DNA of 64,000 nt from Cystobasidium ongulense. Lineage: Eukaryota > Basidiomycota > Cystobasidiomycetes > Cystobasidiales > Cystobasidiaceae. Made by a program: the position numbers and the translations under genes. Each line of letters opens with the position of its first letter. Positions within the stretch are counted from its first letter, which is position 1. The DNA is taken from positions 307,000-370,999 of the forward strand of contig BQUP01000012.1 in assembly GCA_022835595.1 (NCBI GenBank), in the 5' to 3' direction. This document shows, piece by piece, positions 1-64,000 of this stretch. A model generated the notes under the pieces. The model searched no databases. It had not been told where the DNA came from and saw only the letters and a program-made list of their open reading frames with translations.

Positions 1-1843
1 CCGCGTGCAACTGGAAAGGAGACGTCAGATTATCGGCTGTGATTCAGACATCTAGCGCGAGACGATAATTGTCTCACCTGCATAGACTGAAAGCAATTCT
101 GGAGCAGTAGGGATGCCTGTACCACCTTCTTCAACAGGCAGTATAGGTATCCGGATACCGTAGATACCCTCCAAGATGACCTTGGGTACTCTTGCGCATA
201 CCAGATCAACAGGTGCGGTATGTTCTCTCATCTGATCAATGGGCAGTACACCATCGCACACCATTCCGGCTTTCGTAGTAGCGAATTGAGGGAAAACTAG
301 ACCAGGACAATCGCAAAGTACGATTTCTTCTGATAGATGGATAGTCTGGAAGTTCTTCGTATGTCCGGGTGTCGATGAAACTGAAACTTTCTTTTGTCCT
401 ACAAGTGCATTGATAGTACTCGATTTACCGACATTGGGATAACCTACCAAACCTACGCAGAATTTAGGTGTTGGTTTACCTGGAATCGCAAATTGTTCAA
501 GATCGGGTGTGAGTGACAGGAATAATGCTTCTAGCTCTTCGACACCGAGAATGTGTGTGCGATGTTCTGGGGCAGCTGAGCCTGAGAGACGAATTTCATC
601 GTCCATCTGCTTTGCGAGTTCCGCATCACTGTCTACGGACTGTTCACGTGAACCCGATGAGCCAGCTACTGATGCAGATTCGTCATTCTCATCTTCCTCC
701 TCCTCATCCTCGTCTTCTTCCTCCTCTTCCTCACTGTCAGAGTCCTGCTCGTAGTAAGCAGGTACTGCTGGCTCCTCTCCACGGAGCTGAGCCAATTGCT
801 GCTCCCTCAAAGCTTCGGCCTCTTGTAATTCCACAGCATCTAAAGCTGAAAAGAAAGCGTAATTGATATCTAACGCATCAAAGTAATCCGCCCAAGCATT
901 TCTCTGATTTTCAGTAAGTAAATCAGCTTTATTGATGATGAGTAGATTCTTTCTCAATCCAGCTCCTGCTTTTATATCTGATGTGAATCCAACTTCTTTT
1001 ACGTAGGTTTCCAAATCTTCACATCGGAAACCTAATGGATTACGTGCATCGACAATTTGTACGACTAGATGGGATCTCTCGATTGTTCGCCAGAGTTGAC
1101 GCCAGACTGAAAGATTACGCTCGAAGGGAGTCAGAAGGAGTCCTTCACGATCTTCCATACTGAAATCATTCTTGTATTAATTATACGCATTTATGTCAAG
1201 ACATGGGTCAAGCTGGCTACTCACTCGGCTAGACCCTTTCGCCACTCGAGGAACTCTTCACGCTCAAGTTTCTCTAGTGCTGTCTTGTCCATATCTCTAG
1301 ACCAGCCAGGTCGTCTTGGCACTTTGAGACGTTCTCTATTCTCCCTATGTCGCCTTTTGGCTTCCGTCTCTTGTTCCTCAGTCAGAAGATAAGGGTTATG
1401 CATCTTTATGACACTTGAGGAAGGCATGACTTGAATGTTTCGTTCTCGCTCTAAGCAATGGAGGGGGCAAGTCACGTAGCATCAGTACCATTATCAAGAC
1501 TTGATATTATTTGAGCGAGTCCAGCTGTCCCGACTCACCAGCAGCAAAGTCTGTTTCAGCAAGCTGGGCAGTATTCAAAAATTCGTCCAAATCATTCTCC
1601 TGCGTAATAGACATCAAGCCCGAGGGCAAGTCTGTATTGTGTAGAGCCTCTTCATAGAGTCTCTTCTGCTCCTTGACACGTCTGTTGATGATGGCTCGTC
1701 CTAGACCGGAAGCATCTTTCTTTGCTTTCGCAGTACTGCTCTTTGGCTTTGGCCTTGGTCGTGATAGATCTGGTGCTCCGGGCTGGTTGTAGCATCCCAT
1801 CAGCAGGGATCATCTAACACTGCTACACTATGCAACTCACCAT
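1..1843 (-). CDS. LSG1: Large-subunit GTPase Lsg1, 3' end cut by window edge
   Basis: Cytoplasmic circularly permuted GTPase that releases the export adaptor Nmd3 from pre-60S ribosomes. Joined exons read, on the minus strand, 1800-1539, 1450-1225, 1159-78 and 10-1, with phases that fit and GT-AG borders. Visible are the G4-type NKAD (in IINKADLL), then a G1 P-loop GYPNVGKSS, G2/G3 motifs TPGHTKN and DCPGL: the permuted order typical of the YlqF/Lsg1 family. A very acidic Glu/Asp stretch lies between G4 and G1, as in other Lsg1 proteins. The last visible exon begins a conserved ARG motif and runs off the window. The start is ambiguous: ATG 1800-1798 is open, but a perfect GTGAGT donor follows directly after ATG 1843-1841, and an acceptor at 1783 would splice that ATG in frame to Pro-Gly-Ala. 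Identity is certain, the first codon is not. Confidence 0.93.
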
Positions 1844-2018
1844 GATTGCTGGTAGCTAGTGTTTTGTAGTGATTGTTGGAAGCAAGACGTGCAGCATTAT
1901 TTGTGATCATTCTTGTTCTTGCTCTTGTAGACGCCGACGCAATCGACACGCTTCACTTCTGCTTCCTCCATTACCTCAAGCAACAACAGCAGCAAGCTCG
2001 CACTCGGCATCATTCAAC

Positions 2019-3182
2019 ATGTCCAGAAGCTCGTATGACCGCTTCCTGACGGTCTTCAGTCCTGTAAGTGTCAAAGTGCCCCGAGTCGACGGCATCACCA
2101 GCTTACGACGCACCCATTCAATGATGATGTTGCGCTATACCTGCAGGAGGGACGTCTCTTTCAAGTTGGTGAGTCGTACAGCAGCTATCTGTGTGTCTAT
2201 GCATGCAATTCCTGAGTTGCCCTTTCCACCATCGCAGAGTACGCCTTCAAGGCCATCTCAGGTTCAGGTCAGACCGCGATTGCGATACGAGGCGAAGACA
2301 CAGCGGTTGTGATTACGCAGAAGAAGGTCCCTGTAGGTTGCCTTCAGGTATTCTGTATTCATGAATATGCACTTAAACCTCCGTCCTTGTCGTTCGGGCC
2401 ATCCACATCATCAGGACAAGTTGCTCGACCCAAAGACCGTCACCCACCTATTCAGCATCACACCAAAGATTGGCTGCGTCGTTACTGGTCTGATTGGTAG
2501 GTTGTTACATACATTATACTCGAAAACTATCTATACTAACAGATGAGGGTACTGCAGCCGATGGAAGAGCGCAAATACAGCGATGTCAAGCAGAGGCAGC
2601 CGAGTTCCGATACAAGCATGGCTACGACATTACGCCTGACCTGTTAGCAAAGAGGATAGCAAACATCAACCAAGTATACACTCAACGAGCAGCAATGCGT
2701 CCACTTGGTATCTGTAAGTCCAAGCCCAGCCCTGGAGCCACCTGATTTATACTGAGAGGTACCCTCCTTACAGCCCTCATCATCATCGGTATAGACGAAG
2801 AACGCGGTCCTCAAGTCTTCAAGCTTGATCCTGCAGGGTATTATGTCGGTTTCAAAGCCACAGCAACAGGACAAAAACAACAAGAGAGCATGAATCACTT
2901 GGAACGGCTCTTCAAGAAGGACGAAGGTCAGGTTCTAAAGCTAAACAAGGAAGAGGTTGTAGAATCAGCAATTTCCGCATTAAGCTCGGTGTGCGCGACT
3001 GACTTCAAGGCAACGGAAATCGAGATTGGCATCTGCTCGACTACAGAGGAGGACTCCAAGTACAGGACGGTGAGTGGTCCTTGACTGGAGTTTAACGATC
3101 TACGTGCTGACTGCTGACGCCCTTGCAGATGTCAATCGAAGAGATTGATGGCTACTTGCAGAGATTGGGCGAGAAGGATTGA
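2019..3182 (+). CDS. SCL1: 20S proteasome alpha-1 subunit (alpha type 6)
   Basis: Outer-ring subunit of the 20S proteasome core. Seven exons (2019-2063, 2147-2168, 2238-2332, 2415-2496, 2558-2713, 2774-3069, 3129-3182) sum to exactly 250 codons, giving 249 residues, the usual family length. It starts [19 protein letters not shown], the conserved N-terminal alpha-subunit signature, followed by QVEYAFKAI and the [19 protein letters not shown] block. The [10 protein letters not shown] and [19 protein letters not shown] segments are typical of alpha-1. It is catalytically inactive, as all alpha subunits are. Introns are 59 to 83 nt. The reading frame is open upstream of ATG 2019, but the family start is clear. 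Confidence 0.97.
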
Positions 3183-3436
3183 ATGGAAATTGGTTGAATG
3201 AATCGTCAGTGTATCTGTATCATTTCCTTTTCACTTTGCAAATCAAAAGTTGAGGTGGCCTGAGTGGGCTGTCAAGAGAAACTGGGTCGTCGAACGCAGC
3301 CTAACATGCATGGCCATTGCTGTCCAATCTTTTCTGAATAAGCTTATGTTGCATCTGGGTATATAAGTAGTTGCTATTGTAGCCGTGACCTCATCTCTAA
3401 CTAAGCTGATTTCAATGGTCGTCACTCATATCGGCA

Positions 3437-4023
3437 CTATCTCATGTTCGTTGCGCCGCCGGTCTGTGAGGAGGGAAGAATGGAAAGATAGTCAGCGCAT
3501 CGACTACAGCTTAACAGACGGGCATGAGTGCGACCTACCATGATGGCATCTATCTCAGACTCTTCGAGAAGCGGCCGTTGCCAGTATCGAGGCGGCATGT
3601 CATAGAACTCCTCAAAGTCGGCAGGAGGCAAGCCTTTCGACGATGACGATGAAGATGGAGCTGGCTTTTGCTGCCGAGGCTGTGATGTAGATGCAGATGA
3701 AGTCGTCGAAGAAGCAGAGGATGAAGGTGTTTTGGGTTGACTTGAAGCCGGCTTTCCCTTGCCGAATGCGTTAAAGTCTATGCCTTTCGGCGCCATAGGA
3801 TGCGGCTGCCCAGGTTTCGAGTCTAGATGCATGAGCAGATGGAGTCAGAATCCATATATCGTGCTAAAGACTACCATTATTGCCCACCGTGATGCCTCGT
3901 CTTTGCGTCGAAATGAATCATAGGCTTCCGGCCTGCCCCGTTTTGTTGCGGCGCGCTGGATGCATGGCGCGAGCTGATGATGCGCCTGATGGCCAGACGG
4001 GCTTGTGTGTACGGTATCGACAT
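3437..4023 (-). CDS. Small predicted mitochondrial protein, function unknown
   Basis: Three exons (4023-3888, 3822-3539, 3463-3437) give 148 residues. All phases fit, and the last intron (75 nt) has GTAGGT, a GCTGAC branch and CTCACAG. The N-terminus MSIPYTQARLAIRRIISSRH is arginine-rich, lacks acidic residues and looks like a mitochondrial presequence. A Ser/Gln/Lys-rich linker follows. The C-terminus is ordered-looking: DFEEFYDMPPRYWQRPLLEE, then SEIDAIMTGGA. I do not recognise the family. The PPRYW and GGA motifs suggest a conserved fungal protein rather than chance. It is divergent from the uL24m gene, with 128 bp between the two start codons, so the pair may share a promoter, which fits a mitochondrial role by association only. 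Confidence 0.72.
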
Positions 4024-4151
4024 GCTTGTGGTGTAGCTGGACCTGTCAGTCAAATGGCGATGTGGTCCGAAGGCAGGATGGGCGTGACTTGAAAGCACCA
4101 AGTGTCGATGATCTTGCTTGCCCTCTCGCCCATCACCAACAAGCTACAACA

Positions 4152-5164
4152 ATGACAGTCAAGCAGCCCATAACAGTAGGCAAGCTCGCGCAGAGGTCCT
4201 TTGAACATCTCATCGAGACAGGCAAGAAGTCAGACCGCAAGCTTGTCCCTCGAAGAGTCCAGCACAAGCCGGCATGGGTCAATCCGAAAGATCGTATACC
4301 TCTGTGGAATGTCAGCGCTGGAGACAGAGTTAAAGTGCTTGCAGGCAGCAACAAGGGCAAGTTCGGTACGGTGGACTGGGTGAATAGATCCATGAACAGG
4401 GTGTATCTCCGCGAAACTGAGTTCTCGGTGAGTATCGCTTGTGTTCAAGCTTCCAAATTTCAAAGATGCTGATGCTAGACATTGCAACACAGCGGACGAG
4501 GCCAGTGCCTACAGCAAAGAAGAACTCCATCTTCAATGATCCCTCTTTCGTACCTGACCAGAAGGTGTACAGTCCCGTTCCCATCCATTACTCGAATGTC
4601 GCGCTCGTACTGCAGCGCTCGCCTGAACAAGAAGCAAGAGACGAGTTCGCAAGATCATCAGCGTCCTCCTCTGCTTCGACAAGCACCTCTACCGCACTTC
4701 CTGAGGTAGTAGCTACAAGAGTCAAGGCTACAAACGTACACTACAACTGGAAAGCTCGCCGCTGGAACTGGCAGAGACTCGCTGAGAACGTAGCAGAGAT
4801 CGATCCAGTGACAGGTCACAAGCATTCTGTAGAATGGCCAAGGAAGGAGAGACTCATCAAGTTTAAGCCTGGTAAACCGTATATTCGTGAGTTTGCCTTG
4901 TCATCATCTCGGACTTACTGGCTCCTGCTGATCGTACTATACGCATTGCTCATCAATTTGTACATACTTTTTACAGCCGCCAACGCAGGTCCTTTCGATA
5001 CACCCTACGAAGAGTCTTCGAAAGCTACATTCGTACCACCTGAAGATCCAGTACAAGAACCACCCAAGGAGCTTAAGATTCGCGATATCGAGTTTGTCAA
5101 TGTTTATGGAAGAGCAAGACGCAATGAGGCGTGGCATGCTCGGAAAGCCGAAGAGCAGCTTTAA
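4152..5164 (+). CDS. MRPL40: Mitochondrial large ribosomal subunit protein uL24m
   Basis: Ribosomal protein of the mitoribosome large subunit. Exons 4152-4427, 4493-4886 and 4977-5164 sum to 286 codons (285 residues). A KOW motif is visible near residues 55-85 (AGDRVKVLAGSNKGKFGTVD), the defining feature of uL24. It is followed by a segment with YSPVPIHYSNVALVL, which resembles the fungal Mrpl40 family. The C-terminal extension, about 180 residues, is typical of mitochondrial versions. The N-terminus is short, without an obvious strong presequence. The second intron would otherwise be read as a false membrane segment (positions about 4887-4976); removing it restores a soluble protein. Confidence 0.9.
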
Positions 5165-5235
5165 GTACAGCAATGCAATCAGAGTCTAGAGCTTTCAGTA
5201 TTCCTCTTCTTCGTCATTATTCTTATCCAGCTTGT

Positions 5236-6308
5236 CTAATCTACTTCCTCCATGTAATCACTCTTTTCCTCCAGCTCATCATAGTCTTCTTCCTCCGTGT
5301 CCTCACTTTCGTCCTCCAGCTCGTCGTCGACGAACTCCTCTTCCCTTTCCTCTTCATCTTCATCCTCCTCGTACTCGTCTTTGTCTGTACCGCTTCCACC
5401 GTGAACAGAAAGACCAATGAGTCTTGGAATGACAGGCTCCTTGCATGACATGTCGTACTCTTTGATTGCCTGCTTCAGCTTTTCAAATCCTCCCTCCCTG
5501 AGGCGTTTATCCTCTGCCAAACTTCGCAAGTGTTAGTAACGGTACAAAGAGCTTATAATGGTATAGACTTACTCGTACAGCTTCGCGACCGACAGCCCTG
5601 TCTTTTCACTAGCCGCGATGAATGCATTGGTTCCGATACCGTATTGGCGACATGCGCGAACGATCATCTCGTAGTCGCGGTGATCAGGCGCTCGCTTGTA
5701 GTCTGCACCTGCACGTGAATCGCAAACACGATACACATTCCTCATGACTTTGGTCATATCCGGGTACTTTTCTTCCCTGGCTTTTCTCATCGCAAAAGTG
5801 TCAGTATACTGCCGACTGCACTCATACGCACCGAGGTAGACTATGCTTACATTCGAAAGTGCCTTCAGGCGAGCACATGCCCACTGCCAGTCCCGCTGGT
5901 TCTTCTTGAACCAGCGCCTCTGTTGATCCTAAATAGAGGACGGGCACCGTGATGTGTGTGTTGACCCAAACAGCGCACACCATCCTGTTTCAGCTGTATG
6001 TGCACCAGTTTATGTACAAGTGCTGCACCAAAGCGAAACAAAGGCGGTGATATCAGCGGTGAGAGGTCTGTACAGATTGATGCCGGAGGTTGCTCACTGG
6101 GTGGTGCACATATGCAGCTATTGCAGGTTTTCTTTTTACATTTACATTTTGACCTCTCCCCCGCAGGAGAGGTGCAGAAGCAAGAGTAATAGTCTGTTCG
6201 AGCGCGCTTTTGCGCCTCAAAGTCCTTGTTGTACACACGATTGACACTTGACAGGCACCTTTCAAAGGATGCGAGATATGTGGGCTTAACTTTTGTGTCC
6301 ACGGACAT
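5236..6308 (-). CDS. Unknown protein with very acidic C-terminal tail
   Basis: My exon model (6308-6146, 6067-6006, 5928-5573, 5521-5236) gives 288 residues with matching phases. The two downstream exons are well supported: the large one contains WFKKNQRDWQWACARLKAL and NVYRVCDSRAGADYKRAPD, and the intron before the last exon has GTAAGT and a CTAAC branch. The two upstream exons, starting MSVDTKVKPTYL, are less certain. The last 50 or so residues are almost pure Glu/Asp with a few Tyr, Ser and Lys. I do not recognise a domain. It converges on the uL24m gene, only 71 bp apart stop to stop, so the 3' UTRs must be short or overlap. Confidence 0.55.
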
Positions 6309-6823
6309 TTTCCGTATATCTTCCAATGTGGAGACAAACAAGTCACAAGGCGAGCGAAAGGAAGCTTGAAGGCATAGGCGTATTGTGATTGCAGCACTTG
6401 AACATAGTATGGTGCATATATATTGCCCTCAAGCAGGAACGACCCGCAACGCAACAGTACTTATCATTACGGCGACGTGCGGTGTACGAATTTCAAGCAC
6501 TTGACTCTACGGTCCGACGGAAGGTCAGCTGTGCCATATAGACGGAAAGTATGTTGTGCTTCATCTGGATGATACATTGCGAAGATAGATCATGCTTCTT
6601 AGTCTATCATGGAAGGAATGGCGTAGCAGTCGTTGCTACGCCCTATGTGTGTGAATACTTGGCGACATCTATCCGCGTCTTCCAGTAGTGGCTGAGACAT
6701 GGCGGGAATTCTCGGCTTTAGCCCAGCAAGTGAGCCGCTTATCAAGTGAACGTGCTATCAGGCATAGGTCTTGGGACTTCGAGCCGGAGAGCTATGCGAC
6801 GGTGGTGCTGTGCTGCTTTGAAG

Positions 6824-6920
6824 TGCTGTGGGTAGATCTGGAAGACAGTATAATAGAGGAGAAGTCTTGCGTTGAGACCATTCTCCTCTATTATACTTTC
6901 TCCCAGATCTACCCACAGCA
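6824..6920. repeat. Long near-perfect inverted repeat (hairpin)
   Basis: Arms 6824-6863 and 6881-6920 are reverse complements over 40 nt with 38 matches, separated by 17 nt. No target-site duplication or transposase is visible. The RNA would fold into a stem resembling a small-RNA precursor; equally it could be a MITE-like relic. The rest of 6309-7061 holds no gene I can support. Confidence 0.85.
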
Positions 6921-7061
6921 TCATCAAGGTTCTCGACTTACAGAATGCTTGGGTAGAAAGTAGAGGCAGGTTGGATACGGTTTGTCGTCTAAACGTAGGA
7001 TGATCGGGATGGATAGCGCTGATAACCTTCAAACCGACTGCTCGCATTGAATAGCTGAACC

Positions 7062-7610
7062 ATGGCGCAGATACCTGATGAGCGTGAGTTGGATACCTCT
7101 GATTGGCAGCCTTGGGCATCTGGAAGCTGACATGGCTATCCTGCAGTAAAAGCGAGGCCGTTCCTACTGATCGCCAAGTAGGCTTTGCAGTGCTGTGAAA
7201 TGGAAGAGTAGTGCCGGGTACTCACACGCTTTCGTAGGTTTGGCATCCATCCTGGCAAAGAAGCACGGGCGATGGAGCTTCTCCTACCCATTCAGCGAAT
7301 TGCGACCTCTGCCGCTGAGCCTGGCTGCTTGACGTATCGCATTAATCGTACTTTAGACGGAAGCCAGGTACTGGTGTATGAAGAATACTTGAATGAGGAA
7401 GCGTACAAGGTGAGAGAGTTACCTCCAAGGTCGTGTGCGACCTGTCAATTAGAAGGAGAGTACTGATACACTACGTCTAATTTTTTTCGCTATCATCTCC
7501 CACAGACACACCTCGCCACATCAGAATATAAAGCTTTCATGAAAGCGAAAGATGCAGAAAGTCTCCTAAGCTACCTCGACTTAAATTTCATGGAGGAAGT
7601 CAAATCGTGA
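7062..7610 (+). CDS. ABM-fold monooxygenase-like small protein
   Basis: Four exons (7062-7083, 7147-7177, 7238-7409, 7506-7610) sum to 110 codons, giving 109 residues, the usual size for a single antibiotic-biosynthesis-monooxygenase (dimeric ferredoxin-like) domain. The order of features fits: a first strand with PFLLIAKF, then PGKEARAMELL, then EPGCLTYRINRTLDGSQ, then VYEEYLNEEAYKTHLAT and SEYKAFM, matching the family pattern of a Glu-Pro-Gly-Cys turn and a Y-E-x-[YW] strand with helix. Such proteins act on quinols or other small aromatic compounds, often without a cofactor, but the substrate cannot be told here. The second exon is only 31 nt. The first two exons are inferred from phase and GT-AG borders. 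Confidence 0.78.
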
Positions 7611-7797
7611 ATCAGTGTACAGCCCGGTCTGTAGGTAAATGAGTCGTGCTAAATTACAAATCGTGGATACTGCCTGTGGGACTGTACTGCGACTGTGTAC
7701 TTCTAAGCTGAGCTACAATAGATATTCGTGACAAACATGTGTACAAACACGGGTATAGCGAACGTAGAATGCTGCGACTATATGGCTGCGGGGCCTT

Positions 7798-7811
7798 TTT
7801 TTTTTTTTTTC
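7798..7811. repeat. Homopolymer T run (A run after a stop codon)
   Basis: Fourteen T on the plus strand read, on the minus strand, as a run of A that begins with the last base of the TGA stop of the gene ending at 7810. It may be a slippery homopolymer of the 3' UTR. It is unlikely to be a retrocopy mark because that gene has introns. Confidence 0.8.
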
Positions 7812-9217
7812 AAGTCCCTTTGAATAGTTTGCTCGGAGACAGGGCTGTCCACGCCGGTGGCAGAACACCTTTCTCCGTTACGAGACTTTCGTCCATGACC
7901 TCTAGTACATCATCAAACCGTGCTTCAGTACTTTTCTCACTGCCAAAAAGCGTTTTCGAGGCGCGCGGGGTGCACGTGATTTGCTTTGGCGTAAAAGCGA
8001 TAAGAGGCTGGCTGGTATCTGAGGCTAGCAATGACGTTTCTTCTTTGGACCTCTCTGACACCGTTGGACTTTGTAGACCTTCAAACTGAGGCCCGACGAT
8101 CTCTTCTGTCAGTGGGGATATCCGGACCTGCTTTTGTCTTGGACTGCTATTCTCGATTTGACTTTCAAGCCGCGATGGTGAATCGATATCAATAGCTAAT
8201 TTATTCTCTTCGGCTATGCATGGAGTATTCGGAGCTTCTGGAATTGTAGCAAGCGACAGGTCGATGGCGTCTGATAGTCTGTAAGGGCGGCGTACGGCAG
8301 ATGAGGCAGTGATGAGGGGAGCTGCCGGGGTTTGCCAGCTAGAAACAGCAACTGACGATGGAGTAGATGAAAGCTGATGCGTACGTGAAGCCAAGTTGTT
8401 AGGTACCAGCCGCGACTGACCGACTTCGGCAGCAACTAGCTTCTGTTCAATCGCTGTCGCCCAATCTTGAATCTTGGTAAATGATTGCTGAACTTCTTCT
8501 TTCCACTCTCCTACCGCATCGAACGACGCTTGAGTATTCACAAATCCAGTCTCGCACAATTCTTGCAGTTCTTGTATGGAATGCTGAAATTCTTGACGTT
8601 GTTGTGCAAGTCGAGTGTCTATTAGCTCGATCACCTGTTCTTCAGTCAAGACAGGCGGTTGCGCTGGCAGAGTTGAGAGGCGAGCTACGAGGTCGTCTAC
8701 CGTAGCCTGCAGTCGAGCTATTATAACCTGATTGTCGGCGCCCTGCCTGCTTGTGGAAGCTTGCAAAGACTCGCCATGACTTGTTTGGCAATTCACTTTC
8801 TTGCTAGCTTGGGACGTTGACTGTTCTGCAGAGCGCTTCTGCGGTATCAAAGGTCGGCTAGCTGTGCTTTTGCCAAGACGAGAACCTATTCTATCGCATT
8901 TGACGAGCTGGAGGACCCGGCCAGAGTGCCTAGAGTCATATGTTTTGGTTTAAATGGGCCTCACTTGTTGTGTTTATCAAGATGGCCGGCGCTCACTCAT
9001 TGACGAAATGCTCTACAAGCTCAGCATCCAGAGCGACCTTGGTGCGTTGAGTGTTGCCAATGCTATGTATCTGTGTATCTTCGCAAGTCAGCTTCAAAGC
9101 TACACCAGCGGTGAACGGTATCTTTACCTGACACAGTTCTTGCACTTGGGTGCGCTTCAGCTCTTTCAGAGCTGTCTGCAACGCATTGCGCTCCCGAGTG
9201 ACTCGCAAGCTGTCCAT
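7810..9217 (-). CDS. Unknown coiled-coil protein
   Basis: Exons 9217-9128, 9070-8997 and 8929-7810 sum to 428 codons (427 residues). It starts MDSLRVTRERNALQTALKEL, a predicted coiled coil. A second coiled coil lies in the middle (LQATVDDLVARLSTL and QRQEFQHSIQELQELCETGF), flanked by Ser/Pro-rich, probably disordered segments. The C-terminal half has several SP and TP sites (SPRQKQVRISPLTEE, LSPSKLF), which could be kinase targets. The overall look, short coiled coils plus phosphosite-rich tails, resembles chromosome or cytoskeleton scaffold proteins, but I recognise no family and do not assign one. The first intron (57 nt) is in frame and could be retained. Confidence 0.62.
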
Positions 9218-9949
9218 AGTACGTCTGAGATGGTTCAGTGAGCCGAGTGCAGAGCAGCCTCGGAACGATTATATGGTTATGAAACAACATTTGTATCATC
9301 TTGCCAGTAGATTGCGAATAGGTCTATAATGCAACACGTGATCCTGCCCGGGCAAGGCAATAGTGCGTATTTATCGGTTGCATGCTGAACTCAGATAAGA
9401 ATCATAAGATGTGTGTAACCCACTCGTGTTCTACAACATCGCTGGATGCTGTTGGCCAAACCAAACCGATGCTGCTTTATCAAGCTGTGGAGCGAAATGC
9501 CGGCATACTATACGCCATCGACATTTCATGATCACGCATGCAAAGTGTGAGCTCTTGAAGGTATATTGAGGCGGTAGACAGCTGCCAGCTATTGGAGTCA
9601 CAAATTTCACTAAACAATGCTCTTCGCGTATATTCTGAGGACTCATCTAAGTCAGGTAGCCGAATATAGACATTCTGTAATCTGGTTATCTTGCCTGCCA
9701 GAAACAGTTCAATTTTTAAGCCTTTTTTGGTAGGCGCCCGGGAAGCTTTGTTTAAGTTATAGGTTGGAGAGAGTAGGCAATATGGCTTACCCATTAATTA
9801 GTGACTCCTACATATAGAGTTCGTGACAGTAGAAGCCTTGTACTCGGTGCGCTTCGCCTGTTCGCAGATGCGAAGAGCACTTTGAGCTCGGCATAAGTGA
9901 TCAATATTATTGCCATTTGAAGAAAAAGAATTCATCCAAGAGAATTCAA
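9218..9949. other. Non-coding stretch upstream of tRNA-Tyr
   Basis: About 730 bp with no gene I can support. A 104-codon minus-strand frame near 9480-9794 has no recognisable features or intron support. Confidence 0.5.
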
Positions 9950-10161
9950 CTCGCGATAGCTCAGTAAGCACTCAATCCAGAGTCACACACTATCAGTTCG
10001 TTGGCTTATATCTTCTCCCTCAGGCTGGAAGAGCATGGTTAGTCAACATTCGTCGCAAACTTCGGTTCGGCGGCCTCTAACAAATCCTCAACAACAGAGA
10101 CTGTAATGGATACCTTATCTAGCCCATCTCAGGGTCCTCGGTTCAATCCCGAGTCGCGAGA
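9950..10161 (+). tRNA. tRNA-Tyr(GTA) interrupted by three introns
   Basis: A 73-nt tRNA is recovered when three segments are removed: 9964-10023 (60 nt), 10038-10097 (60 nt) and 10107-10125 (19 nt). The acceptor stem CTCGCGA/TCGCGAG has 7 of 7 pairs, the D stem is GCTC/GAGC with loop AGCTGGAA, the anticodon stem is TGAGA/TCTCA, the loop CTGTAAA holds anticodon GTA at 10103-10105, the variable region is GGGTC and the T arm is CTCGG-TTCAATC-CCGAG. C1-G72 and A73 are the eukaryotic tyrosine identity elements. The 19-nt intron sits after A37, as in all eukaryotic tRNA-Tyr, and contains TAC that can pair with the anticodon. The other two introns lie at 14/15 (inside the A box) and 28/29, begin GTAAG and GTTAG and end CTCAG and ACAG. 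The second has CTCTAAC 17 nt before its end. A T5 terminator follows. Confidence 0.9.
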
Positions 10162-10300
10162 GCGAGCAATCATCTTTTTGTCTTCATCGCCAAAACCAAC
10201 TTTCTTTTTATGTGGCGGGTCCTCGGTCCAATCCACAAGTCGCGAGAGCGAGCAATCATCTTTTTGTCTTCATCGCCAAAACCAACTTTCTTTTTATGTA
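10132..10300 (+). repeat. Direct duplication of tRNA-Tyr 3' end and its terminator
   Basis: The stretch from the variable loop of tRNA-Tyr through the 3' flank (about 84 nt from 10132) is repeated from 10217 with an offset of 85 to 86 nt. The flank, including the T5 run and an ACTTTCTTTTTATGT end, is identical. The T-arm part of the second copy has diverged: T stem and loop no longer pair fully, while TCGCGAG is kept. The second copy lacks D and anticodon arms, so it is a truncated tRNA relic. Confidence 0.88.
10175..10179 (+). terminator. Pol III T5 terminator of tRNA-Tyr
   Basis: Five T on the coding strand 14 nt after the discriminator base, the standard RNA polymerase III stop signal. 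Confidence 0.8.
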
Positions 10301-11441
10301 GAGCATCAAAGTGACCCTTCGGTCGTTCATTTCCTGAAGGCTGAAGTCCTTCCTCCTCCAAGACAGCTGTCATTAGTTTGGCTCGCTGCCACCTCCGTTG
10401 CTTAACTAGAGAACCTTTGAGCAATCATCAAGGCGTCTATCAGCCACATGAGGAACATGTCTCGAGGTCCTGTTGCTTTCTCTTCCTGTGAACTCTATAC
10501 ATGCGCAGCTCTGGCGGAGCAATCTGGATAGCCGTATTCGATGCAACTCATTCTGCTACACCGGGGTCCTGTGCTTTCTATCAACTGGGCAAGAAGTTTG
10601 AACACATCTTGTGGCACAATTGTTGTCGTGCGAAACTTCGCGAGGAATATACTTGAGTATGTAGGTGGTCCAAGCTCCCTCAAGGCAGCCACGCACGTGA
10701 CCGATGATATTATTAACGAGGCCAGGGCCCATTGGTGAGTCACAGGCTCAACAGGAACAGTGTTCCGGATGCCTCTCCACACAAGTTGTAAGTGGCAGCT
10801 CAAACGTAAATGATATGCGCGCCGTAATCGGTCCGCCAGCGTCTCTTTCAGCAGACCAACTTCAGGAACATGTGGGCGAAAGCGATTTGCGATCCATTGG
10901 CAAACGAAGTGCTATACTTACGTCATCAGCTCACAGAATAGCCTCCCAAGACTAGTGAATATCAAGGGAGACACACGGAAAAGTTTTATTACGAGTAGAG
11001 GAGTACAGTCTCCCTTCGTGAGGTGTCTGTGCAGTCAGAACTTCTCGATCAAGTCAGCGTCTTAGCCAGAGCCGGCATTGGCACGTTGTGCCTCTTAGAA
11101 GAACAATGACTGCGCACATGCACACAGTGCCTGCCACTGAGAGGCAGACGACCGCTTCAATGACATCTGTTTCCAGTCACAAGGAGAGTTGTTGATCCCG
11201 ACTCGCTCAGCTGCACGAAGGGGTTCAAGCTCGACCGCTCTTAGCTCGACGATCCAGTACACATGGCAGCAAGAGCAACGGAGTGAACTTCGGAGTGGTT
11301 TGCTCAAACGCATACACTGGCATACCTCACAACGTACAGCTCACCAACGCCAACGCAGAAGAGAAGGTGAGATGTAGTCGTGCGGCTCTCGATCATCCTA
11401 AAGCTGAGTCGAGCACACCACGGTCCAGCATCTTGTGCAGT
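10301..11441. other. Non-coding stretch and probable promoter
   Basis: About 1.1 kb without a supportable gene. It should contain the promoter and 5' UTR of the hydrolase starting at 11442; an open frame continues upstream of that ATG without another ATG. Confidence 0.45.
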
Positions 11442-14021
11442 ATGGACGTTCACAAACCACTCAAGTACTTTGAAGTTTACACTAAACAGCCGGACGAGGA
11501 TGCTCGAGCTGGTATTTCACGCTCATCGTCGAAGCTGCAACTCGTTCCAAAGAACGGCAGGCATTCTTCGCGTCAATCGAGTCGTCTACGCATCAACAAA
11601 GGCAAGTCTCGCAGCGGAACACACGATGCTAGCCAGCCTGCACCCCCAGCTATTACTGCACCTCTGCGCCTCACCGAGGTTACATTAGCACAGCATACTG
11701 CTCTGTTGCCTGACGAAAGGGCCTTGCCACCATGTCTGAAGATACAGGAGTCAGTTCGCGTTCCAGACACGTCGATAGCCAGTGCGCCAAACGAATTGAT
11801 TCCATTCAGCCATCCTGCACAAAGTACATCCTCGTCTGGCACATCTCGTAAAGAGTCTATAGCCTCGCCAGACATCAAACATGGCAAGTCTGGACTATCC
11901 CTCCCGGCGAGACTGACAGTCGCCCTGCCATTCGACATCTTCGCTGGACCTTGTAGCGCTGTTTCTGCCGAGTCTCTGAACAACATGGCAGTTGCCGAAA
12001 GCCATGTAGACATACCATCTCTCGTGCGGCCTTCCACGCTGTCAGCAACGAAAGGCGATCAGTCTGTATCGCCTTCTATCGAAGATACACGGAATGTTGG
12101 CGGTATAGATCTAGACGGCCCGCCAAACATGGCTACACCAATGCAAACCACATCTAGCATTTCCGAAATAACTGCCAAATGCTTCGCAAGACAGATCAAT
12201 CTCGAACACCAGAAAGACAAGACAGAATACTCTGGTATATTATCGATAGACGACATAGTCCGACAACATCAAATATCTAGCCCTGTTCTGCGGAAATTTG
12301 GCTCGGCTTCCAGTCCTCCAGTGCCCGTTGTACCGGCCAAGTTTCGCTCCGAGACGCAGAGGATCCTCAGCATCGACGAGATCGTTTCAAGACACCCTTC
12401 GGCACAGGTTCCCGTTCGAAAATCTGGTCAGTCGGCACCTTTATTGCTCTCAGAAAGTGGAGCAAGGTCAAGAACTACAACAGAAGACAGCGAGATGAGT
12501 GTAGGCAGATCTTCCATCGACTCTGTGACGGGCGAGATAATGCAATCAATAGAACAGCATCAAGCCAGCGAGGATGCCAAGAGACTACACCACGCCCAGT
12601 CTCAACCTTCGTTTTCCACACCATCCCCAAATAGATATAGAGCGAGGCAAACAAGCATCTTTAGTGATTCCCTGTCTGAATCGCCGAGCTGTCCTTCGAC
12701 ATTACCGACGAGCGATTCGAGATGCTTCCGCGGAACACCTACTACAGACGATGAGATCACGAAATATATACGCTCAGCAAGACTAACGCGTTTGATAACC
12801 TTACGAAGACCACCGAACCACCATCTAGTCGTCTCACTAGCAGACGTAGGAAGTGAAGATGGGCATCCTGTGGTAGTCTTTCTTGGACTAGGCAGTGTAC
12901 GCTATCTCGTTGCACTATACGATGACTTAGCAGAGTCACTCGGTCTACGCTTGATCTGCATCGACAGATGGGGTCTGGGAAAGACAGGAGATGTACCAGA
13001 CAGTCAAAGAGGCTTTCGCGAATGGTCCACAATAGTACAAGAAGTCCTCGACCAGCTCGGCGTCAACAAATTCTCTGTAATCGCACACTCTGCTGGTACG
13101 CCATACGCTTTGGCAAGCAGTATCCGTCTAGAATCTCGTGTCCTTGGCGCCATTCAACTCCTTGCACCATGGGTGGGTTCTGCCTCGGAATCCGCCGCTA
13201 GTGCATACAGATGGCTCAAGTTCGTACCTTCTGGGGTAATCAAAACTGCTCAAGCTGCTGAATGGAAAATGCAAGGATGGAGGTTAGGGAAAAATCCAAA
13301 AGTGCAAGCCCAAGGTGTCGGCTTTGATCCAAGGGCTCCTCTCAGTTCAGAATCGACGGCTTCAAGCCCAGTATTTGCAGATTTTGCAGCCACCTTGACG
13401 ATGCACGATCCTGTAGACCCACGCAGCCGTGCGGCCTCTCCATCGATTCTATCAGAGTCCGACCGCAATACAGGCCTGGTTGATGATGAGACAGTCGATA
13501 CTTCTTTCCTCTCAACCCCTGCCCAAAGCCGAATGCGCAAGCTTCCACTAGATACAGTTGATAGCCCACAATTTTTGCATAGATCGGACGCCACACCTAG
13601 CCGTCTTGCGCGCAAGACGGCCACTTCTTCGCGAGCTACATCAACAGTCTCGCCCTCGTTCAAAAGCTATTTAGACAGGCCAAAATCCGCAGCGAAACTC
13701 GATCTGGGAACAGCACTTATGCGTGCGTCCCATGCAGAATCTCTCAAAGGCGGTACTTCAGACCTGCTCGCCATCTTGCAAAAGACAAGCAAATCAGCAG
13801 GCTTCTCCTTTGCCGAGGTTGCCCGACCTGTCCGAGTATGGCACGGCCTGAAAGATGACAAAATCAGTCTGCAGGATGTCCTCACCCTCGAGACTCTCAT
13901 TCCAGATTGCAAGGTCAACGTGATCCCGGGCGCGGACCACTCCCTCATGACCAACGTTCCAGTCTTCGTACAAGTATTGCAAGCTATAGCGAGCGAGTGG
14001 GAACTGAGCAGTCGCTTATGA
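11442..14021 (+). CDS. Alpha/beta-hydrolase with long disordered N-terminus
   Basis: Single exon, 859 residues from the first in-frame ATG. The first 430 or so residues are Ser/Pro/Thr-rich and probably disordered. They contain two copies of a short motif, near residues 265-290 and 306-330: ILSIDDIVRQH with PVLRKFG, and ILSIDEIVSRH with PVRKSG. The C-terminal half is an alpha/beta-hydrolase fold: RLICIDRWGLGKTG, nucleophile elbow AHSAG near residue 547, probable acid Asp in WHGLKDDK near 803 and His in GADHS near 832. A second low-complexity insertion separates the elbow from the acid. The substrate is unknown; the fold is that of lipases and esterases. The lack of introns is unusual here. 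Confidence 0.85.
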   Translation: MDVHKPLKYFEVYTKQPDEDARAGISRSSSKLQLVPKNGRHSSRQSSRLRINKGKSRSGTHDASQPAPPAITAPLRLTEVTLAQHTALLPDERALPPCLKIQESVRVPDTSIASAPNELIPFSHPAQSTSSSGTSRKESIASPDIKHGKSGLSLPARLTVALPFDIFAGPCSAVSAESLNNMAVAESHVDIPSLVRPSTLSATKGDQSVSPSIEDTRNVGGIDLDGPPNMATPMQTTSSISEITAKCFARQINLEHQKDKTEYSGILSIDDIVRQHQISSPVLRKFGSASSPPVPVVPAKFRSETQRILSIDEIVSRHPSAQVPVRKSGQSAPLLLSESGARSRTTTEDSEMSVGRSSIDSVTGEIMQSIEQHQASEDAKRLHHAQSQPSFSTPSPNRYRARQTSIFSDSLSESPSCPSTLPTSDSRCFRGTPTTDDEITKYIRSARLTRLITLRRPPNHHLVVSLADVGSEDGHPVVVFLGLGSVRYLVALYDDLAESLGLRLICIDRWGLGKTGDVPDSQRGFREWSTIVQEVLDQLGVNKFSVIAHSAGTPYALASSIRLESRVLGAIQLLAPWVGSASESAASAYRWLKFVPSGVIKTAQAAEWKMQGWRLGKNPKVQAQGVGFDPRAPLSSESTASSPVFADFAATLTMHDPVDPRSRAASPSILSESDRNTGLVDDETVDTSFLSTPAQSRMRKLPLDTVDSPQFLHRSDATPSRLARKTATSSRATSTVSPSFKSYLDRPKSAAKLDLGTALMRASHAESLKGGTSDLLAILQKTSKSAGFSFAEVARPVRVWHGLKDDKISLQDVLTLETLIPDCKVNVIPGADHSLMTNVPVFVQVLQAIASEWELSSRL

Positions 14022-14138
14022 TCGATACCGCAAGAGTGCCCAAGGAGGCAAACTTTTTATCCCCAAGTAGACCTTGTTGTCGTTGTATCATCCTATCAAT
14101 CACATCCATCGCTTCTCGCCGTACAACCGAGAAGCGTT

Positions 14139-17100
14139 TTACCATACAAATTCGGCCGGTGGAGACCTGAAGATGTCCCATCTGGTCTCATACTCTGTCA
14201 AAGCCGACCAGCCAAGCGCCTTTAGACACTGCTTTTTGAGCTCCATTATCTCTTTCTGCTTGCCATTCGCGGCTGATTCATCCACCACTTTCTGCAACGT
14301 CATGAGGGCAGAACCAAACCGCTGAAGAAAGAGGTCCAATCAGTGCTGTTTATGCATCATACAGGGCAGGGCGTAAGATCGACTCACGTTCGCAGCGATG
14401 TCGCGCTTGGCTGATATTAAAGTAAAGTCTGGATCCTTCTCAGGCGAATCGAGGAAAGTTCGGTATTTGGAGAACAACTCGTCTTGCTCCTGAGTGGTCG
14501 CTTGGATCTTATTGCTTGCCTGTACTTTTCTCGAATAAGCAAGGTTCCAAGCAGACTTCTTGATATCCATTTCCTTCTTTGTCTTCTTGTCCTCTTCCGT
14601 TTGCTCATGCGGCGGTAGTGGTTTGCGACCCAGGTACGATGCCAATGCGTTCTCATCGATCTCCGCCAGTACCAGATTTGCCGCTTTGGTGACGTCCTGC
14701 GGGTCTGCGTCGTCCTTGAATGCCTTCAGCGAGGCAACCAGCAGAGGCAAATGTTTGGGACTTTGCGATATCAGCGCGTCCAAGTAGACTCTCTTCTCTT
14801 TTTCGTCCTTAATCTTCTCCACAATCTGGAGCTGAAGGTCGACCAGCTTCGGTTGCTCCTTGTCTCCATCTTCGCCGTCGGCTTCCTTCGCTTGAGGAGG
14901 GATCACATATGTGAGGTCGCAGTGTGCCTTTGCAGCAGCTGGGCCAAGATTAAGCTTGCCAAGGAGGACATCACCCGCTTTTCCAGACTTGTAAAGCTCG
15001 GAAGTGTCGCCTTTGAGTTCGCTACCAATGACCAAAGGTCGTGTCTACGTATCATGTCAGAGCTAGACATGCACATAGTAGGTGCTTGTACGTACCTCGC
15101 CTCGCGGCATCTTTGCATTGGGAAAAGCCTGGCCTTTGATATTTGCTAAAATGCCAGTGGCATCTGCAAATAGCGGTGAGAAAATTGCATTAGCAAAAGC
15201 CGATCCAATCATGAAAACAATGAACGGCCTCACCTCTATCTACGTCCAAACTTAGCTTCTTTGACTTCTCACCAAGAGCAGTCTCGAGTGTAAGCGCCAT
15301 GCTCTTATGACCGTCTAGGACCTTGTAATCTGTGTGCTCGATCTGAAGCTTCAAAGTGTACTCGCCCTTCTCCAACTCTACCTCATTGGAGTAGACAGTA
15401 GCGAACTGAAAAACTTGCTTCTGATTATCAAAGATTGCCATCAACATGCCAAATGGCGAATCGTAGAGACTTTCGGTCACCGGGAAGACAGCCTTTACTT
15501 TGGACTTCTCACTCAGCTTGAATGAGTAAGTGTTGACAAGTTGATAGAGTCGTTGATCGTTCGGCATGACATCACGTTCGCCTAGAGGGGTCAAGGTGCT
15601 ATCTGAAGGGCGGTATATCGTTCTTCTTCGGTCTGTTGAGGGTTTGAAAGATGGTTCAGCTGACGACGCAGAGCTCCGAAAAAATGATTTAGCTTACCGA
15701 AGCTAACACTAGGAGACCACGCTTCAAGCCTGACTTTGCTCTGTACTTGCAGCTTCAAAACCTCCGAGCCACCTACGACGTTCAACTGGGAACCTTGTAG
15801 AACCGTTAAACCATGGAAGTGGATTTCCATGGCAACGTCTGCGGTCGGGAGCGAATTCCAAAATTGCGACTGTAAACCATTGAACTGTTAGCAGGTAGGA
15901 TCGTCAGGTGACTAAATGATGCAAAGGGCCGCTTACTGCGCATACTTCGAGCATGCGCCCGCCAGTAACTTCGAACTTCTTCGAAACGGTTTCGCCAGAG
16001 GTGCAGCCCAAGATTGCTTGCATTTCGACGTGTGGCAATCTCTTCAGGGGTAGGAGCTGCACACAGTGTATCCACATGTTGACCGGGGAATCATGACGTC
16101 GCGTCGTCAAGCGTAGTTCTGTGGGAATAAGCGTCCGCCCGGTTAGTCAGAATGAGAAAGTACATTCCCGATGTACGTACCTGCCCAAGTGGCGCCTTCT
16201 GGTACCGCAAGGAATTTGCGCTCGATTTGACCTGGCGTGCTGTGCCAGTCTTTGAAGGCATGAGAAGGACCTGAAGCTTCTTCGGGTTTACAGACCGTAA
16301 TGGGTACAGCAAAGACAAGTCTGCCATGCGTGCTTGTGTCGTATGCCCTGATCTGCGCACAGTGCATACCGGGAGGTAGTTTTGTCGGATCAACACGAAT
16401 ATTGAAATTACGGCCTGTTTGCCCAAATACAATGTCAACATAGATGCCGCATCGGGAGACTGATGGCTTACCGTTCGAAGGGAGTGACAGGAACTCCGGA
16501 GTTCTAATCCATGCCTCCGTGGCCGTCAAGGCGAGTTTCATATCCAACTTATACATCTTCTCTGTGTCTGCACTACTAGAGAAAGACGGCTTTACCCAGC
16601 ACGCCGCTTCGTACAAGCGGCTTGTCTCTTCAGGTTCCCGAAGGTATACGCCACGCTTGCCTTCTCGCTGATGTAACGGCTTCGTGAAATCTGGAGGAGG
16701 GTGTCCCTGTGAAATAATACTAACATTGAAGTCGGCATCACTATCGAAAAGATCCTTAGTCTCCACGAGGTATTGATAGAGGGCTTCCGTCTGTATAAGG
16801 CCGACGTTTTGTGGATCTTTCACATCCTTGACAGTAGCTTGTATGGCCTTGTGGATGCGTGCAGACGATACCGGGATTCCTTCGGCCTTCATTGCTGACA
16901 AGACAAGCGAAAGAACTCCACATGCACTCGGGGAGGCCATCCTGCAAAAGACATGAGAAAACGTTTACCGGAGGTAAGTATAGGTGAAAGAGCTTACGAT
17001 GTTCCATTCATCAACTGGCTTCGCTGTAGGTTGTACAATGGTACGCCAGTAATTGCCGCACCTGGGGCGAAGCATGTGACCTGAGCGCCATCGTAGGTGG

Positions 17101-19021
17101 GTCCACGGGATGACCTACGAACGCAGCTTAGTTCATCGACGTACAAAAAAGCTAAGAAGCCTTTACTTACCAAGTATAAGGTCCGGCTGGAACGTTATCG
17201 AGCATGGCATACTCAGAGACTTGCATTGCTGGAGTTTCGAATGCTCCAACGACGACGAGGCCGGAAGTAGTAGCGGGTGCTCCGACAGTGGTCAGAGCTG
17301 GACCTGCGTTGCCTGCCGAAGTCACAAATATGACATTACGCTTCTTGACAACCTCGTCTCGCAACATGGTCGCAAATTGACCACGCTCCTCAGTGCTGAA
17401 AAAGCCGTCTTCTCCAAAAGACATGTTACATATGTCACAATTGGTATCGCTAAAATCGAAAAAGTAGCAGTGATTAGTTAGTACAAACTTGACATAGTGC
17501 TGTCAAGTCTACGATGTATTCACATGATCGCCTTAGTTGCTCTCATGAGAGCTTGGTGAGTCTCTAATCCACGCACTCGAGTATCGCCAATCTTCAATGA
17601 GACAATCTCAACTCCGGGCGCAACTCCATTGAGTTCCGGGCTGTCTGGAATCTGACCTCCAATAATTGATGCGACGTGTGTTCCGTGGGTTCCTGAAACG
17701 CAGACCAGACTGGAAGTTTCCATTCTGTGCTCAGTCAAAGACAAATACTCACGCGTGGCATTGAGCTCACCTGAGAATCGCACCTTCATCATAGATGTTC
17801 ACTGAGTAGCTCAATAGGTCCTGAGAGCCGAATCTCTCATAATGCTGCTCCTTGTGATAGTCTGTCATTGGGACCTTGCTGCTCAAGTCAAGCAGGGACG
17901 GGGTTTTGCCATTGTCCAGAGGCGCCAGATTCTCCTCTCCATCTCCTTCAGCACCTCCAGCGACAACGCGCCAGTCCTTGCCGTCATGCCATGCAACGAC
18001 TTCAATGATAGGACCGGGATCTTTTATCTCTAAAGCTTTCAGATAATCCAATCTTGCTTCTAAATCCGCCTTCTTCGCCTTCTCTTCGGGATTATCTTTC
18101 TTAGGCTGTTCCTTTGCAGTCTGCTTCGACGATTCTTTCTCCTTTACAGCTGTCTTCGGGTCAGATGCTGCCTCGGGCTCTTTCTTATCCGACTCTTTGA
18201 TTGCCTTCTCGAAGATGTTTAAATCCTCCTTTGCTTTGCTGATCAGCTTTCCAATGTCTACGTCCCATTTGTCTTTGCGCTCCCTGCGCCGTCTGGCGAC
18301 AAGATCCTTTGGGAAGAGTTCGAAGGCGGGCTTATATCCGACCTTCCATTTCGATGTTGGATTGGTCCAGCTTTTTGATGCAATGAGAGTACGACCACAC
18401 AAGCCAGGTAGGTAAATCGCATCGGCTACCTGCTCTTTGGGTAAAGCATCGCCCTTTAACGGCTGAACCTCCTTGAGGGAGACGTCGCCGCCGCCTGTAC
18501 AGCGGTCGTTCGATAGGTCAGCTCGATGTATGCAAGCGTTCCTGAGAGTACACGTGCACGTACCTGAGCAATCAATAATGTCTACAACTTTGCCTTTGCC
18601 GTTTAAGCCGAAGGCAGCAGGGTCAACACCTGGGAAGGGTTCAATAAGGCACATCAGCCGCTGTGCGTAAGGCTATGGTACGGAACCTACCAGTATCGAG
18701 AACCGCCACCCTCACGTTGCGGCCGTCCCACTCTGGAAATCGTTTGATCCAGGAAGCAGCCTGAATCTCCTCCTTGGGTAGCAATCCATGGAGTGGGAAA
18801 CTACCGCTGGGTATAAGACCGTCTGTCCGAGTCATGGCAGTCGTGGGTGTAGTGGGAATTATCGCTGTTTGGGTCGACAAAGGCAAATGGGGGACTCCGA
18901 CAACTTGTCGAGGAGCTGAGGTTGAAAAGTGCTGCTGCTGAGCGCTGTATATCCTATTATTCTGAAGTACGCGGAAGCTTGCTGTTGTAGCAGAGGCAAA
19001 TGTGCGGCCAGCACGTTGCAT
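14139..19021 (-). CDS. TPP2: Tripeptidyl-peptidase II
   Basis: Giant subtilisin-like serine peptidase that removes tripeptides from peptides released by the proteasome. It is a gene of many exons, about 1,240 residues. Catalytic elements are visible in order: Asp in VAVLDTG followed after an intron by VDPAAFG, His in [10 protein letters not shown], an oxyanion Asn region SAGNAGPA, and Ser in [13 protein letters not shown] Lys/Glu-rich insertion (around 18060-18200) lies between Asp and His; an insertion there is a hallmark of the TPP2 family. The beta-rich C-terminal part follows. ATG 19021 adds about 60 residues before the usual family start ([20 protein letters not shown]), and this leader is Arg/Ser/Gln-rich, like a mitochondrial presequence. 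ATG 18835 would give a conventional cytosolic protein. It is divergent from the Nup49 gene. Confidence 0.94.
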
Positions 19022-19600
19022 ACAATGAATAGTACGCACGGTGTTCTTCTGCTAGGATGTTGCGCAAGCGAGTCCCTGTGCGAGAGCGGAGATTGACGGC
19101 ACTTGAGAAAGCCTGACGGTCTACCTCAAAAGCCAGACGATGAGAATGGGCGATGTGTTGATATCGAGAGTTGAACAAAGAAGCACCTCGCACACAACAC
19201 GGATGATGCTTGGACGTGAGGCCGATCAGTCGGTCACTTGTCGTTTGCATAGCTGAATGTCAGTCATCTATCGTAGAGAATACCTGTTACAGAATATCGT
19301 TACAGGGCCGCCGTGCTGTACGCTACGCCGACGAGCTGCTGTTCCTGATAGCGCAAGGCTGGTGGCGAGGCGTTGAAGTGTATGTACGAGCAAAGCTGAA
19401 GATGTAGGCGAGATGTAGAAGCTTAAGCTGTCCGAGAAGGGTGGATTTGACAATGAGAACAGGCTAGCTGCTAACAGAGCTTCAGCCAGCTCCACGTAGA
19501 GGTCCAGCGGTGGCGCTCGTGACTTTCCTCTCGCCGCCCAGATCATTGCGAAGCAGCTCTTACCATAGACCAACTCTGGACAATTAGCTGAAAAGTCACC

Positions 19601-21173
19601 ATGGCGTTCTCCTTTGGCAACTTTGGCCAGCAGAATCAGCCTGCTCAACAGAACAAACCGTCAGTTTGGGGTGCTGCGCTACTCGTCAACCTGGAATCGA
19701 CAAACTGACACTTGCTCTGCGTATCGTGTCCAGGTCCTTCTCGTTCGGTACTCCAGCAGCCCAGCAGCAGCCTGCAGCTTCTACGACCACACCATCCTTC
19801 TCATTTGGTAACGCCTCAACAACAGCGCCAGCAGCGCAGCCGTCCACCTCTCTCTTCGGCCAGCCAAGCCAGCAGCAGCAACAAGGTCAAGCGGGACAAG
19901 CACCAACGAACGCTGGCGGCACGTCTCTATTCGGAGGAGGATTCGGTGCTTCTACTAGCCAGCAGACACAGCAACAGCAGCCTGCTGCGGCTGGAGGATT
20001 CAGCTTTGGCGGATTCGGAGCCAAACCTGCTGGAACAACACCTGGAAGTACGCCTGCACCTACAGGAGGACTCTTCGGCAATACGCAGCAGCAGCAGAAT
20101 AAGCCTACATTTGGTTTCGGAGCGTGCGTGAACTTCCTCATCGATTATGATTGTGCTTGCATCTGACATGGCTTGAACAGATCCAATTCGACAAACGCGC
20201 AGCCGACACAAGGCTTGTCATTCGGGTATGCTAAACATTGTATCGCTGTGATAGTCTTCGTGGCTCACGATTGGTCTCCATAGTGCATCAACGTCTACCT
20301 CGCAGCCTACCCAACAGACTCAGAACCAAAATGCAGCTTCCACATCGACCGCACCCATCACTAAGTCTACGCGGTTCGAAGATCTGCCTGAACCCGCGCG
20401 CAAGATGATAGAAGAGATGGAGTGGGTCTTCTTCATCCGCCTCCGTATTTTGCGCTGACCTTGTTGTAATTCAACAGATCGTACATTCAAGGGAGAATAG
20501 CTATACAGGATTCACTCAAAGCTGACAAGCTCGGTGCAGAGATCGAAGAAACCTCACACACTCTACGTCAATTGAGCAATGAATTTTCAGCACTCAGTAA
20601 TCACCTTGCACACGACAGTCGATATACGGCAGACCTGAGGTCTCGCTTCGAGCAGAGTCTGCGTGATGCTGTCAAGGCTGTTCAGATTGTAGACGCTTTC
20701 AGAGCACCAGTCGTCACGCAACCTGGACAACCCCCTAATCAGCCGAGCAAGCCTCATCCAGCATTCTTGCAAGAGTGAGTTGTTCTTGATTCAATGACAA
20801 GGCACAGAGTTGAGCTAATGATAGTGAATTTCGGCATTATAGATTTTTCCGGCGGAAGGCAGAAGAACTAACACGGAGGTTAGCAACTTACAAGTCAAGT
20901 ATAGAACAAATACAAGGGCAATTATCGAGAACAGATCCAGATCAAGTCAAAGCAATCTTACCCACATTAAGAGCACAGCATTCAGCTACACTGCAATTAG
21001 CAAGCAAACTATCAAGCCTTGAACATGGTACTACTGAATTAAAAGACGAATATAGAGATTTATGGAGGGAGAAAACTGGAAGTGTGAGAGATCCGTTCAT
21101 AGAGCGAAGGAGAGAAGTGCTTGGTACAGAAGCTGCTGTTTTAGATTCAGTTGGTGGTCTTTCGATCCGTTAG
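19601..21173 (+). CDS. NUP49: FG nucleoporin, Nup49 / p58-p45 type
   Basis: Component of the central transport channel of the nuclear pore, expected partner of Nsp1/p62 and Nup57/p54. The N-terminal half, starting MAFSFGNFGQ, is Gln/Gly/Ala-rich with many FG repeats (SFSFG, LFGQ, SLFGGGFG, GGFSFGGFG, TFGFG), which form the transport barrier. The C-terminal half is a coiled coil: SYIQGRIAIQDSLKADKL, TLRQLSNEFSALSNHL, then FFRRKAEELTRRLATYKSS, matching the p58/Nup49 arrangement, including the conserved phenylalanine block before the last helix. Six exons are joined by short introns. The ATG at 19601 follows CACC. Nup57 is the main alternative, but Nup57/p54 usually has a different C-terminal domain. 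Confidence 0.82.
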
Positions 21174-21489
21174 AGCTTGTGGCACGTATTGTCCTAGTCA
21201 TTATGGTCGTGCAATGGCAGAAGAGCCTGTAGGAAAACAGTACCTCAAATTGGTGCTTGCATATTGAATGATTGCTAAGGGCATCTGTCTAGGTTGAGCC
21301 GCATTTGAAACGGCTAATTCGTGCTACAGGTACTAAAGTGGATATAAACAACAAGCTGGACAATGAACAGAAACTGCAGGTATACTGAAGAAGCACGAAG
21401 ATGAGTACGGATGTAAAGAGGATTTGCACGAATGTACGTCTGGTGACATCGCTCTTAGGCGACGAGTTTTAATGGTTCAGGTCACAAGC

Positions 21490-22580
21490 CTATGTCGAAG
21501 CGACTGCTGATCCAGCTAGAATGGTGTTATCTTCCGCCGACAGAGCAGATGGATCTACAGGCGTGCCTCTAGCTTCATCTCTGGCTTTCTGTTCACGCTC
21601 TCTCTTCCTCTTGTTGAATTGAGCCTTCATTTTGAAGTAGTCTTTGTGCAGACCACATTCGGTCTTCTCCGCTCTTCCAGCCCAGCGACCCGATCGTTCG
21701 GCTGCATCTTGACTTAGACCTTTCAAGGAAGTACCATCTGGCTTCTTGGTCGAATGCCAATCACCAATGGACGTATATCCTCTGTCTAACAGAGCATTAT
21801 ATGGTACGTCGTTGTTGTCGATGTACGCCTTGGTCTCTTTGAATGTCCAGTTTGCTAATGGGTTGATTTTGATCAGGCCGGTGCTTTCGACTTCGATGAT
21901 TGGAATGGAAGCACGGTCTCCGCCTTGCGAGCGACGTCTTCCTGTAATGACCGCGACAGCGTTAAGCTCTTCATATGCGCGACGTGATGGCTCGACCTGT
22001 TGATTGATAATGGCTAAAATCAGCTGATGCTCAAACCTAGAGCAGGTTGAATTAAACTGACCTTGACGAGATAGTCGTAGCTCTCCTCGTCTTCCTCCCA
22101 CAATCGCTCTCCGTACACACTCTCAAATTGAGACGCTGACTGTGCGGCAGGAGGCATGAAGACGTGCATTGGCGCCCCGTATTTCTGGCTCGCTTGGGCA
22201 GCAAGGTCAAGTGTCTCGGGGAAGTGATAAAGGGTGTTGATGAAGATGAGGGGGACGGCATGTGTTCCTTCTGGCGACAGCTTGTGGAGCATATCAAGAG
22301 CTGCTAGTCCTGTCAAACCGAAAGCCGTGGTCTGGAATAAACCTTTGGGAAAAGCCTTCATCGCCCAAGCGAGGATCTGCTGAGGCTCCGCATTGGAAAG
22401 CTCCTCGTTTGCGCGCTGGATTTCAAAGACTGTGGGTATCCGAGTTGCACTTAGAGCGTTGTTGTTTTCGTTGCTGAAACTGGCTGGATGTCCTGCAGAT
22501 GTCGAAGCTTGGTGCTCTTGCACTATAGGCTGGGAAGAGACATCGGCTCCCGAGATGATGGTGGCCTGCTCAACTTGCAT
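21490..22580 (-). CDS. MET16: PAPS reductase (thioredoxin)
   Basis: Reduces 3'-phosphoadenylyl sulfate to sulfite in sulfate assimilation. Two exons, joined over an intron near 22000-22060 (GTCAGT to CAACAG). The PP-loop type fold is seen in FQTTAFGLTGLAALDMLHKL, with a Thr-Gly where many family members have Ser-Gly, then IFINTLYHFPETLDL, the conserved substrate segment. The C-terminal catalytic motif KTECGLH (catalytic Cys) is present, as is DRGYTSIGDWHSTKK. A short C-terminal tail is Lys/Arg-rich. ATG 22580 is the first true ATG of the exon; the upstream open frame has no ATG. Confidence 0.94.
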
Positions 22581-23124
22581 GGTGGATGTTGGACGACGAG
22601 GTAAAGGTTGAATCGGGGTCGGGGAAGGTGCCTGGCGTATAACTCGCAGGGAAGGTAGATGCCCTTCTTTTTCTGTTGTCTGTGCTCGCTGCTGTTGAAC
22701 TCGCTGGAGATATAAATTTGTATAGCGTGCGCGGAATGCAAGCAAGAGGAGAGAAGAGTGTCTAGCTTGAAGCAGGTTCACGGTATAGGTACGAAGGTGA
22801 TGAGCGAGCAATTGGTAAGGTATAGTAGTAGTAATAAGTAATGACGAGGGAAACGATTAGCAACTCCGGCTGTTCTGTTGCTGATTATTCATGATTTGAT
22901 GCTCGCATCGAAAAGTATTTGATCGCCACAGTCAGGATTCCGCCTTTCCCCGCGGCCTTGCTGGGGAGGAGTGCGTCTTCGCTCGAAGGCGCCATCGTGC
23001 GCGTCGGTCGGGCCGATCATGAGCGGACAAGACGGAAGATTGAAAGGTCCGGGCGATTTTTCAAATGCCACATCAAGTTCAGCTATTGGTATATCTGGCA
23101 ACTTATCCCATTTCCTAGTCTGGC

Positions 23125-23196
23125 AGTTCTTTAGCTCAGTGGCAGAGCATAGGCTTACACGCCTAAGGGTCGTGTGATCAAAACGCACAAGAACTG
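23125..23196 (+). tRNA. tRNA-like gene, valine-like, with odd anticodon loop
   Basis: A 72-nt cloverleaf folds: acceptor AGTTCTT/AAGAACT (7 of 7), D stem GCTC/GAGC with loop AGTGGCA, anticodon stem TAGGC/GCCTA, variable AGGGTC, T stem GTGTG/CGCAC with loop ATCAAAA. The anticodon loop is TTACAC, six nt instead of seven. It equals a valine loop with one base missing; read as U33-TAC-A-C it would be Val(UAC). Position 54 is A, not the nearly universal T. T5 runs follow at 23219 and 23225. It may be a functional variant or a decaying gene. It lies about 120 bp upstream of the GHITM-like ATG. Confidence 0.6.
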
Positions 23197-23218
23197 GATT
23201 ATTGTGGGCGCGAGTCGC

Positions 23219-23223
23219 TTTTT
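23219..23223 (+). terminator. T5 run after the tRNA-like gene
   Basis: Five T, one C, then five more T, 23 nt past the tRNA-like 3' end; consistent with a Pol III terminator. Confidence 0.5.
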
Positions 23224-23318
23224 CTTTTTGGCTGCTCTTTCTTTTTGCGCAACCTTGCGAACTGGGACCAAGCCATCGGCCAGAAGGCTGATCGTCTTCC
23301 TCTTCTACCGACAAAAGC

Positions 23319-24561
23319 ATGGCGACCTTCAAAGCATTCACACTTTCGTGTGCTCCCGTTCTGAACCGGCAAAGCGTACTGCTGTCTAGCACAGTGCTGC
23401 CAAAGGCAACTTGTGCAGCCGCGTCATCGTCGAGGTCACTCTTCCAGAATGCAGTCAAGCGATCTTTGTCAAGTCATGCAGGACGACCGAAACAACCATT
23501 CTTAAACACACCTTTCCAGCCAAGGTGGAAACGCAATGCATCCTTGCTCACAGACAATCAAGTCATTCAACGACCTGCGGATTCCGGAGCAAAATGGACG
23601 AGGATTGCTTCGACAGTCGCTGTCATCGTTGGTGGCGCGGGGTAAGTTGAAGCATGCAGAGCGGGCTAGGCACACACACTCACATCAGTCTCTATTTGTC
23701 TTACAGTGCAATCAGCATGTTCAACAACCGAGAAACAAGAGATTCCCTCTCAGCGTATGAAAGCAACTTCCTAAACCAGACATTTACTTATCTCGGCGCT
23801 GGTCTGGGTATTGTAGCAGCGTCCTCATATGGGCTACACAGAACCGGTTTCAGTTATAGGATTATGCGAGCGAATCCTTGGCTAGTGATTGGAGTCTCCC
23901 TCGTCGCGTCTGTCGGTAGTATGATGGCAGTGTTCAGCACACCACCGGAGAACACAGGGCAAAAGATGTTCTGGTGGACTGCTTTCAACATCGCTCAAAG
24001 CGCTACACTTGCACCTCTATTTTTCTTCAGTCCCGCACTGCTTGCTAGAGCGGGACTGTATACCGCTGGACTCGTCGGGTCACTTTGTTACGTTGGCGCT
24101 ACTGCTCGAAGTGATAAATACTTGTATATTGGAGGTAAGCAAAGCGGCTCCTATGTGCAGACACGATGCTCCTACTGACTTTATAACACACACTCCAGGA
24201 CCCCTCTTCGCCGGTCTATGTGTGGTAGCTCTCAGCTCTCTCGCTCCACTTATTCTCCCGGTCGGCACAGCGGCTTTAGCAGCGACTCAAGGCATATCGC
24301 TGTACGGTGGTTTAGCCGTATTCGGAGGATTCGTACTTTACGATACTCAGAAGGTCCTGGAACATTCCAGACTGGCTGAACAGGGCGTGATACCGGCGGA
24401 CCCGGTGGCGGAATCGTAAGTAACGCTGAGCTGCTCTCGCTCGGAGACCCTGACTGACTTATTCCACCTTACCACTATATAGCATTCGTTTAATTCTGGA
24501 CTTCCTCAATCTCTTTGTTCGAGTCGCAACCATCCTTGCAGGCCAACAAAGAAGAAAATGA
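23319..24561 (+). CDS. Mitochondrial Bax-inhibitor-1 family protein (GHITM-like)
   Basis: Exons 23319-23641, 23707-24134, 24199-24415 and 24483-24561 sum to 349 codons (348 residues). The first 80 residues are a basic, Ser-rich mitochondrial presequence (KRSLSSHAGRPK). A hydrophobic core of about seven membrane segments follows, with the family landmarks SYRIMRANPWLVIGVSL, YLYIGGPLFAGLCVVALSSL and GGFVLYDTQKVLEHSR, the last carrying the Asp-Thr-Gln characteristic of the TMBIM channel pore. The C-terminus is LDFLNLFVRVATILAGQ. The human relative GHITM/TMBIM5 is an inner-membrane cation exchanger; a similar role here is inference. Confidence 0.9.
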
Positions 24562-25197
24562 ACGATGAATCCCCCCTAAGTCATTTGCTATCATGTCGGG
24601 ACAGGGCGCTATCAACCATGGTCCTCTGAAAATTGGTTACGGCCACTCGACAGGCCACACGCATTATTGAGCCCTTGAAGAACGTGTAGCCATAGGTTTC
24701 TAACCCCACTCCAATGTCGATTTAACCCAAATCTAGCTATTCAATTCCAGTCTACCCACGCGACAAGTCGGCTCTCAAACGGTCACTGCAGCTCCCTACT
24801 ATTTTCTCATGACAACATGCCTTTTGCTTCTGCCAAAGCGTATGCCAGTAGTGGGGCGATTGCGCAGCTCCACATACAAGACGGCAGTCTGGCCTTCAAC
24901 GGGCCTGACCTAGTTGTGCCATGTAGCTTTACCGTCAAAGGCATAGTTGGCCCAGATCGGTTTCCTTTCAGCCGCTCTCTGAGCCCTTACAGAGTAGACA
25001 GCAACTATTCCGGAGGCTCACTTCCGGCGAAGCCTTTGTTGGACGTGAAATCCGATAAGCCAAACAGTTGCGGAGCAGTATCTCGCAGAGGAGAGTGTAC
25101 TTCGACAGTTAAACATTGCTAAGCTCTCTTCCTAGCAGATCCACTCCAGTCACAGCTGAAAACAGGCACGCTATTCCTCCGAGAGAGCGCAACAGTC
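24562..25197. other. Non-coding stretch
   Basis: An open frame of 101 codons begins at ATG 24817 but shows no recognisable feature and no clear donor joining it to the next gene. The region should hold the promoter of the gene at 25198. Confidence 0.4.
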
Positions 25198-26431
25198 ATG
25201 GGCTTTTTTAAACGACCAAGTTTCGTGCACCCCGATGCAGGGTTGTAAGCAATCATAATACTACTTTTACCTGCTATCTGCTAATGAACTGGACACTCGT
25301 TTTACTGTACACCGTCTTCATAACCTCAGCCCAGGGAAGGCCTTTCAGGCTTCGCAGCAATTGCAACAACAGCCAAGTGCATTAGATAGCCATCGTCTCG
25401 CAGAGCTTCGGGCTCTTTCAATGAGAATGGAGAATCTGAATTTGCAAATGGAGCAGCTCGCAGCTTCCGTCAAGACGCAGAAACAGACTGGTATGAGTCC
25501 ACGGTCGATGCCACAGGCGGGAGCAATGAACGATAGAGTGTTACATCGAACCGGTTCAGGTGAATCTCAGCATCCAGGCCCTTGTCCATTTCCAGTACAC
25601 GAAGAAATACCAAGATTCGTGGAACTGGATGACGCAGATCCAAGAGCTAGTCAAGCTGCATTCTCGGCCGCAGAAACGCGGGCTCAAGCTTCTCCTGAAG
25701 CTGGGCCTCAAGGCATGAGCCAGGCTCATCTGGAACATATGCTTCGTGAAGGGTCTCAGGCAAGGGCGCGCTCTGCTTCTGTGAGTGGGGTAGTCTGATA
25801 GTGGTAGTGAGAATGCTAACTTGACATTTGCTCACTAAAGCCTGCCCAAGCTGCATTTGCTTCGAGTCCTGCTGTTAGTTCTGCCAGCGGCTTTGTCAAC
25901 CATGGGCAGCCACACGCGACCCATTTCTCCCAGGGAATGCAAGGTGATCCCTATCAGACATATGGGGCCGCGTCTACTCAGATGCCAGCGTGGGCACATA
26001 GCGTGCCGAGAGCTGGCGATGGAATGCAGTTCAATCCAATGTCAGTAGCTGGACTCCCTGGAGAGATGCCTGGATATCTTGCAAGAGGTCATCCAGGCAA
26101 TCCGGGAGACTATCTTCACCAACAGAGCGCCCAGATGGGAAGGGCAAGTTCGCCTTTCATGCCTCCTGTGTCACAATTCGGTAATGCTCAGATGCCCGGC
26201 CAGCGTATTCATCCTTTCAGCGGTGGTATGCAACCTGGACAAAACCAGCTGGGCTACCAGTTTCCTAACGCATTCGGACTAGAACAAGGCCCTCACAGGC
26301 CTGGATTTGGTAATGGATTCTCAATGCAGCAAATGCCATCTGTACTAGGTCAAATAGGCGCCCAATTGTCCATGCCCTCTGCACAGCACATGGGTGGGCA
26401 GGCGTACGCAGGATCGAATTTCGGCTATTGA
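25198..26431 (+). CDS. Unknown Met/Gln/Gly/Pro-rich protein
   Basis: Exons 25198-25244, 25330-25780 and 25841-26431 sum to 363 codons (362 residues), and all phases fit; the last intron has a GCTAAC branch. It starts MGFFKRPSFVHPDAGF. A short helical, probably coiled-coil segment follows (LAELRALSMRMENLNLQMEQ). The rest is low complexity, rich in Met, Gln, Gly, Pro and Ala, ending in an aromatic-spaced tail (FGNAQMPGQ, GYQFPNAFG, SNFGY) of the prion-like type common in RNA-granule and transcription proteins. No domain is recognised. The first exon is only 47 nt and rests on phase and splice signals. Confidence 0.65.
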
Positions 26432-26632
26432 TAATTATCTTTGTTGTATCAGCTTTGTGATGAAATCAGGATACGCACCTCTGTGTCGTGATCAAACCTG
26501 ATACTACTTGCGCCAAATACATACGAACAAATTCGCCACCTCTTTCCCTTTGCTCAAATATACAGGTTGTACGACTTCGTCAGTTGTGGTCACCATACAG
26601 AGCTTACGCATAGCACATCAGCTACATCTTCA

Positions 26633-27430
26633 ATGTCGAGATGGTACGAAGAGTTCATTGATGTTGCGCCAAGTGTGCACCTCCATACTGCCTTCAATGG
26701 CGACGATAAATCCACAATGCGCCTCGCCTTCATAGCTCATCCTCTCGGACGCCTGGGCGGATCTTATAACGACCACGTGGTACGAGCTTTAGCAGGGCAT
26801 CTTCATCAAAAGCACGGCTATTCCATTGTCTTGATGAACTCTCGCGGAGTAGGTGGCTCCACTGGATCCCCGTCTTTCTCGTCAGTATTGGACCATGATA
26901 GACCTAATCTCTAAGCTACCTGACACACTGAGAATGTACGTGTGGTTATCTACAGAGGTGTACCAGAGGCTGAAGACTACCAGGCTGTAGTCAAGCACTA
27001 TCTGGGTCGTTGCGAATCCACTCAAGAGAGTCTCTTCTGCGGTTACTCCGCTGGATCGCTCTCAGCCTCCTTTTGCAAGCCAGTCCCTGGAGTTAAGACG
27101 CGATATCTTCTTATTAGCTACCCATTGTCGGTCTTATGGGCTCTAACTCTCTTCAAGTCATCTCCCTTTACCTCGGCACTAGAAGGTATCATCTGTGCAG
27201 AAGACATGCCGTTGCTGAGTATACGCGGCGACAAGGACCAATTCACCGGAGATAGCAAGTATACTCAATGGGAGGCTAGACTAGGAGCATTGTCAAAGAC
27301 TGCTACTTTCGTTACGGTTGCAGGCGCCGACCACTTCTGGAGTGGCAAACAGCATCTGCAGACCCTGCTTGGAAAAGTGTCGGAATGGCTTGATGAAGGG
27401 AATAGCACACAGGGAGCGTCCCCTTTGTAG
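26633..27430 (+). CDS. Small alpha/beta-hydrolase (COG2945-like)
   Basis: Exons 26633-26880 and 26956-27430 give 240 residues. The order of motifs fits the alpha/beta-hydrolase group related to bacterial COG2945: HPLGRLGGSYNDHVV, then LMNSRGVGGSTG (strand and oxyanion turn), nucleophile elbow GYSAG, acid Asp in SIRGDKDQF, and His in AGADHFW near the end. The full triad is therefore present. The length matches the minimal fold with no large cap. Substrate unknown. It begins only about 200 bp after the previous gene on the same strand. Confidence 0.82.
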
Positions 27431-27634
27431 TTTAGTAAGACTCTAGTCACAGCTCTGAAAGTGATTGCCTTGAGGTCTGTCTTGCGTGTCGGTTGTGTAG
27501 CAGCAACGTGATCGGGCGGTTTGGCGTGGCATTCTGGACATTAACAGCTTCTCTGTTCACGCACACCTTATAGAACTGCACACATCGACTAAAGGACTAT
27601 AACCTGCAGCGTGGCTGCCTGAGGTGCTGTAGAG

Positions 27635-29630
27635 ATGAGCGAGTACGTCTTTGCGTAGCGTGTGCCATTCGATGTAGTCGCATTTTGACTGACCTTACTA
27701 TTCGGCTACAGCGATGACTTCATGATGGAAGAGGGCGAAGAGGTATGGAATGTATCACTTAGTGTCAAGATAGGTGCTAACCTTGAGTGCTGTATCTCTT
27801 CCCGGTGTACGCATCTCTAGGATTTCGAATACGAAGATGACGGTGACGAGGAACAGGACCAAGACGCTGGCATAGAGAACAAATACTACACAGCCAAGAG
27901 TAAGCTAGCTTTCCATTCGAAGCTATTCCTGCAAGCGCTGAGATCGGCTGTTAGGCTACAAGGAAGACAAGCCTGACGAAGCTATTCGCGAACTGGAAAC
28001 TGTTGTAGACATGGAAGAGGAGAAGGGAGACTGGTAGGCGCTGTTGCCATCCATGTCTCAATCTTGTGCTGAAGCTAAATACGGCTACACTAGGGGATTT
28101 AAAGCATTAAAACAGCTTACGAAGATCACGTTTCGTCTCCACCGCTTTGAGGATTCACTGGGTTACTACAAGCGCTTGCTGCCGTACACAAAGTCAGCCG
28201 TGACAAGGAAGTAAGTGCTGGTCGCTTGGACGGTAGTGAGGTCTCCGCAAGCTCATGATGACCTTTGCAGCTACGCCGAGAAGTCAATCAACTCCATCCT
28301 GGACTATGTGTCGGCGTCTTCGGATATCGATACAGCCCTCATGCAGAAGTTCTACGATGAGACTAATAAGAGTCTGGCGGAAGCGAAAAATGAGGTCAGC
28401 TCTCAGACCCTTTCCATATTAATGTATCTTCGCTGATGCTTTCGAACCTTATATAGCGCTTGAGCATGAAAACTAACCTCAAGCTTGCCAAGCTATGGCT
28501 CGATAGGAAGGAATACGGACGTCTCAGCAAAATTATCCGCGATCTGCATGCAGCTGTCAAGCCCGAAGATCCTGATAGTGACCAAGCTGATAATTCGCGC
28601 GGCACACTGCTCCTTGAGATACTAGCCCTGGAGATTCAGATGTATACGGAAACGAAGAACAAGAAGAAGTTGCGAGAGATCTATGATCAGTCTACACAAG
28701 TCAAATCTGCCATTCCCCATCCACGCATCATGGGTGTGATACGCGAATGTGGTGGCAAGATGCACATGTCTGAGCGTGAGCCTTATTAACACTGACTACC
28801 CGCGAAGTTGGCTCATCTTTCATATGCGAACAGGTGACTACAGCAAAGCCCAAAATGACTTCTTTGAGGCCTTCAAGAACTACGACGAAGCTGGATCACC
28901 TCAACGCACACAAGTATTGAAGTATCTTGTATTGGCTCACATGCTCATGGGCAGCGATATTGATCCTTTCGATTCACAAGAAGCAAAACCCTACAAGAAT
29001 GACCATCAAATCCAAGCAATGACAAGTCTCGTATCAGCATATCAAAGGCGAGAAGTACACGAGGCGGAGAAAGTAATTCGCGAAAACAAGTCTACTATTA
29101 TGAACGACCCTTTCATCCGAGAGCATATCGATGAAGTTTTACGCTCATTGCGAACTCAATGGATTATCGATATCATCAAGCCGTACACGCGTATCGAAGT
29201 GGCTTATTTGGCGAGAGTGAGCGCCCAAATGTCACAAGTACACGATACTTGTTACTTGGCTGACTAGTCATCTTAACAGCAACTGAGCATTACAAGCGAC
29301 GCGGTCGAAGAAATCTTAGTGTCGCTCATTCTGGACGAGCGCATACGAGGCAAGATTGACCAAGTCACGGGCAAGCTGGAGCTGGACCAACAGTGAGCCA
29401 AATCTTCTATCCACCCCAATCCTGCCAGTCAATTGACCGAGTCATCTTACAACAGGGATGCTCTTGATGTCAAGCGATACACATCTTTAGCGAATTGGGC
29501 CGACAGTCTAGCCACTATGCAGAATGTGCTAGTGGAAAAGGCTGCGCAGAGTGGCCCTGGAGGCTTCTCGTCGGCGTCAATGTTCGGCTTCCCTGATGCA
29601 GGGCGTTCTAACTTTGAACCAGGTTGGTAG
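27635..29630 (+). CDS. CSN2: COP9 signalosome subunit 2
   Basis: Scaffold subunit of the COP9 signalosome, the complex that removes Nedd8 from cullins. Many short exons. The first exon is just ATG-AGC-GA and joins to an acidic N-terminus, [13 protein letters not shown], then [13 protein letters not shown], as conserved in CSN2. TPR-like helical repeats follow ([20 protein letters not shown], [21 protein letters not shown]), then the conserved [19 protein letters not shown]. The C-terminal PCI domain is seen in [23 protein letters not shown], with the winged-helix part [18 protein letters not shown]. The tail ends in a Gly/Ser/Phe-rich stretch. Presence of CSN2 fits a filamentous or basidiomycete fungus, since budding yeast has a much reduced complex. 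Confidence 0.95.
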
Positions 29631-29910
29631 TGCTTATGCGCAAGTGCGCATGTTGGCTCGGTAGTGCGGTCGAGTAAGCAGTTGGGCCTTTGTAGCAATA
29701 GTAATAGTCGTGCGGAAATGTAGCAGTGACGCCGCTGAAAATACGTTGGAAGCTACGTCAGGGCAGTGAGAACGCTTGTTGAAGTCATATGACAGCCCTT
29801 CTCTGCCTGGATGTGCTTGCCTTGATGAATTTGTCGCCACCTCCGCTAACCTTGCAGCGAGAAGTGAACCGGTCTGTTGGCTTGCACTTGTGCTTTTTGG
29901 ACAATTTTAG

Positions 29911-32715
<2,805 letters not shown>

Positions 32716-32928
32716 TAGAAGGGTTTGGAGACGTGCCATCATAGCATATATATATTACATGATTTTGATTTACCGCTTCGAGCTGGATTACATCGTTGTA
32801 GATCTATACTAGAACTATGTTGCAACAGTAGAGATCTCTTGGCAATACAAATTGCCATGCACAATTCAGGTTCAAGACCCGTCTTATACGTCCGCTGACG
32901 GGCATACCGAATAAGATCCGCATGTATT

Positions 32929-34332
32929 TCATGTGTTTTTCCGCCTTGACACCAGACCTGGCGTGCTTTGGCCAGCCCCTGCAAACGGACTGACACTGCG
33001 CCCAATTGCTATCGCCCTATCGTCATTCTGTGATGTTGCTAATGGAGGCAAAGGAGGCATTCCCAGCTCTTGTGGGCCTGGTGACCGCGAGGGAGTCATT
33101 TGCGCTGAATTATGGATACCGGGAATTGCACCAGCTGGCGACGTCGCTGACCTCTTGGGCATAGGCGGCGAACGCAGCTGTGGACTAGAAGCAGCCGCTC
33201 GTAAAGCTGCATGATCCCCAAAACGATTGTTGAAGGGTGTTTGAGGGGATAAGCTCGATGCGTCGTACGCTGACGTTCCATTCTGATTCGCATGAGGTGG
33301 GGAGAATGGCCCTGCGTTTCCAAAGTATGCTGGAGAGGTTGGACCTCCGTATACTGTAGGTGAAGGAGGGGCGGAAGGGGAAGGAGATGCAATAAGACCA
33401 CTCCGCTGTGACCGAGAAGAACGGAACTTTGCAGAGCCTATACGTGGAATGAGAGAAATGAGGGGATCAAGCGCGACTTTGAGGATGGAAGAACGCTGCG
33501 ATACTTGAGTTCGTATTGATAGTCCCGGTGCCGCAGAAGTTCGATCTGCCGGTGTCGTATTGGGAGAGCCATTCTCGGAAGCTGCTGTTGTTTTGATGTG
33601 CGGTGTCAAGTCGCCTTGAGAGGGTAAAACATTGTCGTTGGCACTCAGACTGAGGAAGAGGAAGAAAGGCACCAGCCAGACGCATACGCCGAAGAAGGTA
33701 GCTACGTCCATAAAGGACAACTCTCTCAAACCGATATATCTATTTCCATGCCCATAGCGATTTGGATCCCACTGATTTCCACCCCTGTACGCTGGACGTC
33801 TCGTGGTACTAGCAGTCTCTCTCGCTCTTTCGGCAAAGTAAAAGAACCACGCGAAATGATCCAATATCACGAGGATACATGATGTAATGAATTTGATTGA
33901 TGTTAACGAAATGAAAGGCCAGGTCTTGCTGAAGTTTTGCAGGTATACCACATGACAGAAGATGCCGAAAGCGGTGAGATGTAGAGGAAGCTTGTCGAAT
34001 ACGCAAAACAGGAGGTGAAGGACTATGACGGTCTGTGATAGAAAGAGATTGAAAACAAGTTAGAATGATAGATTGCGACTTTGTCACTGCCCAACACATA
34101 CGTATATCGTCCTTTGCCCTGCCAGCTTGGCCAATCGACTATGCTCCTCGACGAGCTCTGCAATGTACAGCAGGCCGGAAGCTGTATCGACAGAGTAAGA
34201 GGTAGATAGCAATCAGTTTCAAGTACAGGCTTACGACTGCGAAAAGGCGAGCCGCTTACCCAGACTCAGCGTGACGAAGAGAAAAGCAACGACGGCAGCG
34301 AGGTAGCTGCAAATGTGCAGCACAGAGAACAT
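32929..34332 (-). CDS. SVP26: Svp26/Tex261 family ER-to-Golgi cargo adaptor
   Basis: Membrane protein that loads type II glycosyltransferases into COPII vesicles. The N-terminus MFSVLHICSYLAAVVAFLFV is the first membrane segment; GLLYIAELVEEHSRLAK is a family block. Then come two or three more hydrophobic segments with PFISLTSIKFITSCILVILD, HFAWFFYFAE and FFGVCVWLVPFFLFLSLSANDNVLPS, which follow human TEX261 closely in order and spacing. A further block, ILKVALDPLISLIP, corresponds to the usual C-terminus. Past it, about 170 extra residues are Ser/Pro/Gly-rich and disordered, absent from animal members. It is divergent from the DID2 gene, 391 bp apart. Confidence 0.92.
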
Positions 34333-34723
34333 GCTTTATGCGATTCGGCTTCTTATTGATGATAGCTGGTCTGGTGCTAGTTCCCCAGGTCTATGCACAC
34401 GGGTGCTCGGTGTTGACGACGTGCGTGCTATGATAGAGCTTCGTCGACGCGTACTGGAAGATGCACTCTAGCTAGTGCTTGCAGCTGCCGCGAATCCGTG
34501 TACCGCAAGGAAGCGCGACGCCGATGCAGCGACTAGCGCTTTGCAATGGTAGCTCGTCGTGATGCTGTGGCCACGGGTGCGCGATACTGTTGGAATCTTG
34601 CACCTCTGCACATCGACCGAAGCAGAGCAGCGACGACGAAGACAAAGACAAGCACAACGACGACCACTACGACATGGCGACACCGACGGCTCACTCTCCG
34701 CTCAACTCGAGCAGGCAGCAGCA

Positions 34724-35462
34724 ATGAGTGCACTCGAGAGTGAGCAGCAGGACACCACCACCTTACCGGTCACAGCTAATCTCTGTTACACTCCAGACTC
34801 GCTCTTCTCGCTCAAGTTCACCGCAAAGCAGCTCTCCAAGCAGTCGTCAAAGGCGTCGAAGGACGAGCAGAAGGAGCTGGAAAAGCTCAAGAAGGCACTG
34901 CAGAAGGGCAACACCGAGGGCGCAAAGATATATGCTGCCAATGCCATCCGCAAGAAGAATGAGTCGCTCAACCTGCTCCGTCTTTCGTCACGGATAGACG
35001 CTGTCACGTCGCGCGTACAGACCGCAGTCACTATGAGAGCTGTCACTGGCAGCATGGGCAAGGTCGTCCAAGGCATGGATGTCGCAATGAAGACGATGGA
35101 CCTCGAACGCATCTCTATGGTCATGGACAAGTTCGATAAGCAGTTTACCGACCTAGACGTACAGACCGGCTACATGGAGGACACGATGAACGCCTCGACG
35201 GCTAACACGACGCCGCAAGAACAAGTGGACTTGTTACTACAGAAGGTGCGATGCTGACTGCTTTCGTCCGTTCTATTCGAACTGTTTCTGACAGTTATAC
35301 TCACAGGTGGCGGATGAAGCTGGTATCGAGGTCCAACATGATCTGGCCGAACAGTCAATATCGGAGGACAAAGTCAGCGAACTCAATTCACCAGACAAGG
35401 TCGCAGTGGAAGAAGACAGGCTAGCAGAGAGGCTGCGTGCTTTACGTCCTCAGGCCTCTTAG
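34724..35462 (+). CDS. DID2: ESCRT-III protein Did2/CHMP1
   Basis: ESCRT-III accessory subunit that recruits Vps4 in multivesicular-body sorting. Exons 34724-34739, 34797-35245 and 35307-35462 sum to 207 codons (206 residues), close to the family length. Removing the first intron (GTGAGC to CTCCAG) gives [18 protein letters not shown], which aligns with the yeast Did2 N-terminus; retaining it would leave an atypical insert, so the spliced form is preferred. Helical core motifs: [39 protein letters not shown]. The C-terminus has the MIT-interacting motif [12 protein letters not shown] short CGA/CAA-rich sequence precedes the gene. Confidence 0.96.
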
Positions 35463-35847
35463 ATAAGTGCAAGCAAAGCCGATGTATTCCTATGCAACAT
35501 CACCAGGCCTGTCAAGGATAATCAATATTTAAGGCTGGCAATAAGCGTTCCATTCCATTTGTACCACAGATATTCCGGACTAGACTGATAAGCGTCTCTC
35601 GTCTAGTGCAGCTTACCATACGGCCATTTATACTTGTTGTTGCTTACAATAGACAGATTAAATAGCTATAACCGCACGCAAATCTTCGCAGGTGCCACTC
35701 AAATGGACGGAAAGCTAAGATTGCATACAAAGATAATAGGAACTTTCTCAGGCTAGGTCGGCTACAAGTTAGTCACTGTGCAAACAAAAAACAGAATGGA
35801 CAATGGAATGCAAAATAAGTTGGCATGAGAACAGTCATCGCTTGTGC
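35463..35847. other. 3' intergenic stretch between convergent genes
   Basis: About 385 bp between the stops of the DID2 gene and the C2HC/RGG gene. I see no gene or structured element in it. Confidence 0.5.
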
Positions 35848-36321
35848 CTATGCGTAAAGGTTACCGGTGGTCTGCGGTCCAGGTCCACGTCCAAGTCCAC
35901 GTCCAGGTCCACGTCCACGTCCACCCTGGAATCGGCGTGCATATACAAGTCCAGCATTTGTTGCCATCTGGTTGGATCTGTTGCTTGATCTAGCAGTGGA
36001 TGTGTTTGGGCCATATGTCGATGGTGTACCTGGTGGGGTCGATGTGGATGTGTCGGTCGCGTTTTGCCCCGACGGTGTGAGCGCTATATTTGGCTGTGGC
36101 GGTCCTGTGCAGTTCCGTAAGTGCTCAGGGAGTTCCGTTTTCTCCTTGAAAGTGCCTCGACATCCTTTTGGACAGCTGCCCCAGCATTAAACATAGGAAA
36201 GCAAGCATTCAGAGCAGGTCAAGCCGCGAATAATGAAAGGAAATACACACATTACTAGAGGGTTGTCGCGATCGCGTCCGGCGTACATCGGTTGACCTCT
36301 CGTTCCTTTACGATCAGCCAT
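35848..36321 (-). CDS. Small C2HC zinc-finger protein with RGG-like tail
   Basis: Two exons, 36321-36251 and 36175-35848, sum to 133 codons (132 residues); the phase fits. It begins MADRKGTRGQPMYAGRDRDN. The splice joins NPLVI to CPKGCRGTFKEKTELPEHLR followed by NC: two Cys, His and Cys spaced as a C2HC-type finger (C-x3-C-x14-H-x3-C). A Thr/Ser/Pro linker follows, then an Arg-Gly repeat tail (GRGRGPGRGLGRGPGP), a typical RNA-binding and arginine-methylation segment. I do not recognise the family. Exon 2 has few ATGs, so it is easily missed. The donor GTGTGT is less usual, which is the main doubt. Confidence 0.6.
35877..35927. repeat. Minisatellite encoding Arg-Gly repeats
   Basis: Six to eight imperfect copies of a 6-nt CCACGT/CCAGGT type unit. 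On the minus strand it encodes the RGG-like tail of the C2HC protein and may vary in copy number between strains. Confidence 0.7.
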
Positions 36322-37184
36322 AACGTCTTCTAGAAGGCCAGAGTTCGTGTTTGAGCTTTTGCTTGGGGTTTGGAAAAACAAGGAGGATTAGGGCAGGAGA
36401 GCCGCTTTTATACCCTTTTGGAAGGCTGGGTAGGTCAAACACACCAGCAAGCGGTGACAAGTCCTGCCGTCCTACGAGAGCGTATCGCCCAGACACTCGC
36501 ACAGCTCAGACATGCATGAGTTGCACAGTCAGACGCATGAGCGGTGCAGATTACGACTGTGCACGGCACTGCTTGACGAGTCTAGAGCGCATTGAGGCTC
36601 TGTAATGGATCTATTTGACCTCTTGTGTGCGGTGAGCGATGGTTGGACTTGTTTGCATGCTCGTAGAGGGCTATGTGTGTGATGTACGGGCAGTGCAAAT
36701 TCGACTGTAAGAGACGCTGCTTGAGAGCCTAGAACGCACCGAGGCTCTGAAGCATCTGACCTCTCCTGTGCGATGTTGGCTGGTCGGACTGTTCTCCGTG
36801 CTTGACTAAGGCGATGTTACTGTAGCCGCTGTGTCTTTGTTGTAGATGCCTACGCTCTGTAGACACTGCCGTGGCTCTATTATGTAGCGGCAAAAGAGGC
36901 AGTATTGAGTACAGTGTGAGCCTAGGTGGTGTAACGAACCAACGAATGGACTTGCGACCTTGCGACCTTCAAGCACTTGCCATCGGTCAACCACAACCAG
37001 CCAGAAGTGTCCAAAATGATTTTCGAGCTTTTCAAGAGGCTTGAGTGGAAGCAGAATACCAGTCATGGTTTCTTTGACCTGTGCACTTTGTTGGTCGCGA
37101 TATCAGCTTTGCGCGCGGCGGTAGATCCCAGAAACAGGTTTGACCCTGCACCGACTTGCCGCCATCGTCGAAGAACTGGCAGAC
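36322..37184. other. Intergenic stretch with a degenerate direct repeat
   Basis: About 860 bp with no supportable gene. The segments near 36545-36660 and 36692-36800 resemble each other: both run from a GTGCA.ATT..GACTGT start through CTGCTTGA.GAG and GAGGCTCTG to GACCTC and TGTGCG.TG. The offset is about 147 nt, with many substitutions. It is also the divergent promoter for the flanking genes. Confidence 0.5.
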
Positions 37185-39040
37185 ATGGTTGACGCAGTAG
37201 ACATCAAGGTGAAGAAGCGCAAGGCTGTATCGTCTGCGGAGGTGAAAGACGGTCAAGGCGAAGCGAAGCTGGAAACCTCCGAGCCAGCTGTAGCGGCAGT
37301 GGAAGCGTTAAACGATGAAGGGCAGGAGGATGAACCTGAAGTCGAAGTGCTATCCCACGCAGAGCAGAGAAAGCGTCGAAAGCTGGAGAAAGCGAAAGCT
37401 CTTTCCAAGGGTGTTGATGGAGTGGATGCAGATGAAAGCGAAGAAGCTGTCGCTGCTGGAACCTCGTCAAGTAGCACCAAGGCCAACGCCGCAGAGCCAC
37501 CCAAGGCATCGAGGTCTACATTCGGTATCTGGGTCGGCAATCTATCATTCAAGACAGACGCAGACAAGGTGCGCTGCATCCTTCTGCATTGCCATTGATG
37601 AAATACTGACTTTTGCACGCTTTCCTGATGGGTGATCGCACCAATTTTCATTCATACTGCACGCCACCATTGCATGTACGACACTACTGGTACATCTACT
37701 CTGTCCACCTGCTACAGCTCAGGACCTTCTTCAGTTCATGTGGAAACATTACTCGAATCAATCTGCCCAAAGGGACTAGATTTCAGCCGAATAAGGGTTT
37801 CGCATACATCGACTTTGACACTCGTGAAGCTCTTGCCAAAGCTATAGCGTTGAGCGAGTCTGGTCTAGAAGGTCGACGATTGCTCATCAAGGATTCAGGC
37901 GATTACAAAGGTCGACCTGTTAATGAGAATGTGGATGCAGCAGCCAAGACACTCCTCGGAGGAGAGGGCAAGGGCAAGCCTACTGCCGAAGGGGAAGGAG
38001 CTGGTTCGGCGGAAAAATCACTTTCAAAGACTGCTCGCAAAATCTTGGAGAGACAGAAGAATCCTCCTGCGCCTACTCTCTTCATAGGCAACTTGGCTTA
38101 CGATGCGACGGTGAGCCTTCCAGAATCCCCATCTTTCTTGGCCAGATTGCAAGCTAAAGTTTCATCACTCTCTTACCGCAGATTGACAGCATACGTGAAG
38201 CTTTCGAAGCTCGTGCGATCGCACGGCAGAGATGGGAGAGTAAGAAAGGTGGAAAGAAAGGTGACAGAAAGGGCAAAGGCAAAGCATCTAGCGATGATGA
38301 GTCAGATGCAGATCCAGATGAAGAGTCGGGCTCCAATGCGTCCTCGGATGAAGATACGGAGGATGTCAAGCCCAAGAAAAAAGTTGAAAGTACATCAACT
38401 GATCAAGGTTCTCCTGCTGGAATACGCCAAGTTCGTATCGGTACATTTGAAGACAGCGGTAAATGTAAAGGGTGCGTAAATGACCAGGCTAGTCTGCATT
38501 GTTCATTTTTCCCATGCTGACTATCCTTATTTCATCAGATGGGCTTTCGTTGATTTCCAAAATGCCGTTCAAGCGACGCAGTCGTTGATTGATGGGCGCA
38601 ATCACTACATGAATGGTCGTACTTTGAATGTAGAGTACGCATCTGCAGATGCCGTTCGACGCGGAGGGGGCAAGATGGAAGGTGGTGATGCCGCATCTAC
38701 TCAGAAGAAAGGACGACCCGAGGGCAGAACTTCATCATTCCAGTCCGGCAAGCGTAAGAGAGACAACAACGACGACAATGCTGAGGAAGGATCTGGTCGA
38801 CAAGAAAACAATCAAGAACAGGAAATGCCTAAGCAAGCGTTCTACAGACCTCCTCTTGCGCTTCAGCCTTGGCAAGACGCTGCGAAGGTGCACAAGCCCA
38901 ACAAAGAAGAGAGACAAGCTCTACGTGATGACAAGAAGACGAAAGGGAGAAGACAGAAACCTGGTGCGGCACTGGCGAATGCTCAGCGTGAGAAGATTGC
39001 TATACAGCCTGGTGCGGGTAAGAAGACTACTTTCGAGTAG
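37185..39040 (+). CDS. NOP13: Nucleolar RNA-binding protein Nop13
   Basis: Two-RRM nucleolar protein of pre-ribosomal particles. It starts MVDAVDIKVKKRKAVSSAEV, with an acidic/basic N-terminal region. RRM1 begins FGIWVGNLSFKTDADK and, after an intron, continues LRTFFSSCGNITRINLPKG with RNP1 GFAYIDF. RRM2 begins TLFIGNLAYDAT, then IDSIREAFEARAIARQRWES, and resumes after further splicing with GWAFVDFQNAVQATQSL and RTLNVEYASADAVRRGG. The region between RNP2 and RNP1 of RRM2 contains a long Lys/Asp/Glu/Ser-rich insertion (about 38220-38400). The Lys/Arg-rich tail fits a nucleolar protein. Nop13 with its degenerate second RRM is the best match; Nop12 is the alternative. Confidence 0.82.
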
Positions 39041-39311
39041 AAAACGGACAGCAAAGTTCCCTTCGACTTGTCAAGGATTGGTAAAGGCCATATCACAGTT
39101 GTCGTTTGCTTGGGCATGCTTGTTGTTACATCACTAGCAGGGTTAGAGGATAGTATACATATGTCTGTGTCTCGTCGTACAATTTACTACCAGTTTGAGA
39201 CGGCCTCGGGCATTTGTCGTAATCTGATTGCGTACTTCCAGATTCCCTTTGCCATGTGAATGTCGGGCTGTTTCTATGAGGATCGAATGAAGTTGTCGGG
39301 TTTGGCAGGTA

Positions 39312-39897
39312 TTACAGCCGCACTTGTCCTTGGCGGGCGTATCGTGCATGTGTGAGTGCTTGACACCCGCAGACACCGAAGAAGCTGTAAGCCATTAGGC
39401 GAGCAATGTCAATTATCGTTATAAAGTCGGTGAAGTCGCTCGCACTTACATTGCATATACGATAGCTGTGCTGTAGCATAGTTTCGCTACCGCCTGACGA
39501 GCACACACGAGAGATGGAGAGATCTATCGTCAGCGAATTGCATGAGATCTGGTGAATACATGCAAAGCAGGCGGACCTGGCTATCAGCTGGATCTTCTGT
39601 GCTACCAGTTAACACCTAGGAAGGTAAGTAGATGGTCAGCATATTGCCCAGTGGAAGGCAAGGTGCAGTCCCTCAACATCACGACGCACCTCGACTTCAG
39701 CTTGGAAACCCCAGCCCAGAGCCATGAGGATGATGACGCCAAAGAAAGAGAGAACGGCACAGCAAGACGCTAAGCACGCAATGCAAGCCAATGTCAGCTT
39801 GGTCTCTGCACTGCGGACCAGCTGGCCCAGTCCTCGACTAAGAGCATCATCATGATCACGCACCGAGTCCGCTTGGAACCACTGCTGCACCGGGCAT
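39312..39897 (-). CDS. Ribonuclease kappa (RNaseK) homologue
   Basis: Five tiny exons (39897-39864, 39805-39690, 39615-39577, 39493-39450, 39384-39312) sum to exactly 102 codons, giving 101 residues, the family length. The product starts MPGAAVVPSGLETKLTLAC. The first membrane segment is CCAVLSFFGVIILMALGWGF, matching the RNaseK pattern of small residues, WGVI and LG.FF. A lumenal loop with EDPADSQ follows, then the second segment AKLCYSTAIVYAIFFGVCG and a basic end, QALTHARYARQGQVRL. Animal RNASEK is a small subunit associated with the V-ATPase; the nuclease label comes from early work. All four introns obey GT-AG and phase. No single exon would reveal this gene. Confidence 0.85.
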
Positions 39898-40257
39898 TGC
39901 TGCTGAGACGCGCTGTGGATGTGACTGTAGAGAAGCGACGATGTAACGTGCGCACAAGGTGGTCTTTTTGTGCCTGTTGAGGCAGCGTGAAGAACAGCAG
40001 CCGCGAGGTGATGAAGACCTCCAGAGACAGCCTGCGAAGCGATCGAAGACTACTCACCCGCAGGACTTGGATCCCCATCGATAGCAGCAAGAAGGGCGAG
40101 ATTAACACGCGTAACGAAGGTGTCATGCGACATGCAGGCTTCCAGTTCGCCTTGCAGATGGAATCGCGTGCTAAAGATGCAAATCGGGACATTGTCTAAA
40201 ATATCATTGACTGCTGTGTGGCTACACATCTCTTGTCTAGTACATATTAACAAATGA
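39898..40257. other. Short intergenic stretch
   Basis: 360 bp containing the RNaseK promoter and the 3' end region of the lipase gene. Minus-strand frames here show no recognisable product. Confidence 0.45.
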
Positions 40258-42663
40258 TTATCGCTCTTCTTCTGGATACCGTGGTCTAGTCCTCTCGATA
40301 TCTTCCAATAAATATACGAACCTGCAGAATTTCGATTTAGACAGTGTCAGGCGCTATATTTGATGCTAGGGATTCTCCCAGCAGTCCAGCTTTGAGTGAC
40401 TCACGTGTTCTCGACGGAGTCTACATGCCAGAAGTTGTCGCAATGCTCGCCCTCATCAAGCTTGTGCACCCGAATAATGTTGACATCGGGTTCATGTCGG
40501 CGCAACCGCTCGAGCAATGGTTCACAAAGGACTGCAAATAAAGCATGTATTCAGCAGGAGGCTCTTACTGACACGATGTCATATTGTCTTGATATAGCTT
40601 ACCTAGATAGTCCTTGCCGCCACTGCATTGGTAGGAAATGTCAGTAACAATCCGTAAACTTCACGACAGATCGGCTGAACTCACTGATACAGCGCCAAAG
40701 GAGGGAAGCTTTTCTCATACCATCGTAGAACCTCCTCATTGAGTACACACCCTCGAGAAGAGAATCCATCCAAGCCAGTCCACCAGAAGATGCCAGCACT
40801 GGGTACGGGCGAAGGCGTAAAGCGGAACATCTTTGGCTTGCGTCTAAGCAGCCAATTCGCATCTGTCCAGCGAAAGAGAAAAGCGAACATCTTGACAGAA
40901 TTTGACAGGCATTAGCACTTCTTAATGATAAAGGAGATAATGCAGGCACGCCTACTTGATATCCCAGCAGAGCAAAGGGTAGACTAGGTGTCCAATTGTA
41001 AGATATAGTCATTATAGGTATAAAATCAAGCACTCCAAATATCCGCTTCCACCGTTTCCAGTCCATGTGCTTGATAACAGTGAACGGAAAGCCGCGTGTG
41101 AGCGGGCCAGAGTAGACTGCCGGAGCCAAAGCGATGAATACAGAGAGCGATTCTCCTAGCGAGGGAATCATGCCTCGTGCTGCCAGCAATGCGTCTCTTT
41201 AGTCTCAGGCTTTGAGAAGTCTTGAGAGATTCCATGCACTCACCTAGAGAGACGAACATGGTTGCATTGCCCTGTGAGTGACCGATAAATGCCACTTTAT
41301 CGTAGCCAGCTGATTTCCAAATAGATTCAATATACGTTCCTCATGCTGCGAGCGACTCAGCTGTGTGGACTCACTCTCGCTCTTGACGTGCTCGACGACA
41401 GCAGGCAGATCATAAAGTGCGTGCTCGCGGATGTTGTAGTCCCAGCTGCAAGTCAGGATCAGGGTCAGACACTATGCCTCACTCCGATATATGTTCGAAT
41501 ACACACAATCTTGGATCACTTCGCTTGAGACTGGTATGTCCCATGTCAAAGACAGCACGTCCATTACTGAGATAGACTTGGTATCCTCCCTTTTCCGCAA
41601 GCCAAAAAGCCAGACTTCTCTCCTCTGATGTTACGAAGCTTCCGCTCGATTGAAAGAGGCCATGCTGAATGATGACAGGAAATCCACCTTTGCCATCGCT
41701 GTGTAGCTTCCCAAGCTGGCTAGGGACAATGACCTTATGCACGCGCAAATAGTAGCCGTCGTCCGTCTTGAGTGTCTGATCTATTATATCGTACCCACAG
41801 CTTCGAGCGTAATACTTGACATCCTTTACCAATTTCTCCTTCTTCCATTTTTCTGGATTGTCCCACGGTCGAGGCAGTCGAGGCTTATTCCTGCCTAATA
41901 GAGTGTTCACAATGTGCTGAAGACTTCGTTGAGTGAGTGCCCAGAGAATAATGAACAAGAGGAAAGCCGTAGAAATAGCATTTGCCCAGAACTGGGACCA
42001 CTGCAGCTTGATCCGAGAACGTAGAGTCGGCGGTTTTATGCGACCACCTCGCTCGGTGGAAATAAAGGAGGGTATGTTGAAGTCGACATCATAGTCGTGT
42101 GGGATTCGAAGGTATTCTCGCTGCTGTATAGATGGTGTGCTGGGCCTATCTACCTCGACCGACAGTAGAGGTGCTCTCTCGCCGGCCAAGCCTTCGTCGT
42201 GGTCGGCATAGGAAGCATTGGAACCGTAGCTTTTCGCGTCAAGCGAGCCGTTGAAACCAGCGTGCGGCGTGCTTCTGCCACTTGAAGCATTAGAAGCTTC
42301 GGCCAGAGGGTGGATTGTCGACTTGTGGCTGTAGCTGTTTCCGTTCGTATAGGACTGTGAAGGGCCAGGCACCTCGAGCTGAGCATGAGAAGGCGTAGCT
42401 GTATCAAAATGAAGACCACCGAGCCCGTTGTAAGTCACAGTGCGCTTCTTGCTTTTGCTCGACGACTCCAGACGGAGCTGTTGCGCCCTGCTCGAGCCAG
42501 CAGCATCTCCTCCATCCTCGCTCAGCGCTGGCGAAGCTGGACGAGAGCGCAAGCCAGCATCCACAAAGACGCCGGCATCGAGCGAGTGCCGCGATATGGC
42601 AGAGCTCGAGGCTACCGGAGCATGTATGCGCATGCCATCTTGCTGCTCTCTCTTGCCTGTCAT
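40258..42663 (-). CDS. Membrane-anchored acid-lipase family, steryl-ester-hydrolase-like
   Basis: Hydrolase of the Tgl1/Yeh1/Yeh2 group (acid-lipase related), expected to cleave sterol esters at lipid droplets or membranes. It starts MTGKREQQDGMRIHAPVASS; the N-terminal 200 residues are Ser-rich and disordered. One membrane segment (STAFLLFIILWAL) follows, then the hallmark DGYYLRVHKVIVPSQ and VIIQHGLFQSSGSFV. The triad is visible: Ser in GHSQGN, Asp in GGKDYLVL after splicing, His in DEGEHCDNFWH. The last exons read VNIIRVHKLDEGEH and FVYLLEDIERTRPRYPEEER. An in-frame GTG/TTG stretch precedes ATG 42663, but no earlier ATG. A lid segment KMFRFTPSPVPSAG fits the family. Confidence 0.86.
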
Positions 42664-43955
42664 CGCACCAGAGTCATGTTTGGACGAATCCGCGTGAAAG
42701 AAAGCGACGACCAGATGGAACAAAGCGTCACGACAGGCAGTAAGGATGTGAACGATGATATTGCAGTGGAGATGACAGTAGTAGTACAAGAAGGCATCTA
42801 AGAGTACTACCAGGCGCTCCTTTGATTAATCGCTCTGTTAGTGAAATCAAGCCTGAACTCGTACAACCACCAATGGGTCTCGGTATATGATACAATGATA
42901 GACCTTGGACCCAGCCCAGCAGGTACAAAAGCTCGAGCTTGTTCGTGTAACATGCAGTGCGTGAGCATTTGCGGATCCATTTGCGCGCCAGATGTCTTCG
43001 AGGCACCTTATCAGCAGGTCTGAAAGCGCAGGACCAGACTAGCGGATTGGGAAAGGGAGCCAAAGGCACTGAACCAAAGAGCCGCGCGAAAGCACAGAAT
43101 TCATCAGCACATGGTGCCGCACTTGTTATCGAGTGGAGAGTCTGTTGGTAACAGAAGAAGCAGTTAGCGAAAATTGCTTCGAATGAAATGGAGGACAACG
43201 AAAGAGAGTGGGGATCGAATGGGGGAGAGAGGGAGGTGACAATTCAGTGTAACTATGACATTTGTACTGCCAGCACTGGTGCGTGTTTCCAGCCAACTCG
43301 AGAAGAGCAGCTTGTAATGGAGGACACCTAGGCGTTATTGGTATTCTCATCCATTTGTCGGCGGTGGGAGGCGAGGGATGCAGAGAGTGTGAGATGGAGG
43401 GTTGCTAATGCATGGATCACTCACCAGTGGAATGCGAAGCATGCTTGTGTCGAGTACAGGAGTGCTGTCAGCACTCGGCAAACTCTGCGAAAATTTGGCG
43501 GTGGGGCAGGGGAGTGCGAAGACGGCCCACGAGCGCGGGTAAGCTACCATGCAGACGAGTGTTGTGTGGTGTGACCATGTTGACGTCCTTTGCTTGGTTG
43601 CGTGCTGTCTCGCAAACTGCTGCTTGGATAGGTAAGGTTGGCAGGAGCAGACCTGCGAAGTTGTGAATCAAATTGCGAGACACTCTCGATTCCATGAAAA
43701 ACACGTGACCCACATGCATAGGATGTAGAGCCGCGTGAACCCTCTGGATTTGATGCATTACCATCATGGCTATCGTATTGGAAGAGAGATGCTCCCCACT
43801 TGGCTGTAGTATTGATCTGATAATACAATCAATCGAGGAATGAGTATGGATCTGACTCGACTACCCTCTCGTGGTTCAATTATCTTGTAGGATTACAGTA
43901 ATAGTAGATTCGAACCTAGACCCTGAACGACAACACTATACTCTGCGACAATCTA
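42664..43955. other. Intergenic stretch between same-strand genes
   Basis: About 1.3 kb. Several minus- and plus-strand open frames exist, the longest 156 codons (42728-43198), none with recognisable content or splice support. Confidence 0.5.
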
Positions 43956-46900
43956 CTACGTGGACCTGCCGTAGATTGCCTCGTATGCATCCTCCGCCTC
44001 TCTGGCCAAGTCGTGCCAACCAAACATTAGAAGGGCTTCCGTGTAAGTTTGCCAGAGTTGTTCGATATGCACGACTTTTGTATTTAGAAAGTAAACGTAG
44101 TCTTTCAAGGCCTCCCACTCTTTACGTAGTATCAAACCTTCCAAATCACTTCTTGGACTCGGAGGCAATGGGCATAGGAGGTCGAGAGCAGCAGCAGATG
44201 GAGGCGAGGATTGGTGTACCCATAACTGAAGACGCTTTTCTGTCATATTCAACAGGTCTTTCCGATAGCCCTTGTCGCTTATCTCCCCGATGAGACTCTT
44301 AGCACTGTTCAACTCAAACGGCTTGTTTAGGTCAACTCCAAAACGGCTTGCCAATCCTTTTTTTGCCACGAGCCCATCCTTACTGACTGCTGCGCAGCTG
44401 ACCGCCTCTGTTCGTCCTGGGGGATATGACCCAGGTGCCTCCTGCTGATGTCTCTCTTGTTGGCTCGTATCTTGTTGGACATGTCGTTCAAAACGATCCA
44501 CACTGTCTGCATCGTCCTCATCCTCTCTAGACGCAAAGTTTTCCAGAATCCTGTAGAGGGAGGACCGCGCGCTGGCCCCCAATTTTCGCAAAGGGAGGCA
44601 GCGTTTATTAACCTGGACCTGGGGTCTTTTTGACTGTGTGCTTTCTTTTGTCCCCCCGGGGGCAAGACTCGGTTTCGATATCACACTTGGGTTGTCGACA
44701 AAGTGCCATCCTACGAGTTTGGTACGCTGGTCGCGTGGCAGGAAGATTCCCAAGCAGAACATGCTTCGCAAAAGCCCAAAATTCGGGCCTTCCTCTTCCC
44801 ATACGCGGTCAAGATTGCGAAAGCACTGGAGCGAAATGAGTCAGCTCTTTTTTCGCGTATACCGATTGTCATAGTAGCGTAGCTTCGAACCTTGAGGCTT
44901 TCTTCGTAAGCAGCTTTCGATGGAAGGAGCTCCCAATTTCTCAGGCAGTCCCGCAGCAGTATGTCAAGCCATGCGGTCAAGTCGCTTCTTATGGCAGCGT
45001 CTTCATCCTTTCGCCCTTCGTCGTCATCTCCGTCCATTAGAAGTTTCGGCACCTCAACCTGCGCCAGCTGCGTCATGGAGACGAGGAAAGTGTCCCTTAC
45101 TCTGCAAAACGAAGGAGTCTCAGGCCGATACTGACGATCAATGAGGTTGTTCAATACTCACTTTTGGGTGCAGTCGGCAAGGGTGTGAAAATACCATTCG
45201 ATATGATCAATACTCGCTACCAGTCGTGCATGTCTCTCTTGCATGTCAATCGCAATCGGATCTTCTGTGAGTGTTGCCTGTATCTGCTCGTTAGACCGTT
45301 GCGAGATCTGATTAAGTAAAACGAGAAATGTTAGTGACAGGTAACAAGGCAAGTAATGTAAATAGGGATTCCGAGCCGAAATCATGCTTACGCCACGTAA
45401 AGCCGATCTAGCTTCTTGCGCATAGGATCTTCCAGTTTCCATCATGCTTATCGATTCAGCAAACATGTAGAATATTGTGCGTGGTTCTCGCCCTTGATGT
45501 TCGCCTAAAACCTGTCCAAAGCGATTTCTTTTCCATCTATCCCGAAAAGTATATGCTTCACGGAGATCTTCCATCATACGTTGTATCAAAGTGACGCAAG
45601 TTTCTATTAGGGGAACCCAATTGTCTTTTCTTCGTTTATTGAGATCTTCCAAATCCAGATGGAAGCCCCATAAAATCTCGCGTAGGTCCTTGTATACTGT
45701 CGAGTCTCTGCAGCTTCTGAGTGCCCGCGTCACTTTGGAACATCCCAACGATGTGATCTCGATGTTGGGCAACAAAGGCATAATGACTCCAGATTGATAA
45801 CACCAACCTTCGACCAATTGCCCCCGAACACAGTCGAAGATGACTGCACCTCTTCTCCTGGGCTGCGCAAAGGCCTCTGGGGGAAGCTTCGTAGCTTCAG
45901 ACTCCGGCCGTACAGAGGGCCTACGGGCAGAGGGGGAAGTAGGTCCCTCACCCGTCATCGGACTTTGATGAGGAGCATGTTGGATTGGTGAAGGTGCTCT
46001 TGAATTTGTATTAGGCATCTGCCGCCGTGCTTGTTTCCTACGCTTGGCTCTCCTTCTTGCTTTGCTTCCTTTGCTCGAATTCTGCGACGTTTGGGAAGAC
46101 GTCTCGCATTTCTTGAACGAAGGTCCAGCAACAGGTTGCTGCCCTGGCATACTTACTGGCACCTTCCTCGGAAGACTCGCATCTCCTGTACCTGGCTCAT
46201 CGGAGACTGTCGGTGCCTGAGGCGGCCTTCTATCTGGAAAAGATTTGGTGATAGGAGCATTGTCTACAGATTCCGAAGAAGATGCGGAGTCTTCTGTCGA
46301 CAGGTCATTCGGGTTGCTTTTTACAGCTGAGATGTCTCCGCTAGGTTCTTGCGATGGAGGATTATCTATCGCAATGTCCTCCCCGAACTTGACCTCGCGC
46401 TTGGGAATGGGCGATCCCCTTAGAAGTACAGAGCTTGTATTGCGAAGTATCGAGGGCCTAGTAAATTGCGTCTCTGTGTCTTTGCGATGCTCCTCTTTGA
46501 GATCCGTTCTTAAGACTTCCTCCGGAATTTCCTCGACTTCGCCAACAGGCAGCTGTATGGGTGTGTCAATGTCAGAGATAGTCCCCACATTGGACTTTTC
46601 CTCTACTAAGGAAGTTGGGTCGCTTTCTTCAGCTATGAGGGATGGACGCTTGGACGATAACTGAATCAGTACTGAGGGATGGGTACACATTAGGTTTGTT
46701 TTTCGGATACTCACAGATGGCGGTTCTTGCTCGATTTGCTGACTATCTTCTTGGACAGGCGATGGTATGAGGAGTGAGGATCGGGGCCGGGGTACACTTA
46801 TACGCTGCCCTACGGAAGGCGTCGTCCCATGTGAACTAGAAGGTCGGCTTTGTAGAGTCTCATCTGTGGACGACTCGAAATGCTGAAAGACGGTAAGATC

Positions 46901-47578
46901 GATAGCTTCCGGAACGAGCGGTGAAGTATCATCATCATCGTCATCGTCGTCGTCATCGTCGTCGTCGTCTTCAACATCACCATGATCATCCTCTTCACCA
47001 TCACTAGTATCATAATTGCGATGGCCATGCGTGTTATTATCACCACTATTGTCATCCTGATAACCTTCATTCTCCACTTCCGCATCCGATCCAATTGCAG
47101 AAGGGTCGGAAATGAAGGTACTTGGCTCCTCGTGGAGATGGAGAGGATGCTGGAGTGCAGATGATTCTTCGGCAACTGCTTGAGGCGGGCCTGAGCCAAT
47201 AACATTGTCGTCATCTTGGACCCATGCAAGAACCCTAGCATACTCGTACGTCGCTGAAGCATTATAAGCACCATTGCGGGCATTCTGTTCAACTGTCATC
47301 GGTGGCCATCGGGACCGGTCTCCATTTACAGCTCCATATCGATGTTGATTGTGAAACCGGGCTGGCGCGAGATCCCCTCGTTGCGCATAGGCAGGCCTAG
47401 CGTCTACGACTTGCGGACCTGACCGGAAGTTTGAGCCTCTCAGGCCTGTGCGCAAGTCAGCCAACTCTGCTTGGCCAGGCAAGGTGTACACAGATGTAAC
47501 ACCTCTCTTGTTGTCGAAGCGGTAAGAAGCGGACCAGTCTTGTGAAGAGTCTGTAGGCAAAACAGAAGACGCGGTCAT
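43956..47578 (-). CDS. Very large unknown protein with poly-Asp run
   Basis: About 1,100 residues in several exons (first exon 47578 to about 45420, further ones down to the TAG at 43956). The start is the first ATG, MTASSVLPTDSSQDWSASYR. The N-terminal 560 residues are disordered, acidic and Ser/Pro-rich with a run of 14 or more Asp; a Lys/Arg-rich cluster (KARRRAKRRKQARRQMP) follows. The C-terminal half looks helical and folded: VIFDCVRGQLVEGWCYQSG, ILWGFHLDLEDLNKRRKDN, IDHIEWYFHTLADCTQK, then WLDILLRDCLRNWELLPS. The basic cluster could be a nuclear signal. No domain is recognised, and the exon borders in the 3' half are only partly fixed. Confidence 0.6.
46927..46970. repeat. ATC/GTC trinucleotide repeat coding for Asp
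   Basis: Fifteen-odd copies of a CGT/ATC unit on the plus strand; on the minus strand they are GAY codons for the poly-Asp run. Likely length-polymorphic. Confidence 0.8.
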
Positions 47579-48746
47579 CTTGTCGTTCAGTATCACTAGT
47601 CGGTACGGTCAGTAGGAGGGTTCAGCGACGACGCATACAATGTTCGGATCATCAAACTCCAGGAAACGGTCATCTCGCTTGACCAAAAATCAGAATTGGC
47701 CGTCTGACACGGACGCAGCGTTTGCCATGCGTGCCCTGCAGCGCTGGTGCGCGCCGGTGTGGACTTGCCAGGTTGTGCGCATCAAGCCTTCTATGCGACC
47801 GTGATACGCAAGGGTTACATTGCGATTGCATCATTGTGCTGAAGTATTGCTGGTGTCTCTCGATGCTGACTTGTCCTGACGTATGCTCTGGAGACGAGCG
47901 AGCGGGCCTGCCCTGCAGCTATGCAGTGGACGCACATTCGTCGAGTACACCTGCACCTCGCTACTGAGCCTGCTCCACCTCGCTAATGAGCTTACTCGAG
48001 CTGCTGTTGTTCTACGCCCCTAGACTTCTACGGGTGCAGACTGTAGGTGCCATTCGTCAGGGCGCAGGGCAGGCCGCAATCTAATAGTGCGGGTAGGAGA
48101 GGTCGTCACACTACATTTCATCTACGCTTCCCATGATCTCCTGCTCCTTCTCTGGGCTGATTCGTGCCGATGCTGAACCGACACTTGCTTGTTGCGTTGT
48201 AATGATTGTGCAGGCAGCTAGAACGGCTTGTCGACAGAACGGACGACGTAGAAGCGAGCGTCTAGGGCTTGCCACGAGAAACATGAGAGTACTGAGCGAC
48301 AGGGAGCGATGTTGTCCTATGACTTCCCAGTCGCCAGTTGCCCATGATGCACGAGACAGGGCATACACTCGCTCAAAGTACAGTGGATGCCGGGCGGGCA
48401 GACAAGAGCATTGGCGAGCCGAAAGGACGATGCAAGGCAATCAGGCGGCAGGTCAGATCCACATTAGACTTCCATTGCTCATCACTCTCATCAAAACGTA
48501 GCTTCTAACAAGTCCCCAAGGAACGCACATCGACGTTTCCATTTTACTGGCAGTCACACCCACTGCTCTCTTTAGATTACTCTAGATTGAATTGCACCGG
48601 CTCACTCAACGCAACGCCGAGTGCGTCCCAACACCGTACGGTTTGCAATTGCCGGTTGTCGGGAAGAAATTATAGCATAGTATGGCGTTTGTCGATTCTC
48701 TTCTTTCGATTATACCTGGAAAGCCTGCTGACATGTCACGACCTCT
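47579..48746. other. Intergenic stretch
   Basis: About 1.2 kb. The only candidate is a 57-codon minus-strand frame (48284-48111, starting MFLVASPRRSLLRRPFCRQA), with a basic, mitochondrial-type leader and a hydrophobic patch, but no recognisable mature part. I do not call it a gene. Confidence 0.4.
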
Positions 48747-51525
48747 TCAGGCAGAAGCACCTTCTGCAGGAGCCGGAGTCTTCGGCTTTTCGGAAGCGGG
48801 GCTTGCTGCCTTCGCACCAGAGTCTCCTTCACTTGCAGTTCTCACTGCATGCCCTCCACGGTATGCGCCTCCTCGACCGCGAGATCCCCTGTTACCTCTA
48901 TCGGAAACAAACCCTCCTCGACCACCTCTATCACCGCCAAAAGAAGCTCTTCCTCGACCCCTGCCTCTGAAACCTGATGTACCACCGGGTGACTCGTTGC
49001 CACTCGCCTCACTCTGTTGAGCTCCATCGGTTTCATTTCTGTCTCGCCAGCTAGATGTCTTGTCTCTTGGTCCTCGGGCACCTTGTTGGAACGCCTGATT
49101 TGGTTTCTCGGTTGTTGAAGATTGATTCTCTTCAGATGGTTTAGTTCCTGCATTTGGTCCTCCTTCGGCGGAAGGAGTCTCGACATTCTCGCGGTTGCCC
49201 TCGGAAGACGCCTGCTGAGTTTCTGCGTCCTTTCGTCCGGTTCCTGCCTGATCAGCAGGGCTACTGCGCCCGGTACCACTAGAAGGATTTTTCTGATGTC
49301 CAGTCTCGCGCAGAGAGGGCGAGCCACGACCGCGTCCAGCGCCAGGAGCACCGTGAGATCCAACTGGCTTCTTGAACATGTTCGACGCCAGCTGCTCGAA
49401 CGCACGAGGAGTAGGAGCTCCGCGTGGACCAAGGGCGGGACCAGCAGGTGGAGCACTGCCTTCATGAGCAGAGGCTGCGGGCTCGTTGACAGCGCCCGAT
49501 GCTTGCTGCTGAGAAGGAACCTGAGAGTCTTGCCCTTGTTGTGCTTTGATGCCTCCCAAGTAGCCCTGCTTGGCGGGCTCTTGAGAGCGATGGGAGTTGT
49601 TTTGATGATTGTTTGAGAAAACGCGCTGTTGTTGGAAGGGAATGTGAGCGGGTTTCTTGGATGGACCAGCTTGCTGATTCTGTTGATTTTGCGGAGTAGT
49701 CGAATTGGAGGCAGGAGCTTGAGCTTGTGTCTGTGTCTGAGCGCTACCTTGAGCTTCTTTGGGGTGCGAGGACTTGTTGTTCAGATTAAGGCGGTAAGCA
49801 AAATTGAATCCAGTCGATTTCTGCTCGCTTCCCAATCGACCATCCCTGATATCGAGAACGAGACTTCCGAGTAGGGCGTCTGGTAGATTCCAGTGCCAGC
49901 TATTCTTCCATGCAAACTCTTCCACTGTCTCAGCCGGTACACGATCTGCTACTGCAACTGCCAATTTTAACAGCTTCTTTTGCTGATTGCTAAAGCGGGA
50001 AAATGACAATCAGCATGTGAGAAGAGCCGATGTCGGCGCAAAAACTCACTCTATGGCACTTTCAACTTGCGACTTTACAATATCGTAGACCTCTCTGAAT
50101 CGCTTGCTAGACTGAGCCAGCTTGTTTCTAAAGACTGAAGGATCCGACGAGGTTACAAAATCGTTGTAGGAGCTTCCATAACGGAAATGAAGACTGCCTG
50201 AAATAGTGTAATCTGCTTTGATAGCCAGAGCAAGCTGGGCAAGTAGGCCTTCTCGCCCCGGAGAAGCGTGAGTGATGAGCACGCGTGTTTCCGTGGCGTC
50301 GTAAACCTGACATGAAGTAGGAAAGGGTTCAGACAGGATACATCGAATGGTGAAGACAGGGCTCGACATACCCTTTGAGCGGTATCAACAAGCTCGCCTA
50401 TCTGCAGAGCGGTAGTCCACATAGTGCCGCCTCCTCCGGCAATAGTAGCGTTGCCCTCGCCATTGTCGAAAAGCTTGTGGTGAACCACCGAACCCCCGAG
50501 TCCAAAGAGTCTCAGTTTGATACCGCCAATGTAGAGCAGTCGGCTGACGCCTTCGCTCAGGACAGTTAGGTTTGGAATTGCATATTCACTCCTGGCGGTC
50601 TTGTTCATTGGAGAAGTAGATTTATTCTCAGAAGCTAAGCGTAGCTTTTCGATAATGTGAACATCTTCACAAGCTCCCCAGACTGTGTATACCGGAACTT
50701 TGAGCGTAATTTCTCCACGAAGCAATTTTGGGAATTCGGAAAGGATGAAGTCTTGACCATGCTGGTCTTTAATCTGCTCGGGTGATGGATTCAGGAGAGC
50801 CTCTCGCAGCTGTCCGAGGGATAGAGGAACTTTAGAAGGCTCCTTTGGGTTTTCTTGAAGTGGAAAATACTTTTCTTTGGTAGGGGTGTCGATCAGGGAA
50901 GAATATTGAACAACGTGGCGAAGGGTTCGGATTGTGATACGCTCGACCGAGTCCTTGTCTATGGCGCCGGAGCGATGAGGATTCCATCAGAACGCTTCTC
51001 TAATTGACAACCCAAAAGCTGGACATACCATAGAAGCCAAAGTCTCCAGTGTGGATGATGGCTTTTGCATTGTGGCGCTCGGCGAGGTCATTCAGCTTGG
51101 AGATCTTGCCTGTTGTTAGATGAGCAAGACAGGGTCACAGAGACAGCGATAGAAAACAGCGTCAGGCCCTTGTCGTCCTCTATCATTGGATCGTCTGAAG
51201 CGCCCCATGCACGAAAGCGTCGGGCAAGGCAAGGAACGCACCTCGAATGTCGGCAATGCAGAGGATTCTTCCAGCGGTGGTATCGTAGATGTGTTCACCC
51301 AGACTCGGTGCTGAGCATGACAGTGATTGAGATATATCAGGAATGGCGTGCATGTAATTGAGGAGTTCGTTGACGGGCGGATCAGCTATTCGATTTTCGT
51401 GGTCGGTAGGGCCGCAGGAAGCCTGCACTGGACTCACCTGGATGCAGCCACTGGCCTGCGGCTGGGTCTGACGAGGAGTCAGGACCGGGTGTACTGGCTG
51501 CAGCGGTCCCGTTCTGGCCGTTCAT
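48747..51525 (-). CDS. DUF2433 metallophosphatase with RGG tail
   Basis: Fungal calcineurin-like phosphoesterase family DUF2433. Several exons; it starts MNGQNGTAAASTPGPDSSSD. Family motifs appear in order: ILCIADIRG, then KISKLNDLAERHNAKAIIHT with GDFGFY (metal-site Asp and His), VPVYTVWGACEDVHI, GIKLRLFGLGGS and VLITHASPGREGLL. The usual GNH motif is replaced by WGACED, as in this family, so catalysis is uncertain. The C-terminal half is a long Gln/Asn/Gly-rich extension with Arg-Gly repeats (GFRGRGRGRASFGGDRGGRG), suggestive of RNA binding. It is divergent from MED13, with 537 bp between starts. Confidence 0.84.
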
Positions 51526-52062
51526 GCTGGAGAGCGTCGTAGACTCTTGCAGAGTGTAGGTGTGTGTGTGTGTCTGGATTGCGAGCTTCGATGGGGAACG
51601 AGGCTTGAGCAGAGTGACGAGTGATGCAATGCAGTCCAGTGGAAGCTTCGTATGCTATCTAGAGTTGCTGTTTGAGGAACACCTGTCGCTGTATTGTGCC
51701 TTGGGGAGTGCGGCAGATGGGTGGTCGAGATGCAAGCCGTGTCACGTCTCTTCGAGTGTCGAGGCGGGCTCGCTCTTCTCTTCGACCTGCAACAGCACCA
51801 GCAGCCCTACCACTTGTCAGCGTCAATGATGCGTAGATAACGGCTAGCCCTGTTCCCACATCGCTCGCTCAAGTCGTCAAAGCCATGGCCCTGCTTCACC
51901 CCATCTGTCCGAGTTAGGTGGTCCTCGACGGTAAGAGCCTCCCTACCACTCCAGCTTCAAACACAAAGCGGCTTACCCATCTGGCAGACCGGTCGTATAG
52001 AGCCTCCTTCCGTATTTATGCACGCTCTCAGGCCATTACACAAACCTAGACCATCTGCATGA
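51526..52062. promoter_or_regulatory. Divergent promoter between DUF2433 gene and MED13
   Basis: 537 bp separate the two ATGs, so both promoters must lie here. A GTGTGTGTGTGT run occurs near 51560-51575. No gene is seen. Confidence 0.5.
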
Positions 52063-55000
52063 ATGGCTTCTCCATCCACCTCATCTTCCACCGCAAGTCC
52101 GCATCCCGGTCCAAGCTCCGCCAGCAGCGCATCTCAAGCACAAGCACAAGCTTCTGGCTTTCCGCAGGCAAAAGGCCCGCAATACAAGGAGCATTCATTT
52201 CTGGAAGCGACACCCATAGTCTATCCTACCATTGTCCCGCTTGAGTGGTCTTTTCCCTTGATACACCATCCCCCGACCGAGACTATCGATTCGAGTACCC
52301 TCAAGAACCCGAGTCTGAACAATGCTTCGAGCGCCGAAGCTACCAATAACATTGCCAATACCCCTTCTTCCTCCCAACCGCTTCCTAGAGGGTTCTCTGC
52401 GCATGTATACTCTGACGTGGGTCCCGCAACACCGTCGGCAATTCAACCTGTCCCATCTCCTGCCAATGCTGCTTCATTGGCAGCAGCAGGTCAGGCTGTT
52501 AATCAGATCCAGAAGCCATGGAGAATAGTATGGGCTAGCTATGTAGCAAAACAGGCAGACTTGCCGGTCGCTGTGGATGACTCCATTAGCCCTGCACCGC
52601 GCCGAAATAGCAAAGGTTCCGTCAGATCAACGCCCTTACCAGACTTTCTGCAAGTTCCGCTCAATCAAACGAGCAACTCTCCTTTAGCATCAGATACTCC
52701 TGTTGGAGCTACGCTGGAGAAGAGCAGATTGATGGGAAGGGATCGAGCCGCTTCGGATGCTTCGAGACGTTCAAGCAATAGTCGCGCCTCAGGGCATCGG
52801 CACAAGAAGAAGCGCACCCATGAACCCGTGGAAAACGTATCCCCCGCCTTTCTTGAGAGCTTTTATGGGGAAGAACACAAAGCCCAGTACATGCATATCA
52901 ACGATACCCTACGAGATCAGACCAGATATTCAAGGTCCAGGCCATTCTTGGATGCTAAAAAGCGTTTTCTGCGAAGTGCGTCGCTTCCGAGGACGGCCGA
53001 TGCTATTCAGAATATGCAAGCCGATCAGTCAAGCTCATCAGCGGAAAATGTAGTATTCCAATATGGAGCTCTACCACAACGCCTGGCCATCGTAGATCCA
53101 GGTCGTCAAGCACTCGCCAACTCCAAAACAACAGAGAAAAGGGAAGACGTTCCACGCTTATACACTTTCTCAATGACTAGCCCAGATCTAGATTTGTCAG
53201 AGTATACAGGTCTAGACAGCAATGCGTATCCTGGCATCGAACTGGAGGGGTCTGGGACCTTTACAGCTTCAGATTTGTTTCCAGCACTCTTCAACGACAA
53301 TGGCGTCTATACCTCTCCTTCTTCCATGCATCCTGCATCCATCCACCCTATACCGTCAGCGGCCGCGCTGGGACCCGGTCAAGCCCCTTTCTTCCTGTCC
53401 AGCTTGAACATATCGAGCTCTAGTAATCAAGAAGCTATCGCTGCGAGTGAGGCCTACCTGAGAGCCGCCGAATCGCATGTTCTAGACGTTATACAGAGAA
53501 CCTACAACCCCGACAAGCCGGTACAAGGGGGAAATGATGCCGACCAGGAAGGGATGGCTGTACTACATCATTGTGCCTATGGCGAAAGTGTACGCTGTGG
53601 CCATGGCCTTCTATATCCAAATGCGACACCAGAGTCAGTCTGGAACTCCCATGACACCTCTCCCGACGTAGCCACACCGAGCGGATCTTCGCCAAGCCCT
53701 TTCTTATCCTGTCTAGCGCACTTCACGCCTGCAGACATTCGAGTGTCTATCCAGGTACAGAATACCAATTTCAAATACCTTTCCAATGGCCGTCTCAGGA
53801 TAAAGTCTCCGGAATTAGCTCTTGAGCCGAACAGCATAGAAGCCAAGAAGAAAGGCCAGATAGTTCTCTTATGCCCGATGGGTGTACCAGCCGTCTTCCT
53901 GCGATGGTATGGAGAAGCAATCGATACGGTCTCTCGCAAACAAGCTGCTGCGGAAATGTCTCTCATTGAAGACATTGCGTCTGATCTTGCGGCTCTCTTG
54001 CAAATTTATGGAGTCAACACACCTGCTGATCTAGCAGGAAGGCGATGGGCGCTCTGTGCACTAGGTGAAAATTTAGAGATCGCCTGGCCCGGCTCGATGA
54101 TATTGCGCAATGAAGCCTGGGCGCATCGCATATCGGGTTACCCAGTCACGGGCCAAAAAAACCGAGCATCTCGGCGCATTCGCTCGGCAATGGCGAAAAC
54201 ATCGAAGCGCGTGTCTCGCAAACTTTACTTTCAGCCTGCACTGGCTAGAGCCATCGATCTTGCAGCAACAACCGTCTCGCATATTGAATACTGTAATCGA
54301 GAGAAGGTTAAAGATAGGCGGGATAGAGCGGAGAAACTGCTATCTAGTCATAGATCTGGTATTCAAGGCCCGCAAAATGAAATCAATAATCAATTTCAGG
54401 AGCCATCGTTGGCCTTGAGCGACCCAGTGGTAGCACCGAATGACGAGCAGCGTCGTGCAGTGTCAACGCCCGATGTAGATATTGCCGTACCGGGCTTAAT
54501 GCAGCTCACGAACGAACTGGGGTGTCCCACCTTCAGTTCGATTAGTGCAGCACTTGATAGCCTCTTAGGACCAGATGTCGAGTCTCCTCCGCCTGCAACC
54601 GATCAGCCTTCAATTCTAGTCGGTAACGACCCATCGGCTAGCCCTGACAACAGTCGTCAGACTCAGGCGAAAGCATCAGACATGGCCGTAGTGTATCCCA
54701 CGCCGCAATCCGTACCGAACTCTACCAATCAAGCCTCTATTCGGACTGCATACTCTGTCGACGCAAATGACGGAGGTCAGCAGTCTATATCCCCTGGAGA
54801 TGGCGCAAATCGAGCACTCGCCGACATCTTCCAAGATTTTGCGTGGCCGAATTACATGGAAACAGGATTGGCGCCTTCACAACAACCCCCAAGTCGACCG
54901 CTTTCAGCGGGCGGACTGGCCTCTGTCTACACTACCAAAGGTACCTTCGATAATCCATCCACATTTGATTTGTTCGATTCTGGTGGTCTGACCGAAGAGG

Positions 55001-57942
55001 ACTTCAGTTTTTTCGATTCACCGACTCCTGTCGACATGCCCATGGTTCCATCAGCAACTCCAATCCTTGTGAACAGCCAGACTGCGACTCTTCCTGAGAT
55101 AACAGCAGATGATATAGCGTCCTTTGTGAATACTGGCGGGCCTGTCGACCATTTTGGTCATCTGATGCCCAGGGGTAGCAACGAAACACCACATCTCCTG
55201 GATGCAGCAAAAAGCGATGCTGTCAGACTCCTCAACGATACAAGACTGGAGACCCTTGATATGTCACACCAGCAAGCGTCTGCCCAGGAAGAGGGTGCAC
55301 GTCCTCAAATGGACGAAAGCGGCATGGACCTGAGCTGGCAGGATGCTGCCCAGGAGCCAAGTGTTTCTCTGAAATACGATCTGCCGATATTAGACAGCAC
55401 AGGGCACCAGAATCCTCGTAGTGGGCAAGCTCCCGCAATTGAGTACGGCTCTTCCCGATCGATGGAAGCTGCCTTTGGCCCGATACGCTTCCTCTTGCCT
55501 TCGCCGCCAGCTTCCGATGACACTGAAATTAATCTTGACTGCGATGATAATGTGGCCGCAAGCAACGAATACCTTCGCGATCAGAGACAACTCAGAGCAG
55601 TCAAGATTAGACATGCTTTGTCGAAGAAGATACCAGGCCCGCGCGATCTGGAAGACCACTCTTATCGGAAGCGTGATTGGCAGGAGGCTGAACAGCTTGC
55701 AACTAGCTCTTCAGAGTCTAGTGTTTATGCGAGCTCGGATGACAGCCAAGATGAGGAGAACAAAGAGTTGCCCATCAAGTTGGAGACAGCTCGGTTTCCA
55801 AAGCATACTGGAATGTTGCCAATTGACGCCCTCTTCGAGTTGAGTCATCTTCGACCTCCGCCACTCAAGCCGTACCATCCAGCTCTCAAAAGCACGCAAG
55901 ATCGCATCAAGGAATGTAAAGAGACTCCGCTCAAGGTCAATCGAGGCGAAAAAGAAGCTGTAGCCACCATCTTCTTCCAACATGCGATTGAGAACATCGA
56001 TTTTCGGGAAAGGCAGCCAGAGCATGTTTCTTGGGATAGCACACCTGTGCAACTATCTCTTACTCAGCCCATCTTAAATGTTCCAACCTTATCTCGAAAG
56101 CTTGTTACAGCCTCTGCGACCGAGATAACAGCTTACCACCAAGGCGCTGCCACGACAATGTCCATATCGGCATTGAAGTCGTGGTCCAAACTTGGTCTCA
56201 GGCCTCGGAACGGGCCAAAAGATGTCCAGGCTGTTGTCGTAGCACCAAAATTACTTTTCGACAATGATATAAAATCGGCGTTGGGTGACTGGCTGGCGCG
56301 CATCGAGAAAGTGTGGGAGGTCAGCTTGATGATTCATTCCACCCAAGAGATTAGAACTAAAGCTCTATATTTACAGTCTTATGGTCTCGGCGAGCATTCC
56401 GCAGGGTCGGTAGAAGATAGCGTTTTCACGCTTGATTGTGGCGCCACGACGTTCAGTGAAAGTTCGAACCTTCAAACGAAATTGGCCGAAATTAGTGAGC
56501 GACTTTCATTACTTTCCAGACATCTGACTTGGGCTTTATTACTAAACGCGTCAACGACAGATTCGTCAATCTATCAGAGGATCGCAGGCGAACACGGCTG
56601 CATCATCTACATCCTGGTTGAGGACTCTGAATGTCAGGCACCCAGCTGCAACCTCATGTACTTGTGTCTACGATTGCACTTGCTGCGCAAGGGAGCGATA
56701 CCCCACATTGTCCCACTCTCAATGCTGGCATGCGGCTTAAACTCCATTCCGCCTTGTGGTTATGGAATTGGAGTACTTCAAAATTCTGCTGGGGTGCGTT
56801 TTGCTTTCAACGTATACGACCGACTGCCTACATGTGTCACACGATACTCAAAGGAGAAGAAGGGTCCCAATTCAGTATCGGCACTTTTACCCGAAGCGAT
56901 CCCATCAGGTGGCCATTTAGTCCGTGCATTCGTGGCTCCCGCTTTCCAGCTGGCCCCACACACCGTGCCTCAAGTGGCTTTACAGCTGCAATGGCCTCCA
57001 CCAGCCCTTGATGTTATGGACGCGAATCGATTGTTCCACATCGCCTACGAGGTCTCACATGACCGCAAGTGGCTTTATCTGGCTGCCATTGATGACAGAG
57101 CGGAGTACAATTGCTTGCGGGTGCGCTTCATCGAAGGTCTCGAATTGAGGCTAATCCTCCGCCGAGTCTGGAACTTTTTAAGAGAAGCTAGCGAATGCGC
57201 CTCTCTCGAGTGGCGGATTTGCATAGGTCGACTGGGGACAATGCCTACGGAGGAGCTGCAAGGTGAGGAAAGGATTTCTATTTGCAATTTTCCCGATTCC
57301 GCCTGACAAGGACCATTAGCTTGGTGCGAGATACTGCAGAATGGCGTACATCAGCTCGCACGGCCGTGCCTGGTTACGATCTGTACCGTGGGCCAGACAT
57401 GCAGCAGTACGAGCGAGATTTCGTCATTGTCGCTGTCACCTCAGAGCCTCTCAGGAACGCTAAACGGTATCAATATAGCAAACACGCCGGATTCCTATCA
57501 CATCGAAGGTCAACCTCTCATCTACGTATCACATTCGCCCTATCCTGCACCAGTCTACAATCGAGATGGTGAGACTCTCACTAGCCTTCCGCCTCCACCG
57601 GAAAAAATCTACTACACTTTGGCAAGTTCCTCTCTTTACTTTCCAAATGGGGCTCTCAGCGGCGAATACAACGAATCTAAGGCTTTCCGTGCCGCGACCG
57701 CTTCGTACAAGATCGACCTTCTGGTTGCAGCTTCACATCCTCTGAGCTCTTACAACCGCCAGCTATCCAGCCACATGTCTGATCTTGCTCAGTCGTTCAT
57801 CGATTTGTACATCTTGTCTAATGAAAGATGGGCCGCTGCCCCTCATTCAAGGAGAGGTGATACTTTGACACACCTGCCCTGGCATCTGGCAAGCGTCTCG
57901 CATATGTTGTCTTTCGAAATGGAATCCCTTCTGCCAAGTTGA
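52063..57942 (+). CDS. MED13: Mediator kinase-module subunit Med13
   Basis: Links the Cdk8 kinase module to core Mediator. It is a 1,940-residue protein in two exons, 52063-57262 and 57320-57942, with one intron of 57 nt. The assignment rests on size, on the N-terminal part with YPTIVPLEWSFPL and IVWASYVAKQADLP, and on the C-terminal domain: LPEAIPSGGHLVRAFVAPAF, WLYLAAIDDRAEYNCLRVRF, LEWRICIGRLGTMPTEELQA, then W-C-E-I-L and a closing THLPWHLASVSHM, which corresponds to the conserved LPWH end of Med13. The middle is a long disordered stretch with PSP-type acidic patches. A nearly intronless gene of this size is unusual among its neighbours. Confidence 0.86.
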
Positions 57943-58155
57943 TGTAGCATATTGTAGCATAATACGATTGGATGACACTACAGGTCGCTGCAATGTACGG
58001 TTGCGTGATCTGCTTTTTCCCGACTGCCCAAGGGCGAACTTTCAGCAAACCTTGTGAGGCTTTGATCCCGATTTGATGATAGACAAAGACGTAGCAAGAA
58101 CCTAAGCAGGGCAACCGTAAGCTTGGCTGACCCTGGAGATCATCATGCGCTTTTG

Positions 58156-60619
58156 CTAGAAACCTACGCAAACTACGATGCCGAAGCCCATGCACGCCCA
58201 AGTGAGGTATTTTGACCGCGCAAAAGGTTCGCTACTGAGATGCAAGCTACAAGCAGCGGCTGTTTCGTGAGAATCTGTGTCAGTGATTTTACACACTGAG
58301 AGCTGGCCTCTGCACTTACGAAAGATATAAGCTAGGCAAGTCGCGCTAAATCCGCCTGTCAATTCCAGCACAAGCCCCAGATCGCAGGTGAGTAGTGATA
58401 CTGTGGGTGCGAAGTCGTCAGACTTTGAGCTTGTATTGAGCTTGAGATGAATACAGGACACCTACCGAGTGTCGCAGCGACTATGAGCGCTGTCGTGACA
58501 ACGACATGCCGGCGTTGATTGAAAGGTTGATCTTGATAAAAGAAGCTTTCGAAGACCTAAAGCGAGGCCTAAGCTGGGGCGAACTATACTTTCGCATTCA
58601 AATACTATTGGTAACTCACCTCGCGGCACACAAATGCTTCCAAGGGCGTGGTAGTCATCATGTTTAGGCCAAAACACATTCTTGCGATATTTGCCCAAAG
58701 ATCTATTGAGCGACCAAGGTTAGTATCCGGCAAGTAATCGGAGAAAGGCCATGCTCACGATCATTTGGAAAGTTGTTGAGAATATTGCCTCTCGTCTTTT
58801 CAGTCTGTTACAGAAAAGGATCAGTTATTGTATGTGATACAGCGGAAATGACGGGCCATACAAATATCAAGTATCCGCTTGATCCCATGATTAGACTTGC
58901 GACAACGCTGATGCCCATGGAAATATGTGTTACTTGATTCCAGCGATCAATGGTAGGCGTTACGAGGCTCCCATAGATGAGGAGAGTGTTGTGATGACAG
59001 ACGTATGCGAAGGAGATGACGCCGACAGCTTCGAAGAACCCAGAATCTATTAGTGTGAAAGCCGAAGTTGAGCCTTTCGATTCCGCTGGTAGGCCCGGCC
59101 CTTCGACTAGAACTGTCACAATAATGATTGCCATACTATCAAGCGGGTTAGGACATCAGTGAATAAAATTCAAAGTATGATTACCTGCCCTACCTGACCA
59201 GCGCCAAAGCGGAAGCTTTGCTAAGCTTGTCAATATCTCGATATAACGATAGGGGGTATGAAACGAATGCTGTGAGCAATACTATTGTCGAGTTCGGGGC
59301 ATCAGCACCGGGCATGCTCAGCTTACTTGGGCAAGACAGGGCGCTTACTGGTCACTATTTGGCGCGAGAAAAGCCATCCTCCAACGCCGGTGGAAGCGAA
59401 ACCGGGTAGAATGGACGTAAGAACATCTGTCGAGGGAAGGATTGGTTTGAGGGACTGATACAGACTGGCCATGCGCCAAAGCACGATACCTACGAGGTAT
59501 TGTATCGCCGAGGATGACAGCAAAGGCACACATTCCTCCAAAAGCCATTGCAAATTGAATAAACGCGACAGCCGCACGACCTTTATAGCCGAAACATGCC
59601 TCCATAATGTCCGAGTATGTCTTTTGACCGGTTAGCTTGGCATTGACCACGATTCTGATAAGCATATAATAAAAATCAGGAAAGATCATTACCGAACAAA
59701 TACAGGAGCTGTCCACACTCACAAGCGGATGGTCCAATCTGTTATCACTCCCAGACCGACTAGAAGAACAATGCCAGTGACGAAGCCAGCTTCTCGAATG
59801 GCGTACGGAAGACCTATAGACGCGCCGTAGGGTGAGTGATTGACTCTGATCATACAATCACTCCAATAGGGGATCTTACCGACTGTGGGTGGATTGTAGA
59901 CAGGTCAGTCAAGACATACAGAGCTGGAGCAAAGAGAATGTATGCTCACTGATGCCTGCACCAATAATGCTGTTGGACACTGTGCAATGGGGAAAGGACG
60001 TGAATGGGGCAGATTGTGTGGGTCAGGATAGGCAGTAAGGTAACGAATGCTCCCCTCAATTGCGCCAAAAGAGACGTACTATTACTGTATGGCATGCAGA
60101 GAAAGCAAGGTCAGCCGTGCGCTACAAGAAACGCGTGTGGGAGCTGTTCCCTTACGAAACTGAAGCCAGCAGGCCACCACCTTGGCCCAGCCCAACAACA
60201 AGCCCGTGCTCGAGCGCGGCATCCTGTGCACTAAGACTTCCACTGGAAGCTCTTCTGTGGACGTCTATGCTGCCTCTGCTCCTTGCGCTCTGTAGCAGAC
60301 CCGTGAGCAAAGGCACGTCGTTCGGATCCGCCTCTGCGCCCGTGTCGATAACGTCGTCGGAGGCATCAAACTCGTGCTCGCGAGAGGTGTAGGTCGACTT
60401 GAGATACTTTGGAGGAGGGTAGCGCGCGCTTGGTGGACGTTCGTGCTCCGCATGCCCGTTCACCGGCGCCCCAAGTTCAGTGTTGCTGCTGCTGTGTCTG
60501 CTATCTTTCGAGGCGCCCGCAACGCCGTCGTCTTCGTAGTCCGCGGCGAAGAGAGGCTCGGTCTCGACAGCAGACGCCATGGCATCTTCATGGCGGCCTG
60601 TACTGCTGGCGTTATGCAT
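58156..60619 (-). CDS. Vacuolar amino-acid transporter (AVT/SLC38 type)
   Basis: Many short exons encode an amino-acid/auxin permease family transporter. It starts MHNASSTGRHEDAMASAVET. The cytosolic N-terminal 150 residues are disordered (PLFAADYEDDGVAGASKD, a possible vacuolar sorting type). Membrane segments follow with family motifs: the SIIGAGI-like block near the start of helix 1, GLPYAIREAGFVTGIVLLVG, YSDIMEACFGYKGRAAVAFI, then FISYPLSLYRDIDKLSKAS-type segments, GFFEAVGVISFAYVCHHNTL, and TGGFSATCLAYIF close to the C-terminus. Human SLC38A10/11 and yeast Avt2 have the same FAFVCHHN motif. It most likely exports or imports neutral amino acids at the vacuole. The start could also be the internal MASAV. 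Confidence 0.87.
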
Positions 60620-61925
60620 GAACTTGCTTAAAAATGGACTCTGTCGCAAATCAAGCCTGCTTCACCTTCCATGCTGCGAGTATAAGTGAGATAAGCGAGC
60701 GAGCAAGAAAGGTCTACTGAGGAGACAAAGGTATAAAGCATTGGCACGTCGTGTGCAATGTGTATCGGATAAAACGACAAAGTAGGTGCAGCTCACTTCA
60801 AAGCTCTTGCTCTGACGGTGATGCTGTACCATCCATCGACTTCGAACGCCACAGCGAGCATTCGTGGGTGCCTCTCGTGAGCAAGGTGTCGCCGACCGAA
60901 GACTGGCGAGAGATAGCAACACAAGCCTATCAGCAGCCCGTCATCCTCCTGCTCATGTCGACCGTGCAAAGTATCATAGCCCAGTCCCGAACGCCTTCCG
61001 CCCGCAATATTCACGTGCCCTTCAAGTTCCTGTTTCGCCCACTTGTACATGAAAGAGTGACGGTGGTTTTCCACCCCCAAGCAACGCTCGGAGCGAGCAC
61101 TTCACGGCCCATACGGTACTGACGAGCTGAACATATCCCGTAGACTGCACAGTGCAGATCCTTCGCAGTAGTGCGGCTGTTCACTTGACCGGTGCCTGGC
61201 GTCACTCGAAGGATGCTTCCGATCAGGCGAGCCAGCCCTATGAGGGTTGCCTTTTGCGGAAGCAATAATACTCGAGTCTGTCAATTATCACTTTAACCTG
61301 TCCAGAAGCCCAATAAAGTACAATATAAGGCGCGTGAAGTCCCTACACAGTGGAAGATCCTGCCCTTGCAGGGAATAAAATGCTGCCATTACCCCCGGCT
61401 GCCCGGGCTTCAAGAATTTTGAACAGCTTCGGAAGCTCATCTCATCATGGGAGACCTGGGGTAGCCATGCATGCTAAAATCGCTCGTCTGCCCGGTCTGC
61501 CCAGTGCCTGCCCCAGGATGCTTCTAACAATCTAGGTTTCACGGCCATTCGTCGGATCTCTAAGCTTTTTCCTTCCCAGAGAAGCAACCACTTCATCACA
61601 CCTACACCGGTACGGTAGCGCTTCTCAGGACGAGAGACTGGATGCAATTGCAACAGCAGAGGGGGAAAGTTTGTGCACGCTCCTCCTCTGGTTGACTTCT
61701 CTCCTCAACATTGACTTGTACTGCCATCGATACGAAACCCATCTATACCGTACACATTCTTTCAAGTTTCTATCATCAATTCCGCCCGCTTCTCCACCAA
61801 GCCTGAAGCTAGCAAATCGAGAAAGCGAGACAAACAAACCGAGTGCATCGAAACCTCAAAGTCTACTATACAAGAGCTACTGCCTACCTCCCTGCCGGAT
61901 CAACTCAGTTTTGTAACCTGTCAAG
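60620..61925. other. Intergenic region upstream of the CBM1 gene
   Basis: About 1.3 kb, containing the divergent promoters of the transporter and of the secreted protein. Plus-strand frames such as 60751-61122 show no recognisable product. Confidence 0.5.
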
Positions 61926-63305
61926 ATGCTCGATGCGTACACTTCCTCGATCAGAGTTCTTCTCTCGGTTCTTCTGTTGCAGGGGCTCCTCATGGAGGGT
62001 GTAGAAGCAGGTGGTCATGAAAAGAAAGGCGTCGGACACCGTAACAACCTCTACAAAGCGCGTCTGTCTGAAGGTGAGCTACTCACGAGTCTCCTGTCCA
62101 CCGCTGTCGACTTAGAGCCGGTCAGCTGAAACTCTTCGTCACGTGCCTGTTTCCTCTCTCTTCCCCAGCCTCCGAACGTATCAAGCGGGCTCAAGCAAAC
62201 GCACATGCGCTACCAAAGAAGCACAACAAGCGCCTTGCCTCTGCTATTTACACGTCTACGGGCACTTCAAGCGCTGTGATCGCACAGTCAACTGCTCCGA
62301 CCTACGTCGGCCGTCAAAGTGACACATCGACTTGCACAAATCAACCTACGTCCGATGGCTGCACAGACCCAGTCTATACCGTGTCTGGTTCCGAGGTTGA
62401 CCTTTCGAATGGTGCTAAGATCCAGGCAAATGGCCACGTGAACTTCCAGGTATGCAAATCTCCACGAACGTATCCTTATTTTGTGGATGCAGGAACACTG
62501 ACAGCCTCGTCTTTCTCGTGCCCAAACAGTACATCCCGTATAGCCAATATACTGGTAGTGGTTCTTATCGCTCCAAGCCCTCTACATGGTCACCGGTATC
62601 TTGCGGCATGCACTTTGATCCTAACAAGTATGTTAAGGATACGCATATACTGTACATGACACATGACTGACATAACCTCACAGTAATCAACCGGGTGGAG
62701 CGTACATCGGAAAATCGGCGTTCCCATACTCGGCTGCTTGTGCGCTACCTGCCGAGGGCTATTGCATAATCTGGGTTCAGTACAGCGATGCCAATCAACA
62801 TTACGGCGAAGGTGGTCAAGGACCAGTGTGTTACCCTGGAACAGGCACTAGTGCATCTGCAGGCACTACGACTTCGTCAAGCTCCAACACCTCGAAAGCG
62901 TCTACGTCCTCCAGTAGCACCGCTACAACCTCGTCCACATCTTCTTCAAGTTCTAAAGCTAGCAGCTCCTCCTCCTCAAGCTCTTCCACTTCCACTACTT
63001 CGTCCGGCAGTAAAGCAGGTACAAGCACGTCCACCAGCTCAAGTACGTCAGCTACAGCAACGGGTACAGGCACTGGAATGCTCTACGAGCAGTGCGGAGG
63101 TGTCAACTGGACAGGCTCGCAAGGCTGCGTGCAGGGCCTGACTTGCGTAAAGTCGAGCGATTGGTACTCGCAATGCTTGGCGCCTTCTTGCGGGAATAGC
63201 TATTACTCTCAATGCGGAGGACAAGGGTACACTGGCGTGACTTGCTGCCCTGCACCTTACTCCTGCAAGCCTGTCAATACTTGGTACTCGCAATGTCAGG
63301 CGTAA
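61926..63305 (+). CDS. Secreted protein with two C-terminal CBM1 modules
   Basis: It starts [20 protein letters not shown], a signal peptide with a basic N-region and a leucine core. After splicing, a Cys-containing domain of about 150 residues follows ([60 protein letters not shown]), not assigned to any known carbohydrate-active family by eye. A 75-residue Ser/Thr linker, probably heavily O-glycosylated, follows. Then come two fungal cellulose-binding modules: [15 protein letters not shown] to WYSQCL and [16 protein letters not shown] to WYSQCQA, each with the aromatic residues and Cys pattern of CBM1. Probably acts on plant cell wall. The catalytic partner, if any, is unknown. Confidence 0.88.
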
Positions 63306-63612
63306 TCCATTCTTGCAAATGATGTATATGAGATAAACAGAATTAGTCGGAATATAGTTTAGTTCGTTATGTCAATGTAGCAGTGTTGAATAGAATTGAC
63401 TGGTCTGGCACTGCAAACATCACCCATTGCTTATAGATCTACGACATGACACCTATCTTCTTGAACTTCGCTACCCACATCGTGATCCTGCCCAGGCCTG
63501 GAGTGCTGTCTAACGGTACCACGTGTACCTTAAAACTTCACGGAAGACCACCGACAGCAAGTGCTACCGAACTTGATCCGCAAGACCACATGAGAGCGCT
63601 ACTGCTAGAGAA

Positions 63613-64000
63613 TCACGGCTTGCTGGCACCTCGCCACTTAAGACCCAGAGACAGTGCGACGAAGCTGAACCTATCCAAAGCTTCTTCAATCTGACGTTGG
63701 GTGCTCTTTCCAGCCTGTTGAATGAAGCACCTGCTCAGCGCCTATGAAGCAAATTGCGGACGTTGAAAAAAACCTACACCATGGCCCGCTTTGAGATCCA
63801 CTCGCATTAGTAGCGGAGCTGGGTTATCGGGAAGCGTGTGCTGCAGCTCCGCGAGAGTCTATACCATACAATAAAGTCAGACCCTACTTTAGACGAAAGA
63901 TGAACTTTATACGTACTTTAAACGAATGCAGCGGCACAACCCGATCATCCTAAGCAAGAGAATTGGAAATTAGTACATGCACATTCCAACTTAAAGCTGC
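63613..64000 (-). CDS. Prolyl oligopeptidase, C-terminal exons, cut by window edge
   Basis: Serine peptidase S9A that cleaves after proline in short peptides. Only the last three exons are in the window: 63949-63917 reads DDRVVPLHSFK (catalytic Asp region), the next reads TLAELQHTLPDNPAPLLMRV with DLKAGHG (catalytic His), and the last reads AGKSTQRQIEEALDRF and SFVALSLGLKW, then the stop at 63613. The match to the conserved end of prolyl endopeptidase is close. The exons are 33 to 120 nt, so no ORF call would show them. The catalytic Ser exon lies beyond the right edge. Confidence 0.9.

What the first reader, a model, noticed from the sequence alone, without database searches (positions are those of the whole stretch)
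9950..10161. tRNA-Tyr gene split by two mRNA-type introns plus the canonical tRNA intron
Seen: removing 60 + 60 + 19 nt leaves a 73-nt tRNA-Tyr with every stem fully paired, the G15-C48 and T8-A14 tertiary contacts, C1-G72 and A73. The 19-nt intron is in the normal place. The two 60-nt introns are not: they interrupt positions 14/15 and 28/29, begin GTAAG/GTTAG and end CTCAG/ACAG, and the second has CTCTAAC at a branch-point distance. They look exactly like the protein-gene introns in this window (57 to 83 nt). Known: mRNA-type introns occur in the U6 snRNA gene of fission yeast and some basidiomycete yeasts, so spliceosomal insertion into a Pol III transcript has precedent. Inference: the spliceosome, or a relaxed tRNA endonuclease, must mature this tRNA, and intron 1 splits the A-box promoter. 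CTCAG occurs at both ends of intron 1, a possible trace of insertion.
Basis: partly seen in the sequence, partly recalled or inferred. Interest (0 to 1): 0.93.

Follow-up and report, generated by a model that had tools for sequence, protein, structure and literature searches.

The report
tRNA-Tyr gene with mRNA-type introns
A fungal transfer-RNA gene appears to be cut into pieces by two introns of the kind normally found in protein genes, so the cell may need its messenger-RNA splicing machine as well as its tRNA splicing enzyme to make this tRNA.

Summary
At 9950-10161 (+), removing 9964-10023 (60 nt), 10038-10097 (60 nt) and 10107-10125 (19 nt) leaves a 73-nt tRNA-Tyr(GTA) with all 21 stem pairs. 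Of 115 ways to cut a full cloverleaf from this locus, exactly one has GT-AG borders on both long segments: this one. Chance is excluded: 0 of 1500 shuffles reach 21 pairs. Both segments lie in the top 1% of 28,577 window GT..AG segments for splice-site score. Neither shows a bulge-helix-bulge. B box and T5 terminator are intact; the split A box still reads 7 of 8 conserved bases into intron 1. New here: the two introns resemble each other (27 of 20,000 control pairs as similar). The supposed CTCAG target-site duplication is out of register. Ten literature searches listed no precedent in a tRNA gene. Against: if intron 2 is kept, ARAGORN's intron mode makes poorer calls of other tRNAs; intron 1 has only a weak branch site; there are no RNA data and no whole genome, so function, and whether this is the only tRNA-Tyr copy, remain open. 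Best reading: removal by the spliceosome (0.6); main rival: interrupted pseudogene (0.22).

The parts
9950..9963 (+). tRNA-Tyr exon 1: acceptor 5' strand, T8-A9, D-stem 5' strand, A14
9964..10023 (+). intron 1 (60 nt), GTAAGC...CTCAG, between positions 14 and 15; pyrimidine-rich 3' end
   Evidence: splice-site score in top 0.95% of 28,577 GT..AG segments; no bulge-helix-bulge
10005..10009 (+). weak branch-point candidate CTTAT in intron 1 (fits CTNAY, not CTRAY)
10024..10037 (+). tRNA-Tyr exon 2 (14 nt): D-loop from G15, D-stem 3' strand, A26, T27, G28
10038..10097 (+). intron 2 (60 nt), GTTAGT...AACAG, between positions 28 and 29
   Evidence: splice-site score in top 0.97%; no bulge-helix-bulge; resembles intron 1
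10077..10081 (+). branch-point candidate CTAAC in intron 2 (within CTCTAAC)
10098..10106 (+). tRNA-Tyr exon 3, 5' part: A29-A31, anticodon loop with GTA, A37
10107..10125 (+). canonical 19-nt tRNA intron at 37/38
   Evidence: ARAGORN shifts it by one base
10126..10161 (+). tRNA-Tyr 3' exon: A38, anticodon stem 3' strand, variable loop, T-arm, acceptor 3' strand, A73
9957..9968 (+). A box as it reads in the DNA, running into intron 1 (TAGCTCAGTAAG, 7 of 8 conserved bases; 8 of 8 after splicing)
10140..10150 (+). B box GGTTCAATCCC
   Evidence: one of two matches on the + strand of the window
10175..10179 (+). T5 run, candidate Pol III terminator, beginning 14 nt past the tRNA end; no run of 4 T inside the gene
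10217..10299 (+). tandem copy of the tRNA 3' end and its flank (96.4% over 83 columns to 10132-10213); its T-arm is degenerate

Best explanation
A nuclear tRNA-Tyr gene of a fungus that has gained two spliceosomal introns, in its D-loop and anticodon stem, besides its endonuclease-type intron. Proposed working: Pol III transcribes the 212-nt gene from the nearly intact A box, the intact B box and the T5 terminator; the spliceosome removes the two 60-nt GT-AG introns; only then can the cloverleaf form; the tRNA endonuclease and ligase then remove the 19-nt intron. Shown: the exon structure, its full fit to tRNA-Tyr, the mRNA-type borders and the absence of a bulge-helix-bulge. Inferred: transcription, removal by the spliceosome, order of steps, function of the product.
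For: Spliced product is a flawless tRNA-Tyr(GTA). Chance is excluded by 0 of 1500 and 0 of 400 shuffles. Only 1 of 115 cloverleaf-yielding cuts has GT-AG on both segments, the proposed one. The spliced order and spacing, TAGCTCAGYTGGNAGAGC-4 nt-GACTGTA, which spans both junctions, occurs uninterrupted in 6 viral-collection stretches and, with C at Y, in 19 prokaryote-collection stretches. Of these 25, ARAGORN called 6 Tyr, 16 Asn, 1 undetermined and 2 nothing; I read the Asn calls as Tyr with the intron misplaced. Outside the searched pattern, C1, G72, A73, the GTC of the variable loop and T-loop bases also agree among the five aligned (window and 4 of the 25). Splice-site scores of the two introns (11.71, 11.68) lie inside the range of 18 introns predicted from codon usage (4.5-14.6) and in the top 1% of GT..AG segments; with a branch site added, 88 of 28,577 segments do as well as intron 1 and 50 of 28,577 as intron 2. 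No bulge-helix-bulge at intron 1 in 6 registers or intron 2 in 2. B box, T5 terminator, no internal T4, A box 7 of 8 read through.
Against: No RNA data. No whole genome is held, so ordinary tRNA-Tyr copies cannot be excluded. Intron 1 has only a weak branch candidate (CTNAY, found in 18.5% of segments). Exon 2 is only 14 nt. In both introns the first 5 bases can pair with the branch region, which might hide the splice signals; 6 of 18 predicted mRNA introns can do this too. My intron training set is small and unverified. With intron 2 kept, ARAGORN's intron modes still call other tRNAs. By minimum energy neither the full transcript nor the form with only the 19-nt intron left folds into the cloverleaf.
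Confidence: 0.6

Rival explanations
1. Interrupted pseudogene: two insertions broke one of several tRNA-Tyr copies; the product is never made.
For: No expression data; the genome cannot be checked for other copies; the A box is split; a degenerate partial copy lies just downstream, so this locus has been rearranged. The review PMC4090602 (passages seen) says that D- and T-arm insertions in eukaryotic tRNA genes are mostly found in one of many synonymous genes and are supposed to be pseudogenes.
Against: All 21 pairs and the listed invariant bases are intact; both insertions have mRNA-intron borders and branch candidates, which random insertions would rarely have; if the two introns share an origin they have diverged far (40 identities over 66 alignment columns, 24 of 60 ungapped), while the exons show no decay.
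Confidence: 0.22
2. Ectopic tRNA introns cut by the tRNA splicing endonuclease, as reported for red-algal and nucleomorph tRNAs.
For: Non-canonical tRNA introns are known in archaea and nucleomorphs (PMC4090602 passages) and in Cyanidioschyzon (PMC9602550, search listing and start of abstract).
Against: No tested register at either intron pairs the 4-bp central helix; GT-AG borders and branch sites are not features of endonuclease introns (established knowledge). The canonical intron itself also failed my strict motif, so the test is not decisive for a eukaryotic enzyme, which may measure the tRNA body; but that body cannot form before introns 1 and 2 leave (inference).
Confidence: 0.09
3. The tRNA is made from a Pol II transcript that is spliced like an mRNA and then trimmed by RNase P and RNase Z.
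For: Spliceosomes normally act on Pol II transcripts; the gene lies in a gap of about 2.2 kb between predicted genes.
Against: B box and T5 terminator are intact and no T4 lies inside the gene, as a Pol III gene would need.
Confidence: 0.06
4. Only intron 1 is mRNA-type and the rest is one long anticodon-loop intron: a tRNA-Leu(CAA) with a 71-nt intron, or the Met or Asp that ARAGORN offers.
For: ARAGORN's intron modes make these calls when intron 1 is removed and intron 2 is kept.
Against: The Leu has a long variable region drawn without pairs, a C at position 37 and a G.T pair in the anticodon stem; the Met has a broken pair. The Tyr reading pairs everything, and its spliced string is that of other tRNA-Tyr-like genes.
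Confidence: 0.02

Closest known systems
Canonical eukaryotic tRNA-Tyr intron (position 37/38, tRNA endonuclease)
   Same: The 19-nt intron sits there; the tRNA body is tRNA-Tyr(GTA)
   Different: Two further 60-nt introns at 14/15 and 28/29 with GT-AG borders. The tRNAscan-SE 2.0 paper (PMC8450103, passages) states that eukaryotic tRNA genes are limited to one intron
mRNA-type intron in the U6 snRNA gene of fission yeast and some basidiomycete yeasts (recalled; no paper on it read here)
   Same: Spliceosomal intron inside a Pol III non-coding gene
   Different: Here the host is a tRNA gene, with two such introns, one of them inside the A-box promoter
Spliceosomal introns in fungal nuclear rDNA (Rogers et al. 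1993 seen only as a reference, and rDNA spliceosomal introns named in the methods passage, of PMC11782384)
   Same: mRNA-type introns in a stable structural RNA of fungi
   Different: rRNA, not a tRNA
Multi-intron and permuted tRNA genes of Cyanidioschyzon, nucleomorphs and archaea
   Same: Introns at non-canonical tRNA positions, several in some genes
   Different: Archaeal ones are described as bulge-helix-bulge introns cut by the tRNA endonuclease (PMC8450103 passages); no such motif was found here

Membership tests
tRNA-Tyr gene | cloverleaf with GTA anticodon, all stems, C1-G72, A73 | tested here: met
tRNA-Tyr gene | transcribed and charged with tyrosine | not testable with these tools
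   no RNA data
Spliceosomal intron | GT...AG with host-like 5' and 3' splice sites and host-like length | tested here: met
   scores 11.71 and 11.68 within 4.5-14.6 of 18 predicted introns; 60 nt against 50-89 nt
Spliceosomal intron | branch-point consensus at a suitable distance | tested here: inconclusive
   intron 2 CTAAC, met; intron 1 only CTTAT
Spliceosomal intron | removed as a lariat by the spliceosome | not testable with these tools
   needs RNA
Bulge-helix-bulge tRNA intron (introns 1 and 2) | two 3-nt bulges separated by a 4-bp helix at the borders | tested here: not met
   no tested register pairs all four central positions; best is 3 of 4 with no outer helix
Canonical tRNA intron (10107-10125) | located one base 3' of the anticodon | tested here: met
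Canonical tRNA intron (10107-10125) | strict bulge-helix-bulge | tested here: not met
   the strict archaeal motif is not required of eukaryotic introns (recalled)
Introner element | near-identical copies in the genome | tested here: inconclusive
   no copies of either intron elsewhere in the 64 kb; genome not available
Introner element | target-site duplication | tested here: not met
   direct reading: in the exon register at most one base repeats at each insertion
Group I or II intron | long catalytic RNA core | tested here: not met
   60 nt each; no such Rfam match at gathering score in the window, nor with E up to 10 at 9900-10330

The most novel reading that the evidence does not exclude
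A tRNA gene for tyrosine whose maturation needs two splicing machines in succession: the spliceosome for two mRNA-type introns, then the tRNA endonuclease. The two spliceosomal introns are diverged copies of one another, so an intron spread within a single tRNA gene (for instance by reverse splicing into the tRNA), and intron 1 entered at the A box without destroying it because GTAAG mimics the box.
Probability: 0.3. Interest if true: 0.95.

Novelty: new variant of a known kind. Interest (0 to 1): 0.86.

Why it matters
tRNA and mRNA splicing are treated as separate pathways. A tRNA gene carrying both intron types would link them, show that spliceosomal introns can colonise even a Pol III gene with an internal promoter, and make supply of this tRNA depend on the spliceosome. 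It would also mean that tRNA gene finders that expect one intron at 37/38 can miss such genes: ARAGORN and Rfam both missed this one (and the unspliced construct).

Tried and rejected
CTCAG target-site duplication: rejected, out of register by one G; intron 2 shows one repeated base only. Chance cloverleaf: rejected. Bulge-helix-bulge: not found. Introns derived from tRNA sequence: intron 1 against the mature tRNA is matched by 141 of 2551 control segments, intron 2 by 1921 of 2551; against the reverse complement by 2431 and 2551; against the 3' flank by 714 for intron 1 and 20 for intron 2. The last is the best of six comparisons, with many gaps, and is not relied on. Shared 5'-end/branch pairing in both introns: 361 of 2000 and 136 of 2000 shuffles have it, so not special. 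Relatives of either intron among the 27 predicted introns: best scores 21 and 25 against shuffle medians of 23 and 22, so none. Other interrupted tRNAs in the window: none with relaxed criteria. Removing single GT-AG segments (no-intron mode) gave 9 hits among 10,611 constructs on the + strand and 0 among 10,453 on the - strand; all 9 are the tRNA-like gene at 23124. Other second introns at this locus: with intron 1 out, two other GT-AG choices (from 10065) gave an undetermined tRNA, and one of them a Glu with an 8-nt intron at a non-canonical place; set aside because they do not pair fully at the canonical place. Alternative Leu, Met and Asp readings: listed as a rival. Relatives of the fungus: two exact tRNA patterns gave 0 in the viral collection; an ESCRT-III-like protein gave no relative; an AAA protein gave three distant matches of no use. 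PDB searches: one without match, one with CHMP1 and CHMP2 chains. Rfam at E up to 10 gave eight sub-threshold snoRNA matches at the locus, all on the - strand.

Full report
OBSERVATION. The window carries at 9950-10161 (+) the pieces of a tRNA-Tyr. Removing 9964-10023, 10038-10097 and 10107-10125 leaves 73 nt that ARAGORN draws as tRNA-Tyr(gta) with every stem fully paired. Standard scans miss the gene: ARAGORN and Rfam report only another tRNA-like gene at 23124.

WHAT ARAGORN SEES. All eight keep/remove combinations were run in four settings. With all three introns out: Tyr(gta) in all four. With only the 19-nt intron kept: Tyr(gta) with a 19-nt intron in the three intron modes, but Leu(taa) in no-intron mode. 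With intron 1 kept (four constructs): nothing in any setting. With intron 1 out and intron 2 kept: nothing in no-intron mode, but Asp(gtc), Met(cat) or Leu(caa) with introns of 53-71 nt in the intron modes. I drew those alternatives: each has a long unpaired variable region and a weaker anticodon arm than the Tyr reading. So intron 1 is needed for any call, and intron 2 for the Tyr call; the software alone does not prove intron 2.

CHANCE. A pattern scan of both strands allowing 0-2 deletions of 45-100 nt with GT..AG borders and an optional canonical intron gave one hit in the window, this one, at strict and at relaxed criteria. In dinucleotide shuffles: 0 of 40 at strict criteria; at relaxed criteria 90 of 1500 had some hit, the best with 20 of 21 pairs, none with a GTA anticodon. 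An independent test cut 12,986 pairs of GT-AG segments (donor with G at position 5, no G before the AG) from the window and ran ARAGORN. In canonical-intron mode it gave one named call, this tRNA-Tyr; 0 of 400 shuffles gave any. In no-intron mode the window gave one named call (Leu, same construct) and 16 undetermined ones (2 here, 14 at 23124), while 12 of 400 shuffles gave named calls, one with Tyr. With free borders, 60 distinct full cloverleaves can be cut from this locus in 115 ways, 30 of the 60 with GTA; exactly one of the 115 ways has GT-AG on both long segments, and it is the proposed one.

IS THE SPLICED PRODUCT REALLY tRNA-Tyr? The string spanning both junctions, TAGCTCAGYTGGNAGAGC-4 nt-GACTGTA, occurs uninterrupted in 6 stretches of the viral collection and, with C at Y, in 19 stretches of the prokaryote collection. 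The Asn calls hold GACTGTA and an intron that ARAGORN sets inside the anticodon; I read them as Tyr. Five aligned sequences (the window and four of the 25) share C1, G72, A73, the variable-loop GTC and T-loop bases outside the searched pattern. Two contigs filed as Desulfosporosinus carry a tRNA-Tyr with a 12-nt canonical intron; that nothing interrupts it at 14/15 or 28/29 was required by the search pattern and is no separate evidence.

THE TWO 60-NT INTRONS. A codon-usage gene finder that knew only GT..AG predicted 27 introns in the window; 18 with gene score of at least 16 and 48-90 nt were used for splice-site matrices. The tRNA introns score 11.71 and 11.68 against 4.5-14.6 for those 18. 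Of all 28,577 GT..AG segments of 45-100 nt, 271 (0.95%) and 278 (0.97%) score as high; adding a branch site (CTNAY for intron 1, CTRAY for intron 2) leaves 88 and 50. Intron 1 lacks a CTRAY branch site; so do 7 of the 18 predicted introns. The predicted introns are not verified by RNA or protein alignment.

NOT THE USUAL tRNA INTRON. The bulge-helix-bulge was tested in 6 registers for intron 1 and 2 for intron 2; none pairs the 4-bp central helix; the best, 3 of 4, has no outer helix. The canonical intron failed the strict archaeal-type motif too, so this test alone cannot exclude the eukaryotic enzyme. By minimum energy the whole precursor forms the acceptor and T stems but not the D and anticodon arms, and the form with only the 19-nt intron left does not fold into a cloverleaf either. 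With all three introns out, the cloverleaf scores -25.6 kcal/mol against -25.8 for the best fold.

TRANSCRIPTION SIGNALS. The A box is interrupted after A14, yet intron 1 begins GTAAG, so the DNA still reads TAGCTCAGTAAG, 7 of 8 conserved positions; 90 of about 64,000 + strand positions, this one included, do as well or better. B box GGTTCAATCCC is intact, a T5 run begins 14 nt past the tRNA end, and no run of four T lies inside the gene. These fit Pol III; promoter use is inferred.

ORIGIN. The two introns resemble each other. The global alignment score of 22 (40 identities in 66 columns; 24 of 60 ungapped) is reached by 2 of 2000 interior shuffles; the local score by 23 of 2000. It is reached by 27 of 20,000 draws of random pairs of 58-62-nt GT..AG segments (close pairs were drawn but not counted as hits); across four scoring schemes the global counts were 19-42 and the local counts 36-128 of 20,000. 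Among 190 pairs of predicted introns 1 scores at least as high globally, and 9 locally. This was noticed after the fact, so I hold it as moderate support for a common origin. No copies of either intron lie elsewhere in the window. CTCAG at both ends of intron 1 is not a target-site duplication: the uninterrupted TAGCTCAGCTGG would have to give CTCA...CTCA|GCTGG or CTCAG...CTCAG|CTGG; the DNA has CTCAG|GCTGG.

ORGANISM. Fungal by a CBM_1 (fungal cellulose-binding) domain, Erv26 and Med13. Basidiomycete is a guess from gene style, not tested. No whole genome is held.

LITERATURE. Ten searches of the open PMC library listed no report, by title or start of abstract, of spliceosomal introns in a nuclear tRNA gene; I read passages of five papers only, and subscription papers are not covered. 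tRNAscan-SE 2.0 (PMC8450103, passages) says eukaryotic tRNA genes are limited to one intron. [quoted passage not shown] PMC13149111 (passages) treats tRNA splicing as spliceosome-independent. PMC11782384 (passages) names spliceosomal introns in fungal rDNA. PMC1796607 (passages) had nothing to the point. The U6 precedent is recalled.

VERDICT. The structure is real beyond reasonable doubt; removal by the spliceosome and function are the best reading (0.6), with an interrupted pseudogene as the main rival (0.22). What decides is RNA from the source organism and its other tRNA-Tyr copies.

Noticed in passing
window 23123-23197 (+): tRNA-like gene (Rfam 47.1 bits; ARAGORN undetermined) with, by my reading, a 6-base anticodon loop TTACAC and an A at T-loop position 54; possibly a degenerate or mitochondria-derived tRNA-Val.
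   Followed up: partly
window 10132-10213 and 10217-10299 (+): Tandem duplication of the tRNA 3' end with its terminator: 62 nt of flank are identical, while the differences lie in the T-arm part of the second copy.
   Followed up: partly
L012 7532-7616 and L027 6673-6757: Contigs filed as a Desulfosporosinus MAG carry a eukaryote-type tRNA-Tyr with a 12-nt canonical intron; L012 also holds an ORF that reads like an eRF3/HBS1-type GTPase (my reading, no search): likely eukaryotic contamination.
   Followed up: no
L006, L007, L009 and 13 of the 19 loci L010-L028: ARAGORN in intron mode names these 16 of 25 tRNA-Tyr-like genes Asn(gtt) because it sets the intron inside the anticodon.
   Followed up: no
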